From: Alistipes sp.
GTDB taxonomy: Bacteria > Bacteroidota > Bacteroidia > Bacteroidales > Rikenellaceae
Reading direction: 5' to 3'
Assembly (NCBI GenBank): GCA_017465605.1
Contig: JAFTVW010000051.1
Span: forward strand, 1-50,371
DNA length: 50,371 bases
A program made the position numbers and the translations under genes. Each line of letters starts with the position of its first letter. The stretch's first letter is position 1. This document shows positions 1-50,371 of this stretch, in pieces. The notes below the pieces were generated by a model. The model worked only from the letters and a program-made list of their open reading frames with translations. It did not search any database and had not been told where the DNA came from.

Positions 1-74
1 CGATACAGAAAGAGTTATTTGAAGTTATGCAAAACGCAGAAGACCAAAACACTCTGTATATTGCTAATTCGTAA
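1..74 (+). CDS. C-terminal end of an unrecognised gene (cut by window start)
   Basis: Reading from base 3 gives 23 codons ending in TAA at 72-74, with a protein-like composition (IQKELFEVMQ..., ending YIANS). A hairpin follows directly. Too little is left to name it. A similar KE-F-DVM string appears in the relic near 1905-1930, so the two may belong to one family; that is a weak inference from a few residues. Confidence 0.4.
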   Translation, partial: IQKELFEVMQNAEDQNTLYIANS

Positions 75-92
75 CCCAATACATATTCAACC

Positions 93-131
93 AAAAGGTC
101 GTTATTCATTCTCAATAATTTAGACCTTTTT
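93..131 (+). terminator. Possible terminator of the partial gene
   Basis: AAAAGGTC (93-100) pairs with GACCTTTT (123-130) across a 22-base loop, ending in a T-run. The loop is long, so this is only a fair candidate. Confidence 0.35.
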
Positions 132-180
132 CGTAACTTCTTATAACAAATATACGAAAAATAATTAAATAAAAAATAAA

Positions 181-204
181 GCCCAACAGATTTTTCTGCT
201 GGGC
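181..204 (-). terminator. Rho-independent terminator (probably bidirectional)
   Basis: GCCCAACAGA and TCTGCTGGGC form a 10-bp stem with a 4-base loop and one mismatch that becomes a G-U pair on the minus-strand RNA. On the minus strand it is followed by TTTATTTTTTATTT, placing it just after the TAA (223-225) of the helix-turn-helix gene. That supports this gene being a real transcription unit with TAA as its true stop. Confidence 0.7.
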
Positions 205-222
205 TTTTGCTTTTATATGATA

Positions 223-1188
223 TTACATTGCGTATGCTTTTTGAAGCTTCGGACGATTCTGTTTCTCTCGTAAGTATTGGTCGTAGAGAGTTTGCAGTTT
301 CAGGGGTTTGAGAAAATACTCGATAGAAACCTCTGGTGGTAGTTGCTGAGGACAGCGCTGCTCAAGATTGTGGCGCAGGTCGATATACTCATTCTCTCGA
401 TAATCAGCTAAAGGTCGATACCTCGCTCCTATAAGTTCTAATGCTACTCTGCTTTGACTTTTGTAATCTCGAAGTCGAGAGCCGTATTCCTCGCAGAAAA
501 TCCGTAATGTGTCGAATATCTCTCTATCCATACTTCGCAACATATCGTTTATAAAGTAATCGCCAGTAATCTGATAACCTCATTCGTTTTGGGTTACAAA
601 GCCGTGCCGTAGGCATTCTTCCAATAAAGCAGAAACCGTATTACGAGCCATACCTATGCCATCGGCTATCTCGCGTTTATTTCAACCTATGGTATTCGTA
701 CCGTTAATACAGACACACTTCAGCAACAGCAGAAACCCTGCTATCTTCGGAGTGTATCCTTGTTTAAAGAACTCCCTGTCGAGCATAAAGAAGTTTCGCA
801 TCCTAAAATCAGTATAGTAAGTATTATGGCGAGTTGTCTCGTCACTAAAATGGGTTGTGATTTTAAGTAACTCCGACTCCTCCAAACGGCGAATACTTCT
901 GCGGATGGTTCGCTCTTTTATGTTGGTCAACTTTACCAACTTCTCTATTGTTACGTGGCTCTCGCCATCTCTATAATTCGAACAACTGCGAATCACTGCT
1001 CATACATACGCATCAAGAGGTTTGCTGTTACTCTTTATCTGTATGAGACTTTTGGGTAGTGTAATGTAACTCATCGTTTGCAATGTGTTTAGTGGTGAAT
1101 ATAATCTCTCTATTGTGGAGCATATGTCTGAAACGTGATACTCCGTAATGTTGTTTGGCCTGCTTGCGTGTAGAGAAGCGAAGCCCAT
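223..1188 (-). CDS. Two-HTH replication-initiator-like protein with three in-frame UGA codons
   Basis: From ATG 1188 to TAA 223 the minus strand is open in one frame for 321 codons, except for TGA at codons 63 (1000-1002), 169 (682-684) and 203 (580-582). There is no TGG anywhere in the frame. The contexts (AYV-x-AVIRSC, TIG-x-NKREIA, QNE-x-GYQIT) would all suit tryptophan. Codons about 78-108 and 170-198 look like winged-helix/HTH segments (NIKERTIRRSIRRLEES; NKREIADGIGMARNTVSALL). Two HTH units followed by a basic C-terminus resemble initiator or regulator proteins of mobile elements, but no family can be named. A TAGTTTTG -7-like box lies at 1212-1219 and a terminator follows the TAA. Under the standard code it would be three fragments, i.e. 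a pseudogene. Neighbouring genes use TGG normally and the integrase ends in TGA. Either recoding or decay is possible. Confidence 0.6.
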
Positions 1189-1211
1189 CAGACGGGTTGT
1201 AGTACATCGTA

Positions 1212-1219
1212 CAAAACTA
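1212..1219 (-). promoter_or_regulatory. Candidate -7 box for the HTH gene
   Basis: The minus strand reads TAGTTTTG, matching the Bacteroidetes TAnnTTTG box. No good TTTG -33 box is seen at the usual distance. Initiation here would favour ATG 1188 over the upstream GTG at 1212. Confidence 0.3.
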
Positions 1220-1260
1220 TGTTATAGGTATTTATAAATAAGGTAGGTATTCTATATATA

Positions 1261-1308
1261 GGACAGTTTTGAGCATAATCCAATATCCTCTACGGACACT
1301 TTTGAGCA
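1261..1308. repeat. Direct repeat pair, GGACA[G/C]TTTTGAGCA
   Basis: Fifteen-base copies at 1261-1275 and 1294-1308 differ at one base and are 33 bases apart. Short direct repeats like these occur near the ends of some insertion sequences (for example IS21-type) and in iteron-like sites. No transposase is present, so the assignment stays open. Confidence 0.4.
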
Positions 1309-1480
1309 TTCTGCCTACGCTTATCAATCTTCGACTTAATCTCTGGAATCAGCCCTCAAGAACGTTAGGGGCTATCTATGATTTGACGACGCAAAGATAT
1401 AAATAATTTATATAAAATTCAAAAATATAATAGAATAATATTATGGCCATTTCTTGAAATATGCTATTCTCTACTCAACA

Positions 1481-1560
1481 AACAGTGATAAGCTGTTATC
1501 CGCATCTCGCAAGATGAGAAAAAGTGTTATCAGCTTTTTAATAGAAAGAGATTCACTGTT
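1481..1560. repeat. Nested inverted repeats
   Basis: AACAGTGA (1481-1488) is the exact reverse complement of TCACTGTT (1553-1560). Inside lie the short hairpin GATAA-GCTG-TTATC (1487-1500) and a second GTTATCAGC motif (1526-1534) partly repeating the same sequence. The symmetry suggests a protein-binding, recombination or origin site; the sequence does not show which. Confidence 0.45.
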
Positions 1561-1709
1561 ATTTACTATTAAAAGAGCAATAATTCAGCGCGTTTTACTT
1601 TATAATTATAAGTGTTACTCCTTGTAAGCTCCATAATAAAGGAAAATTAGCTTTTCTTTTCTATTTATAAATATAGGTATATATTGCAGATATTCAAATA
1701 TTTACAAAT

Positions 1710-1742
1710 ATGACATTTTGTCATCTGCCATAGTGTGGCAGA
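1710..1742. promoter_or_regulatory. Two adjacent palindromes
   Basis: TGACA-TTT-TGTCA is followed at once by ATCTGCCA-TAGTG-TGGCAGAT (8-bp perfect arms). Such paired palindromes usually mark operators of dimeric regulators. They lie upstream of the relic and of the gene at 2094. Confidence 0.4.
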
Positions 1743-1797
1743 TTGACACTTGACAGGCATAAATATAAGTATTATTGCCATATTTAGCCTATTTATG

Positions 1798-2011
1798 GTA
1801 TTGGCACGACTGTTGTTTATAATAGATTCGAACACGCATTGAATGGCGCGTCAGTTCCGACCGAGGAGGGTCGTCATATATATGCCCGAGATGAGAAATT
1901 GGGAAAGAGTTCTTTGACGTGATGATGATGGTAGGTAAGCAGCCGGTGCTTACACTCGACTTGCAGATGGTTCGATGGGAGATACAGGCGAGGAGAATTT
2001 GAACCAATAGG
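1798..2011 (+). pseudogene. Frame-shifted coding relic, unrecognised
   Basis: Protein-like sequence runs in one frame to about 1910 (VYNRFEHALNG..., RHIYARDEKLGK) and continues in another frame (EFFDVMMMVGKQPVL..., VRWEIQARRI) to a TGA at about 2009-2011. A single base insertion or deletion would join them. No start codon is evident. Similarity to a known family is not recognised, and an accidental open stretch cannot be excluded. Confidence 0.3.
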
Positions 2012-2093
2012 CAATAGTGCCAAATATAAACTTTACAACAAAATGCTAAAATTATGAAAGCGTACAAAATCAATTAAATTTAAATCAAAAACT

Positions 2094-2624
2094 ATGAATG
2101 TTAAGAAATTAAATGAAGCTACCGTAGCTAGTGGTAGTGTATCTAAGAATGCAAAATCTAATCGTATTTCACCGTTCAACCGTGTGATTACAAGTTCTAG
2201 AAAGTTGTATGCTCGCCAACTTGACCAAAATGCGAGCGTGAAGAATCGCTGTATGGAGCGTAATGTAACTAAGTACTATAACGAACCCGAAAAGTTTTGG
2301 GCAGAGTTCGAGAGCCGCAAGGAGGACATCCTTGACCGAGGCACATTCAAGTCTCGATGTGATAAGGAGGGTTTGAACCCCAAAAATGTAGCAGAGCACC
2401 TGCTATTTGAAGGTAGTGGTATTGTGAAGAAGACCTTGGAAACAGGCTTCGCTCACCTTAAGGGTAGGCATATGACCTATACTGAGCCTATCACCACCCG
2501 CACATATAGGGTAGTTAGAGCAGAGACTAAAAAAGAGTCAGCAATAAATCGCGGTTTACGACTGCCAGCGCATTCAGAGAGTATGGCAAACCCTCTAAAT
2601 GTTTTGGTTGAAAAAACTGCTTAA
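2094..2624 (+). CDS. Hypothetical protein of the integrated element
   Basis: A 176-residue basic, hydrophilic protein with no signal peptide, membrane segment or motif I recognise. The N-terminal 50 residues are rich in Ser, Asn, Lys and Arg and look disordered. The middle (about 55-125) has helical charged segments containing its only Trp (KFWAEFES), encoded by TGG. The ATG at 2094 follows an A/T-rich leader typical of Bacteroidetes starts, the stop is TAA, and a strong terminator follows 30 bases later, which supports a real gene. It lies between the HTH gene and the integrase, convergent with the latter, so it is probably cargo or an accessory function of the element. No function can be assigned. 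Confidence 0.65.
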   Translation: MNVKKLNEATVASGSVSKNAKSNRISPFNRVITSSRKLYARQLDQNASVKNRCMERNVTKYYNEPEKFWAEFESRKEDILDRGTFKSRCDKEGLNPKNVAEHLLFEGSGIVKKTLETGFAHLKGRHMTYTEPITTRTYRVVRAETKKESAINRGLRLPAHSESMANPLNVLVEKTA

Positions 2625-2653
2625 AAGATTACAAGTTAAAAAAAAATCAATTT

Positions 2654-2682
2654 AAGGGCTACTCGCACGGGTAGCCCTTTTT
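2654..2682 (+). terminator. Bidirectional terminator between cargo gene and integrase
   Basis: AAGGGCTAC (2654-2662) pairs perfectly with GTAGCCCTT (2671-2679) over an 8-base loop. T-rich tracts lie on both sides, so it can serve the plus-strand gene ending at 2624 and the minus-strand integrase ending at 2704. Confidence 0.85.
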
Positions 2683-2703
2683 GTTTCTGCATAGGAAGGT
2701 ATA

Positions 2704-3936
2704 TCACAACAAATTCTTCATCGCCTCGTCTATCTGCGAGTTCTCGAAGGAATCCAAATAGATTTGAGTTATCTTTTCGGAGCTATGGCCGAGAGACTCG
2801 CTGATGATGGAGGTGGATACTCCCGACCTTTTGAGAACGGTTGCGTAGGAGTGTCGGGCTACATAGGTAGTTAAGGGAATAGGCAGGTTTAGATGCTCCC
2901 CAATAACTTTGAGATAGCGATTGATTAGTCGTGTTACTCGCTTGACTCTACCGTATTGCTGTGAGGCAGTAATATGGACTTTGCGTTTCAAAACGGGAAA
3001 GATGTAATCATCTGGAACGTGCTCCTTCTGATAATACTTGCGTAAAATTTCCAGAGCAAATGGTTGCAGATGAAATGAAATCAATTTGCCTGTTTTTTGA
3101 CGGTGATAGGTTACGCGTCCATCGAAAATATCTCGATAGCGCAGATGTAGCATATCCGTAAGATTTATTCCACACCCAAGATAACTAAACAGAAACAAGT
3201 CTTTACTCAACTGCATAAATGGCTTTGGGTACTTCGACAATGCCCTTACATCCAATTCCATAATTTGCCGTATCTGTTCCTTTGTTAAGGCTCGCTTGGC
3301 TGTTGATTCCTTAAACTGACTAACCTTAAATGCGTCGAATGGATAGTTTGTGCGCTTGGCAATACCATCCTCTATTGCTTGATTATAGAGTGCTCGCAGA
3401 GAACGAAATCGTATGCCCATTGAATTTTCTGATAGATGAGCCGTTGTACGAAACCAATTCTCTAACTCTTTAAGCCAAGCAGTATCAATACTTCCAAAAT
3501 AAAAATCAAGTGAGCCGAAGCATTTTTCAAGTGCGGTACGCAGATGAATAAATGTATCAGCATTCCCAATTCTATTAGCAGAGCGAAGTTTTGAAATGTA
3601 TGCGGTTAGATACTCACCGACTGTTATCCTACAGTTTTGCTTTGAAGTTTTGTCTATCAGCGTATGGAGAGTATACTCTTTATCTGATGTTTTGAACTCC
3701 ATCACTTGGCTCTGCAGTTCCTCAATCTTGGTACGGATTAGTTTTTCTATTTGCTCTCGGTTAGGGCAATTGCGTTTCGGTTTGCACTTTTCGAAATCCC
3801 AATGATCGGGAAAAATAGAGATGTGAAGACTGATGTACTTTAATTTGCGATTCTTTGTGAGACGAATCATTAGTGGGTGTTTGCCGTTGGATAGTTTTTT
3901 CGATGTGTAGAGAACGGCTGATACTGAGGTGTTCAT
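2704..3936 (-). CDS. Tyrosine recombinase (site-specific integrase)
   Basis: A 410-residue phage/transposon-type integrase of the Bacteroidetes kind: N-terminal arm-binding region, SAM-like core-binding domain (about 110-210), C-terminal catalytic domain. R361 and H362 (ARHSYAT), the GH of LGHSSEKI and the nucleophile candidate Y393 (ITQIYLDSF) are present. The position of the first catalytic Arg appears to be Cys255 (LGCGINLTDML), as in a subset of Bacteroidetes relatives. The frame is open back to 4023, but those codons lie in the tRNA terminator; ATG 3936 begins the typical MNTSVSAVLYTSK N-terminus and was chosen. It ends in TGA and uses TGG for Trp. Its place next to tRNA-Arg suggests that the element extending leftwards integrated at or near that tRNA. 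Confidence 0.88.
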   Translation of the reverse strand: MNTSVSAVLYTSKKLSNGKHPLMIRLTKNRKLKYISLHISIFPDHWDFEKCKPKRNCPNREQIEKLIRTKIEELQSQVMEFKTSDKEYTLHTLIDKTSKQNCRITVGEYLTAYISKLRSANRIGNADTFIHLRTALEKCFGSLDFYFGSIDTAWLKELENWFRTTAHLSENSMGIRFRSLRALYNQAIEDGIAKRTNYPFDAFKVSQFKESTAKRALTKEQIRQIMELDVRALSKYPKPFMQLSKDLFLFSYLGCGINLTDMLHLRYRDIFDGRVTYHRQKTGKLISFHLQPFALEILRKYYQKEHVPDDYIFPVLKRKVHITASQQYGRVKRVTRLINRYLKVIGEHLNLPIPLTTYVARHSYATVLKRSGVSTSIISESLGHSSEKITQIYLDSFENSQIDEAMKNLL

Positions 3937-3947
3937 AACCAATTCTG

Positions 3948-3971
3948 GTTTAAACATTGGTTTAAACAAAT
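3948..3971. repeat. Tandem GTTTAAACCA repeats ahead of the integrase
   Basis: On the minus strand GTTTAAACCA occurs twice, 14 bases apart, ending about 12 bases before the integrase ATG. They could be integrase/excisionase arm sites or an operator; nothing in the sequence decides. Confidence 0.35.
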
Positions 3972-4006
3972 GCCGAAAAACCACCCCTAAACGGCCAAAA
4001 TACAAC

Positions 4007-4040
4007 ACAAAAAAAGCGGTCACCTTTTGGGTAACCGCCT
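4007..4040 (-). terminator. Terminator of tRNA-Arg
   Basis: On the minus strand GCGGTTACC-CAAAA-GGTGACCGC forms a stem with one G-U pair, followed by TTTTTTT. It lies 10 bases after the tRNA and just before the integrase. Confidence 0.8.
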
Positions 4041-4049
4041 AGTTTTCAG

Positions 4050-4123
4050 TGACTCCGACAGGATTCAAACCTGTAACCGCTTGATCCGTAGTCAAGTACT
4101 CTATTCAGTTGAGCTACGGAGCC
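4050..4123 (-). tRNA. tRNA-Arg (anticodon ACG)
   Basis: Full cloverleaf on the minus strand: acceptor GGCTCCG/CGGAGTC, anticodon stem CTTGA/TCAAG with loop CTACGGA giving ACG, and T-arm with GGTTTGAATCC. The discriminator is A and CCA is not encoded. The adjacent integrase suggests it is or was an attachment site, but no duplicated tRNA 3' end is visible further left in the window. Confidence 0.95.
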
Positions 4124-4291
4124 ATTGCCTGATTGCGAGTGCAAATGTACGGCGAAAATTCTTTTTATGCAAATTTTTGAGGTAATATTTTTTGAAAAAA
4201 TATCTCGATTTTTGTCAATAGACTGCAAATCAATATATTGCAAATTAAACTTTTTGAGGCTATTTTATTATGGCCTTACCGTAATTGCTTT

Positions 4292-5353
4292 TTAATGTCC
4301 GAGTCGATGCTCCAATTCGTGGCGTAAATCTTCACCGTGCAGGTTGCGGGCTACAATTTTTCCGTCGGGTGAAATCAGAAAATTAGCTGGAATACTCTGC
4401 AAACCATACATCTCGACAACCGCAGTTTCACCCTCACGCGGCAAATCAAGTGCATTAGTCCAAAGCATTTGATTCTGCATTACAAACGTGCGCCAGCGTT
4501 GTGGGTCACGGTCGAGTGAAATGCTACAAATCTCAAACCCTTTCAACGCGTATTTAGAATATAGCTCTCGTAGGATTGGTATCTCTTCGCAGCAAGGCTC
4601 GCACCACGATGCCCAAAAATCGAGCAGCACCCACTTGCCCTGACCGCATATCTTCGATAGCGACGAGCGTCCTGCCATTGTGCGCAACGGCGCATCAAGA
4701 AATGGTTGTCCAATCTCTGTTTTGGCGTAGAGTTCGATATACTCCTCGAAACGCACCATTGCCGATAGGCGGCGCATCTTGGGTGAAAATTGTTTCATTC
4801 TTACGCGCATATCCTCGGCTGTCATCGAACGCGACTCTTGGCTTAGGAATAGCTCCACACCAATTATGTTATCAAGGTTACTGCTAACGCCTGCCGAGAG
4901 TATATCCTGATACTTGAATATAAGCGATTCGTAGGCCTCCTCTGGGCTCTCATCTTCGGGAGATATCTCGCTTATCTGCCGAGCCACATCGCTCAAACGG
5001 CGCATTATGATATTGTACTTATCGTTTATTGGTCCGCCCTCGGCTTGATATCCGCCCTCGGCAAGAGGTTTTATGTGAAGTCGGTTCTCCTCGATAAGCA
5101 AAATCGTTAGAGCGTTACCGTTGTCATCGCAGACGAATGCAGTGGTAGGCTCTTCTACTGTGCCTCGTAGTTGAAACGTATTATCTCGCTGGACGGTTGC
5201 CGTAGCCAAAGTGTCGAGTGCGCTATTTTCCACAACCAAATAGACCTCACTTGCGGCATTATCGGCAAGCGTGCCATCAATCTCAAACTTTACACCTTTA
5301 TTGCACGAACATAGGCAAAGGGCAAGTGTTAGGTATGTGAAAAAATATTTCAT
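4292..5353 (-). CDS. Thioredoxin-like (TlpA/ResA-type) lipoprotein with DUF4369-like N-terminus
   Basis: A 353-residue exported lipoprotein: N-terminal signal with lipobox LCSC (Cys17), a beta-rich DUF4369-like domain (about 22-110), a helical linker, and a C-terminal thioredoxin fold (about 225-353) with WCEPC active site and the cis-Pro segment SIPANF. Members of this family reduce or isomerise disulfides on the periplasmic side and are abundant in Bacteroidetes. The catalytic cysteines and cis-proline are intact, so it should be active. It is monocistronic, between tRNA-Arg and the TonB receptor gene. Specific substrates cannot be inferred. Confidence 0.9.
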   Translation of the reverse strand: MKYFFTYLTLALCLCSCNKGVKFEIDGTLADNAASEVYLVVENSALDTLATATVQRDNTFQLRGTVEEPTTAFVCDDNGNALTILLIEENRLHIKPLAEGGYQAEGGPINDKYNIIMRRLSDVARQISEISPEDESPEEAYESLIFKYQDILSAGVSSNLDNIIGVELFLSQESRSMTAEDMRVRMKQFSPKMRRLSAMVRFEEYIELYAKTEIGQPFLDAPLRTMAGRSSLSKICGQGKWVLLDFWASWCEPCCEEIPILRELYSKYALKGFEICSISLDRDPQRWRTFVMQNQMLWTNALDLPREGETAVVEMYGLQSIPANFLISPDGKIVARNLHGEDLRHELEHRLGH

Positions 5354-5505
5354 CGTTGGTGTATGTTATCTTTTTGCAAATGTAAGAAAAAAATATCAAA
5401 CCACCCGTAATATCCAAATTCAAACTGCAAGACAACTTTTCAAAAAGTAGGGGCTGCCAATACACCTCGTATGACAACCCATATCTTTATACTTACATCT
5501 TTATA

Positions 5506-7872
5506 TTACATCTTGAAATTCACTCCGAGGAAATATGTGCGTGGCATCATCGGGCCATACACATAAACCGAGTCGCGGAACGGACCGCAGTCGATATCAT
5601 CTTGGAACGAATCAAAGATATTCTTAATGCCACCGAACACCTCCAAATTAATAGCTCCTGTCAACTGAATATTATATGCCAAACGCAAACCCATATCCCA
5701 GAAATGAGGAGTCAGCTCGTTGCAATCGGCCTCGATATAACCAGCACTATGAGGTACAAGCATACGGCCTGTGTAGTTTCCAAATAGCGAAGCCTTAAAA
5801 TTGTGAGTAATGTCGGCCGTAGCAGTAAAGTAGGCGTAGTGGTCGGGGGTACGGAACATTCTTCGCTGAGGCTCTACGCTCTCTGACCACTCCTCGGGCT
5901 CGTCGTATCGGCTACGTTGGAAGGTATAGCCCATCTGCAAGTCAAAGACGTGAGGAATTCCCAATTTAAGCTCCCCCGTAAGACCCTTAACCTTTGCTCC
6001 TGCGGCGTTGTAGCGGGTTTGAATAATATAGCCAGCCTCGTTCTCTCCCGTTTTTGCCAATGCGAAAACATCGTCGAGAATTGTATAAAATCCCTCTACG
6101 AGCAAGTTAGCTTGTAAACGTCCGAAGTTGTGATATAGGTCGGCCGAAGCACTGAACGAGTGAGAATACTCTGGTTTCAGATTAGGGTCAAGCTCGATGA
6201 TAGATGATTGGTTGTTTACCGCGTCAATATGCAAATCCTCATCGAATGCCTGCGGAGCGCGATAACCACTCGAATAGCTTACTCTCAAACCAATATCCTC
6301 GATTGGACTGTAACGCAGGTTGGCACGAGGCGAGAAGATGATGTTGTCCATCATACTATGCTTGTCGAAGCGGCCACCGATAACAAAATTGACCTTATCG
6401 CTTTGCCACTCATTCTGAATAAACATACCAGCCGTACGGACTGTTTGCAGAATCGAGCGGTCGAAACCAATCGAGTGGTCATCGAGGTCGTTGTATGAGT
6501 ACTCGGCTCCGAGCGTGAATTGCGCAGGCATAAATAGGCACTTGTGCATCATATAGCTATACTGCGCACCTGCAACCCACGTTAGGTCTTGTGTGCGACC
6601 GTATGCATTGGGGTCTTTGCCAGTGCCGTAGTAGCTGTTACGCGAAATGGTTTGAGCCGAAGTGTAAACGTCGAATGTGTGGCGAGTGTCGGGCGAGAAA
6701 TAGCTAAAACGCAGACTACCGCCATCAATCTTATGTTTGACGTCCTCGGCAATCTCGGCCATATGGGGGGGCATCTCGATATTATCACCTCCACGACGAT
6801 ACTCGCTGATGTGGTGATACTCGGCCGTCAGCTTTGAGTATGCAGAGGTCTTGTAGTAGCCACGAAAACCAACAGTCTCCGACTCCATCTTCAACACGTC
6901 GGTAAAACCGTCTTCATTGTAATCAAACGGATCGCGATCCTTAACCATACCAAACACATATACTCCTGCGCGGTGGTCGTCCGAGACAAAGGAACCGTTA
7001 ATCGAAGTATTGAACTCGGCTGTATTCCCGTGCATAAGATTTGTGGTGTGCGAGAGTGAGAGCGAGTTGCGCAATGGCTCTTTGGTGATGATGTTTACCA
7101 CACCACCTATGGCATTTGAGCCAAAGAGTGCCGAGCCACCTCCTCGAATAACCTCTACACGCTCAATCATCGCAACAGGCAACTGCTCTAATCCATAGAC
7201 ACCCGCAAGCGAACTGAATATAGGACTTGAATCGAGCAAAATCTGCGAATACTGACCCTCCAAACCGTTGATACGAAGTTGCACAGCACCGCAGTTTCCA
7301 CAAGTATTCTCCACTCGTAAACCCGGCTGGAATTTAATGGACTCGGCAAGATTGGTCGAGGCTGTATTCTCGAATATCTTGCTCGATGTTACATTTACGA
7401 CAGTGGCCGTATTCTTTTTGTTTGTCTCGTTTCGGGTTGCAGAGACCACCACATCGTCCATCGCCATAGGCTGCTCTTCGAGGGTGATACTCACGTCGAG
7501 ATTCTTCTCGTGACCAGCTGCGATGGTATGCTCCACACTTTTATAACCCAAGTACTCTGCGACGATTGTGAACTCGCCATCGGGCAAATTGCGCATTGTG
7601 AAGTGACCCGTTGCATCGGCAACTGTACCGATTGTTGTACCCTTAATGGTAACAGTAACGTATGGGATATGCTCGCCGCTGGTGGCATCGAGTATGTGAC
7701 CCTTTAATGAAGTGCTGCCCATTCGCAGACGTTGGGGATTATCGTTTGCCGAGTCGTTTGTATTTTCGGTTGTATTGTCTGTGTTTGGAGTGGTGGTCGC
7801 AGCGATGGCTGTTGTGCCCATAGCGCACAACATAACCATCATAACCACCATTGTTAACTTCATAGCTTTCAT
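5506..7872 (-). CDS. TonB-dependent outer-membrane receptor (probable metal or metal-chelate uptake)
   Basis: 788 residues: signal peptide (about 1-25), carboxypeptidase-D-regulatory-like domain (about 54-135), plug (about 145-265, with ILLDSSPIF and ...RVEVIRGGGSALFGSNAIGG type motifs), then a 22-strand-type beta-barrel ending in the aromatic residues LGVNFKM. A CGNC pair (C191/C194) in the plug is typical of one group of Bacteroidetes receptors and could bind metal. The gene lies about 110 bases downstream of a His-rich small membrane protein on the same strand, a pairing that suggests import of a transition metal or its chelate; this is inferred from context. Several N-terminal Met codons (M1, M4) make the exact start uncertain by a few residues. 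Confidence 0.9.
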   Translation of the reverse strand: MKAMKLTMVVMMVMLCAMGTTAIAATTTPNTDNTTENTNDSANDNPQRLRMGSTSLKGHILDATSGEHIPYVTVTIKGTTIGTVADATGHFTMRNLPDGEFTIVAEYLGYKSVEHTIAAGHEKNLDVSITLEEQPMAMDDVVVSATRNETNKKNTATVVNVTSSKIFENTASTNLAESIKFQPGLRVENTCGNCGAVQLRINGLEGQYSQILLDSSPIFSSLAGVYGLEQLPVAMIERVEVIRGGGSALFGSNAIGGVVNIITKEPLRNSLSLSHTTNLMHGNTAEFNTSINGSFVSDDHRAGVYVFGMVKDRDPFDYNEDGFTDVLKMESETVGFRGYYKTSAYSKLTAEYHHISEYRRGGDNIEMPPHMAEIAEDVKHKIDGGSLRFSYFSPDTRHTFDVYTSAQTISRNSYYGTGKDPNAYGRTQDLTWVAGAQYSYMMHKCLFMPAQFTLGAEYSYNDLDDHSIGFDRSILQTVRTAGMFIQNEWQSDKVNFVIGGRFDKHSMMDNIIFSPRANLRYSPIEDIGLRVSYSSGYRAPQAFDEDLHIDAVNNQSSIIELDPNLKPEYSHSFSASADLYHNFGRLQANLLVEGFYTILDDVFALAKTGENEAGYIIQTRYNAAGAKVKGLTGELKLGIPHVFDLQMGYTFQRSRYDEPEEWSESVEPQRRMFRTPDHYAYFTATADITHNFKASLFGNYTGRMLVPHSAGYIEADCNELTPHFWDMGLRLAYNIQLTGAINLEVFGGIKNIFDSFQDDIDCGPFRDSVYVYGPMMPRTYFLGVNFKM

Positions 7873-7984
7873 AGTGATTTGTCGTTGTAAAATTTATAAA
7901 TAAATGTAGGGATTGTGCCCGCGTAGGGCCAAAGTGAGCATACGTAGAGTTTGGCCTAAGTCGATACTTATGCCTATTCTATGC

Positions 7985-8353
7985 CTAAAATTGTACCGCT
8001 GGCGGGGCTCGCAACGACAAAGATGTGTCGGCCGATTTAGCAGTATGTTGCTTTGTAGCGTGTAGAATTATTGCCGACAACGTGAATAAAGCCCCTAATG
8101 CTACTGTTGTATTTGCCACAGTCGCGACAAACGTCGATAGTATCGCAATCATTGTAAATTGCGCTTGCGTGTGGCTATGAGTAGGGCTTTCAGGAGAACC
8201 TGCGTAGGGGTGAGAGTGGGTTACTGCACGTCCGTTGATAAGGTGGTTATGTGGGAAAAGCGTTGTACAACCGATGTAACCTACGAACATCAGCAGCATC
8301 AGTAACGCGTACCAGACCTTATTGTTTATTTTGCGTTTGTAATCCATTTGCAC
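7985..8353 (-). CDS. Small His-rich membrane protein upstream of the TonB receptor
   Basis: 122 residues with a hydrophobic segment at about 13-29, a periplasmic His-rich loop (HNH at 35-37, HSH at 46-48, HSH at 59-61), a second hydrophobic segment at about 66-95 and a polar tail. Small proteins with HNH...VTHSHPY loops are recurrent next to TonB receptors in Bacteroidetes. Histidine clusters suggest Zn, Cu or Ni binding, so it may sense or pass metal to the transport system. The alternative start M3 (8347) is equally possible. Function is inferred only from composition and neighbourhood. Confidence 0.75.
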   Translation of the reverse strand: MQMDYKRKINNKVWYALLMLLMFVGYIGCTTLFPHNHLINGRAVTHSHPYAGSPESPTHSHTQAQFTMIAILSTFVATVANTTVALGALFTLSAIILHATKQHTAKSADTSLSLRAPPAVQF

Positions 8354-8508
8354 TGCAAAGGTATTCTTTTTTTTGCAAAATAATCATTCCTAATCGCAAT
8401 TTCACTACATTTCGGTATGGAGTGTATTTTCCGATAATGATTTTTGGTGATGATTTTTGGAGATTGATAGGCGAAAGTTCACTTTCAGACAATCAATAAA
8501 CAAAAAAG

Positions 8509-8531
8509 GAGATTGGAAAATTTCCAATCTC
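8509..8531 (-). terminator. Terminator of tRNA-Val
   Basis: Near-perfect hairpin GAGATTGGAAA/TTTCCAATCTC; on the minus strand it is followed by CTTTTTTG, 12 bases after the tRNA 3' end. Confidence 0.85.
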
Positions 8532-8542
8532 TCTTCTCGATG

Positions 8543-8617
8543 TGGGAGTTGACGGATTCGAACCGCCGACCCTCTGCTTGTAAGGCAGATGCTCTGAACC
8601 AGCTGAGCTAAACTCCC
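8543..8617 (-). tRNA. tRNA-Val (anticodon TAC)
   Basis: Cloverleaf with acceptor GGGAGTT/AACTCCC, anticodon stem TCTGC/GCAGA and loop CTTACAA giving TAC, T-arm with GGTTCGAATCC, discriminator A. It is on the same strand as and downstream of tRNA-Leu and miaA. Confidence 0.96.
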
Positions 8618-8754
8618 TTTTGTTTTGCGAGTGCAAAGGTAGCGCAAAAAATGATATAAACAAATTTTTTGCTCGGAAACTACTTAAATTTTGATGTGTC
8701 GCGCGATTTTATTCCTCCCATTTATTTGAGAAAGTCGCATAACATAAAAACAAT

Positions 8755-8786
8755 AAGCTCCGATAATCGGGCGATTATCAGAGCTT
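8755..8786 (-). terminator. Terminator of tRNA-Leu
   Basis: AAGCTCCGATAATC (8755-8768) pairs with GATTATCAGAGCTT (8773-8786) with one mismatch; the minus-strand RNA continues ATTGTTTTT. Confidence 0.8.
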
Positions 8787-8791
8787 GATTG

Positions 8792-8877
8792 TACTCGAAG
8801 CCGGGATCGAACCGGCACGGCCATTACTGGCCACAGGATTTTAAGTCCGGCGTGTCTACCTATTCCACCATTCGAGC
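8792..8877 (-). tRNA. tRNA-Leu (anticodon TAA)
   Basis: 86-nt class II tRNA with a long variable arm (GTGGCCAGTAATGGCC region), acceptor GCTCGAA/TTCGAGT, anticodon loop CTTAAAA giving TAA, discriminator A. It lies 45 bases after the miaA stop; tRNA-Leu(UAA) is one of the A36-type tRNAs that MiaA modifies. Confidence 0.96.
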
Positions 8878-8922
8878 AACCGCTTACTTTCGGTAAGACA
8901 GGGCAAAAGTAGCAAAATTATT

Positions 8923-9831
8923 TCAATGTGCAAACCTTTGATTTAGATATTCTAAAATCTTTTCTCTCTCCGAAGGGTTAAACCACTCAATTTCGGGGTC
9001 TCGGCGGAACCAAGTGAGTTGTCGTTTGGCGTATCGTCGAGAGTTGCGTTTAATAAGTTCGATGGCCTCCTCGCGTGTGATTTTCCCATCAAAGTAGTCG
9101 AACATTTCGCGATAACCAACCGTTTGTAGCGAGTTCAGATGTCTCAGATGGTTAACCGAGCGAGCCTCTTGCTCCAAGCCTTGTTCAATCATTATATTGA
9201 CACGTCTATCAATGCGCTCATACAACACATCTCGCGACATATCAACGCCAATCTTTATTATCTCAAAATCGCGGCTACGTTTTTCTCCTGTACGAAGCTC
9301 TGAATATGGTCTGCCTGTTGATAAGCACACCTCCAAAGCCCTTAACACCCTTGCTGGATTTTTTCTGTCAACCTTCTGGTAAAAATCGGGGTCGAGTTGT
9401 TTTAGTTGTTCACACAATGACTCCAATCCTTCGTCGCGTAGTCTTGTGGCAAGCTCTTCGCGCAGTGAGGCGTCGGCCTCGGGCATATCGTCCATTCCTT
9501 CGCATAAAGCCTTGACGTATAGGCCCGAACCACCGACCGCAACAACCGTATCGTAGGTTTGGAATAGCTGCTCTAAACATTGCAGGGCTGCCACCTCGTA
9601 TGCTCCGCAGTTAAAGTCTTGGTTGAGGTCGTGTGATGCAATGAAATGGTGCTCAACGCGATTTAATTGGTCTATGTCGGGTTGAGCCGTACCGATTGGT
9701 ATGCCACGATAGAATTGACGCGAGTCGGTAGAGATTATAGGCGTAGCAAAATGCTCGGCCACAGCTATGCTGAGGTCGGTTTTGCCAGAGCCTGTCGGGC
9801 CTACGATTACTATGAGCCGTTTAGTACTCAT
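8923..9831 (-). CDS. miaA: tRNA dimethylallyltransferase
   Basis: 302 residues. It transfers a dimethylallyl group to N6 of A37 in tRNAs reading UNN codons. The N-terminus has the P-loop GPTGSGKT (about 9-16) and the DSRQFYRG segment; the GGSGLYVKAL motif and the C-terminal RYAKRQLTWFRRD signature are present. The frame is open to 9870, but ATG 9831 (MSTKRLIVI) fits the family and overlaps the last 11 bases of the upstream gene, pointing to translational coupling with it. Ends in TGA, one of the proofs that the host uses UGA as stop. Two tRNA genes follow downstream. Confidence 0.95.
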   Translation of the reverse strand: MSTKRLIVIVGPTGSGKTDLSIAVAEHFATPIISTDSRQFYRGIPIGTAQPDIDQLNRVEHHFIASHDLNQDFNCGAYEVAALQCLEQLFQTYDTVVAVGGSGLYVKALCEGMDDMPEADASLREELATRLRDEGLESLCEQLKQLDPDFYQKVDRKNPARVLRALEVCLSTGRPYSELRTGEKRSRDFEIIKIGVDMSRDVLYERIDRRVNIMIEQGLEQEARSVNHLRHLNSLQTVGYREMFDYFDGKITREEAIELIKRNSRRYAKRQLTWFRRDPEIEWFNPSEREKILEYLNQRFAH

Positions 9832-10339
9832 CGTCGTAGCCGTCATCACCTTCAAAATCGCTATACTCACCCATCATCTCCTCGAATATCGAGCCACTCT
9901 CTTCGTTGGCTTCGGGGTCGTACTGGTCGGGAGCAGGGGAGTGTTCAAATTGCAGACGAGGATATTTCATTCCATCTTGTGGCTCTTTGGCCTCAATTAG
10001 CTCCATATAGTATGCTCTCTCGTTGAAGGGGTCGAAAAGATATATAAGCCTATCGTGCAGATGTGTAAGAACGTTCTCCAAACGAGCTGATACCATTGGC
10101 TCGGGCGTGCCAAAACCTCCATCGCCAACGCCCATACCCATATCCATAAAAGTAAACTCCTTGGTGCGTTCCCACCTATCATCGGCCGTAAAGAATGAGG
10201 CCATACAAGGGTCGTAGCCAAGCATTGCAATAATAAATTCGTGCAACTCCAATAGTGTAGAGCTGGCCATTATCTCGAAATCGCGGACAAAATTGTCGTT
10301 CTCATCGCTGAGCATTCTGAATCTGAAAACCATTGACAT
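9821..10339 (-). CDS. Plasmid pRiA4b ORF-3-like protein
   Basis: 172 residues resembling the pRiA4b ORF-3 / IS1096 TnpR-like family, a common Bacteroidetes housekeeping neighbour of miaA despite its name. An N-terminal ubiquitin-like beta/alpha segment (FRFRMLSDENDNFVRDFEI, LHEFI) is followed by the typical SFF...W..., LIYLFDPFNERAYYMELIE core and an acidic tail (EGDDGYDDEY). The exact role is unknown. Its stop overlaps the miaA start, so the two are co-translated. M3 (10333) is an alternative start. Confidence 0.75.
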   Translation of the reverse strand: MSMVFRFRMLSDENDNFVRDFEIMASSTLLELHEFIIAMLGYDPCMASFFTADDRWERTKEFTFMDMGMGVGDGGFGTPEPMVSARLENVLTHLHDRLIYLFDPFNERAYYMELIEAKEPQDGMKYPRLQFEHSPAPDQYDPEANEESGSIFEEMMGEYSDFEGDDGYDDEY

Positions 10340-10490
10340 AACTTATCGTATTAATGTTTAGGGTTGTCAAACGACTAACCTTATTACAAATATAATGAAA
10401 AAGAGAATACGAAAATCCATCGTAGTCAAAGTTTAGGTAAAAAACTTACGCTTGTGTTGGCTGTACACATATTCAGATATAGAAAAAAGA

Positions 10491-10516
10491 GCTGCTCAAC
10501 AATCGCGTTGAGCAGC
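10491..10516 (-). terminator. Terminator of the OMP beta-barrel gene
   Basis: Perfect 10-bp stem GCTGCTCAAC/GTTGAGCAGC with a 6-base loop. On the minus strand it is followed by TCTTTTTTCT and lies about 70 bases after the TAA of the large outer-membrane gene. Confidence 0.9.
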
Positions 10517-10583
10517 CCATCGTTGCATTATTTACATGAAAAGATTTGATGGTCTTCTTTTCGGTTATGTGGTTTGTGGATTA

Positions 10584-13451
10584 TTAAAAGCGACCGCCTC
10601 CGCCGCCCATCATACCGCCGCCCATAGAACGACCCATACCGCCACCGTAGCCACCACCGTAGCCACCTTGTCCGCCCATATTGCCACTTTGGTTAGTGTT
10701 GGCAGCACGCATATTCTTTGAACGAATATTGTATGTGAATCTCAAACCGAAGAAGCGACCAATAACGCTGCGAGTCGAGCTCTGCATATAGAGTGTATTC
10801 CAGCTACGGCTATAACCTGTCTCTCGGTTAAATACGTCGTTAGCAACAAGCTGGAACTCACCCAACTTCTGGAATACCTTCATACCGATACCGAAGTTCG
10901 CAACGAATTCGGTGTTGTTCTGACGCTTTGCATTCTCGCTGATACCAACATACTGGCTATAACGAGCGTTGGCGTGAAGTGTAAGACCGAAACCAAATAC
11001 TACGCGGATATTACCGTTGGCGTTGTGTTGGAGGTACTCGTTGTTACCGTTGGTTGACATAGTGTTCTGCACATCGCTGTAATTAGCCGAATAACCAAAT
11101 CGGAAATCCACATATTGGCTAATATTACTACTCAATGATGCGTGACCACTATATGTGTTACGAGTTGACTCGTTAATCACACCATTAAGGATTGCAGGTG
11201 ACTTTGAGTATGATGCGTTAGCACCAACATTGAAGTTACACTTAATGAAGTTAAGTGGGAAACCGTAGTTGATACCTCCGTTGAAGTTCCAGAAACCGTC
11301 CATATTTACAGGCTTAGAGTAGCGACCCGTAGATGAAAGGGTGGTGAGGAACTCGCCGTCGGGACTGTAAACCTGATAACCGGGCTGGTTCATTACAACC
11401 GAGTCAACGATAACAGTCTGATTCTTTGTCGCTCCAAAGTTGATTGCGAATGTAGTACCCTTCTCAATGCCTGAATGGATATAACCGAAATTCATTCGGT
11501 GAGTGTATGTAGGCTTCAAGCGTGGGTTACCTGAGCGGATATTGTTTACATTTGAGATATCAACCACATCTTGCAAATCGCTTACCGATGGATTCGATGT
11601 GCTTGAAGAGAAACGAGCATTGATACGGTTCTCCATATTGAGCTTAATGCGGGCATTAGCCGAATATGTGAAGTTGTGGAATGTCTTCTCGGGTAGAGTC
11701 CAAGCCTGTGGGAACTCACGGTCGCTATTCATCTTTACGTTCTGATAGTTCAAACGAGCCGAGATGCTTGTACCCTCCTTGCCGTAACGGAAACCAGGAC
11801 CTACACGCTGGGTGAGATAGTCGGTATTGTGACGGTTAGAGTACTCGGGGCTAATGAAGTCGTTGTACTGATCTGCATCGAAATCGTAGAGGTTAGTCAG
11901 ACGGTCAGCATTTGACTTGTTGTAGCGAATATTATACTCCATAGTCACCTGCGACTGCAAGCTGAGAGGCTCTGCATATGTTACACCTCCATTGAGCGAG
12001 TAGTTGTAGTTATCGCTACCTGAAAGCTGCTTAATAACCTGAATAGAGTCTGAGCGAATCAACTTCTGCGATGAGTTCTCTGAGCCTGAGCCGCTGTCTG
12101 AATAGTTTGCACCGAAGTTTACAAACATCATACGACCTGCCTTCTCGCCGATACGCAACATATAGTTACCATTTATACCAACGTTGATACCATCGTTGTC
12201 GCCTCGATTCCAATTGGTCAAAGGAATAGAATCAATACCGCTAACGGGGAAGTAGTAGTTAGAACTACCGCTATTGCTCTTGCCATTGTTGAACGAGAGG
12301 TTCGCACGTAACATCAAACGATTCTTCTCGTTGATGCGGTCCTCGAAACGAGCATTGAAGTTGTGATTATAGCTCTTGTTTTGGCTTCTGCTATCCGACA
12401 TATAACGCTCGTAAACATCGTCGGGGTCTTGCTTCAACATATCCTCCGTAAGGAAGTAATCGCGGTCGGTGTGGCTCCAACTCTTGTTGTTGTTGGCGCG
12501 GAATGAATATGTACCGTCGAGCTTGATTTTATCGTTCTTGCCCCAGCTGTTAACATAGTTCATACCTGCGTTGCCAGTCTTTGACTCAGAGTTGCCGTTC
12601 ATATTGTTACCGCCAGCAAAGAATGTTGTCTTAGCCTTCAAGCCCATAAGGGTAAGATTGGCATCAACCGAACCGTAGTGCTTTGTTCCATCGGCATTCT
12701 CTGGCTCCATAGCGTATAGAGCGTTTACCTTACCGAATACGGCGGTCTTGATTTTGGTTACAAGGTTGATGGCTTTATAACTATTACCATCGTCAATACC
12801 CGAAAACTCAGCCTCGTCGCTAAGCTTATCGAATACCTCTACCGACTTAACGGCCTGTGCTGGAAGGGTCTTGATAGCCTGTGATACATCGTTTCCAAAG
12901 AACTCGCGGCCATCGACAAGGATTTTCTGTACGGTCTCTCCCTGAGCCTCCACAGTTCCACCCTCGACCTTAATACCCGGCATCTTTGCCAAAAGTTCGT
13001 CAACATCGGCATCGGGCAATACCTGATATGCACCAGCGTTATAGACGATAGTATCGCCGTTGATGGTGGTGCGTACAGCCTGTGTAGATACAACTACCTG
13101 CTCAATCTGAGTTGCGTCTTCTTCGAGCTTCCACTCGGGCAATGTGAGAGGTTTGCCAGATGTTACTGTAATCTCCTGCTTTGCGCTCTTGTAACCCAAA
13201 GACTCGGCAGTAAGACGATACTTACCTGCGGGGATAAACTTAAATTGATAGGCTCCACGAATAGCCGAGATGGTGTACTTCTTTTGCAGGGTGTCTTGCA
13301 AATTTGTAAGCTCCAAAGTAGCACCAACCACACCGATTTTACCTTCGTTCTTATCGTCGGCAACGAGTGTACCCGATACAGTAGTTTTGCTCTGCGCTGA
13401 TGCACCGATTGCGGTGATTAATAATAGAAAAGTGAAGAATAACTTTCTCAT
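10584..13451 (-). CDS. Outer-membrane beta-barrel (TonB-receptor-like, OMP_b-brl_3 type) protein
   Basis: 955 residues: signal peptide (1-19, ending ASA-Q), carboxypeptidase-regulatory-like domain (about 22-112), plug-like domain (about 120-230, with GDTIVYNAGAY, LPGADVD-type and KILVDGREFFGND motifs), and a long beta-barrel. This family lacks a recognised substrate and is common in Bacteroidetes. After the last barrel strand (GLRFTYNIRSKN) there is a tail of about 30 residues made almost only of Gly and Met with Arg/Tyr. Such a tail after the barrel end is unusual for receptors, which normally finish on an aromatic barrel residue, although the tail itself ends in RF. The gene has its own promoter and terminator. 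Confidence 0.88.
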   Translation of the reverse strand: MRKLFFTFLLLITAIGASAQSKTTVSGTLVADDKNEGKIGVVGATLELTNLQDTLQKKYTISAIRGAYQFKFIPAGKYRLTAESLGYKSAKQEITVTSGKPLTLPEWKLEEDATQIEQVVVSTQAVRTTINGDTIVYNAGAYQVLPDADVDELLAKMPGIKVEGGTVEAQGETVQKILVDGREFFGNDVSQAIKTLPAQAVKSVEVFDKLSDEAEFSGIDDGNSYKAINLVTKIKTAVFGKVNALYAMEPENADGTKHYGSVDANLTLMGLKAKTTFFAGGNNMNGNSESKTGNAGMNYVNSWGKNDKIKLDGTYSFRANNNKSWSHTDRDYFLTEDMLKQDPDDVYERYMSDSRSQNKSYNHNFNARFEDRINEKNRLMLRANLSFNNGKSNSGSSNYYFPVSGIDSIPLTNWNRGDNDGINVGINGNYMLRIGEKAGRMMFVNFGANYSDSGSGSENSSQKLIRSDSIQVIKQLSGSDNYNYSLNGGVTYAEPLSLQSQVTMEYNIRYNKSNADRLTNLYDFDADQYNDFISPEYSNRHNTDYLTQRVGPGFRYGKEGTSISARLNYQNVKMNSDREFPQAWTLPEKTFHNFTYSANARIKLNMENRINARFSSSTSNPSVSDLQDVVDISNVNNIRSGNPRLKPTYTHRMNFGYIHSGIEKGTTFAINFGATKNQTVIVDSVVMNQPGYQVYSPDGEFLTTLSSTGRYSKPVNMDGFWNFNGGINYGFPLNFIKCNFNVGANASYSKSPAILNGVINESTRNTYSGHASLSSNISQYVDFRFGYSANYSDVQNTMSTNGNNEYLQHNANGNIRVVFGFGLTLHANARYSQYVGISENAKRQNNTEFVANFGIGMKVFQKLGEFQLVANDVFNRETGYSRSWNTLYMQSSTRSVIGRFFGLRFTYNIRSKNMRAANTNQSGNMGGQGGYGGGYGGGMGRSMGGGMMGGGGGRF

Positions 13452-13512
13452 CGCTTTTAATAATTTATTATTGCTTAATTATTTATTTTCTTTCGCTTAT
13501 TTATTCCGAGCG

Positions 13513-13543
13513 CAAATATAGGTCAAAATTAGTTAAGAGCAAA
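13513..13543 (-). promoter_or_regulatory. Promoter of the OMP beta-barrel gene
   Basis: On the minus strand TTTG (13543-13540), a 19-base spacer and TATATTTG (13520-13513) match the Bacteroidetes -33/-7 consensus exactly, about 60 bases before the ATG. Confidence 0.75.
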
Positions 13544-13649
13544 CCTATATATGGGTGAATCGCCCAAAGCTGGGGGTCAAATGACCGCGTGCGTGGGCGA
13601 AGTGCAGGCGAATTTAACATCTTTTGCTATATATTTTTTTTGCACACTA

Positions 13650-13680
13650 TTTGAACTATCCTTTTTTATTGTTTACTTTG
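13650..13680 (+). promoter_or_regulatory. Promoter of the DUF362 gene
   Basis: TTTG (13650-13653), 19 bases, TTACTTTG (13673-13680; one mismatch to TAnnTTTG), about 20 bases before ATG 13702. Confidence 0.6.
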
Positions 13681-13701
13681 TGGTAAAATAAATCGAAAGT
13701 T

Positions 13702-14829
13702 ATGCAGAAATCCAAAGTCTATTTTACTGATTTTCGTACTAAGGCTCACGGTGACGGACTGCCTACGAAACTCAAAAAACTAATCCGTAAAGCTGGTGTT
13801 TCGGAGATTGATATGGAGGGCAAATTTGTTGCCATTAAGTTGCATTTTGGCGAGTTGGGAAATATCAGCTACTTGCGCCCAAACTATGCCCGCGCAGTGG
13901 TCGATGTGGTGAAGGAGTTGGGTGGTAAACCCTTTCTGACGGATTGCAATACGATGTACCCGGGTAGTCGCAAGAATGCTATCGAGCATCTCTATTGTGC
14001 GTGGGAGAACGGATTTACTCCGCTTACGGTGGGTTGCCCCATAATTATCGGTGACGGATTGAAGGGTACCGACGATATTGACGTTAAGGTTGAGGGAGGT
14101 GAGTATGTGGAGTACGCCAAAATCGGCCGAGCGGTAATGGACGCCGATATCTTCATCAGCTTGAATCACTTTAAGGGTCACGAAATGACAGGATTTGGTG
14201 GTGCGATAAAAAATATTGGTATGGGTTGCGGCTCTCGTGCAGGTAAAACAGAGCAGCATATTAGCGGTCAGCCTGTAATTGATGCCGAGCAGTGTAGAGG
14301 TTGTAAAAAGTGTTTGGCCCAATGTGCAAATAACGGCCTTGTATTTGACGAGCAGACACGCAAGATGTCGGTCGATAAGACGAATTGCGTAGGTTGCGGA
14401 CGATGCTTGGGAGCTTGTAACTTTGATGCCATAAACTTTGAGGATTACCACGCACCTAAGTTGTTGAATTGCAAGATGGCAGAGTATGCCAAAGCGGTAG
14501 TGTCGGGACGTCCTCAGTTCCACATCTCGTTGGTGGTTGATGTGTCGCCTAATTGCGATTGCCACGCTGAAAATGATGCCCCTATTTTGCCCAATATCGG
14601 TATGTTTGCTTCGGCCGATCCGTTGGCGTTGGATCAGGCTTGCGTAGATGCTTGTTTGGCGGCTACGCCTATGCCCGGAAGTCAACTTTACGACCGTATG
14701 CACGCTCACGATTTTTGCGACCATCACGATCATTTCCGTAACTCGACACCCGAATCGGAGTGGAAATCCTGTTTGGAACACGCCGAGAAGATTGGTTTAG
14801 GCTCACGCGAATATGAGTTGATAAAATAG
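13702..14829 (+). CDS. DUF362 protein with two 4Fe-4S clusters
   Basis: 375 residues. The N- and C-terminal parts form a DUF362 domain (VAIKLHFGELG, NHFKGHEMTGFGGAIKN, DPLALDQACVDACL). A ferredoxin insert at about 195-240 carries CRGCKKCLAQC and CVGCGRCLGAC, eight cysteines for two 4Fe-4S clusters. Proteins of this type are predicted soluble electron carriers or redox enzymes; the substrate is unknown. The protein has no signal peptide. It is alone on the plus strand with its own promoter and terminator in a region otherwise on the minus strand. Confidence 0.9.
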   Translation: MQKSKVYFTDFRTKAHGDGLPTKLKKLIRKAGVSEIDMEGKFVAIKLHFGELGNISYLRPNYARAVVDVVKELGGKPFLTDCNTMYPGSRKNAIEHLYCAWENGFTPLTVGCPIIIGDGLKGTDDIDVKVEGGEYVEYAKIGRAVMDADIFISLNHFKGHEMTGFGGAIKNIGMGCGSRAGKTEQHISGQPVIDAEQCRGCKKCLAQCANNGLVFDEQTRKMSVDKTNCVGCGRCLGACNFDAINFEDYHAPKLLNCKMAEYAKAVVSGRPQFHISLVVDVSPNCDCHAENDAPILPNIGMFASADPLALDQACVDACLAATPMPGSQLYDRMHAHDFCDHHDHFRNSTPESEWKSCLEHAEKIGLGSREYELIK

Positions 14830-14855
14830 CTTATTCTACTTGGTGTAGATAAAAA

Positions 14856-14903
14856 CAGATGGTGTCAAACATTAATTTGTCTGACACCATCTGTTTTTTT
14901 TTT
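14856..14903 (+). terminator. Bidirectional terminator
   Basis: CAGATGGTGTCA (14856-14867) pairs perfectly with TGACACCATCTG (14882-14893), followed by ten Ts. A-rich sequence on the left side lets it also terminate the BACON lipoprotein gene on the minus strand. Confidence 0.92.
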
Positions 14904-14919
14904 GTAAGTATTGCGGGAA

Positions 14920-15603
14920 TTACTCCTCGTCAGCCTCAGCGGCCTGAATGAAGGTTACCTTCTCGTCAATGTTCTTATAGACAAAGTGGATATCGGTTTG
15001 ACGCTCTGCACCTGTTGTGTTGGGGGCAACCTCAAAACGGTACACCATAGGAGCGTAAGCACGAGTCTCGCTTGCCACGTTGTCAACTCTTTTAACCCAG
15101 TCGGTATTGCTATCAATTTTAACATCGCTTGCAACATTACTCTTAATCTCAACATTTACAACCTCTCCTTTGGCTGTAATATTATACTGAGGATTGAGTA
15201 TAGTCAAAGCATCTAACTGCTTTTGGGTAATCTTTGTAGATTTGTTGTAATTACCCGATGTTATAGTTACGGTTGCGCTACGGTTCTCGTAAGTGGGGTT
15301 GGCATTAGCCACAACTTTGAGCTCGATAAGGTTAACCTCATCACCTATTCCGCTGGTAGTTTTGAGTACGCACCAATCCTCGTTGTCTTTGCTGCTGTCG
15401 AGAACGATTCGTGCAGTCCAGTCGTTAGTCGAGAGGAATTTTACGGTGGTTGAGCCTCCCTCAGTCTCAATTACGTGGTCTTTCTCAGTCGTTACGATGT
15501 TGAGTTTGGGAGCTTTCTCTGCTCCTGGTAATACAGCGTCCGCCTGAGTGTCACAAGCTATCGTACCAATAGCTAATGCGATGTAAAAAAGAAATTTTTT
15601 CAT
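14920..15603 (-). CDS. BACON-domain lipoprotein
   Basis: 227 residues with a lipoprotein signal (MKKFLFYIALAIG..., Cys17) and two BACON-like Ig-fold repeats (about 35-120 and 125-222), each with the characteristic STNDWTARI / DSNTDWVKRV core and a TITSGN... or ...FIQAAE end strand. BACON domains usually bind glycans or mucin in Bacteroidetes surface proteins, but this small protein has no catalytic part. The frame extends five codons upstream; ATG 15603 places the signal peptide correctly. No neighbouring SusC/SusD genes are present, so its partner is unknown. Confidence 0.82.
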   Translation of the reverse strand: MKKFLFYIALAIGTIACDTQADAVLPGAEKAPKLNIVTTEKDHVIETEGGSTTVKFLSTNDWTARIVLDSSKDNEDWCVLKTTSGIGDEVNLIELKVVANANPTYENRSATVTITSGNYNKSTKITQKQLDALTILNPQYNITAKGEVVNVEIKSNVASDVKIDSNTDWVKRVDNVASETRAYAPMVYRFEVAPNTTGAERQTDIHFVYKNIDEKVTFIQAAEADEE

Positions 15604-15855
15604 TTTGATATTATGCATTAAACGTTTTATCGTTATTAAATTTATTTTAACTCACAAAAATATAAAAAAAATCTAAATTGGTTATATCGGTCAAAATATT
15701 TTTTGATTTCTTGCACTGCAAATGTATGATATAAAATTCAAATTCTATCGATTCTGCCTGCGATACGGCTAAAATGGCGGGTGAAATGGCTAATATTGTT
15801 GGTTATCGGTTGTCGCGAAACGAGCTATAATCATCGAAATTTAGTTTGCGAACGG

Positions 15856-16296
15856 CTATTTAGAGATATCAAATTTATAAACATTTGTTTCTCGCTGCTT
15901 GAATCCCGATGTGCGGTAGAGAGCATTGGCTTCGATGCGCGAAGGACGTGATGTGAGCAATAGCGTGGCCGGGGCAAGCGTACGAGCCTGCTCGATGGCA
16001 TAGTCGATAAGTTTTTTGCCTAATCCTCGACCACGCATCGAAGAGTCAACGACAACATCTTCAATCCATATTTTGCGACCCGTGGGTGCCAAATAATAGC
16101 CCAGCGTAATCATTCCCACAGGCTTTGCATCGGCAAACATTACCATCAAAAGCGAAGAGTTGCTCTCGATGATAGCACGCAAATCACGGTTGGAAAAGTT
16201 TACGGGGTGTGATGTGAGTTGGTCAAGCAGGCGGCCGATAGGCTCTACAAGCTCAGGGTCATATTGGGTAATATGCTTGATTTCTATTTTTGACAT
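15856..16296 (-). CDS. GNAT family N-acetyltransferase
   Basis: 146 residues with a full GNAT fold: beta4 with VEDVVVDSSMRG and the acetyl-CoA loop RGRGLGKKLIDYAI (about 88-102), then LYRTSGFKQRE. The substrate is unknown. It starts three bases after the stop of the YitT-like gene, so the two form an operon, with YitT first. It is unrelated in sequence to the GNAT gene of the arginine operon beyond the shared fold. Confidence 0.88.
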   Translation of the reverse strand: MSKIEIKHITQYDPELVEPIGRLLDQLTSHPVNFSNRDLRAIIESNSSLLMVMFADAKPVGMITLGYYLAPTGRKIWIEDVVVDSSMRGRGLGKKLIDYAIEQARTLAPATLLLTSRPSRIEANALYRTSGFKQRETNVYKFDISK

Positions 16297-16299
16297 AAA

Positions 16300-17226
16300 C
16301 TATAACTTGATTGGCTGGAAACCACGACCATACACTCCCATAACAGAGCCGACTGTGATAAATGCATCGGGGTCAATACGTCTTACAAAGCTCAATACGG
16401 TTGGCGTTTCGCGGTTGTTGCATACCACCATTACCATCTTCGAGCGGCGATGGGTGTATCCGCCCTCCGAATCCAGAAGCGTAACTCCACGCCCAAGTTC
16501 ATAATTGAGAGCAGTTGTAATCTCTTCGTATTTGGGTGATATGATAAATACTTGACTCGACTGCTTGTTGCCGGCCAAAATCATATCGACCGTATAACCA
16601 AAAACAAGTGTCATAATGTAGCCATAAATAGCGGCATCAATTGTGAAACCCACCGTGAGCGATGATGCGATGATGAGTAGGTCGAGAATGAAGATTATTC
16701 GACCATAACTTATCGAACGGAACTTGTTGATAATCATCGCTAAGATATCAGTTCCGCCAGCCGAGCCTCCTTGCATAAGAGCCATCGCAACTCCGAATCC
16801 TGTAATCACACCGCCCACTACCATAGAGAGGAATCTATCAAGGTGCAGAAAATCATCGGCGGGTAGAATCTCCTGCCATACGTTCATCGACATTGATAGT
16901 ATAAAGATACAGTAGATGGTTTTTATGCCGAAATTCCAGCCTAAAATAAATCCTGCGGCAATGAGCAATACGATGTTAATACACAATACGATAGTACCGA
17001 TTTTTACGTCCCACCCAAAACCGTTTTCAAGCGCAGTGCTTATGACTATGGCCAAACCCGATGCTGCACCACTTGTGCTTTTGGCAGGTAGCACGCAACC
17101 AATCCAGCCGAAAGAGTATAGGCACATACCTATCGTCATAATGACGTACTCCTTAATACCTGTCAATATTTTGTGCTGGCTCTTTTCCTGCGATTTCGGG
17201 GCAGCATTCTCTGTCTTGGGTGTCAT
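16300..17226 (-). CDS. YitT family membrane protein (DUF161/DUF2179)
   Basis: 308 residues: a basic N-terminal cytoplasmic stretch, five or six hydrophobic segments (about 28-55, 68-95, 98-115, 125-150, 175-195, 200-215) and a C-terminal soluble DUF2179 domain (about 225-305) with the GRGVTLLDSEGGYTHR and GSVMGVYGRGF motifs. YitT proteins are inner-membrane proteins of unknown transport function. The GGSAGGTDILAMIINK segment is typical. It is the first gene of an operon with the GNAT gene. Confidence 0.9.
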   Translation of the reverse strand: MTPKTENAAPKSQEKSQHKILTGIKEYVIMTIGMCLYSFGWIGCVLPAKSTSGAASGLAIVISTALENGFGWDVKIGTIVLCINIVLLIAAGFILGWNFGIKTIYCIFILSMSMNVWQEILPADDFLHLDRFLSMVVGGVITGFGVAMALMQGGSAGGTDILAMIINKFRSISYGRIIFILDLLIIASSLTVGFTIDAAIYGYIMTLVFGYTVDMILAGNKQSSQVFIISPKYEEITTALNYELGRGVTLLDSEGGYTHRRSKMVMVVCNNRETPTVLSFVRRIDPDAFITVGSVMGVYGRGFQPIKL

Positions 17227-17368
17227 AGTCAGTAGTGTTTATTTTTGTGGTATGTTGCCAAAATTCGTTGGTTTGTCGCCAAATTTTGTCGCAAAAGGCG
17301 GCATTCCAAAATGTGAAATTAATATAAATTCCGAAAAGTTGGACAACTCGCAGCAAAAATATTTATTT

Positions 17369-17412
17369 GCATAGTCGCAATTATTCATCTTGCTGATGAT
17401 TTGCGACTATGC
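17369..17412 (-). terminator. Strong hairpin after the GH16 cluster
   Basis: GCATAGTCGCAA (17369-17380) pairs perfectly with TTGCGACTATGC (17401-17412); an inner TCATC/GATGA pair extends the stem. On the minus strand it is followed by AAATAAATATTTTTG. It lies about 60 bases after the last GH16 stop and probably terminates that cluster. Confidence 0.65.
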
Positions 17413-17470
17413 TATGGTATTGTAGTTTGGAGGGTTAATGCTATGTGCGTGTGATTTATAAAAAGCAGAT

Positions 17471-18313
17471 TTACTTGCGCTTATAAAATCTTACATAGTC
17501 GATTTCCATCTTTACGGGCAGATCTTTTGGCTCAACCTCACCAGCCCAATCGCCTCCCAACTGTGCTGATAGAATCAGGTAGAATGGGTGCTCCGAGAAT
17601 GGGAACTGGTCGGGTTTGTCGGGCTTGATACGCTCGTAAGAGCCAGTCTTTACACCGTTGATGTAGAATTCAATCGTGTTGTAGTTGATTTCAACCGAAT
17701 AAACATTGAATACATCTTGGTCAACTTTCGACACGAATCCCGATTGGGTCTCAGGCTCACGCCACTCCCACGTGTGTAACGAATGCGCAGTTTGGAAGAT
17801 TTTGGGGTCGCAATTGATATGCTCCATAATATCAATCTCTCCGCCATCGGGCCAGCCTATCTCTATATCGGGCATAAGCCATATTGCGGGCCAGAAACCC
17901 TTTGCGCAATCGAATCGTGCGCGTACATCAATACGGCCAAAGTGCAATGAACGCTTGCCGAGGGTCTCAACACCTCCTGTAAGGAATGGGCGCTTATCAT
18001 CGCACCCTTCGGGGCGGTTGATGGCGTGAACCGATAGTACACCATCTTTTTCCTGACACAATGAATCGGCATCAGTCATATAAATAGCCCACGGTGCGCT
18101 CATTATTGGGCAGCGCGTCCAAGACGATTTATCTATTTCATTATCATTGAATTCATCAGACCACACCAATCTCCAACCTTTGTGAGCCTTGCGAGCTCCT
18201 TTGGCCGATACGGGGTGGGTGCTATCGCCTGTGGGTGGAATGATTTGGGCATCACTCGTCTGAAATGCAAAAAGCATTGCGACTGCCATTAAAACGACAA
18301 TAATTCTTTTCAT
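17471..18313 (-). CDS. Secreted glycoside hydrolase family 16 enzyme (copy 3 of 3)
   Basis: 280 residues: signal peptide (about 1-22) and one GH16 jelly-roll domain (about 45-280). The catalytic signature is intact, GEIDIMEH with nucleophile E159 and acid/base E164; the usual W...FWPAIWLMP and DYVRFY elements are present. GH16 enzymes cleave beta-1,3/1,4-glucans, agarose, carrageenan or related galactans; the exact specificity cannot be read here. It shares most of its sequence with the two genes upstream on the same strand, so the three arose by tandem duplication. No carbohydrate-binding module or SusC/D pair is nearby. Confidence 0.9.
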   Translation of the reverse strand: MKRIIVVLMAVAMLFAFQTSDAQIIPPTGDSTHPVSAKGARKAHKGWRLVWSDEFNDNEIDKSSWTRCPIMSAPWAIYMTDADSLCQEKDGVLSVHAINRPEGCDDKRPFLTGGVETLGKRSLHFGRIDVRARFDCAKGFWPAIWLMPDIEIGWPDGGEIDIMEHINCDPKIFQTAHSLHTWEWREPETQSGFVSKVDQDVFNVYSVEINYNTIEFYINGVKTGSYERIKPDKPDQFPFSEHPFYLILSAQLGGDWAGEVEPKDLPVKMEIDYVRFYKRK

Positions 18314-18364
18314 ATTTTAGTTGTTTTTATATTTACGCTGGCTTTTGATTTTTGGCGGTATTTA

Positions 18365-19207
18365 TTATTTGAGTTGGTAAAATCTTACATAGTCGATATC
18401 CATTCTAACGGGCAAATCCTTTGGCTCAACTTCTCCAACCCAAGCACCTCCCAACTGTGCAGAAAGAATCACATAAAATGGGTGCTCAGAGTATGGGAAC
18501 TGGTCGGGTTTGTCGGGTCGCATACGCTCGTATGTACCAGTCTTTATGTTGTTTGCATAGAATTCAATACGGTCCTCATAAATTATTACAGAATACACAT
18601 TGAAGACATTGGGGTCGATTTTGCTTGTGAAGCTCGACTGACTCTTTGGCTCGCGATGCTCTAATGTGTGGGGTGAGTGAACGGTTTGATAGAGCGTGGT
18701 CTCAAAACTCAAATGCTCCATAATATCAATTTCGCCACCTTTTGGCCAAGGAATTTTCGTGTCGGGCATAAGCCAAATTGCAGGCCAAAAACCCTTTGCA
18801 CAATCGAATCGTGCGCGAACATCGAAGCGGCCAAGTTGCATCGAGCGCCGACCTCTGCTCTGAACACCACCCGTAAGGAATGGACGAGTGTCGTTGGCAC
18901 CTTCGGGGCAATTGATGGCGTGGAGTTGAAGCACTCCATCTTTCTCTTGGCAGAGGGAGTCAATATTTGACATATGCTTTCCCCAATCGGCCTTATTCGC
19001 TGGGCAACGTTCCCACGACTTTTCGTCGATTTTGTTGTCGTTGAATTCATCGGCCCATACTAACTTCCAACCTTTGTGAGCTTTGCGTGCCCCTTTGGCT
19101 GATACGGGGCGGGTGTTGTCGTCGGATTTTGAAGAGTTTTGAGCGATGCAGATTTGTGACGCAAAAAGCATCGACAGCACAAGTAATAATGCAAAATTAC
19201 GTTTCAT
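18365..19207 (-). CDS. Secreted glycoside hydrolase family 16 enzyme (copy 2 of 3)
   Basis: 280 residues, the closest relative of the copy ending at 17471: the same length, the same RPVSAKGARKAHKGWKLVW stretch after the signal peptide (about 1-22) and catalytic residues at the same numbers (E159, E164 of GEIDIMEH). Differences concentrate in the loops after the catalytic strand (HLSFETTLYQ versus HINCDPKIFQ) and near 100-125, which shape the substrate cleft in GH16, so the copies may have diverged in specificity. Gaps of 51 and 19 bases to its neighbours suggest one transcript. Confidence 0.9.
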   Translation of the reverse strand: MKRNFALLLVLSMLFASQICIAQNSSKSDDNTRPVSAKGARKAHKGWKLVWADEFNDNKIDEKSWERCPANKADWGKHMSNIDSLCQEKDGVLQLHAINCPEGANDTRPFLTGGVQSRGRRSMQLGRFDVRARFDCAKGFWPAIWLMPDTKIPWPKGGEIDIMEHLSFETTLYQTVHSPHTLEHREPKSQSSFTSKIDPNVFNVYSVIIYEDRIEFYANNIKTGTYERMRPDKPDQFPYSEHPFYVILSAQLGGAWVGEVEPKDLPVRMDIDYVRFYQLK

Positions 19208-19226
19208 AGAGTTAAGTTATTTTTTG

Positions 19227-20084
19227 TTATTTTCTCTCATAAAATCTCACATAGTCAACCTCCATTTTAACCGGCAGGTGGCTCGGTATGATTGGGCCAA
19301 TCCAATGGCCACCTAACTGAGCCGAAAGAATCATATAATAGTCGTAATCGTCGAATGGATATTGCCCCTTTGGCTCGGGGTCTAAACGTTTGTAGGTGAA
19401 TGTCTTTCGGTCGTTGATGTAGTATATGACCTCGTCGGGAGTAATCTCCACCGAATAGGTATTGTAGCAGGTTAAATCAACTGGCTCTTTGTGATCGTGC
19501 TGGGTCTTTGGTTGGCGCAAACCTTCGATGTGTCCAGAGTGGACAGTTTGGTAGATGTAACTATCAAAATTCAGGTGCTCCATAATATCTACCTCACCAG
19601 CCTCAGGCCAAGGAAGTTTAGACTCTGGCATAAGCCAGATTGCGGGCCACCAACCTTGCGCGCAGTCGAAGCGAGCGCGAACATCGATTCTACCCATACG
19701 AATAGAACGTTTGCCCTGACTATTCAGGCCGCCAGTGAGGAAATTTAGCGAATCCTTATAGCCTTCGGGTTTGTTGATGCCCCACAACTCTACAACGCCA
19801 TCTTCAATGCGACACAGTGAGTCGAGCATCGACATATGGCGATTCCAAGGTGAACCGTAACGGTGGCATCGACTCCACGAATCGGTGTCAATCTCGGTGC
19901 CGCTAAATTCGTCAGACCACACCAACTTCCAACCCTTATGAGCCTTCTTGGCGTTTTGTGGCTTTTGATGTTTCTCGGTAGGGAGGTATCTTTCGTCAAG
20001 GGTCTGCTGGGCCAATGCCGAAATAGACCACAGGATAGAAATCAGTAGTGCGGTAATGAGTAATTTAAGCGGGTCGTATCTCAT
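19227..20084 (-). CDS. Secreted glycoside hydrolase family 16 enzyme (copy 1 of 3)
   Basis: 285 residues, first gene of the tandem trio and the most divergent: signal peptide (about 1-25), GH16 domain with AGEVDIMEH (E164 and E169), and different loops (WGINKPEGYKDSLNFL; DDYDYYMILSAQLGGHW). The conserved KKAHKGWKLVWSDEF stretch at the N-terminus of the domain links it to the other two. A TATATTTG -7 box lies about 60 bases upstream, so it probably leads the operon. Confidence 0.9.
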   Translation of the reverse strand: MRYDPLKLLITALLISILWSISALAQQTLDERYLPTEKHQKPQNAKKAHKGWKLVWSDEFSGTEIDTDSWSRCHRYGSPWNRHMSMLDSLCRIEDGVVELWGINKPEGYKDSLNFLTGGLNSQGKRSIRMGRIDVRARFDCAQGWWPAIWLMPESKLPWPEAGEVDIMEHLNFDSYIYQTVHSGHIEGLRQPKTQHDHKEPVDLTCYNTYSVEITPDEVIYYINDRKTFTYKRLDPEPKGQYPFDDYDYYMILSAQLGGHWIGPIIPSHLPVKMEVDYVRFYERK

Positions 20085-20146
20085 AATTGTATTTTATTTG
20101 CTGTAAAAAGCTTTTCTACAAAATTATACAAAAAATAGTCATAGTG

Positions 20147-20154
20147 CAAATATA
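20147..20154 (-). promoter_or_regulatory. Candidate -7 box of the GH16 operon
   Basis: The minus strand reads TATATTTG, a perfect TAnnTTTG match, 62 bases upstream of the first GH16 ATG. A TTTG lies only 15 bases further upstream, closer than the usual 19-21. Confidence 0.45.
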
Positions 20155-20283
20155 ATTGTTTGAATTGGTCAAAAAGTCTTGTTAATTAGACGGTTGTGTA
20201 GGGTGAATTAGCTGGTGGTTGGATTATTTTTAGCATTTGTTATTCAAGAATTGCTGAAAGGTGGGGAAAAACAGGTCGTAAAT

Positions 20284-20314
20284 TTTGCCAATGCAGATAA
20301 TTGTTTTAACTTTG
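20284..20314 (+). promoter_or_regulatory. Promoter of the V-type ATPase operon
   Basis: TTTG (20284-20287), 19 bases, TAACTTTG (20307-20314), an exact Bacteroidetes -33/-7 pair. Transcription would begin near 20321 and leave a leader of about 135 nt before ATG 20456. The rest of the 371-base divergent gap (20085-20455) shows nothing else certain. Confidence 0.75.
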
Positions 20315-20455
20315 CGTCGCCTTTTTTATAAGGTTTTTAATGCGTCCGCGCGTAAGGCCTGAAATTTTCACGACAGTTGATTTTGGTGAGTTGGAGGGGA
20401 TTTGATGGGCCATTGATATCGAAAATAAACAAATAGAAACAAAATATTACTGATT

Positions 20456-21067
20456 ATGGAAAATACAAAACTTCAACAATTGACCGACAAGCTCTATCAG
20501 CAGGGTTTGGAGAAGGGTCGTGCCGAGGCCGACAATCTTGTTGCTAAGGCTAAGAGTGAAGCTCAGAAGATTGTAGCTGACGCGGAGGCTTTGGCCGCAA
20601 AAATCGTAGCTGATGCCGAGAACAAGGCAGAGGATATCGAGAAGAATGCAATGACCGAGATTTCACTCGCAGGTAAGCAGGCTATCGCAAAGATTAAAGC
20701 CGAGATTGAGAATCTTATCGTGGCAAAGAGCACATCAGAGGGTGTTAAGGCAGCAAATATGGACGCAACATTTATCAAGGATATGTTGTTGGCCGTAGCA
20801 AAGAATTGGAACAATGGCGATAAGGCTGAGCTTACAGCGTTGCTGCCTGAGGCGAAGCGTGCGGAGCTTGGCAAGGGTATCGAAGCTGCTGCTAAGGCGT
20901 TGTTGGCTGAGGGCGTTGAGGTTGGCTTCTCTGCCGATGTAAAGAGTGGCTTCAAGGTAGGTGAGAAGAATGGAGGTTACTACATCTCATTCTCTGACGA
21001 GAGCTTCGAGGCGTTGTTGAGCAATTATTTGCGCGACAAGGTGTCGCAACTTCTGTTTAAGGCATAA
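20456..21067 (+). CDS. V/A-type ATPase subunit E (peripheral stalk)
   Basis: 203 residues. The N-terminal half (about 1-95) is a long Ala/Lys/Glu-rich helix that forms the peripheral-stalk coiled coil; the C-terminal half (about 105-203) is the globular E domain that binds the A3B3 head. It opens the operon E-DUF2764-A-B-D-I-K. No separate G/H-type stalk gene is present here, so the partner of its coiled coil is not seen in the window. Confidence 0.9.
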   Translation: MENTKLQQLTDKLYQQGLEKGRAEADNLVAKAKSEAQKIVADAEALAAKIVADAENKAEDIEKNAMTEISLAGKQAIAKIKAEIENLIVAKSTSEGVKAANMDATFIKDMLLAVAKNWNNGDKAELTALLPEAKRAELGKGIEAAAKALLAEGVEVGFSADVKSGFKVGEKNGGYYISFSDESFEALLSNYLRDKVSQLLFKA

Positions 21068-21078
21068 TCGCAAGGAGT

Positions 21079-21912
21079 ATGTTCGAGAAGAATTATTACT
21101 CTTTGGTCGCTGGTCTGCGCGAGTATGCCCTCGATGCCGACACTAAGGGATTTGATGCTACGGAGATTGTAGCCGAGATTCTCGAAGAGTTGTCAGCATC
21201 TGACGCATCTGCTGTGCGCCTTATGTATGCCTATTACGATTGCGAGAATCTGATTGCTCGCAGGGCATCACGCGCAGCATATAACCCGTTGGGTAATATT
21301 GCAGCCGAGGAGCTTGACGATGAACTCTCGTCGCCAAAGCGAGTGGCGGAGCCTATGGCCCGCGTGATTCGTGCTTATGCCGACCCAGAGGGAGAGTTTG
21401 CCGAGGGATTGGATATGACTCAGAGCTTCGAGAAGTCGTTACTTGCCGCATATTATGAGGCTTGTCGTAGCTCAAAGAGCCGATTCTTGCGCGAGTGGGC
21501 TGAATTTGACCGTACGTTGCGTAACGTGTCGGCAGCAGCTGTGGCTCGCTCGGTGGGCCGTCCTATTGATAGCGTTACGGTGGGCGAAGGCGAAGTGGTT
21601 GAGCAGTTGCAACGCTCGTCGGCAGCCGATTTCGGTTTGCGTGGCGAGGTGGCTTACATCGATGCGGTGATAGCAGCCGTTAATGATGAGCAGAATCTTT
21701 TGGAGAAGGAGCACAAAATCGATATGGTGCGTTGGGAGCAGGCATTGGAGCTTGCAGGATTTGATTATTTTAACATCAACGCCATACTCTCTTATTTGGC
21801 TCGTATCAACATCGTGGCTCGTTGGTCGTTGCTTGACGCAAAGCGTGGTCGCGAGATGTTGCAACGTATTATGGCCGAACTTGACGGCAAAGATTTGGTA
21901 AATAAACAATAA
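21079..21912 (+). CDS. DUF2764 protein, probable C-like subunit of the V-type ATPase
   Basis: 277 residues, helical, starting 11 bases after subunit E. It carries the opening YYSLVAGLREYAL typical of DUF2764, which in Bacteroidetes operons occupies the place of subunit C/d, the central-stalk socket between D and the membrane ring. No canonical C gene exists in the operon, so this protein most likely fills that role; this rests on position and family pattern rather than motifs. Confidence 0.82.
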   Translation: MFEKNYYSLVAGLREYALDADTKGFDATEIVAEILEELSASDASAVRLMYAYYDCENLIARRASRAAYNPLGNIAAEELDDELSSPKRVAEPMARVIRAYADPEGEFAEGLDMTQSFEKSLLAAYYEACRSSKSRFLREWAEFDRTLRNVSAAAVARSVGRPIDSVTVGEGEVVEQLQRSSAADFGLRGEVAYIDAVIAAVNDEQNLLEKEHKIDMVRWEQALELAGFDYFNINAILSYLARINIVARWSLLDAKRGREMLQRIMAELDGKDLVNKQ

Positions 21913-21923
21913 AAACGAGATAA

Positions 21924-23681
21924 ATGAAAACGTTAGGACGTGTAAACGGTATCATCTCAAACATCGTAATCGTTAAGGCTGACGGTGCGGTAGGACAGAA
22001 CGAGATATGTTATGTCTATTGCGGTGAGACCCGTATGATGGCCGAGGTCATCAAGGTCATAGGCGATGACGCCTATGTTCAGGTGTACGATAGTACGCGA
22101 GGCCTGAAAATCGGCGACAAGGTGGAGTTCGTAGGCCATATGTTGGAGGCTACGTTGGCTCCGGGCTTGTTGTCACGCAACTATGATGGTTTGCAGAACG
22201 ACTTGGAGAAGATGGACGGTTTGTTCATCAATCGTGGCTCAATCACCGATCCCATTGACTTCGAGAAGACGTGGGAGTTCTCTCCTTTGGCAAAGGCTGG
22301 TGATAAGGTTACGGCTGGTGATTGGTTGGGCCAGGTGAAGGAGCAGTGGGTTGACCACAAGATTATGGTTCCTTTCATTATGCAGGCCACCTACACAGTA
22401 AAGAGTGTTGTAAAGGCTGGCGAGTATAAAGTAACCGACACTATTGCAGTCGTAGCCGACAAAGACGGCAACGAGTATAATATCACAATGGTTCAGAAGT
22501 GGCCCGTTAAGCAGGCTATCCGTTGCTATACAGAGAAGCCTCGTCCATCTCGCGTGATGGAGACAGGTGTTCGTGCTATCGATACATTCAACCCATTGGC
22601 AGAGGGTGGTACAGGTTTTATCCCTGGCCCATTCGGTGCTGGTAAGACTGTGTTGCAGCACGCTATCTCTAAGCAGGCTGATGCCGATGTGATTATCATC
22701 GTGGCGTGTGGTGAGCGTGCAAATGAGGTTGTGGAGATTTTCGCTGAATTCCCCGAACTAATCGACTCTCGTACAGGCCACAAACTTATGGAGCGTACAA
22801 TCATCATCTGTAATACCTCAAATATGCCCGTTGCAGCTCGTGAGGCATCGGTTTATACAGGTATGACAATCGGTGAGTACTACCGTGCTATGGGATTGAA
22901 GGTGCTTGTAATGGCCGACTCTACATCGCGTTGGGCTCAGGCTTTGCGTGAGATGTCAAACCGTTTGGAGGAACTTCCTGGTCAGGACGCCTTCCCTATG
23001 GACCTTTCGGCTATCATCGCAGCATTCTATGCTCGTGCAGGTTTGGTTAAACTCAATAATGGTCAGACAGGTTCTGTAACATTCCTCGGTACAGTATCAC
23101 CTGCTGGTGGTAACTTGAAGGAGCCCGTTACAGAGTCAACCAAGAAGGCAGCTCGTTGCTTCTATGCACTCTCACAGGGTCGTGCCGACTCGAAGCGTTA
23201 TCCTGCTATCGACCCACTTGATTCATATTCAAAGTATTTGGAGTATCCTGAGGTTGCATCTTATTTGGATAGCCACATTGGTAAGAATTGGGTTAATACC
23301 GTTTACGAGGGTAAGACCATAGTACAGCGTGGTAAGGAGGCAAACGACCAGATTAACATCTTGGGTGATGACGGCGTACCCGTTGCATACCACGAGCGTT
23401 TCTGGAAGTCGGAACTTATCGACTTTGTGATTTTGCAGCAGGACGCATTCGATGATATCGATGCCAACTGTCCTATCGAGCGTCAGAAGATGATGTATGA
23501 GATGGTGTTGGAGGTATGCCGCAAGTCATTTGATTTTGCCGATTTTGAGGCTTGTTCAAAGTTCTTCAAGGGTCTTATCAACCTCTTCCGTCAGATGAAC
23601 TATGCTGAGTGGCAGAGCGAGAAGTTCTTCGACTATAAGGGCCAGATTGAGCAGATGGTTAATAATCAACTCTCTAAATAA
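21924..23681 (+). CDS. V/A-type ATPase catalytic subunit A
   Basis: 585 residues, the normal length. Beta-barrel domain (about 1-75), the A-subunit-specific non-homologous insert (about 110-190), nucleotide-binding domain with P-loop GPFGAGKT at about 234-241, the GERANE catalytic-Glu motif, the ADSTSRWAQALREMS signature and a helical C-terminal domain. It hydrolyses or makes ATP at the A/B interface. Starts 11 bases after DUF2764. Confidence 0.97.
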   Translation: MKTLGRVNGIISNIVIVKADGAVGQNEICYVYCGETRMMAEVIKVIGDDAYVQVYDSTRGLKIGDKVEFVGHMLEATLAPGLLSRNYDGLQNDLEKMDGLFINRGSITDPIDFEKTWEFSPLAKAGDKVTAGDWLGQVKEQWVDHKIMVPFIMQATYTVKSVVKAGEYKVTDTIAVVADKDGNEYNITMVQKWPVKQAIRCYTEKPRPSRVMETGVRAIDTFNPLAEGGTGFIPGPFGAGKTVLQHAISKQADADVIIIVACGERANEVVEIFAEFPELIDSRTGHKLMERTIIICNTSNMPVAAREASVYTGMTIGEYYRAMGLKVLVMADSTSRWAQALREMSNRLEELPGQDAFPMDLSAIIAAFYARAGLVKLNNGQTGSVTFLGTVSPAGGNLKEPVTESTKKAARCFYALSQGRADSKRYPAIDPLDSYSKYLEYPEVASYLDSHIGKNWVNTVYEGKTIVQRGKEANDQINILGDDGVPVAYHERFWKSELIDFVILQQDAFDDIDANCPIERQKMMYEMVLEVCRKSFDFADFEACSKFFKGLINLFRQMNYAEWQSEKFFDYKGQIEQMVNNQLSK

Positions 23682-23690
23682 GCATATAGT

Positions 23691-25010
23691 ATGACAACAA
23701 GAGCATTTCAAAAAGTATATACAAAGATTGATAACATCACCAAAGCTACCATCACACTCCGTGCTACGGGTGTAGGTAACGACGAGTTGGCTACCGTAGG
23801 CGGTAAGTTGGCGCAGGTGGTGAAGATTATGGGCGAGAACGTGACTTTGCAGGTTTTCGCAGGTACAGAGGGCTTGGCAACAAACTCAGAGGTGGTATTC
23901 CACGGCGAGGCTCCCAAGTTGCGCGTATCGGATAATTTGGCAGGTCGTTTCTTCAACGCTTACGGTGAGCCGTTGGAGGGTGGTGAGCCTATCGAGGGTG
24001 AGGCCCGCGAGATTGGAGGCCCTACTGTGAATCCATTCCGCCGTATTCAGCCTTCGGAGTTGATTGCTACGGGTATCGCAGGTATCGACCTTAACAATAC
24101 AATCGTGTCGGGTCAGAAGATTCCATTCTTTGCCGATCCCGACCAGCCTTACAATGCTGTAATGGCAAACGTGGCGTTGCGTGCTAAGGCCGACAAGATT
24201 ATCTTGGGTGGTATGGGTCTTACCAACGACGACTTCCTCTACTTTAAGCAGGTGTTCGAGAATGCAGGTGCTTTGGACCGTATCGTATCGTTCGTAAATA
24301 CAACCGAGAATCCTCCCGTTGAGCGTCTGTTGGTTCCCGATATGGCACTTACTGCGGCAGAGTATTTTGCAGTAGATAAGGGTGAGAAGGTTTTGGTGTT
24401 GTTGACCGATATGACCTTGTATGCCGATGCGTTGGCTATTGTGTCGAACCGTATGGACCAGATTCCATCGAAGGACTCTATGCCTGGTTCACTCTATTCG
24501 GATTTGGCGAAGATTTACGAGAAGGCCGTGCAGTTGCCTAACGGTGGTTCAATCACTATTATCGCCGTTACAACACTTTCGGGTGGTGATATTACCCACG
24601 CTATTCCCGATAATACTGGTTATATTACCGAGGGTCAGTTGTTCTTGCGTAACGACTCTGACACAGGTAAGGTTATCGTTGACCCATTCCGTTCGTTGTC
24701 TCGTTTGAAGCAGCTCGTAATTGGTAAGAAGACTCGCGAGGATCACCCTCAGGTGATGAACGCCTGCGTACGTTTGTATGCTGATGCAGCCAATGCAAAG
24801 ACCAAGTTGGAGAACGGTTTCGATTTGTCGGATTACGATGAGCGTGCATTGAAGTTTGCTCACGACTATTCGGAGAAGTTGCTTGCTATCGATGTTAATA
24901 TCGAGATTGAGCAGATGCTTGATACAGCGTGGACTCTCTTTGCAGAGTATTTCTCAAAGGAGGAGGTTGCTATCAAGGCCGAGTTGATTGAAAAGTACTG
25001 GAAAGCGTAA
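23691..25010 (+). CDS. V/A-type ATPase subunit B (non-catalytic)
   Basis: 439 residues. Beta-barrel domain, then a nucleotide-binding fold without a consensus P-loop (SGQKIPFFADPDQP replaces GxxxxGKT), as expected for B. The PSKDSMPGSLYSDLAKIYEKA signature and C-terminal helical domain are present. Alternates with A in the A3B3 head. Nine bases separate it from A. Confidence 0.96.
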   Translation: MTTRAFQKVYTKIDNITKATITLRATGVGNDELATVGGKLAQVVKIMGENVTLQVFAGTEGLATNSEVVFHGEAPKLRVSDNLAGRFFNAYGEPLEGGEPIEGEAREIGGPTVNPFRRIQPSELIATGIAGIDLNNTIVSGQKIPFFADPDQPYNAVMANVALRAKADKIILGGMGLTNDDFLYFKQVFENAGALDRIVSFVNTTENPPVERLLVPDMALTAAEYFAVDKGEKVLVLLTDMTLYADALAIVSNRMDQIPSKDSMPGSLYSDLAKIYEKAVQLPNGGSITIIAVTTLSGGDITHAIPDNTGYITEGQLFLRNDSDTGKVIVDPFRSLSRLKQLVIGKKTREDHPQVMNACVRLYADAANAKTKLENGFDLSDYDERALKFAHDYSEKLLAIDVNIEIEQMLDTAWTLFAEYFSKEEVAIKAELIEKYWKA

Positions 25011-25034
25011 ATTCTTGCCGAAAGGATAAAGATT

Positions 25035-25643
25035 ATGGCAATTAAGTTTCAATATAATAAAACTTCGCTGGGCGAACTGGGAAAGCAGTTGAAGATGCGC
25101 CAAACGGCACTCCCTACCATTAAGAGTAAGGAGTCGGCTCTTCGCTCGGAGGTTAAGAAGGCGAAGGATACGGCACGCGACTACCGTCGTCGTCTCGATG
25201 CACTTACAGCCGAGTACGACTATATGGCAGCTTTGTGGGGCGAGTTCGATTCTACACTGCTCAGTGTGGAGGACGTGATTCTCTCAACCCAGAAGATTGC
25301 GGGTGTGCGTACACCGGTGTTAGAGCAGGTCAGCTTCTCGGAGAAGCCATACGACCTCTTCTCTTCGCCAGTGTGGTATGCCGACGGAGTTGATTTGTTG
25401 AAGCGTCTGGCTCAGTTGGGTATCGAGTGCGAGGTGTATAATCGCAAGATGGAACTTTTGGACTATGCCCGTAGAAAGACCACCCAAAAGATGAATCTCT
25501 ACGAGAAGGTTCAAATCCCTGGCTACGAAGACGCTATCCGTAAGATTAAGCGATTTATGGAGGACGAGGAGAACCTCTCTAAATCGGCACAGAAGATTGT
25601 TAAAACTCGTCAACAACAGGCTGCGGAGGGGTCTATGCTATGA
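25035..25643 (+). CDS. V/A-type ATPase subunit D (central rotor)
   Basis: 202 residues forming two long helices (about 1-70 and 120-200) of the rotor coiled coil, with the family opening of Lys/Gln-rich helix (ELGKQLKMRQTALPTIKSK). It ends in TGA overlapping the ATG of subunit I (ATGA), which couples their translation and confirms TGA as host stop. The small rotor subunit F that normally binds D is not encoded here. Confidence 0.92.
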   Translation: MAIKFQYNKTSLGELGKQLKMRQTALPTIKSKESALRSEVKKAKDTARDYRRRLDALTAEYDYMAALWGEFDSTLLSVEDVILSTQKIAGVRTPVLEQVSFSEKPYDLFSSPVWYADGVDLLKRLAQLGIECEVYNRKMELLDYARRKTTQKMNLYEKVQIPGYEDAIRKIKRFMEDEENLSKSAQKIVKTRQQQAAEGSML

Positions 25644-27499
25644 TAGTAAAGATGTCACGTTACGACTTTGTGTTGCTTTCAGCACAGAGTGATGATTTTG
25701 TAGCTCGTTTGCGCGAGTTGGGACTTGTGGATATCACAACCACAGGCTGGGAGCCTCGTGAGCAGGACCGTCAGCTGGTGAGTGATATTGAGCATCACCG
25801 CAAGGCGGTTGATATGCTTCAAGAGTTTGCTCAGTCGGAGAATATGCAGCAAGTGGAGGCATACCCATCGGGTGCAGAGGCTTTTGAGGCTTATGTCGAA
25901 GCTGCGCAGCGCAAGGCTACACTTATGGGTGAGGTTGCCCGTTTGGATAAGCTCTCTGAGGAGTTGGAGCCTTGGGGTGAATTCTCGGCTGAGTCGCGTG
26001 AGCAGTTGGCCGAGGGTGGTGTGATGTTGCGTTATTTTACAACGCAAACTACTACGTTTGATGAAAATCTTGCCGCTTGGGGTGAGCAATATACATTGGC
26101 AGAGATTAATCGTACGCCTTCAACCGTATATTTTGTGGTTGTCGCTACGGCCGATGAAGAGATTATGCTCGATGCACAGGAGGTAAGAGTCCCGATGATG
26201 GATTATCGTGCGGCGAAGGCCGATGCCGATGAGAACCGTCTGCAAATACAGCAACTCGATTATGAGTTTTCGCGTTGTGCTGCTTCATTGGAGGCAATCA
26301 AGGCCGAGCTTGCGGCTCTTACTTGCCGATTGCAGAATGTGAAGATTCGAGGTACGGCTGAGGAGGCTGCCGATGGAGAGTTGATGGTTATGGAGGGTTG
26401 GGCCGAGGCCGATAAGTCGGCCGAGGTTGATAAGTTGCTCGATGAGTATCCCGATGTGATATATTTGAAGAGCAACCCCACCGAGCAGGACGATACCCCT
26501 GTTAAGTTGAAGAACAATCGCTTTGCGCGTCTGTTCGAGCTTATCGGAGGAATGTACGCATTGCCAAAGTATGGTACTTTGGATTTGACCCCGTTCTTTG
26601 CACCGTTCTATATGTTGTTCTTTGCAATATGTTTGAACGATGCGGGATATGGTGCAATCCTCTTTGCATTGGGATTGGGCCTCTTCTTGAAGGGTGGTCA
26701 GGCAATGCGTCAGGCAGCAACGCTTACAATGGTTTGCGGTGGAGCAACCACTCTGTTTGGATTCTATTCGGGTTCGTTGTTCGGTTTGAGTATCCCCGAT
26801 ATGTTGGGATATGAGAGTATTGCCGAGTCTCCGTTCCTCGATTTCCAAAACGACTTCTTCTCGCTTGCTTTGGCATTGGGAGTTGTTCAGATATTGTTTG
26901 GTATGTTCCTTAATATCTGCTTTAAGGCTCGATATTTCGGCATCACGTCGGTATTTGCTCAGTTGGGTTGGTTTATAGTGTTGTTTGCTGCTTGCTTGGC
27001 TGGTGGCCTTCCTATGCTCAACGAGAATTGGGTGATTCCGTTCTTCACTACCTCTTCGCCTGCGTTCTATGCAGCGTTGGCAGTTGGTGCGGTGATGATG
27101 TTGTTCCTGAGCGATATTAAGCGTAATCCGCTGATTAACTTCGCAAGTGGATTGTGGGACGTGTATAACAATATCACTGGATTGCTCAGCGATGTGCTTT
27201 CGTATATCCGTTTGTTCGCAATCGGATTGTCGGGCGGTGTGTTGGCTCAGGTGTTTAACTCTTTGGCATTGGGCCTTACAGGTTTGGACGCTGGTATCGA
27301 GCAGTTTGGCTTGGGTACTATCTTCCAGATTTTGGGAGCTACGGCCATCTTGCTCGTGGGTCACGGAATCAACCTCTTTATGTCGTCGATTTCATCGTTT
27401 GTACACCCAATGCGACTTACCTTCGTGGAGTTTTATAAAAATGCTGGGTTCGAGATGGGTACTCGCTCATTCGAGCCGTTGACTAATAATGAGAAATAA
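25640..27499 (+). CDS. V/A-type ATPase membrane subunit I (a-subunit type)
   Basis: 619 residues. The N-terminal half (about 1-300) is cytoplasmic with coiled coils; the C-terminal half (about 310-610) has seven or eight membrane segments starting LTPFFAPFYMLFFAICLNDAGYG, and the conserved Arg of LSYIRLFAIGLSGG that faces the K ring and makes the ion path. Its shorter than usual N-terminal arm fits Bacteroidetes homologues. Overlaps D by four bases. Confidence 0.94.
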   Translation: MIVKMSRYDFVLLSAQSDDFVARLRELGLVDITTTGWEPREQDRQLVSDIEHHRKAVDMLQEFAQSENMQQVEAYPSGAEAFEAYVEAAQRKATLMGEVARLDKLSEELEPWGEFSAESREQLAEGGVMLRYFTTQTTTFDENLAAWGEQYTLAEINRTPSTVYFVVVATADEEIMLDAQEVRVPMMDYRAAKADADENRLQIQQLDYEFSRCAASLEAIKAELAALTCRLQNVKIRGTAEEAADGELMVMEGWAEADKSAEVDKLLDEYPDVIYLKSNPTEQDDTPVKLKNNRFARLFELIGGMYALPKYGTLDLTPFFAPFYMLFFAICLNDAGYGAILFALGLGLFLKGGQAMRQAATLTMVCGGATTLFGFYSGSLFGLSIPDMLGYESIAESPFLDFQNDFFSLALALGVVQILFGMFLNICFKARYFGITSVFAQLGWFIVLFAACLAGGLPMLNENWVIPFFTTSSPAFYAALAVGAVMMLFLSDIKRNPLINFASGLWDVYNNITGLLSDVLSYIRLFAIGLSGGVLAQVFNSLALGLTGLDAGIEQFGLGTIFQILGATAILLVGHGINLFMSSISSFVHPMRLTFVEFYKNAGFEMGTRSFEPLTNNEK

Positions 27500-27522
27500 T
27501 AAACAAAAGTAAAATCTAATAA

Positions 27523-27993
<471 letters not shown>

Positions 27994-28104
27994 TATTAAT
28001 AATAGTATTAAGGCTTATACAATTTTCAGGAAATATTGAGAGATATTAGATAGTCATTCTTCTTAGTCATTCTTCTCTAATATATCTCAAAACTGATAAT
28101 TATG

Positions 28105-28139
28105 AGAGTGCTAACGTAGTAGTTGGCACTCTTTTTTTG
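28105..28139 (+). terminator. Terminator of the V-type ATPase operon
   Basis: AGAGTGC (28105-28111) and GCACTCT (28126-28132), extended by AAC/GTT, form a stem followed by a T-run. A weaker hairpin with arms GAGATATTAGA and TCTAATATATCTC lies just upstream (about 28038-28088), with TAGTCATTCTTC present twice in its loop. Confidence 0.85.
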
Positions 28140-28244
28140 TCGTTAGGAGTCTGTTCGTACGGGTAGATTGAATATTCTTGCGGCAGAAGGTGAACGATGT
28201 TTGCAGAAAAATCATTATATTTGTTTCCAAATATACTTTTCGGA

Positions 28245-29033
28245 ATGAAGAATTTTTTGTTGACATTGATTTTATCAGCTACGGTAGCGGCATGTGGCTC
28301 GCAGACCAATAATAAATCGCTCACTCCAAAGGTGGTAGAGCCTGTGCAGTATGGCTATAAAGTAAAGGCCGTATATCCACACTTGACCAGCAGTTATACT
28401 CAGGGACTGCAATTTGTCGATGGTGAGTTATGGGAAGGTACAGGCGAGTGGGGACACTCGGTATTGCAGAAGGTGGATTTGGAGAGCGGTAAGGCTAAGG
28501 TCTTGGCTCGTTTGCCTAAGCGTGAGTTCGGCGAGGGTATTACGGTGATGGGCGATAGAGTATATCAGCTCACTTGGACAAATAATACTGCTCACATCTA
28601 CGACCGAGAGGGTAAGCATATCGAAGATGTCCGTTATCCGGGTGAGGGTTGGGGTATTACCACCGATGGAGAGAAGCTCTATATGTCGGACGGCTCGGAG
28701 AAGATTTACCGTATCAATCCTGACGGTTTCAAGCGCGAAGCTACAATAGCCGTAACTTTGCGTGGTGAGCCAGTTGAGTTTATCAACGAGTTGGAGTGGA
28801 TTGATGGCAAGATTTGGGCAAATGTATATACCACCGATTATGTGATTATCATCGACCCAAAGACGGGCGTTGTCGAGGGTATAATCGACTTCAAAGGATT
28901 GCTCAAAGAGGAGGATAAAACCGATGAGACAGATGTCTTTAATGGAATTGCTTACGATGCCGCAACGAAGCGCATTTTCGTTACGGGTAAACTTTGGAAC
29001 AAACTCTTCGAGGTAGAGATAGTAAAGAGATAG
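28245..29033 (+). CDS. Glutaminyl-peptide cyclotransferase (lipoprotein)
   Basis: 262 residues. Converts N-terminal glutamine of peptides to pyroglutamate; this is the plant/bacterial beta-propeller type. Lipoprotein signal MKNFLLTLILSATVAAC (Cys17), then five-bladed propeller repeats with TSSYTQGLQF, LWEGTGEWGHS, NELEWIDGKIWANVY and DVFNGIAYD motifs of the family. The frame is open to 28197, but ATG 28245 places the signal peptide correctly. A TATATTTG -7-like box lies at 28213-28220. First of five tightly packed genes. Confidence 0.92.
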   Translation: MKNFLLTLILSATVAACGSQTNNKSLTPKVVEPVQYGYKVKAVYPHLTSSYTQGLQFVDGELWEGTGEWGHSVLQKVDLESGKAKVLARLPKREFGEGITVMGDRVYQLTWTNNTAHIYDREGKHIEDVRYPGEGWGITTDGEKLYMSDGSEKIYRINPDGFKREATIAVTLRGEPVEFINELEWIDGKIWANVYTTDYVIIIDPKTGVVEGIIDFKGLLKEEDKTDETDVFNGIAYDAATKRIFVTGKLWNKLFEVEIVKR

Positions 29034-29038
29034 TTGTT

Positions 29039-29923
29039 ATGGATTTGATTCATTCTATGCGTCGAGGTATATTGACCCTCGACGGTGCTATGGGTACTCA
29101 ACTCTTGGCGCAGGGTAAAAGCGGTTGTTTGGAATTGCTTAACGTGCAGGAGCCAGCAACGATTGCCGCTCTGCACGAGGAGTATCTTGCCGCTGGTGCC
29201 GATATAATTACAACCAATACAACTTGTGCTGACGCACTCTGTTTGGCTGAGTATGGTTTGCAGGAGCGTTCTCGCGAGTTGGCATATGAGGGTGCTAAGA
29301 TAGCTCGCGAGGTGGCAGATAAATTCTCTACTACGGAGCATTCACGTTATGTGGCTGGCTCGGTTGGCCCCACTACACGAAACCTAACTTTGGCAAACGA
29401 TACCACACCCGATTGTATTGCTCAGGCCTATGCTACGGTAATTGGGGCATTGATAGATGGTGGAGTGGATTTTATCCTTATCGAGACGGCGATGGATTCA
29501 CAAAATGTGAAGGTAGCCATTGAGGAGTGTCGCCGCATAAATGCCGATATACCTATTGTTGTCTCTGCTGTTTTGTCTAGAATCGAGGGTAGAGTTGCAA
29601 GTGGTGCAACCATCGCAAAGTTTTTGGAGGATATCCCTCTCGCAGAGGTTACGGCCATAGGATTTAATTGTAGCGATGGAGTGAAGGCTATGGCTTTATC
29701 GTTGAAACTTTTGGCCGAGTCGTGCCAAAAACCTATTATCGCCTATCCGTCGGCTGGGCGCGAGAAGTTGGCTGCTAATCGTTTTGCTAAGGAGTTGGAG
29801 CAGTTGTGTCGTGCGAGTCTAATCAATATAGTGGGTAGTTGCTGCGGTACTACACCCGAGCACACTAAGGCTTTGGCTAAGGTTGCCTCACGTTGGCGAC
29901 CGCGTAAGTTTGAAAACAAGTAA
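29039..29923 (+). CDS. Homocysteine S-methyltransferase family protein
   Basis: 294 residues, equal to the N-terminal homocysteine-binding TIM barrel of MetH/BHMT/MmuM enzymes. Opens with LTLDGAMGTQLL; the zinc ligands are present in GFNCSDG and in GSCCGTTPEH. The methyl donor (S-methylmethionine, betaine or a corrinoid partner) cannot be told from sequence. ATG 29039, five bases after the upstream stop, begins the family N-terminus; the longer frame from 28994 overlaps the cyclotransferase gene and was rejected. Confidence 0.9.
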   Translation: MDLIHSMRRGILTLDGAMGTQLLAQGKSGCLELLNVQEPATIAALHEEYLAAGADIITTNTTCADALCLAEYGLQERSRELAYEGAKIAREVADKFSTTEHSRYVAGSVGPTTRNLTLANDTTPDCIAQAYATVIGALIDGGVDFILIETAMDSQNVKVAIEECRRINADIPIVVSAVLSRIEGRVASGATIAKFLEDIPLAEVTAIGFNCSDGVKAMALSLKLLAESCQKPIIAYPSAGREKLAANRFAKELEQLCRASLINIVGSCCGTTPEHTKALAKVASRWRPRKFENK

Positions 29924-29928
29924 ATAAT

Positions 29929-31041
29929 ATGCCTATGGATACCAAGGAATTCCGTCGTCATTTGCATCGTCACCCTGAACTCTCGTTCAAGGAGCATCGT
30001 ACTGCACAATTCATATCCGATAGATTGTCGGAACTAGGTATTGAGTTCCGTCCAATAGCAGGAACGGGTATCTTGGCTCGTGTTGAAGGGCGCAGAGGTA
30101 ATCTGAAACGCTGCGTGGTGTTGCGTGCAGAGATAGATGCTGTGCCTATCCAAGAACTTACGGGCGTAGAGTGGGCTTCGGAGCAGGAGGGTGTGATGCA
30201 CGCCTGCGGCCACGATTTTCACGCAGCTATGCTGTATGGAGCATTGAAGAGATTGCATTTAAGCCGAGATTTCGAGGGAACTCTCTTTGCTTTGTTTCAG
30301 CCCGCAGAGGAGTTCTGTTCGGGTGGAGCAGCAAAGGTGTTGAGCGAAGAGCCTTTCAAGGATTACGATGTGGTAGCCGTCATAGGTCAGCATACCGACC
30401 CTGATTTGGAGGTGGGTGAGATTGGATTCTGCCCGGGTAAATTTATGGCATCTACCGATGAACTCTCGTTTAAGGTTGAGGGCGTTGGGGGTAATGCCGC
30501 TATGCGTTGCCAAGTAAAGGATTCTGTTGTGGCTATGTCGGATTTGATTATGCGATTGAATATGCTTAACAACGATGTGTGCATAGTCTCGGTAGGTAAG
30601 GTGGAGGCCGCAGGTACGGCCAATACAATCCCCGAGCAGTGCCGATGTGAGGGTATGTTACGAACCTTCAACGAGGGGTTGCGTAGTCGAATAAAAGATA
30701 TGATACGCCACATTGCTCAGGAGATAGAGTATAAATACGACGTGACGATACAGGTTGATATCCGAGATGGTAATCCTTGCGTGGAGAATAATGCGCAGCT
30801 ATCGTACGAGGCTATGTTGTTGGCTGATAGTTGTGGCTTCAAGGTGCGAGATCTTGATATGTGTCCAATGACAGAGGATTTTGGTCATTATAGTCAGGTA
30901 TATCCATCGCTCTTCTACTCTTTGGGTGTGGGTCGTAAGGCTGGTCGTAGGCATACGGCTATGTATCTGCCCGATGAGCGAGCTTTGGAGGTAGGTGAGG
31001 AGTTTATGTGGCAACTTGCATTAAGTGTTTTGAACAAATGA
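29929..31041 (+). CDS. M20 family amidohydrolase (N-acyl-amino-acid/hippurate hydrolase type)
   Basis: 370 residues, cytoplasmic, with the M20D pattern: HRHPELSFKEH, HACGHDFHAAM (metal ligands), QPAEEFCSGGAAKVL (catalytic Glu) and a C-terminal TEDFGHYSQVYPSLFYSLGVG. Members remove acyl groups from amino acids using two metal ions. It starts five bases after the methyltransferase and overlaps RNase R by four (ATGA), so all are one operon. Distinct from the ArgE-like M20 enzyme at 47785. Confidence 0.9.
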   Translation: MPMDTKEFRRHLHRHPELSFKEHRTAQFISDRLSELGIEFRPIAGTGILARVEGRRGNLKRCVVLRAEIDAVPIQELTGVEWASEQEGVMHACGHDFHAAMLYGALKRLHLSRDFEGTLFALFQPAEEFCSGGAAKVLSEEPFKDYDVVAVIGQHTDPDLEVGEIGFCPGKFMASTDELSFKVEGVGGNAAMRCQVKDSVVAMSDLIMRLNMLNNDVCIVSVGKVEAAGTANTIPEQCRCEGMLRTFNEGLRSRIKDMIRHIAQEIEYKYDVTIQVDIRDGNPCVENNAQLSYEAMLLADSCGFKVRDLDMCPMTEDFGHYSQVYPSLFYSLGVGRKAGRRHTAMYLPDERALEVGEEFMWQLALSVLNK

Positions 31042-33224
31042 GAGAGTCAAGAAAAAAAGATATGCGCCGAGGTGGTGCATCGCGAACAGACGCTCGAAGT
31101 GTCCGTTCTGCATTTGTTGTAAATATGTTTCGCGAATTTCCCGATAGAGTATTCTCTTTGAAACAACTCTCGTCGGCATCGGGAGGTAATACCCGTGAGG
31201 GCCGATATATTGTGCGCGATATTGTTGAAGAACTTGTTGCGGAGGGCGTGGTTGAGTGTCACGGCCGCGATAAGTATCAACTATCGATGGCGCAACTACC
31301 ACGTTACGAAGGAGTGGTGGATATGATTGGCTCGGGTGCTGCGTATGTGCGAGTGGAGGAGCTTGAAACCGATATATATGTCAACCAACGTAATACAAAC
31401 TACGCCTTAGATGGAGATAGAGTAGAGGTCGTGTTGCAACGTCAGGCACATCGTGAGGGTGACCACCCCGAAGGTGCGATTGTGGCGGTGTTGGAGCGTA
31501 GTTCGAAACAGTATGTTGGAGTGGCCGAGGTGAGCCGTGCGGCTATCTTTGTGCGCTCGGACTCTCGAAAACTACCATTCGATATATTCTTCTCTCGCAA
31601 GGAGTATCCGAGAGTGAGTGATGGCGATAAGGTGGTATTTCGTATAACGGATTGGCGACCGAGCGATAAATCGCCGCGAGGAGTGATTGTTGATGTGTTG
31701 GGCCGTGCTGGTGATAATGATGCCGAGATGCACGCTATTATGGCCGAATTCGACCTCCCATATAAATTTGAGCAGGATATTTTAGATGCCGCATCAAATA
31801 TCGATGGCCGAATCACCGAAAAGGATTATGCCGAGCGTCGTGATTTCCGCAGTGTTACGACATTTACAATCGATCCGGCCGATGCTAAGGATTTTGACGA
31901 TGCTTTGTCGATTCGTAAATTGGAAGATGGCGTGTGGGAGATTGGTGTGCATATTGCCGATGTGACGCACTATATTAAGCCTGAATCCGTACTCGATTGT
32001 GAGGCTCGCGATAGAGGCACATCGGTATATCTTGTCGATAGAACTGTGCCAATGTTGCCCGAAAGATTGTGTAATGAGTTGTGTTCGTTGCGCCCTAACG
32101 AGGAGAAATTGTGTTTCTCGGCTGTGTTTAATCTTAACGAAGATGGCGATGTGTTGGACGAGTGGTTTGGTCGTACGGTAATCTATTCCGATCGCCGATT
32201 CACATATGCCGAAGCGCAAGCTCGAATCGAAACTGGTGTTGGCGATTATGCCGAGGAGATTGGCATAATGAATCGTATGGCGCAGACTATGCGTCAACGT
32301 CGTTTCAAGGCTGGTGCGGTGAGCTTTGAGCGTGCGGAGTTTAAGTTTATTCTCGATGAGAAGGGGCGTCCGCTTGGCGTATATACCAAAGAGCAGAAGG
32401 AGTCGAATCAACTTATAGAGGAGTTTATGTTGCTGGCAAACCGCCGTGTGGCCGAGTTTTGTACATATCGCAAGGAGGGTAATCGCAAGGTGCCTCGCTC
32501 GATGGTTTATCGTGTGCACGATGAACCGAATGAGGAGAAACTCACTCGTTTCCGCGACTTCGTGCTTAAATTCGGATACCAATTCCGAGCATCGAAGGGT
32601 AGAGCTATTGCTAAGGCGTTGAATAAGTTGGTGACCGAGGTTAGAGGTCGAGCCGAAGCAAATGCCATTCAGTCGCTTGCCGTTAGAAGTATGTCGAAGG
32701 CTCTCTATACAACCGACAATATCGGTCACTATGGTTTGGCTTTCAAATATTATACCCACTTCACATCGCCCATTCGTCGCTATCCTGATATGATGGTGCA
32801 TAGGTTGTTGGCTCGTTATCTGGAAAATGGAAAATCGGCCGATAAACAGCGTTTGGAATCGCAATGTGTGTACGCTTCGGAGCGTGAAATTGTGGCAGCC
32901 GATGCCGAGCGTGCCTCTATCAAGTATAAGATGGTGGAGTTTATGCAGGATAAGATTGGCCAGATGTTCAAGGGTCACGTTTCGGGTATGAGCGAGTGGG
33001 GTATTTATGTGGAGTTGGAGGATACCCATATCGAAGGTATGGCCTATCTGCGTGATATCGAGGGCGATTATTATGCCTACGATGATGCCCGTTTCGAGGT
33101 TGTTGGCCGCGCGTCGGGTCGTAGAATAGCATTTGGTGATGAGGTGTGGATTCGAGTGAAAGGTGTTGATATGCGTCGTCGTACACTCGATTTTGAACTC
33201 ATTGTGGGCAACAAGTTACGATAG
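31038..33224 (+). CDS. rnr: Ribonuclease R
   Basis: 728 residues. A processive 3'-5' exoribonuclease able to digest structured RNA. N-terminal HTH (about 20-85), two cold-shock domains, RNB catalytic domain with FTIDPADAKDFDDALSI acidic cluster, and a C-terminal S1 domain (about 640-725, FKGHVSGMSEWGIYVEL). ATG 31038 overlaps the preceding TGA (ATGA); the longer frame start at 31008 was rejected. The C-terminal Lys-rich tail seen in enterobacterial homologues is absent. Confidence 0.95.
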   Translation: MRESRKKDMRRGGASRTDARSVRSAFVVNMFREFPDRVFSLKQLSSASGGNTREGRYIVRDIVEELVAEGVVECHGRDKYQLSMAQLPRYEGVVDMIGSGAAYVRVEELETDIYVNQRNTNYALDGDRVEVVLQRQAHREGDHPEGAIVAVLERSSKQYVGVAEVSRAAIFVRSDSRKLPFDIFFSRKEYPRVSDGDKVVFRITDWRPSDKSPRGVIVDVLGRAGDNDAEMHAIMAEFDLPYKFEQDILDAASNIDGRITEKDYAERRDFRSVTTFTIDPADAKDFDDALSIRKLEDGVWEIGVHIADVTHYIKPESVLDCEARDRGTSVYLVDRTVPMLPERLCNELCSLRPNEEKLCFSAVFNLNEDGDVLDEWFGRTVIYSDRRFTYAEAQARIETGVGDYAEEIGIMNRMAQTMRQRRFKAGAVSFERAEFKFILDEKGRPLGVYTKEQKESNQLIEEFMLLANRRVAEFCTYRKEGNRKVPRSMVYRVHDEPNEEKLTRFRDFVLKFGYQFRASKGRAIAKALNKLVTEVRGRAEANAIQSLAVRSMSKALYTTDNIGHYGLAFKYYTHFTSPIRRYPDMMVHRLLARYLENGKSADKQRLESQCVYASEREIVAADAERASIKYKMVEFMQDKIGQMFKGHVSGMSEWGIYVELEDTHIEGMAYLRDIEGDYYAYDDARFEVVGRASGRRIAFGDEVWIRVKGVDMRRRTLDFELIVGNKLR

Positions 33225-33230
33225 GAGAAG

Positions 33231-34319
33231 ATGCGTAAGGAGGAGATATTTTCTAAGGCTCGAAATAGAGAACCGTTGTCTTGCGACGAGGCGTATTGGC
33301 TGTGGGAGCAGGCTCCACTTTCGGAGCTTGCGAGTGTGGCCGACGAGGTACGTCGCAGCGTGGTTGATGACAGCGAAGTTGTGACGTGGCAGATAGACCG
33401 CAATGTAAATATCACGAATGTATGCATTTCAGGGTGTAAATTTTGTAATTTTCATTGTAAACCTCACCAAGTAGAAAAAGCCTATATCACGACCATCGAG
33501 GAGTATATCCCCAAGATTGAGCGAATGTTGGAGTTGGGAGGCGACCAACTGCTTTTACAGGGTGGAATGCACCCCAAATTGGGTATAGAGTTTTATGAGG
33601 AGTTGTTCCGCGAGTTGAAACGGTTGTTTCCGCAAGTGCGTTTGCACGCATTGGGAGCTCCCGAAGTGGCACATATCGCTCGAATCAGCGGGTTGTCATA
33701 TCGTCAAACTTTGGAACGATTGGTTGTAGCGGGATTGGACTCTTTACCGGGTGCTGGTGCTGAGATTCTCAACAATGAAGTGCGTAGAGCTATATCGCCT
33801 GCTAAACCCAGCGTACAGGCTTGGTTGGAGGTTATGCACGAGGCGCATTTGATGAATTTGCCCACGTCGGCAACGATGATGTATGGTCACATTGAGACCT
33901 CCCGCCAGCGCATCGACCATCTGCTTACGATTCGCGATTTGCAGGCTCGTTGTCCCGAAGGAAATTGGGGCTTTATAGCCTTTATACCGTGGATTTTCCG
34001 CTCGACAGGAACACGTTTGGAGGCCGAGGGTGTAGTGTCACACTTCTCGCCATTGGAGTATGTGCGTTTGATTGCTGTGAGCCGTTTGATTCTTAACAAT
34101 ATCCGAAATATTCAGACTTCGTGGCTTACGGTGGGAAAATCTACCGCTCAAATAACCCTTCACGCAGGAGCCAACGATATGGGCTCGATAATGATTGAGG
34201 AGAATGTGGTGTCGAGTGCGGGAGCGCATAATGAGTTCGACGCAGAGGGTATCCAAAAAGCTATCCGAGAGGCTGGGTTTAAGCCTCGTTTGCGTGACCA
34301 ATTGTATCGTTTACGTTAA
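33231..34319 (+). CDS. mqnC: Cyclic dehypoxanthinyl futalosine synthase (radical SAM)
   Basis: 362 residues. Radical SAM enzyme of the futalosine route to menaquinone. CxxxCxxC cluster motif CISGCKFC (about 67-74), GGDQLLLQGGMHP, LDSLPGAGAEIL and ATMMYGHIET match MqnC rather than MqnE or the CofG/CofH branch. Six bases after RNase R, last of the five-gene run. No other mqn genes are in the window. Its presence implies the organism makes menaquinone by futalosine, unlike many Bacteroides. Confidence 0.88.
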   Translation: MRKEEIFSKARNREPLSCDEAYWLWEQAPLSELASVADEVRRSVVDDSEVVTWQIDRNVNITNVCISGCKFCNFHCKPHQVEKAYITTIEEYIPKIERMLELGGDQLLLQGGMHPKLGIEFYEELFRELKRLFPQVRLHALGAPEVAHIARISGLSYRQTLERLVVAGLDSLPGAGAEILNNEVRRAISPAKPSVQAWLEVMHEAHLMNLPTSATMMYGHIETSRQRIDHLLTIRDLQARCPEGNWGFIAFIPWIFRSTGTRLEAEGVVSHFSPLEYVRLIAVSRLILNNIRNIQTSWLTVGKSTAQITLHAGANDMGSIMIEENVVSSAGAHNEFDAEGIQKAIREAGFKPRLRDQLYRLR

Positions 34320-34367
34320 ATCTGTAATAAAAAACAAGATAAGGGGCATTAATTAATTAAAATTAAT

Positions 34368-34375
34368 TACCTTTG
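34368..34375 (+). promoter_or_regulatory. Candidate -7 box of tig
   Basis: TACCTTTG matches TAnnTTTG, 55 bases before the ATG. A matching TTTG -33 box is not seen. Confidence 0.45.
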
Positions 34376-34429
34376 CACTCCGAAATACGACTCAAAAGGA
34401 ATAAATAAGATAAATTATATAAACTGATT

Positions 34430-35755
34430 ATGAAGATTACAAGAGAACAACGTGAATTAGGCACTTCGATTTTGAAGGTTGTTGTAGGTGAACAAGATTA
34501 TGGCGAGGCAGTAGAGAAGATGCTTCGTGACTACAAGCGTAAGGCAAATATCCCCGGATTCCGTCCCGGTATGGTTCCTATGGGTGTAGTTCGCAAGATG
34601 TATGGTAAGGGTGCTGTTGCAGAGCAGTCATACCGCGTTGCATCGAACTCAGTATTTGAGTATTTGCAGAAGGAGGGTATCGACTATGTAGGCGATGTTA
34701 TCCCTTCTGACGAGCAGGGCGACTTCGATTTCGAGAACAACACCGAGCACGAGTTTATCTTCGAGATTGGTGAGGCTCCAAAGGTAGAGGTAGAGCTCTC
34801 GGCTAAGGATAAGCTCACTTACAACAAGATTAAGGTTGACAAGAAGATGCTTGCTGCATACAAGGATAACTACTTGCGTCGTTATGGCCGTTTGGTTGAC
34901 GTAGAGAAGGTTAAGAAGGACGAGGCTTTGACAGTTGTTCTTGATAATGGCGATATTCAGGTTGATGATGCATACGTTGGCCTTATCTCAATGAGCGACG
35001 AGGAGCGTAAGCCTTTCATTGGTAAGAAGGTAGGTGCAAAGATGGAGGTTGATGTTAACGAGCTTTATAAGACTGCATCTCAGCGCGCAGCAATCTTGAA
35101 GGTAAAGGAGGAGGAGTTGGAGTCAATCAATCCTAAGTTCTCACTCGAAATCAAGCAGATTCGTCAGTTCGCTAACCCAGAGCTCAACGAGGAGTTCTTC
35201 AAGATGGCATTCCCCGCAGGTAATATCACTTCTGAGGAGGAGTTGGACGCATTCCTTTCAGCAGAGGTTGATACAGAACTTTCACGCGAGGCTGATTACT
35301 TGTTTGCAAACACAGTTCGTAAGTTCTTGGTAGAGAAGGCTGCTTTGCAGATGCCTACTGAGTTCTTGAAACGTTGGTTGTATGTTATCAACGAGGGTAA
35401 GTTCACAAAGGAGGATATCGAGAAGGATTTCGATGGCTTCGTTCAGATGTTTACTTGGAACTATTTGCAGAAGCACTTCATTCAGGCTGCCGATTTGAAG
35501 GTCGCTCAGGAGGAGGTTGAGGCAGAGGCAAAGGAGTTTGCAAAGGCTCAGTTTGCTCAGTATGGTATGCCTTCTGCACCCGAAGAGATGATTGCAAACT
35601 TCTCTAAGCAGATTCTCGAAAACAAGGAGCAGGCTCAGAAGATTTATGAGAAGCTCTATGAGATGAAGGTTGTAGAGTATGTTAAGTCTCAGGTTAAGGT
35701 TACAACTAAGGCTGTATCTTCTGAGGACTTCGCTAAGTTGGCTCAGGAGGCATAA
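34430..35755 (+). CDS. tig: Trigger factor
   Basis: 441 residues, ribosome-associated folding chaperone. The N-terminal ribosome-binding domain carries the signature loop (IPGFRPGMVPMGVVRKMYG, about 40-58); the middle PPIase-like domain is degenerate and lacks a clear FKBP active site, as usual in Bacteroidetes; the long helical C-terminal domain follows (about 240-430). Located before clpP-clpX as in many bacteria, but a terminator separates them. Confidence 0.93.
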   Translation: MKITREQRELGTSILKVVVGEQDYGEAVEKMLRDYKRKANIPGFRPGMVPMGVVRKMYGKGAVAEQSYRVASNSVFEYLQKEGIDYVGDVIPSDEQGDFDFENNTEHEFIFEIGEAPKVEVELSAKDKLTYNKIKVDKKMLAAYKDNYLRRYGRLVDVEKVKKDEALTVVLDNGDIQVDDAYVGLISMSDEERKPFIGKKVGAKMEVDVNELYKTASQRAAILKVKEEELESINPKFSLEIKQIRQFANPELNEEFFKMAFPAGNITSEEELDAFLSAEVDTELSREADYLFANTVRKFLVEKAALQMPTEFLKRWLYVINEGKFTKEDIEKDFDGFVQMFTWNYLQKHFIQAADLKVAQEEVEAEAKEFAKAQFAQYGMPSAPEEMIANFSKQILENKEQAQKIYEKLYEMKVVEYVKSQVKVTTKAVSSEDFAKLAQEA

Positions 35756-35857
35756 TTTAGCTTCATAAGGCCGATAGGCAGGCGGTAATCGTTGGATAAG
35801 GAGACTACCTACGGCGATTGTTGCGGTTATTGGTCGAAAAAATGTTATAATACTCTG

Positions 35858-35899
35858 AAAATTGGACTCTGGGCTTAATGTTTGCAGAGTCCAATTTTT
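35858..35899 (+). terminator. Terminator of tig
   Basis: AAAATTGGACTCTG (35858-35871) pairs perfectly with CAGAGTCCAATTTT (35885-35898), followed by Ts. It overlaps the open frame that extends upstream of clpP and so argues for the later clpP start. Confidence 0.9.
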
Positions 35900-35915
35900 G
35901 ATTAATCATAATGTT

Positions 35916-36584
35916 ATGAGTGAATTTGAAAAATATGCCAGAGGGTATTGCGGTATCAGCAGTTTGAAGTTGCATAACTTCGAGTCTATACTCTCGTCTT
36001 ATGTGTCACCTACGATTATCGAGGAGCGTCAGTTGAACGTTGCAACGATGGACGTCTTTTCTCGCTTGATGATGGATAGAATCATCTTTTTGGGAGCTCC
36101 CATCTATGATGATGCTGCCAATATCATTCAGGCTCAATTGTTGTTTCTCGAATCGGTTGATCCATCGAAAGATGTTCAGATTTATATAAACTCCCCGGGT
36201 GGCTCGGTATCGGCAGGTTTGGGAATCTACGATACTATGCAGCTCATATCTTGCGATGTGGCAACCATCTGTACGGGTTTGGCAGCATCGATGGGTGCTG
36301 TACTTTTGACCGCAGGCGCGGAGGGTAAACGCTCGGCTTTGCCCCATTCTCGCGTGATGATTCATCAGCCGTTGGGAGGTGCTTCGGGTCAGGCTTCGGA
36401 TATCGAGATTACGGCGCGCGAGATTCTGAAAACCAAGCGTGAGTTATATGATATTCTCTCGAAACATTCGGGCGTAGCTATCGAGAAGATTGAACAAGAT
36501 GCCGATCGTGATTACTGGTTGAGTGCCGTGGAGGCTAAGGAGTATGGCCTCATTGACGAAGTGCTTGGCAAGCGAGTAAAGTAG
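35916..36584 (+). CDS. clpP: ATP-dependent Clp protease proteolytic subunit
   Basis: 222 residues. Ser-His-Asp protease: nucleophile Ser in [11 protein letters not shown], His in HSRVMIHQP, and Asp later. Forms a tetradecameric chamber fed by ClpX. The frame is open to 35862, but that stretch is the tig terminator; ATG 35916 ([13 protein letters not shown]) is preferred. clpX follows after 27 bases. Confidence 0.95.
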
Positions 36585-36611
36585 TAAAACCTCTAAACGG
36601 AGTATATAATT

Positions 36612-37883
36612 ATGGCACAAAAGTATAAAGGCGGCTCAAAGGGTGATGATTGTTGCGCATTCTGCGGGGCAAAGCGAAGCGATGTGGCGTTGCTGTTTCA
36701 GGGAATGGGAGGCGTAAATATCTGTAACAATTGCGTCGAGCGTGGCTATCAGATGCTCTCTGAAAACGAACTTACGGCCGAAGGTCAGAAGAAAAAGGCG
36801 GGTAAGTTTGAAATTGCAGAGTTGCTTAAACCCCACCAGATAAAGGAGTTCTTGGACCAATATGTTATAGGCCAAGACGATGCAAAGCGATATATGTCGG
36901 TTGCGGTATATAATCACTATAAGCGATTGATGAGCCGTACGGACAAGAAGAACGATGAGGTTGAAATCGATAAGTCAAATATCGTGCTTGTAGGCCCTAC
37001 GGGTACGGGTAAGACGCTGATGGCTCGAACAATCGCAAGAGTGTTGAACGTGCCGTTTACCATTGTCGATGCAACGGTGTTGACCGAAGCTGGATATGTG
37101 GGTGAAGATGTTGAGAGCATCTTGTCGCGACTGTTACAGGTGGCCGACTATAATGTCGAGGCAGCCGAGCGTGGTATTGTTTTTATTGATGAGATTGATA
37201 AGATTGCCCGCAAGAGCGATAATCCAAGCATTACGCGCGACGTATCGGGTGAGGGTGTGCAGCAGGCTTTGTTGAAGATTTTGGAGGGGACAGTGGTTAA
37301 CGTTCCGCCTCAGGGTGGTCGCAAGCACCCCGATCAGAAGTTTATTCAGGTCAATACGAAGGATATCCTCTTTATTTGTGGAGGTGCGTTTGATGGCATC
37401 GAGAAGAAGATTGCACAACGTCTTAATACCCGCGCTATTGGTTTTGGTGTGCAGGACGGCTCACAAATCGACCGCGACAATCTGATGAAATATATTATGC
37501 CTCAGGATTTGAAATCGTTTGGCTTGATTCCAGAGTTGGTGGGACGATTGCCTGTTTTGACCTATATGCAACCACTCTCGCGCGAGGCGTTGCGAAAAAT
37601 TCTCACCGAGCCAAAGAATGCAATCGTAAAACAATATGAGCGTTTGTTTGCGATGGATAGCGTTGAACTTCAATTCGATAGTGAGGTGCTTGATTATGTA
37701 GTGCAGAAGGCTGATGAGTATAAGTTGGGTGCGCGAGGATTGCGCTCGATATGCGAGGCTATAATGATAGATGCAATGTATGAGGTGCCGATGTCGGGCG
37801 ATTCCAATTTTACGGTTACGCTCGATTATGCAAAAAAGAAGATAGAAGGCTCGAATTTTTTGCAGCTAAAACAAGTGGGATAA
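36612..37883 (+). CDS. clpX: ATP-dependent Clp protease ATP-binding subunit
   Basis: 423 residues. AAA+ unfoldase: N-terminal C4 zinc-binding domain (CAFCG...CNNC, about 15-42), Walker A GPTGTGKT at about 128-135, Walker B VFIDEIDK, the IGF loop (RAIGFG) that docks on ClpP, and the sensor-2 arginine (GARGLRS). All functional motifs are intact. Co-transcribed with clpP. Confidence 0.97.
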
Positions 37884-37895
37884 AGATATTATTAT

Positions 37896-37903
37896 TATCT
37901 TTG
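37896..37903 (+). promoter_or_regulatory. Candidate -7 box of the transketolase gene
   Basis: TATCTTTG matches TAnnTTTG, 27 bases before the ATG and just after the clpX stop. No clear -33 box. Confidence 0.4.
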
Positions 37904-37930
37904 TGAATTAGGAAATGAAAACCAATATAT

Positions 37931-39961
37931 ATGTTTGCAAATTCAAAACTCAACAAGGCTGCCGATAATATTCGCATATTGGCTGCTGCTATGGTAGAAA
38001 AGGCTAAGTCGGGTCACCCCGGAGGAGCTATGGGCGGTGCAGATTTTATCAATTTGCTCTACTCGGAGTTCATTCATTTTGACCCTGAGAATCCAACCTA
38101 TCCGTTCCGTGATCGCTTCTTCCTCGACCCGGGCCACATGTCGCCGATGCTTTATTCGGTTTTGATGTTGTCGGGATTCTACAAGATGGAGGATTTGCAG
38201 AACTTCCGCCAGTGGGGAAGTATCACCCCGGGTCACCCAGAGGTTGATTTTATGCACGGTGTAGAGAACACATCTGGCCCATTGGGTCAGGGCCACGCAA
38301 TGGCCGTAGGTGCTGCTATCGCCGAGCGATTTATGGTGGCTCGCTTCGGAGAGTGGATGGCTCACAAGACCTATACATTCATTTCGGACGGTGCTATTCA
38401 GGAGGAGATTTCTCAGGGAGTAGGTCGTGTTGCAGGTCATTTGGGATTGGCTAACCTTATTATGTATTACGATGCCAACAATGTCCAGCTCTCAACTAAG
38501 GTTGATGAGATTGATTCAGAGGACGTTGCTGCAAAGTATCGTGCTTGGGGTTGGTTTGTGCAAGAGGTTGATGGTCACGATGTTGACCAGTTGCGTGCTG
38601 CACTTACAGCAGCAAATGCTCAGACCGAGATGCCTTCACTCATCATCGGCCATACAACAATGGCTAAGGGTGCAATGGGTGCCGATGGCGAGAGTTTCGA
38701 AGGTAAGGTTTCTACTCACGGTCAGCCTTTGTCGGGCGCAGGTGCCGATTTGGCCGCTACGGTACGTAACTTGGGTGGTGATGCCGAGGAGCCTTTCAAA
38801 CTCTTCAACGAGACAAAAGAGATTTATGATACACGTCGTTGTGAACTTAAAATGTGGGCATCGCAGCGTAAGCAGGTTGAGGCTGATTGGCGTGCTGCAA
38901 ACCGAGAGTTGTCGCGTAAGTTGAATCTTTTCCTTTCGGGTGAGGTTCCTGAAATTGATTATCATAAAATTGAGATAAAGTCTGATACCGCAACCCGTGT
39001 AGCATCAGCTACAATGTTGGGAGTCTTTGCCGAGAAGGTGGAGAATATGATTGTGGCATCGGCTGATTTGAGCAATTCGGATAAGACCGATGGCTTCTTG
39101 AAGAAGACTAAGGCCTTTACGAAGGGCGATTTCACAGGTCAGTTCTTCCAAGCTGGTGTAGCGGAGCTTACGATGGCCTGCGTGATGAATGGTATGGCAT
39201 TGCACGGCGGCGTTATCCCAGCTTGTGGTACATTCTTCGTATTCTCGGATTATATGAAGCCTGCAATCCGTATGTCGGCTTTGATGCGTTTGCGCGTAAT
39301 ATATATATGGTCACACGACTCGTTCCGAGTGGGTGAGGACGGCCCTACTCATCAGCCAATCGAGCAGGAGACTCAGATTCGTTTGATGGAGCACGTGCGT
39401 AACCATCAGGGCGAGCGTTCAATGGTTGTATTGCGTCCTGCTGATGCAGAGGAGACTATGGTTGCTTGGCAGTATATTATGAGCGAGAAGCGTCCTGTGG
39501 CGTTGATTCTTTCTCGTCAGAATATCAAGACCTTGCCAGCTCTTAATTGCAGTCGCCGCGAGGAGGCTAAGCAGGCTGTTAAGGGTGCATATATCGTTGC
39601 AGATTCGGCTAAGGCTCAGGTGGTGATGCTTGCATCGGGCTCTGAGGTTTCGACTTTGGTTGAGGGTGCTGAGTTGTTGCAGAAAGATGGTATCCCTGTA
39701 CGCGTGGTGAGCGTTCCAAGTGAGGGATTGTTCCGTGACCAGCCCAAATCATATCAAGATAGTGTTCTTCCGAAAGATGTTATGCGATATGGTCTCACAT
39801 CAGGTTTGTCTCTGAATCTTAGCGGCCTTGTAGGCGAGAACGGTAAGATTCACGGTTGTAATCACTTCGGTTACTCTGCGCCTTATAAGGTGCTTGATGA
39901 AAAGTTCGGTTACAACGGACAAACGGTCTATGAGGAGGTTAAGGCAATGATAAAAGGCTAA
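37931..39961 (+). CDS. tkt: Transketolase
   Basis: 676 residues, thiamine-diphosphate enzyme of the pentose phosphate pathway. GHPGGAMGGAD near the N-terminus, GPLGQGHAMAVG, the pyrimidine domain with FVFSDYMKPAIRMSALM and HDSFRVGEDGPTHQPIEQ. The ThDP-Mg motif reads SDGAIQEEISQG instead of the usual GDG...N/E, a variant worth noting. The gene sits alone after clpX. Confidence 0.93.
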   Translation: MFANSKLNKAADNIRILAAAMVEKAKSGHPGGAMGGADFINLLYSEFIHFDPENPTYPFRDRFFLDPGHMSPMLYSVLMLSGFYKMEDLQNFRQWGSITPGHPEVDFMHGVENTSGPLGQGHAMAVGAAIAERFMVARFGEWMAHKTYTFISDGAIQEEISQGVGRVAGHLGLANLIMYYDANNVQLSTKVDEIDSEDVAAKYRAWGWFVQEVDGHDVDQLRAALTAANAQTEMPSLIIGHTTMAKGAMGADGESFEGKVSTHGQPLSGAGADLAATVRNLGGDAEEPFKLFNETKEIYDTRRCELKMWASQRKQVEADWRAANRELSRKLNLFLSGEVPEIDYHKIEIKSDTATRVASATMLGVFAEKVENMIVASADLSNSDKTDGFLKKTKAFTKGDFTGQFFQAGVAELTMACVMNGMALHGGVIPACGTFFVFSDYMKPAIRMSALMRLRVIYIWSHDSFRVGEDGPTHQPIEQETQIRLMEHVRNHQGERSMVVLRPADAEETMVAWQYIMSEKRPVALILSRQNIKTLPALNCSRREEAKQAVKGAYIVADSAKAQVVMLASGSEVSTLVEGAELLQKDGIPVRVVSVPSEGLFRDQPKSYQDSVLPKDVMRYGLTSGLSLNLSGLVGENGKIHGCNHFGYSAPYKVLDEKFGYNGQTVYEEVKAMIKG

Positions 39962-39966
39962 TTCAT

Positions 39967-39993
39967 CGAGCGGGTTGCAATGCGGCCCGCTCG
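39967..39993 (+). terminator. Probable terminator of transketolase
   Basis: CGAGCGGG (39967-39974) pairs with CCCGCTCG (39986-39993), starting six bases after the stop; the T-tract is short (TTT). Confidence 0.55.
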
Positions 39994-40079
39994 TTTGAAA
40001 TCAAGCTACCGATCGCCTTATTGGTTACATAACTAATGGCCAACCAATCCTACCTACCTACTTACTCAAAGTTTATAAA

Positions 40080-40619
40080 ATGGGGAATAAAATAAAACTT
40101 CTCGATAAGACCTTCCGAGTGATGATTCCTGCCAGCGAGATAGATGAGGCAGTGGAGCGTGTTGCCGAGCAACTAAACAAACGATATGAGGGTCATACTC
40201 CTGTTTTTTTTGGTGTGCTAAGTGGCTCATTTTTGTTTTTGAGCGACTTGGTGCGTAAGACAACATTCGATAGCCAGCTCGCTTTTGTGAAGATTTCATC
40301 TTATGATGGCACAGAGTCAACGGGTCAAGTCAAGCAGCAGTTTGGCGTAGATTTTGATATCGAGGGGCGTGATATTATTATTGTTGAGGATATTGTCGAA
40401 ACAGGCCATAGTATGAACTATCTGCTCGATTATTTGCGGAGTAAGAATCCTGCTAGCATCTCTATATGTACGCTTTTCTTCAAGCCTGATAAGTTCTTGT
40501 ACGAGTACAAAATCGATTATACAGCACTCTCGATTGGTAACGAGTTTATTGTTGGTTATGGTCTCGACTACAATCAGTTGGGACGTAATTTGAAAGATAT
40601 ATATGTCATCGACGAATAA
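40080..40619 (+). CDS. hpt: Hypoxanthine phosphoribosyltransferase
   Basis: 179 residues. Purine salvage: hypoxanthine or guanine plus PRPP to IMP or GMP. The PRPP-binding motif IIIVEDIVETGHSM (about 100-113) and the flexible-loop LVRKTTFDSQLAFVKISSYDGTESTG are present, with the C-terminal VGYGLDYN. Its last 17 bases overlap the start of queE. Confidence 0.93.
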   Translation: MGNKIKLLDKTFRVMIPASEIDEAVERVAEQLNKRYEGHTPVFFGVLSGSFLFLSDLVRKTTFDSQLAFVKISSYDGTESTGQVKQQFGVDFDIEGRDIIIVEDIVETGHSMNYLLDYLRSKNPASISICTLFFKPDKFLYEYKIDYTALSIGNEFIVGYGLDYNQLGRNLKDIYVIDE

Positions 40620-41235
40620 CGAATCGCTTGAAGGTGGCCGCCTTCTGCCTTTGGTGGAGGATTTTTACACTATTCAGGGGGAGGGTTTCCACGCTGGGAA
40701 GCCTGCATATTTCATTCGCCTCGGTGGGTGTGATGTGGGGTGTCGCTGGTGTGATGCGAAATATACTTGGAATCCACGCATATTTCCGCCTGTTGATGTC
40801 GATGTTGTTGTGGCAAGGGCAAGGGCGTGTGCGGCTCAGGCCATAGTGATTACAGGTGGTGAGCCGTTGTTGTATCCGCTTGGTGTACTGACAAGCCGTC
40901 TGCGTGATGAGGGATTAGAGATTTTTCTTGAAACATCTGGTACGCACCCATTTAGTGGCGAGTTTGATTGGGTATGCCTTTCGCCTAAGCGTCAGATGCC
41001 ACCGCTCGACGAGGCCTATGGTCGTGCGCACGAGTTGAAGGTTATTATCCAGTCACCCGAAGATTTTGAGTGGGCCGAGCAGAATGCTCGTCGTGTCGGC
41101 CGTTATTGTCGCCTCTATTTGCAGCCAGAATGGAGTGTGTATGAGGATATTATGCCACTTATGGTTGAGTATGCGAAGGCCAATCCTAAGTGGAGTGTAT
41201 CTATCCAGACTCATAAATTTATGCACATACCTTAA
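40603..41235 (+). CDS. queE: 7-carboxy-7-deazaguanine synthase
   Basis: 210 residues. Radical SAM enzyme making the 7-deazaguanine core of queuosine. Substrate-side motif DFYTIQGEGFHAGKPAYFIRL, cluster motif CDVGCRWC (CxxxCxxC), then ITGGEPLLYPL. The ATG at 40603 lies inside hpt; there is no closer start that keeps the N-terminal motif. No other que genes are in the window. Confidence 0.92.
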   Translation: MSSTNNESLEGGRLLPLVEDFYTIQGEGFHAGKPAYFIRLGGCDVGCRWCDAKYTWNPRIFPPVDVDVVVARARACAAQAIVITGGEPLLYPLGVLTSRLRDEGLEIFLETSGTHPFSGEFDWVCLSPKRQMPPLDEAYGRAHELKVIIQSPEDFEWAEQNARRVGRYCRLYLQPEWSVYEDIMPLMVEYAKANPKWSVSIQTHKFMHIP

Positions 41236-41387
41236 ATCGTTCTAATTTGGACATTTCGGCGTCTGGCTTATGGAATTCAAAATTCAAAATTTGAGTGAGC
41301 GTAGGTGGTAGGATTATAAATTGAGATTTTTGGTTGGAGACTAATGATTCAAAATTGAGTTTGGGTAGTCTAATTTTTATATGAATT

Positions 41388-41663
41388 GTGGGACTTAATA
41401 TTAGTAAAAGAATATGGCAATGTGTGACGGCTGTGATATTTATCTACACAGCTGTTCTTACTGTGCGTAATCTTATTACTACTATCAAGATGCGCCACCG
41501 CATATCACGTTTAGAGGAGCAACGAGACCATTATCGCGCTCGAATCGAGGAAGACAGTGCAATGCTTGAACGGCTGAATTATGATGAATTCCTCGAACAA
41601 TACGCCCGTGAGCGATTTCATATGCAGCGTTCTAATGAGCATATATATATAGTTGAGGATTAG
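41388..41663 (+). CDS. FtsB/DivIC-like septum formation initiator protein
   Basis: 91 residues: short cytoplasmic N-terminus, one membrane helix (about 9-27), a coiled coil (about 32-60, ISRLEEQRDHYRARIEEDSAMLERL) and the C-terminal EFLEQYARERFHMQ motif typical of FtsB/DivIC, a bitopic divisome protein linking FtsL and FtsQ/DivIB. No ATG fits the frame ahead of the membrane helix; GTG 41388 is the likely start. Confidence 0.82.
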   Translation: MGLNISKRIWQCVTAVIFIYTAVLTVRNLITTIKMRHRISRLEEQRDHYRARIEEDSAMLERLNYDEFLEQYARERFHMQRSNEHIYIVED

Positions 41664-41677
41664 CTTGATGCTAAAAA

Positions 41678-42060
41678 TTGTCTAATGCGGCACTTTTGGC
41701 ATCTGCCTTGTCACTGAATTGCTCATTTAAATGTAAACTGCGCATTCAGTTCCTGCGAGCAGCTTCAAAATAGCTCGCCTTATACAATTTTTATTGAGGG
41801 GGTGCGGCTCTTTTGGCATCTGCCTTGTCACTGAATTGCTCATTTACGAAAAGTAAACTGCGCATTCAGTTCCTGCGAGCAGCTTCAAAATAGCTCGCCT
41901 TATACAATTTTTATTGAGGGGTGCGGCACTTTTGGCATCTGCCTTGTCACTGAATTGCTCATTTACGAAAAGTAAACTGCGCATTCAGTTCCTGCGAGCA
42001 GCTTCAAAATAGCTCGCCTTATACAATTTTTATTGAGGGGTGCGGCTCTTTTGGCATCTG
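41678..42060. repeat. Three tandem copies of a ~119-bp palindromic repeat plus a partial fourth
   Basis: Units start at 41686 (117 bp), 41803 (119 bp), 41922 (119 bp) and 42041 (first 20 bases only). Each holds a hairpin with arms ACTGAAT/ATTCAGT and TTTAC/GTAAA (CATTT/AAATG in unit 1) and a second hairpin GCGAGC/GCTCGC. Outer ends TTGTCTAATGCGGCACTTTTG (from 41678) and the complement of CAAAATAGCTCGCCTTATACAA (41766-41787) form imperfect terminal inverted repeats of about 21 bp. Units 2 and 3 are almost identical; unit 1 differs mainly in the loop. No open reading frame. Likely a MITE/REP-like element amplified in tandem. It fills most of the gap 41664-42186. Confidence 0.88.
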
Positions 42061-42086
42061 TCAAATGAAATTCAAAATTGATAAAA

Positions 42087-42120
42087 AACTCAGTCTAACA
42101 TCGATTTAGACTGAGTTTTT
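42087..42120. terminator. Bidirectional terminator before argR
   Basis: AACTCAGTCTAA (42087-42098) pairs perfectly with TTAGACTGAGTT (42106-42117), with A-run on the left and T-run on the right, so it works on both strands; argR (minus) ends about 70 bases to the right. Confidence 0.88.
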
Positions 42121-42186
42121 GTGTTGTTATTATGTTGAGGATATGAGTAACCTTCGGTATATGTTTTGCCACTGAGCAGCTTATTC

Positions 42187-42654
42187 TTATAAAATATTGG
42201 CTATCTGGGGAAATATACGCATAAGCGATTCGATAACTGTATTACGATTAGCATCTTCACGCATAATTATTAATACGGTGTTATCTCCTGCAATTGTGCC
42301 TATGATGCCCGGGCACTCCAAGTTGTCGATGGGTACCGATATTGCACTGGCGTATCCTGATTTTGTTTTTAGAACGCCTAAATTGCCTGAAAACGTGAGG
42401 CTTGTAATGTTGTCAGAAATATTTGCCGACACATTTACATCGTGATGAACTGCATTTGGAAGTACATATACATACCCCTTGTTTTTGTGTGGTACTTTGG
42501 CTACATTCATAAATTTCAGGTCACGAGATAGTGTGCTTTGAGTTATCTCGATACCGCATTCGTGAAGTCGGTTGATTAATTCTTCTTGTGAACCAATGAG
42601 TTCGCTACGAATAATCTTGCGGATTGTTGCAAACCGTTGTGTCTTTGGATTCAT
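42187..42654 (-). CDS. argR: Arginine repressor
   Basis: 155 residues. N-terminal winged HTH (about 5-68, with TQSTLSRDLKFMNVAKVP as recognition region) and C-terminal hexamerisation/arginine-binding domain (about 80-155, with GTIAGDNTVLIIM close to the GT.AGDDT arginine-binding motif). Represses arginine genes when arginine is high. It diverges from the arg operon, and a palindrome overlaps its own -7 box, so autoregulation is likely. Confidence 0.94.
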   Translation of the reverse strand: MNPKTQRFATIRKIIRSELIGSQEELINRLHECGIEITQSTLSRDLKFMNVAKVPHKNKGYVYVLPNAVHHDVNVSANISDNITSLTFSGNLGVLKTKSGYASAISVPIDNLECPGIIGTIAGDNTVLIIMREDANRNTVIESLMRIFPQIANIL

Positions 42655-42683
42655 CGTGTCTTGGATTATTGATTGGTTGTATA

Positions 42684-42721
42684 TTTATGCAAATATATTG
42701 CATAAAATTTAATCTTGCAAA
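42684..42721 (-). promoter_or_regulatory. argR promoter with overlapping ArgR operator
   Basis: On the minus strand TTTG (42721-42718), a 20-base spacer and TATATTTG (42697-42690) form a consensus promoter. TTTATGCAA (42684-42692) and TTGCATAAA (42698-42706) are perfect 9-bp arms with a 5-base spacer, centred on the -7 box. Confidence 0.7.
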
Positions 42722-42845
42722 TAATTTTACCATTTTGTCAGTATTTTGTCAATTGCACTACTTTTAGAACAACTTGTGTGATCAATATTTTTCCTGAAAA
42801 ATTTATGGTATCATAATATTCAATATTCGACATATTTATTCATTA

Positions 42846-42860
42846 TTTATGCAATTATGC
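42846..42860. promoter_or_regulatory. Additional ArgR-like half sites
   Basis: TTTATGCAA (42846-42854) is identical to an arm of the argR palindrome and is followed by TTATGC (42855-42860). They lie between argR and the arg operon promoter. Confidence 0.45.
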
Positions 42861-42899
42861 GGGTATTTTACCATATATATTTATATGATTGAGCTATTA

Positions 42900-42931
42900 T
42901 TTGCATATTGCGGATTAATATGCAATCTTTG
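42900..42931 (+). promoter_or_regulatory. arg operon promoter with ArgR operator between its boxes
   Basis: TTTG (42900-42903), 20 bases, AATCTTTG (42924-42931; one mismatch to TAnnTTTG). The palindrome TTGCATATT (42901-42909) / AATATGCAA (42917-42925), with a 7-base spacer, fills the promoter. Start of transcription near 42938, 40 bases before ATG 42978. Confidence 0.65.
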
Positions 42932-42977
42932 TGCATTCAAAAAAATATTAACGATTAAAAGATATATTTTTACTACA

Positions 42978-43592
42978 ATGAAGATTGATGTAATGGTTGC
43001 CAGTGAGGAGCATTTGCGTTTCGTAACGCAGATTAATGACTCAATTGACGAGGCAGCTAAACAGCGTGGAACGGGTATCGCCCGTCGTACCGACGAATAT
43101 ATCGCCGATAAAATAAATTCAGGTAAGGCCATTATCGCTGTTAACCGCGATGAGTTTGTGGGTTTCTGCTACATTGAGTCGTGGGGACACGATGAGTTTG
43201 TTGCCAATTCAGGTCTTATCGTTCGCCCACAGTATCGAGGAATGGGAGTAGCGAAGCGTATCAAGCAGGCTGCATTTGAGCTTTCGCGCAAGCGTTTCCC
43301 CAATGCCAAACTCTTTGGTCTTACAACAGGCGAGGCTGTAATGCGAATCAATACAGAGCTGGGTTACGAACCCGTAACATTTGCAAAACTTACCGATGAC
43401 GAGGCTTTCTGGGCAGGTTGCCAGTCTTGCGTAAATTACGATGTTTTGCAACGTACAAATATGACTAAATGCCTCTGTACGGGTATGATTTACGACCCCG
43501 AGAAGGTTGCTCAGAAGCGAGCAGCGGAGATGGCCACGCAAAAAACTACCAAAAAGAGTGGTTCGTGGTTGAGCCGCTTGTTGGGCCGATAG
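42978..43592 (+). CDS. GNAT acetyltransferase, likely N-acylglutamate synthase of the arg operon
   Basis: 204 residues, GNAT fold with acetyl-CoA loop QYRGMGVAKRIKQAAFEL (about 84-101) and a C-terminal extension that ends in a basic tail (KKSGSWLSRLLGR). It is the first gene of the arginine operon behind an ArgR-type operator, and no other N-acetylglutamate synthase (ArgA or ArgJ) is in the window. The best reading is that it acylates glutamate in the first step; this is inferred from position. Whether it uses acetyl- or succinyl-CoA cannot be told; a Bacteroides fragilis type pathway uses succinylated intermediates. ATG 42978 was chosen because upstream codons lie in the promoter and operator. 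Confidence 0.82.
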   Translation: MKIDVMVASEEHLRFVTQINDSIDEAAKQRGTGIARRTDEYIADKINSGKAIIAVNRDEFVGFCYIESWGHDEFVANSGLIVRPQYRGMGVAKRIKQAAFELSRKRFPNAKLFGLTTGEAVMRINTELGYEPVTFAKLTDDEAFWAGCQSCVNYDVLQRTNMTKCLCTGMIYDPEKVAQKRAAEMATQKTTKKSGSWLSRLLGR

Positions 43593-43652
43593 AGGTGAGG
43601 TCGGATTTTAGGCATCAAGGGAATTTATAGAAAATAATAAAAAATAGATATT

Positions 43653-44843
43653 ATGAAGAAGGTTGTATTGGCATATAGTGGAGGTCTTGATACCTCGTTC
43701 TGTGTGAAGTATCTGACTAAGGAGTTGGGTTATGAGGTTTATACTGCTTTGGCAAATACGGGTGGTTTTTCGGCCGAGGAGTTAGAGCAGGTTGAGAAGC
43801 GTGCTTATGCTTTGGGTGCGAAGCAGCACGTTAATATTGATGTTACGGGCGATTATTATCAGAAGTGCATCAAGTATATGGTTTTTGGTAACGTGTTGCG
43901 TAACAAGACCTATCCAATTTCAGTTAGCTCGGAGCGTACGTTTCAGGCGTTGGCTATCGTAAATTATGCCAATTCGATTGGTGCCGATGCTATCGCTCAC
44001 GGCTCTACGGGTGCTGGTAACGACCAAGTTCGTTTCGACCTTACATTCGAGGTGTTTGCTCCGCAGGTTGAGATTATCACTCCTACACGCGATATGAAAC
44101 TCTCGCGCGAGTACGAAATCAACTATCTCAAAGAGAATGGTTTTGAGGCTGACTTTACCAAGATGGAGTACTCTATCAACAAGGGTGTATGGGGTACATC
44201 GGTTGGTGGTAAGGAGACTCTCTGCTCTGCAACCAATTTGCCCGATACAGCTTATCCTTCGCAGCTTAAAAAGGAGGGAACGGAGTCGTTGGAGATTGAG
44301 TTTAAGAATGGCGAGGTTGTTGGCGTGAATGGCGAGGCTGTAAGCGGCGTTGCTGCTATCAATAAGTTGGAGGCTATCGGCTCGGCGTGGGCTATTGGTC
44401 GTGATACTCACGTTGGCGATACAATCGTAGGCATCAAGGGTCGTGTAGGTTTCGAGGCCGCAGCTCCTATGCTTATTATCAAGGCTCACGAGTTGTTGGA
44501 GAAGCACACCCTCACAAAGTGGCAGCAGTATTGGAAAGACCAGTTGGGTACTTGGTACGGTATGTTTATGCACGAGGCTATGTATTCTGAGCCTGTGATG
44601 CGTGATGTGGAGAAGTTCTTGGAGAGCAGTCAGCGCAATGTGTCGGGTAAGGTATTCATCACTTTGCGACCTTATACCTTCACTTTGGTAGGTATTGAGT
44701 CGGCTCACGATTTGATGAACGCTAAGTTTGCCGAGTATGGTGAGATGAACAATGCGTGGACTGCCGATGATGTTAAGGGCTTTACGAAGATTGCATCTAT
44801 GCCATTGAAGATTTATCACGCAGTAAACCCCGACGAAGAGTAA
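43653..44843 (+). CDS. argG: Argininosuccinate synthase
   Basis: 396 residues. Joins citrulline and aspartate using ATP. The N-terminal ATP-pyrophosphatase motif AYSGGLDTS (about 6-14), AHGSTGAGNDQVRF for citrulline/aspartate binding and EYEINYLKENG are present. The last base of its TAA is the A of the argC ATG, which couples the two. Confidence 0.96.
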   Translation: MKKVVLAYSGGLDTSFCVKYLTKELGYEVYTALANTGGFSAEELEQVEKRAYALGAKQHVNIDVTGDYYQKCIKYMVFGNVLRNKTYPISVSSERTFQALAIVNYANSIGADAIAHGSTGAGNDQVRFDLTFEVFAPQVEIITPTRDMKLSREYEINYLKENGFEADFTKMEYSINKGVWGTSVGGKETLCSATNLPDTAYPSQLKKEGTESLEIEFKNGEVVGVNGEAVSGVAAINKLEAIGSAWAIGRDTHVGDTIVGIKGRVGFEAAAPMLIIKAHELLEKHTLTKWQQYWKDQLGTWYGMFMHEAMYSEPVMRDVEKFLESSQRNVSGKVFITLRPYTFTLVGIESAHDLMNAKFAEYGEMNNAWTADDVKGFTKIASMPLKIYHAVNPDEE

Positions 44844-45805
44844 TGATTAGAGTAGGTATAGCAGGAGGTGCTGGATATACAGCAGGCGAATTGTTGCGCC
44901 TGCTGATAAACCACCCCTCGGTTGAGATTAAATACATTCAGAGCGAGTCGCATAAGGGCGAGCCAATCAGCTCGGTGCATAGCGATTTGTTGTATTCACA
45001 CTTGACGTTTTCGGATATTGATTTTGAGGATATCGACGTGTTGTATATCTGTATGGGACACGGAAATTCTGCAAAGTTTTTGGCCGAGAATCCAATGCCC
45101 GAGAGTGTTAAGATTATCGATTTGAGCAACGATTTCCGCTTGAAGGCCGATGCGGGCGAGTTTGTATATGGAGCCCCAGAACTTAACCGTGAGCAGATTA
45201 GGCAGGCTCGATGTGTGGCTAATCCGGGTTGTTTTGCTACGTCAATTAATTTGGCGTTGCTTCCGTTGGCTGCGGCGGGAATGCTGCCCGAGGAGGTGAC
45301 CGTTACTGGTATCACAGGCTCAACAGGTGCAGGCCAAAAGCCTACTCAGGATACACATTTCAGCAATCGTAACGCCAATCTCTCGAATTATAAGGTCTTT
45401 ACTCATCAACATCTTGGCGAGATTGGTGAGACGGTAGTGGCAGCGGGAGGCAGCACTCAGACCGACATTGCGTTTGTTCCGGTGAGAGGTTGTCACGCAC
45501 GCGGTATTATGAGCGATGTGGTGGTGCGTTTAGATGCTGATTTGGAGCAAATAACACGCTTGTATAAAGAGTATTATGCTCAGCACCCATTTGTTTGTGT
45601 GAGCGATAAACCTGTCTATATGAAGCAAGTTGTCAACACCAACTACTGTTTCCTGTCGTTGCAGAAGGAGGGTCGCAAGTTGTTGATTACTTCGGTCGTG
45701 GATAATTTGTTGAAGGGCGCATCGGGTCAAGCCGTTCAGAATATGAACCTGATGTTTGGCTTCGATGAAATGGAGGGACTTCGATTGAAGGCCTCGTACT
45801 TTTAA
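44843..45805 (+). CDS. argC: N-acetyl(succinyl)-gamma-glutamyl-phosphate reductase
   Basis: 320 residues, NADPH enzyme of the third step. GGAGYTAGELLRLL dinucleotide-binding start, catalytic Cys in NPGCFATSI (about 127-135), and HQHLGEIGE near the C-terminal half. Overlaps argG by one base and is 11 bases from argD. Confidence 0.95.
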   Translation: MIRVGIAGGAGYTAGELLRLLINHPSVEIKYIQSESHKGEPISSVHSDLLYSHLTFSDIDFEDIDVLYICMGHGNSAKFLAENPMPESVKIIDLSNDFRLKADAGEFVYGAPELNREQIRQARCVANPGCFATSINLALLPLAAAGMLPEEVTVTGITGSTGAGQKPTQDTHFSNRNANLSNYKVFTHQHLGEIGETVVAAGGSTQTDIAFVPVRGCHARGIMSDVVVRLDADLEQITRLYKEYYAQHPFVCVSDKPVYMKQVVNTNYCFLSLQKEGRKLLITSVVDNLLKGASGQAVQNMNLMFGFDEMEGLRLKASYF

Positions 45806-45816
45806 TCTTGTCGATT

Positions 45817-46953
45817 ATGAAACTTTTTGATGTATATTCTCTGCTCGATATGGAGCCTGTGAAGGCTCAGGGAGCCTATTTGTGGGATAAGAATGGTGTG
45901 GAGTATCTCGATTTTTATGGCGGTCACGCTGTGATTTCGATTGGTCACACTCACCCTCATTATGTTGAGAAGATTTCGGAGCAACTATCGAAGATTGGTT
46001 TCTACTCTAATGCAGTTATCAATAGCTTGCAGGTGGAGTTGGCCGAGAAGTTGGGTGAACTGTCGGGATATGATGATTATGAGCTTTTCCTCTGCAATAG
46101 CGGAGCTGAGGCCAACGAAAATGCTTTGAAGTTGGCTTCGTTTGCTACGGGTCGAGAGCGTGTGCTTGCTATGCACGGTGCGTTTCACGGCCGCACAAGT
46201 TTGGCTGTTGCAATTTCGGATAATCCTGCAATCCAAGCCCCTGTAAACAAGACCGATAAGGTGTCGTATATCGACCTTAACAATGTGGAGGCTTTGCAGC
46301 GAGAGCTATCGAGCAAGGAGTATGCAGCCGTAATCGTTGAGCCTATTCAGGGCGTGAATGGTATTCGTGTGGCGAGTGACGAGTTTATGCAGGCGGCACG
46401 CGAGGCGTGTGATAAAACAGGTACGATGCTTATTTGCGACGAGGTGCAGGCTGGATATGGCCGTAGTGGCCGATTCTTCTCGCACCAGTGGTCGGGCATC
46501 AAGGCCGATATTATCTCGATGGCAAAAGGTATTGCTAACGGATTTCCCGTAGGTGCAATTATGATTTCACCCAAGATTGCAGCCAAGAAGGGTATGTTGG
46601 GAACAACCTTTGGTGGTAGCCATTTGGCTTGTGCTGCGGCTATTGCGGTGGCCGATGTGGTAAAATCGGAGTCGCTGGTAGAGAATGCACGAGTGATGGG
46701 CGAAAAGATTGTCGAGGGCATCAAAGGCGTGAGCGGCGTAGAGGATATTCGAGGCAGAGGTTTGATGATTGGAATCGATTTGTCGGTACCTCAGGCTGAT
46801 TTCCGTAAGGTTTTGCGCGAGAAACATCACATTATGACAGGCCTGAGCGGAAAATATACGTTGCGATTGTTGCCACCGCTTGTGATTGGAGAGAAGGAGG
46901 TAGTGCGTTTCGTGGAGGCGTTCCGAGCTACGGCTGCCGAGATGGGAATGTAG
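45817..46953 (+). CDS. argD: Acetyl(succinyl)ornithine aminotransferase
   Basis: 378 residues, PLP enzyme of fold type I. LCNSGAEANENALKLA, HGAFHGRTSLAV, EPIQGVNGI, CDEVQAGYGRSG and PLP lysine in SMAKGIANGFPVGA. The frame allows three codons upstream (45808) but ATG 45817 gives the family start. Fourth gene of the operon. Confidence 0.95.
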   Translation: MKLFDVYSLLDMEPVKAQGAYLWDKNGVEYLDFYGGHAVISIGHTHPHYVEKISEQLSKIGFYSNAVINSLQVELAEKLGELSGYDDYELFLCNSGAEANENALKLASFATGRERVLAMHGAFHGRTSLAVAISDNPAIQAPVNKTDKVSYIDLNNVEALQRELSSKEYAAVIVEPIQGVNGIRVASDEFMQAAREACDKTGTMLICDEVQAGYGRSGRFFSHQWSGIKADIISMAKGIANGFPVGAIMISPKIAAKKGMLGTTFGGSHLACAAAIAVADVVKSESLVENARVMGEKIVEGIKGVSGVEDIRGRGLMIGIDLSVPQADFRKVLREKHHIMTGLSGKYTLRLLPPLVIGEKEVVRFVEAFRATAAEMGM

Positions 46954-47004
46954 GCGAGGCCGCAGTAAAGTTAAGCCGAGATAATTCCATATTAGGAAGA
47001 TTGT

Positions 47005-47766
47005 ATGAAGATAAAGGTTATAAAAATCGGCGGTAAGCTGATTGAGAATAGCGAAGTTTTAGCTCGCCTGTGTGATGGTCTCTCATCGCTTGGCGAGCCA
47101 TTCGTTTTGGTACACGGAGGCGGTGTGATGGGTTCGCAGTTGGCCACCAAACTTGGTGTTGAGGTGAAGATGCACGAAGGCCGTCGTATCACCGACGAGG
47201 CCACATTGGATATAGCCGTTATGGCCTACGCTGGTTTGGCAAACAAACGAGTAGTAGCGGCTTTGCAGGCAAGAGGCGTGAATGCGTGCGGATTGTCGGG
47301 TTGCGATATGGCGGTTGTAAAGTCGCATCGTCGTCCCGTGAAAGATATTGATTGGGGTTTGGTTGGCGATGTGGATAGCGTCGATGCCGACGTGATGGCT
47401 ATGTTGCTGGGTGCGGGAGTTATCCCTGTTGTGTCGCCCATCACGTTCTCACCCGATGGTGAATTGCTCAATACCAATGCAGATAGCGTGGCTTCGGCTG
47501 TGGCTATGGGTTTGGCCTCAAAGTATGAGGTGGAGTTGGTATTTACACTCGACAAGGCGGGCGTGTTGCTCGATGTTGATGATGAATCATCGCTTATTCC
47601 AACTATTACCCCCGACCTTTATGCCACTCTTCGTTGTGAGGAGAAGATTCACTCTGGAATGATACCCAAAATTGATAATGCTTATAAGACTATTGAGGCT
47701 GGTGTGGAAAAGGTTCGCATCACTTCGCCCAATAATCTTACAGGCGGTACGGTAGTGATAAAATAA
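47005..47766 (+). CDS. argB: N-acetyl(acyl)glutamate kinase
   Basis: 253 residues, amino-acid kinase fold. IKIGGKLIENSE and VHGGGVMGSQLA (phosphate binding), NTNADSVASAVAMGL and LDKAGVLLD. It has no regulatory N-terminal helix, so it is the arginine-insensitive short form by length. It follows argD after 51 bases, with no argF gene in between. Confidence 0.94.
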   Translation: MKIKVIKIGGKLIENSEVLARLCDGLSSLGEPFVLVHGGGVMGSQLATKLGVEVKMHEGRRITDEATLDIAVMAYAGLANKRVVAALQARGVNACGLSGCDMAVVKSHRRPVKDIDWGLVGDVDSVDADVMAMLLGAGVIPVVSPITFSPDGELLNTNADSVASAVAMGLASKYEVELVFTLDKAGVLLDVDDESSLIPTITPDLYATLRCEEKIHSGMIPKIDNAYKTIEAGVEKVRITSPNNLTGGTVVIK

Positions 47767-47784
47767 GTAAAGTAGGCAGATAAT

Positions 47785-48849
47785 ATGGAGTTTGCGCAGG
47801 CCATAGAGTTGTTGAAAAATCTTATCTCGACACCATCAATTAGTCGCGACGAGTCGGCTGCGGCCGATATCGTTGAGACGTGGTTTCGTGAGCAAGGTTT
47901 TGTGCCGCAACGTAAGGGGAATAACGTGTGGGCTATGGCTGCGGAGTATTGTGAGCAGTTGCCGACTATTTTGCTTGATGCTCATATTGATACTGTTAAA
48001 CCCAATGCTTCGTGGTGTCGCAATCCGTTTGAGCCTGTTGTCGAAGGCGATAGGTTGTACGGTTTAGGCAGTAACGATACGGGAGGAAGTTTGGTTGCTA
48101 TGCTGGCAGCGTTTGTACGTTTGGCAGCTAAGGCTCAACCATATAATCTTGTAATGCTGGCTTCGGCCGAGGAGGAGGTTACGGGTGTGGGTGGCGTTAG
48201 AGCCGTATTGTCGGAACTCCCTAAAATCGATTTTGCTATCGTCGGAGAACCTACCTCAATGCAACCAGCCATTGCCGAGAAGGGATTGATGGTATTTGAT
48301 TGTGTGGCACGCGGCAGGTCAGGCCACGCAGCTCGCGATGAGGGTGACAATGCTATCTATAAGGCATTGAAGGATATTGAATGGTTCCGCAGCTATGAGT
48401 TTGAGCGCAAATCGGAACTATTGGGGCCTGTGAAGATGACCGTTACGGGAGTGCAAGCGGGAACGCAACACAATGTTGTACCCGATGAGTGTCGGTTTAT
48501 GGTCGATGTGAGGGTAAATGAGTGTTACAAGAACGAGGAGTTGTTGGCCGAGGTGAGAGGCAAGGTGGCTTCGGAGGTTACACCTCGCTCAACACATCTC
48601 TCTTCGTCGTATATTTCGCCCTCGCACCCAGCCGTAGAGCGTTTGATAAAGATGGGTCGCGAGGCGTTTGGGTCACCTACGATGTCAAATCAGGCTGTGA
48701 TGCCTTTTGATACGTTGAAGTTAGGTCCAGGCGATAGCGCGCGTTCCCATACGGCCGATGAATATATCTTGCTCTCGGAGATAGCCGAGGCTATTGAGGT
48801 CTATTTTGAGGTGTTGGATAATTTGATAATTGAACAAACAAACAGATAA
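47785..48849 (+). CDS. argE: M20 deacylase, probable acetylornithine/acetylcitrulline deacetylase (ArgE-like)
   Basis: 354 residues. M20 metallopeptidase pattern: LDAHIDTVKPNASW, GLGSNDTGGSLVAML, SAEEEVTGVGG with catalytic Glu, IVGEPTSMQPAIAEKG, GRSGHAA and a C-terminal GPGDSARSHTADEY metal ligand. In this operon it removes the acyl group from ornithine or citrulline; acylcitrulline is likely if the transcarbamylase is of the succinylornithine type. Overlaps argH by one base. Confidence 0.88.
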   Translation: MEFAQAIELLKNLISTPSISRDESAAADIVETWFREQGFVPQRKGNNVWAMAAEYCEQLPTILLDAHIDTVKPNASWCRNPFEPVVEGDRLYGLGSNDTGGSLVAMLAAFVRLAAKAQPYNLVMLASAEEEVTGVGGVRAVLSELPKIDFAIVGEPTSMQPAIAEKGLMVFDCVARGRSGHAARDEGDNAIYKALKDIEWFRSYEFERKSELLGPVKMTVTGVQAGTQHNVVPDECRFMVDVRVNECYKNEELLAEVRGKVASEVTPRSTHLSSSYISPSHPAVERLIKMGREAFGSPTMSNQAVMPFDTLKLGPGDSARSHTADEYILLSEIAEAIEVYFEVLDNLIIEQTNR

Positions 48850-50177
48850 TGAAACTTTGGGATAAGGGATACTCGACCGATTCGTTTGTCGAGGAGTTTA
48901 CAGTGGGTCGTGACCGCGAGTTAGACCTCTTTTTGGCCGAGGCCGACGTGTTGGGTAATATGGCTCATATGAAGATGCTCAACTCGATAGGACTTATATC
49001 TGATGCCGATTGCAAACTTTTGGAGCAAGGTCTGCGTGAGATATATGCAAAGGTACAGAGCGGCGAATTTGTAATCGAGGAGGGTGTTGAAGATGTTCAC
49101 TCGCAGGTGGAGTTTATGCTTACCAAGATGTGTGGCGATGCGGGTAAGAGAATCCATACGGGTCGTTCACGCAACGATCAGGTTATGGTCGATATCAAAC
49201 TTTTCTCGCGTAGTGCGCTCATTGCATTGCAGCAGAGTGTGGAGAAGTTGTTTGAGGTGTTGATGGCTAAGGCTGAGGAGTATCGCGATGTATTGATGCC
49301 CGGCTATACCCATATGCAGGTGGCTATGCCTTCGTCGTTTGGTATGTGGCTCAGTGCATACGCCGAGGCGTTGGCTGATGATTTATTGATGCTTGGTGCA
49401 GCATATTCACTCGTGAATACCAATCCGTTGGGTTCGGGCGCGGGTTATGGCTCGTCGGTTCCTTTGAATCGAGAGATGACCACTCGTCTGCTCGGCTTTG
49501 AGGATTTGGCCTATAATTCAGTATATGCGCAGATGCAACGAGGTAAAACCGAGCGTACTGTGCTCACTGCCATTGCGGCTGTTGCTTCGACTGTTGGCCG
49601 TTTGGCGCAAGATGTGTGCTTGTATTCGTGTGCAAACTTCGGCTTTGTAAAGTTGCCCGATGCCTTTACTACGGGGTCGAGCATTATGCCTCACAAGAAG
49701 AATCCCGATATCTTTGAGTTGATTCGTGCCAAATGTAATCGTATGCAGGCTCTGCCTATGGAGGTTACGCTTATTTCGACAAACCTTCCATCGGGTTATT
49801 TCCGCGATATGCAACTTACCAAAGAGATTTATGTGCCTACTTTTAGCGAGATAGTCGATGTGCTTCGTATGGCTGCTACGGGATTGGAGCAGATGTGGAT
49901 TAATCGCGATATACTCTCCGACGAGAAGTACAAGTATCTCTTTACGGTTGAAGATGTGAACGATGCTGTGGCTAAGGGCGTTCCTTTCCGCGATGCCTAT
50001 CGTGAGGTTGGTATGCGAGTGCAGAATGGTACATATCAGCACGATGGCCGCGAATTGAATCATACTCACGCAGGTAGCATCGGAAATCTATGCTTAGACA
50101 AGATTTCTCAGAAGTTTGCCCGTCATAAGTTCGATTACTCTGCGGCAGTGGCGGCAGAGCAAAAGCTGATGCAGTAG
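48849..50177 (+). CDS. argH: Argininosuccinate lyase
   Basis: 442 residues. Splits argininosuccinate to arginine and fumarate. HTGRSRNDQVMVD, PGYTHMQVAMPSSFG and the fumarase-family signature GSSIMPHKKNPD with catalytic Ser. Last gene of the visible operon; no terminator is clear before the repeats that follow. Ends in TAG. Confidence 0.96.
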   Translation: MKLWDKGYSTDSFVEEFTVGRDRELDLFLAEADVLGNMAHMKMLNSIGLISDADCKLLEQGLREIYAKVQSGEFVIEEGVEDVHSQVEFMLTKMCGDAGKRIHTGRSRNDQVMVDIKLFSRSALIALQQSVEKLFEVLMAKAEEYRDVLMPGYTHMQVAMPSSFGMWLSAYAEALADDLLMLGAAYSLVNTNPLGSGAGYGSSVPLNREMTTRLLGFEDLAYNSVYAQMQRGKTERTVLTAIAAVASTVGRLAQDVCLYSCANFGFVKLPDAFTTGSSIMPHKKNPDIFELIRAKCNRMQALPMEVTLISTNLPSGYFRDMQLTKEIYVPTFSEIVDVLRMAATGLEQMWINRDILSDEKYKYLFTVEDVNDAVAKGVPFRDAYREVGMRVQNGTYQHDGRELNHTHAGSIGNLCLDKISQKFARHKFDYSAAVAAEQKLMQ

Positions 50178-50192
50178 GATTCAAATTATAAA

Positions 50193-50216
50193 TTGTCTAA
50201 GCTGGCTATTTTGGAG
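50193..50216. repeat. Solo end of the MITE-like repeat
   Basis: TTGTCTAAGCTGGCTATTTTG matches the left terminal inverted repeat of the elements at 41678 and 50238 but has no body, so it is probably a deletion remnant. Confidence 0.45.
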
Positions 50217-50237
50217 TCTTGCTTAATGTGAAGAAGC

Positions 50238-50347
50238 TGTCTAACAAGGCTCTTTTGTTGTTTCTCTTGCCCTCAAAATCCTCACATACCCAGAGTATGC
50301 TGCGGTTTGTCGGGCTTCGAGGGCCTAAAAATAGCTCTTGTTATACA
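50238..50347. repeat. MITE/REP-like palindromic element
   Basis: TGTCTAACAAGGCTCTTTTG (50238-50257) and the complement of AAAAATAGCTCTTGTTATACA (50327-50347) form inverted ends of about 20 bp with three or four mismatches. Inside are GCCCTC/GAGGGC arms and CATAC-CCAGA-GTATG. Ends resemble those of the tandem repeat at 41678, but the body differs. Confidence 0.65.
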
Positions 50348-50371
50348 ACTTCTGAGATAGATGTGGTTGTC

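What the first reader, a model, noticed from the sequence alone, without database searches (positions are those of the whole stretch)
223..1188. HTH gene with three in-frame UGA codons, no UGG and a true UAA stop: UGA=Trp recoding?
Seen: 321 codons open in one frame with only TGA interruptions (codons 63, 169, 203), no TAA/TAG, no frameshift, no TGG, a final TAA and a good terminator. Known: some gut phages read UGA as Trp (genetic code 4). Random decay would be expected to give a mix of TAA, TAG and frameshifts, and to leave some TGG. Host genes here end in TGA (integrase, miaA, ATPase D, M20 hydrolase), so the gene cannot be made full length with the host code alone. It would need a UCA-anticodon tRNA-Trp supplied by the element or a helper, or the gene came from a recoded replicon. 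It could act as a safety latch on the initiator.
Basis: partly seen in the sequence, partly recalled or inferred. Interest (0 to 1): 0.75.

Follow-up and report, generated by a model that had tools for sequence, protein, structure and literature searches.

The report
Conserved UGA codons in island gene
A DNA-binding protein gene on mobile DNA islands of the gut bacterium Alistipes keeps 'stop' codons at fixed places where the protein should carry tryptophan, so cells can probably make the whole protein only by reading through those stops.

Summary
The minus-strand gene (window 1074-223) has three in-frame UGAs, no UGG, no UAA/UAG and no frameshift. Twelve full-length copies in ten genomes of the same genus (Alistipes), down to 37% identity, all keep UGA at two fixed sites; in total 32 UGA, 3 UGG, no UAA/UAG, with dN/dS 0.08-0.26 past the second UGA. 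UGA exchanges with UGG at a third site, and five stop-free homologues carry mostly aromatics at the fixed sites, so UGA most likely means Trp. Recoding is not element-wide: four other island genes show 96 UGG, 0 UGA. A small overlapping upstream gene also holds a UGA in 8 of 13 copies (not the window's). UGA is a normal host stop, RF2 is present (5/5 genomes searched), and no tRNA(UCA) was found. The host tRNA-Trp(CCA) carries A24, the base of the E. coli Hirsh UGA suppressor (8/8 hosts read). Best explanation: a programmed-readthrough latch on a tandem winged-helix, initiator-like island protein. Latch and initiator role are inferred; I had no expression data. Whether host tRNA-Trp leak or a phage-supplied tRNA(UCA) opens it is open.

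The parts
223..1074 (-). UGA gene: tandem winged-helix, initiator-like protein, 283 codons plus TAA, UGA at codons 25, 131 and 165, no UGG
1000..1002 (-). UGA site 1 (codon 25): TGA in 12 of 12 full-length copies; aromatic in 5 of 5 stop-free homologues aligned
682..684 (-). UGA site 2 (codon 131): TGA in 12 of 12 copies, next base A in all 12; aromatic in 4 of 5 stop-free homologues aligned, Leu in one
580..582 (-). UGA site 3 (codon 165): TGA in the 4 of 4 full-length copies of the window's own clade; other residues in the other clades
1028..1207 (-). small upstream gene (59 codons plus TAA) overlapping the UGA gene by 47 nt; no UGA here, but UGA at codon 10 in 8 of 13 copies of the family
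1261..1274 (-). iteron-like direct repeat, copy nearer the genes (GCTCAAAACTGTCC)
1294..1307 (-). iteron-like direct repeat, second copy (GCTCAAAAGTGTCC), spacing 33
178..207 (-). intrinsic-terminator-like hairpin after the UGA gene
2704..4023 (-). tyrosine integrase of the island; 3 UGG for Trp, ends in TGA
4049..4123 (-). tRNA-Arg(ACG), likely integration site (inferred from position and from tRNA repeats in related islands)
2094..2624 (+). 176-aa ORF without a family match, between integrase and UGA gene, one UGG

Best explanation
This is a working gene, not a pseudogene. It belongs to a family of tRNA-integrated islands of Alistipes and codes for a tandem winged-helix protein, most likely a replication initiator or a master regulator that binds the paired repeats upstream. 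The standard-code host reads its UGA codons as Trp by programmed readthrough, so full-length protein appears only at a low level or under special conditions; the UGAs act as a translational latch. Shown by sequence: conserved UGA sites, purifying selection through them, Trp/aromatic equivalence, restriction to this operon among the genes compared, no UCA tRNA found in the hosts. Inferred: that the protein is made, that it is an initiator, and that the latch is regulatory. The likeliest reader in uninfected cells is the host tRNA-Trp(CCA), whose A24 is the base of the E. coli Hirsh UGA suppressor; an incoming tRNA(UCA) from a recoding phage would open the latch fully.
For: 12 full-length copies in 10 genomes: TGA at both sites in 12/12; 32 TGA, 3 TGG, 0 TAA/TAG. 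dN/dS after the second UGA is 0.08-0.26 in 9 of 9 pairs. Of 44 other degenerate columns with an invariant residue (Leu, Ile, Arg, Ser not used), 1 keeps one third base in all 12; parsimony changes average 2.1-3.0 per control column against 0 and 0 at the UGA sites. TGA/TGG exchange at codon 209. Aromatics in stop-free homologues. Four other element genes: 96 TGG, 0 TGA. A24 tRNA-Trp in 8 of 8 hosts read, against 25 of 27 G24 in other families of the order. Winged-helix and weak replication-initiator profile hits. Paired repeats upstream in 11 of 11 loci scanned. One copy lies on a contig titled Alistipes sp. Marseille-P5061, a title without the MAG label.
Against: I had no proteomic or expression evidence. 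UGA is an ordinary Alistipes stop (75 of 321 ORFs) and RF2 is present in 5 of 5 genomes searched, so two or three UGAs in series would give very little protein by leak alone. A24 is not special to these hosts: 2 of 27 others here have it, and A9C and/or G24A is found in 2,414 of 3,438 bacterial tRNA-Trp with 4-bp anticodon stems (PMC13092985, section read). The small gene's UGA aligns with Arg, Cys or Ile elsewhere, not aromatics, and is followed by U, a context of low read-through. G192 has a fourth UGA where the window has Arg. The constraint on the third base rests on two columns only. Initiator calls are weak profile hits and no fold could be made.
Confidence: 0.62

Rival explanations
1. 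Helper-phage sensor: the UGAs are read efficiently only when a code-4 phage brings a tRNA(UCA), so the island's initiator switches on upon infection by a recoding phage.
For: No host tRNA(UCA) found. Viral contigs with tRNA(UCA) exist whose fetched stretches gain much open frame when TGA is read through (L252 0.51 to 0.99, L248 0.63 to 0.93). Some islands carry genes like anti-phage genes: AbiL, AbiH, DRT UG26. UGA is preferred over UGG at the fixed sites.
Against: No link between any such phage and Alistipes was shown. Among the island proteins scanned no packaging or capsid gene was recognised beyond weak matches. No family hit in phage, plasmid or IMG/VR collections, at limited sensitivity.
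Confidence: 0.22
2. Short products: termination at UGA is the point and downstream pieces are made by re-initiation, so the gene encodes separate polypeptides.
For: Stops at fixed places could delimit products.
Against: By profile matches two of the window's UGAs lie inside, and the third just behind, the two winged-helix matches, not at clear boundaries. UGA/UGG exchange at codon 209 and aromatics in stop-free homologues argue that the sites are read as residues. The third UGA site varies between clades.
Confidence: 0.08
3. Ordinary decay or sequencing error of an initiator gene.
For: Broken copies do occur: G041 in two pieces, G295 in two frames. In-frame stops are enriched in mobile genes generally (PMC7918605 passages).
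Against: Twelve copies with 32 TGA and no TAA/TAG or frameshift, dN/dS well below 1; one copy lies on an Alistipes record not labelled a MAG.
Confidence: 0.03
4. Hidden dedicated reader: an unrecognised tRNA or recoding factor of the element decodes UGA as Trp.
For: ARAGORN, the Rfam tRNA model and the patterns used would miss unusual tRNAs.
Against: ARAGORN on the loci held up to one search gave 162 tRNAs in 214 loci, none with a stop anticodon (element loci).
Confidence: 0.05

Closest known systems
Programmed UGA readthrough by near-cognate tRNA-Trp (Q-beta coat extension, recalled; Mimivirus release-factor gene, PMC3521657 passages)
   Same: UGA read as Trp in a standard-code setting; in Mimivirus a tRNA-Trp with the Hirsh-type D-arm A is invoked
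   Different: Here two invariant UGAs (three or four in some copies) interrupt one regulator- or initiator-like gene, and another conserved UGA sits in an overlapping small gene in most copies
Stop-recoded gut phages (codes 4 and 15) that may time late genes (Borges 2022 known only as cited in PMC10607447, passages; PMC10879173 passages)
   Same: Stop codons in chosen genes of a mobile element, UGA=Trp for code 4, standard-code host
   Different: No tRNA(UCA) found on the islands or in the hosts; one operon only; an initiator-like rather than a late lysis or structural gene; integrated island
Suppressor-tRNA leak dampener, a synthetic circuit in E. coli (PMC7969014 abstract and outline)
   Same: Works alike: nonsense codons in the regulated gene, read only when a suppressor is supplied, to remove leak; by its headings also made for TGA
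   Different: Engineered; the suppressor is part of the circuit
In-frame stops under purifying selection in bacterial genes (PMC7918605, abstract, introduction and passages)
   Same: dN/dS below 1 around in-frame stops, mobilome enrichment, proposed expression control
   Different: That is broad statistics over closely related genomes; here one deep family with fixed UGA sites and known residue equivalence
bldA/TTA control in Streptomyces (recalled)
   Same: A rare decoding event gates selected regulator genes
   Different: Sense codon with a dedicated tRNA

Membership tests
Programmed stop-codon readthrough gene | In-frame stop conserved at a fixed site with coding selection downstream | tested here: met
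   12/12 at two sites; dN/dS 0.08-0.26 past the second UGA in 9 of 9 pairs
Programmed stop-codon readthrough gene | Extended product detected | not testable with these tools
   no expression or proteome data at hand
Genetic code 4 replicon (UGA=Trp throughout) | UGA as Trp across the element's genes | tested here: not met
   96 TGG, 0 TGA in four other element genes
Genetic code 4 replicon (UGA=Trp throughout) | tRNA with UCA anticodon | tested here: not met
   unusual tRNAs could be missed
Selenocysteine insertion | tRNA-Sec gene | tested here: not met
   0 of 10 hosts over the RF01852 cut-off; sub-threshold matches in all 10, those compared by place (G000) being ordinary tRNAs
Iteron-binding tandem winged-helix replication initiator | Two winged-helix domains | tested here: met
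   by profile only: HTH_36 at 65-114 and HTH_Crp_2 at 154-207 of P0001; HTH_36 in 14 and HTH_Crp_2 in 12 of 15 members
Iteron-binding tandem winged-helix replication initiator | Repeats near the gene bound by the protein | tested here: inconclusive
   one pair of repeats upstream in 11 of 11 loci scanned; binding unknown, only two copies
Iteron-binding tandem winged-helix replication initiator | Recognised Rep family model or fold | tested here: inconclusive
   weak initiator PHROG hits, RepL in 3 of 15; structure prediction off
Phage satellite (PICI-like) | tRNA-integrated island with phage-packaging interference or capture genes | tested here: inconclusive
   integrase and, in some islands, tRNA direct repeats; no packaging or capsid gene beyond weak matches among the proteins scanned, and not every island ORF was scanned

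The most novel reading that the evidence does not exclude
The UGA sites form a genetic-code lock: an integrated island keeps its initiator (and, in most copies, a coupled small gene) unreadable in a standard-code cell and unlocks it when the decoding environment changes, above all when a UGA-recoding phage delivers a tRNA(UCA). The island would thus sense the genetic code of an invader.
Probability: 0.2. Interest if true: 0.93.

Novelty: new variant of a known kind. Interest (0 to 1): 0.8.

Why it matters
Conserved multiple UGA=Trp codons confined to one control operon, in a host that uses UGA as a stop and in which no UCA tRNA was found, would be a natural translational latch on a mobile element. 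It makes testable whether bacteria with Hirsh-type tRNA-Trp routinely read UGA, and whether mobile elements exploit recoding by phages. It also warns that such genes are easily taken for pseudogenes.

Tried and rejected
Decay or error: rejected on conservation. Element-wide code 4: rejected for the genes compared. A recoding screen over the loci held (the printed list was cut) gave many frames with shared TGA; I judged most to be antisense or overlapping frames of ordinary genes, by inspection only. It also held the frame that later proved to be the small upstream gene. Host UCA tRNA and tRNA-Sec: none found; the own assembly is incomplete, no tRNA-Phe or tRNA-Ile being among its 43. UGA avoidance by Alistipes as a sign of leak: not found; 75 of 321 ORFs end in TGA against 6 of 65 in other loci of the order, with GC content as a confounder. 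Relatives in phage, plasmid and IMG/VR collections: none; the scans use patterns with W, which I take to be back-translated as TGG, so they were weak for this gene. Repeat copies elsewhere in the islands: none at 0-1 mismatch, nine single ones at 2 mismatches. Structure prediction: not available. Solved structures: only weak winged-helix or chance matches. Literature, seen as search listings: (Alistipes, UGA, recoding) gave one unrelated paper; searches list no title that reports this family. Borges 2022 is not held.

Full report
Observation. The minus strand of the window carries one frame from 1206 to 223 that is broken only by TGA, three times, and ends in TAA; there is no TGG. The own genome holds one copy, at the edge of a contig. 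The matching loci are titled Alistipes in 8 of 10 cases, 'Bacteroidales bacterium' in one and Gallicola (a distant, stop-free homologue) in one; the genome search puts all 10 genomes with full-length UGA copies in the window's own genus. Profile searches call the protein a winged-helix protein with weak similarity to phage replication initiators and DnaD-like helicase loaders.

Relatives. A search of 150 related genomes (7 with a match, own included) already showed homologues of about 40% identity with in-frame TGA. Searches of 399 relatives (16 with a match, own included), 180 genomes of the genus (17, own included) and 393 of the order (3, own included) gave 12 full-length copies in 10 genomes, three of them in one genome, plus one copy cut by a contig end (G183, one TGA). 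In the 12, read with UGA as Trp, there are 32 TGA, 3 TGG and no TAA or TAG. Two sites, codons 25 and 131 of the window gene, are TGA in 12 of 12. The remaining matches in the genus are one gene in two pieces (G041), two stop-free distant homologues (G056, G221) and three weak matches that I did not examine (G019, G032, G190; two of them with stops in the matched stretch). In other genera, G295 is decayed and G258 matches over a short C-terminal stretch with one TGA. One copy with two TGA lies on NZ_LT985748.1 (G062, contig length 985,297 in both), whose title lacks the MAG label that the other Alistipes records carry, so an assembly artefact is unlikely.

UGA stands for tryptophan. At codon 209 one copy has TGA where two copies of 89% and 84% identity have TGG. 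Five stop-free distant homologues carry Tyr, Phe, Tyr, Phe, Phe at site 1 and Phe, Tyr, Tyr, Phe, Leu at site 2. A fourth TGA in G192 stands where the window has Arg, so not every UGA sits at an old Trp. tRNA-Sec does not reach its cut-off in any of 10 hosts.

Selection. dN/dS past the second UGA is 0.08 to 0.26 in 9 of 9 pairs; between the two UGAs it is 0.07 to 0.43 where it can be computed (8 of 9 pairs), before the first 0 to 0.22 (8 of 9). The UGA itself is constrained: of 44 other columns with an invariant residue and a degenerate third base (8 Lys/Glu/Gln, 20 two-fold pyrimidine, 16 four-fold), one has the same base in all 12, and Lys/Glu/Gln codons prefer G to A (348 to 294). On a tree of the 12, control columns need 2.1 to 3.0 changes on average, the two UGA columns none. 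This is suggestive rather than overwhelming, since only two columns are tested.

Gene-specific, not element-wide. The integrase has 31 TGG and 0 TGA in 12 elements; the Sak4-like ATPase 28 and 0 (found in 7 of the 12); DUF3871 18 and 0 (7 of 12); a fourth gene 19 and 0 (4 of 12, one of them with an in-frame TAA or TAG). This speaks against a recoded replicon. A small gene of 54-72 codons starts upstream and overlaps the UGA gene in another frame. Its substitutions fall mostly in third positions (pair sums 48:23:173 in six copies of one clade, 82:48:128 in five of the window's). It has TGA at codon 10 in 8 of 13 copies; the other five, the window's clade, have Arg (4) or Cys (1) there. The UGA device is thus a property of this operon.

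The islands. Integrase next to a tRNA and repeats of the tRNA end delimit the element at about 19.6 kb in G186 and 13.7 kb in G215; a duplicated tRNA segment suggests about 10 kb for one G085 island; in other islands no repeat was found within the DNA held. In the window the integrase abuts tRNA-Arg and the far end is off the contig. Cargo differs: AbiL-like and RloB proteins, AbiH-like and DRT UG26-like proteins, leucine-rich (BspA-type) proteins. Among the proteins scanned (not every ORF of every island) no packaging, capsid or relaxase gene was recognised. The nearest were a weak match of the UGA protein to a terminase small subunit family (E 0.012) and of a leucine-rich protein to tail families (E 0.00017). 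So neither 'phage satellite' nor 'mobilizable element' is established. Upstream of the small gene lies a pair of 14-bp repeats, in 11 of 11 loci scanned (up to two mismatches per copy), 24 or 33 bp apart; elsewhere in those loci only single copies with two mismatches occur.

Who reads UGA? RF2 is present in 5 of 5 genomes searched. The own genome has 43 tRNAs by the Rfam model and the one-contig genome G186 has 48; all were given anticodons and none is UCA. The own assembly is incomplete, but G186 is not visibly so. In 10 hosts, 56 matches to a UCA-tRNA pattern include no tRNA, and a strict pattern has 0 matches in 180 genomes of the genus. A close variant of the strict pattern, run on viral contigs, brought in 45 stretches of which 13 hold a tRNA with UCA and one more only CTA, so such tRNAs can be found this way.

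The host tRNA-Trp(CCA) was read in 8 of 10 hosts (the two pieces fetched for the others proved to be tRNA-Met) and carries A24 in 8 of 8, paired with U11. E. coli has G24, and G24A is the Hirsh UGA suppressor (PMC11805395 passages). The first anticodon-stem pair is a G-U; unpairing this end is another known route to UGA reading (PMC13092985, abstract and passages), but a G-U pair is not unpaired. Among 27 tRNA-Trp of other families of the order 25 have G24 and 2 A24. That sample is biased: 43 of 60 genomes matched the query, the own one included, 30 were given loci, and 2 of the 29 others held no tRNA-Trp. A24 is also common among bacterial tRNA-Trp with short anticodon stems (A9C and/or G24A in 2,414 of 3,438; PMC13092985, section read). 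Site 2 is followed by A in 12 of 12, a context in which UGA is particularly prone to misreading by tRNA-Trp in E. coli (PMC5289835 passages); site 1 is followed by G in 12 of 12, and the small gene's UGA by U.

Reading. The pieces fit a translational latch: a protein that would start replication, excision or expression of the island is held at a very low level because ribosomes must pass two to four UGAs. The leak through a Hirsh-type tRNA-Trp gives a basal level; anything that lowers RF2 or adds a tRNA(UCA) would raise it steeply, as in the synthetic leak dampener (PMC7969014, abstract and outline). The phage-sensor form is the boldest reading that the data allow; nothing here links a recoding phage to these hosts. 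Synthesis of the protein, its function and the regulatory role of UGA remain untested.

Noticed in passing
L017 (G041) about 6772-7016 and 9827-10084: The 3' part of the UGA gene is present twice around about 2.8 kb of other genes and no N-terminal part was found: a broken, rearranged copy.
   Followed up: partly
L082/L087 (G295, another genus of the family): A decayed relative: C-terminal pieces in two frames, one still holding a TGA.
   Followed up: partly
L137:8556-9869 (G186 island): Reverse transcriptase of the defence type DRT UG26, inside the island together with an AbiH-like protein and transposases.
   Followed up: no
G000:C45:273-344 and G000:C48:25173-25246: Two copies of the same tRNA-Trp(CCA) in the own genome, alike over 72 bases, one near a contig start and one near a contig end.
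   Followed up: partly
L252 and L248 (stretches of IMG/VR contigs of 229 kb and 343 kb): Viral contigs with tRNA(UCA); in the 10.8 and 9.5 kb fetched, open-frame coverage rises from 0.51 to 0.99 and from 0.63 to 0.93 when TGA is read through.
   Followed up: no
G085 (MSHJ01 records): One genome carries three distinct islands with the UGA gene, two of them 89% alike in this gene.
   Followed up: partly
window 2094-2624 (+): 176-aa island protein with no family match; a 28% identical relative (over about 115 residues) lies in the locus of G183.
   Followed up: no
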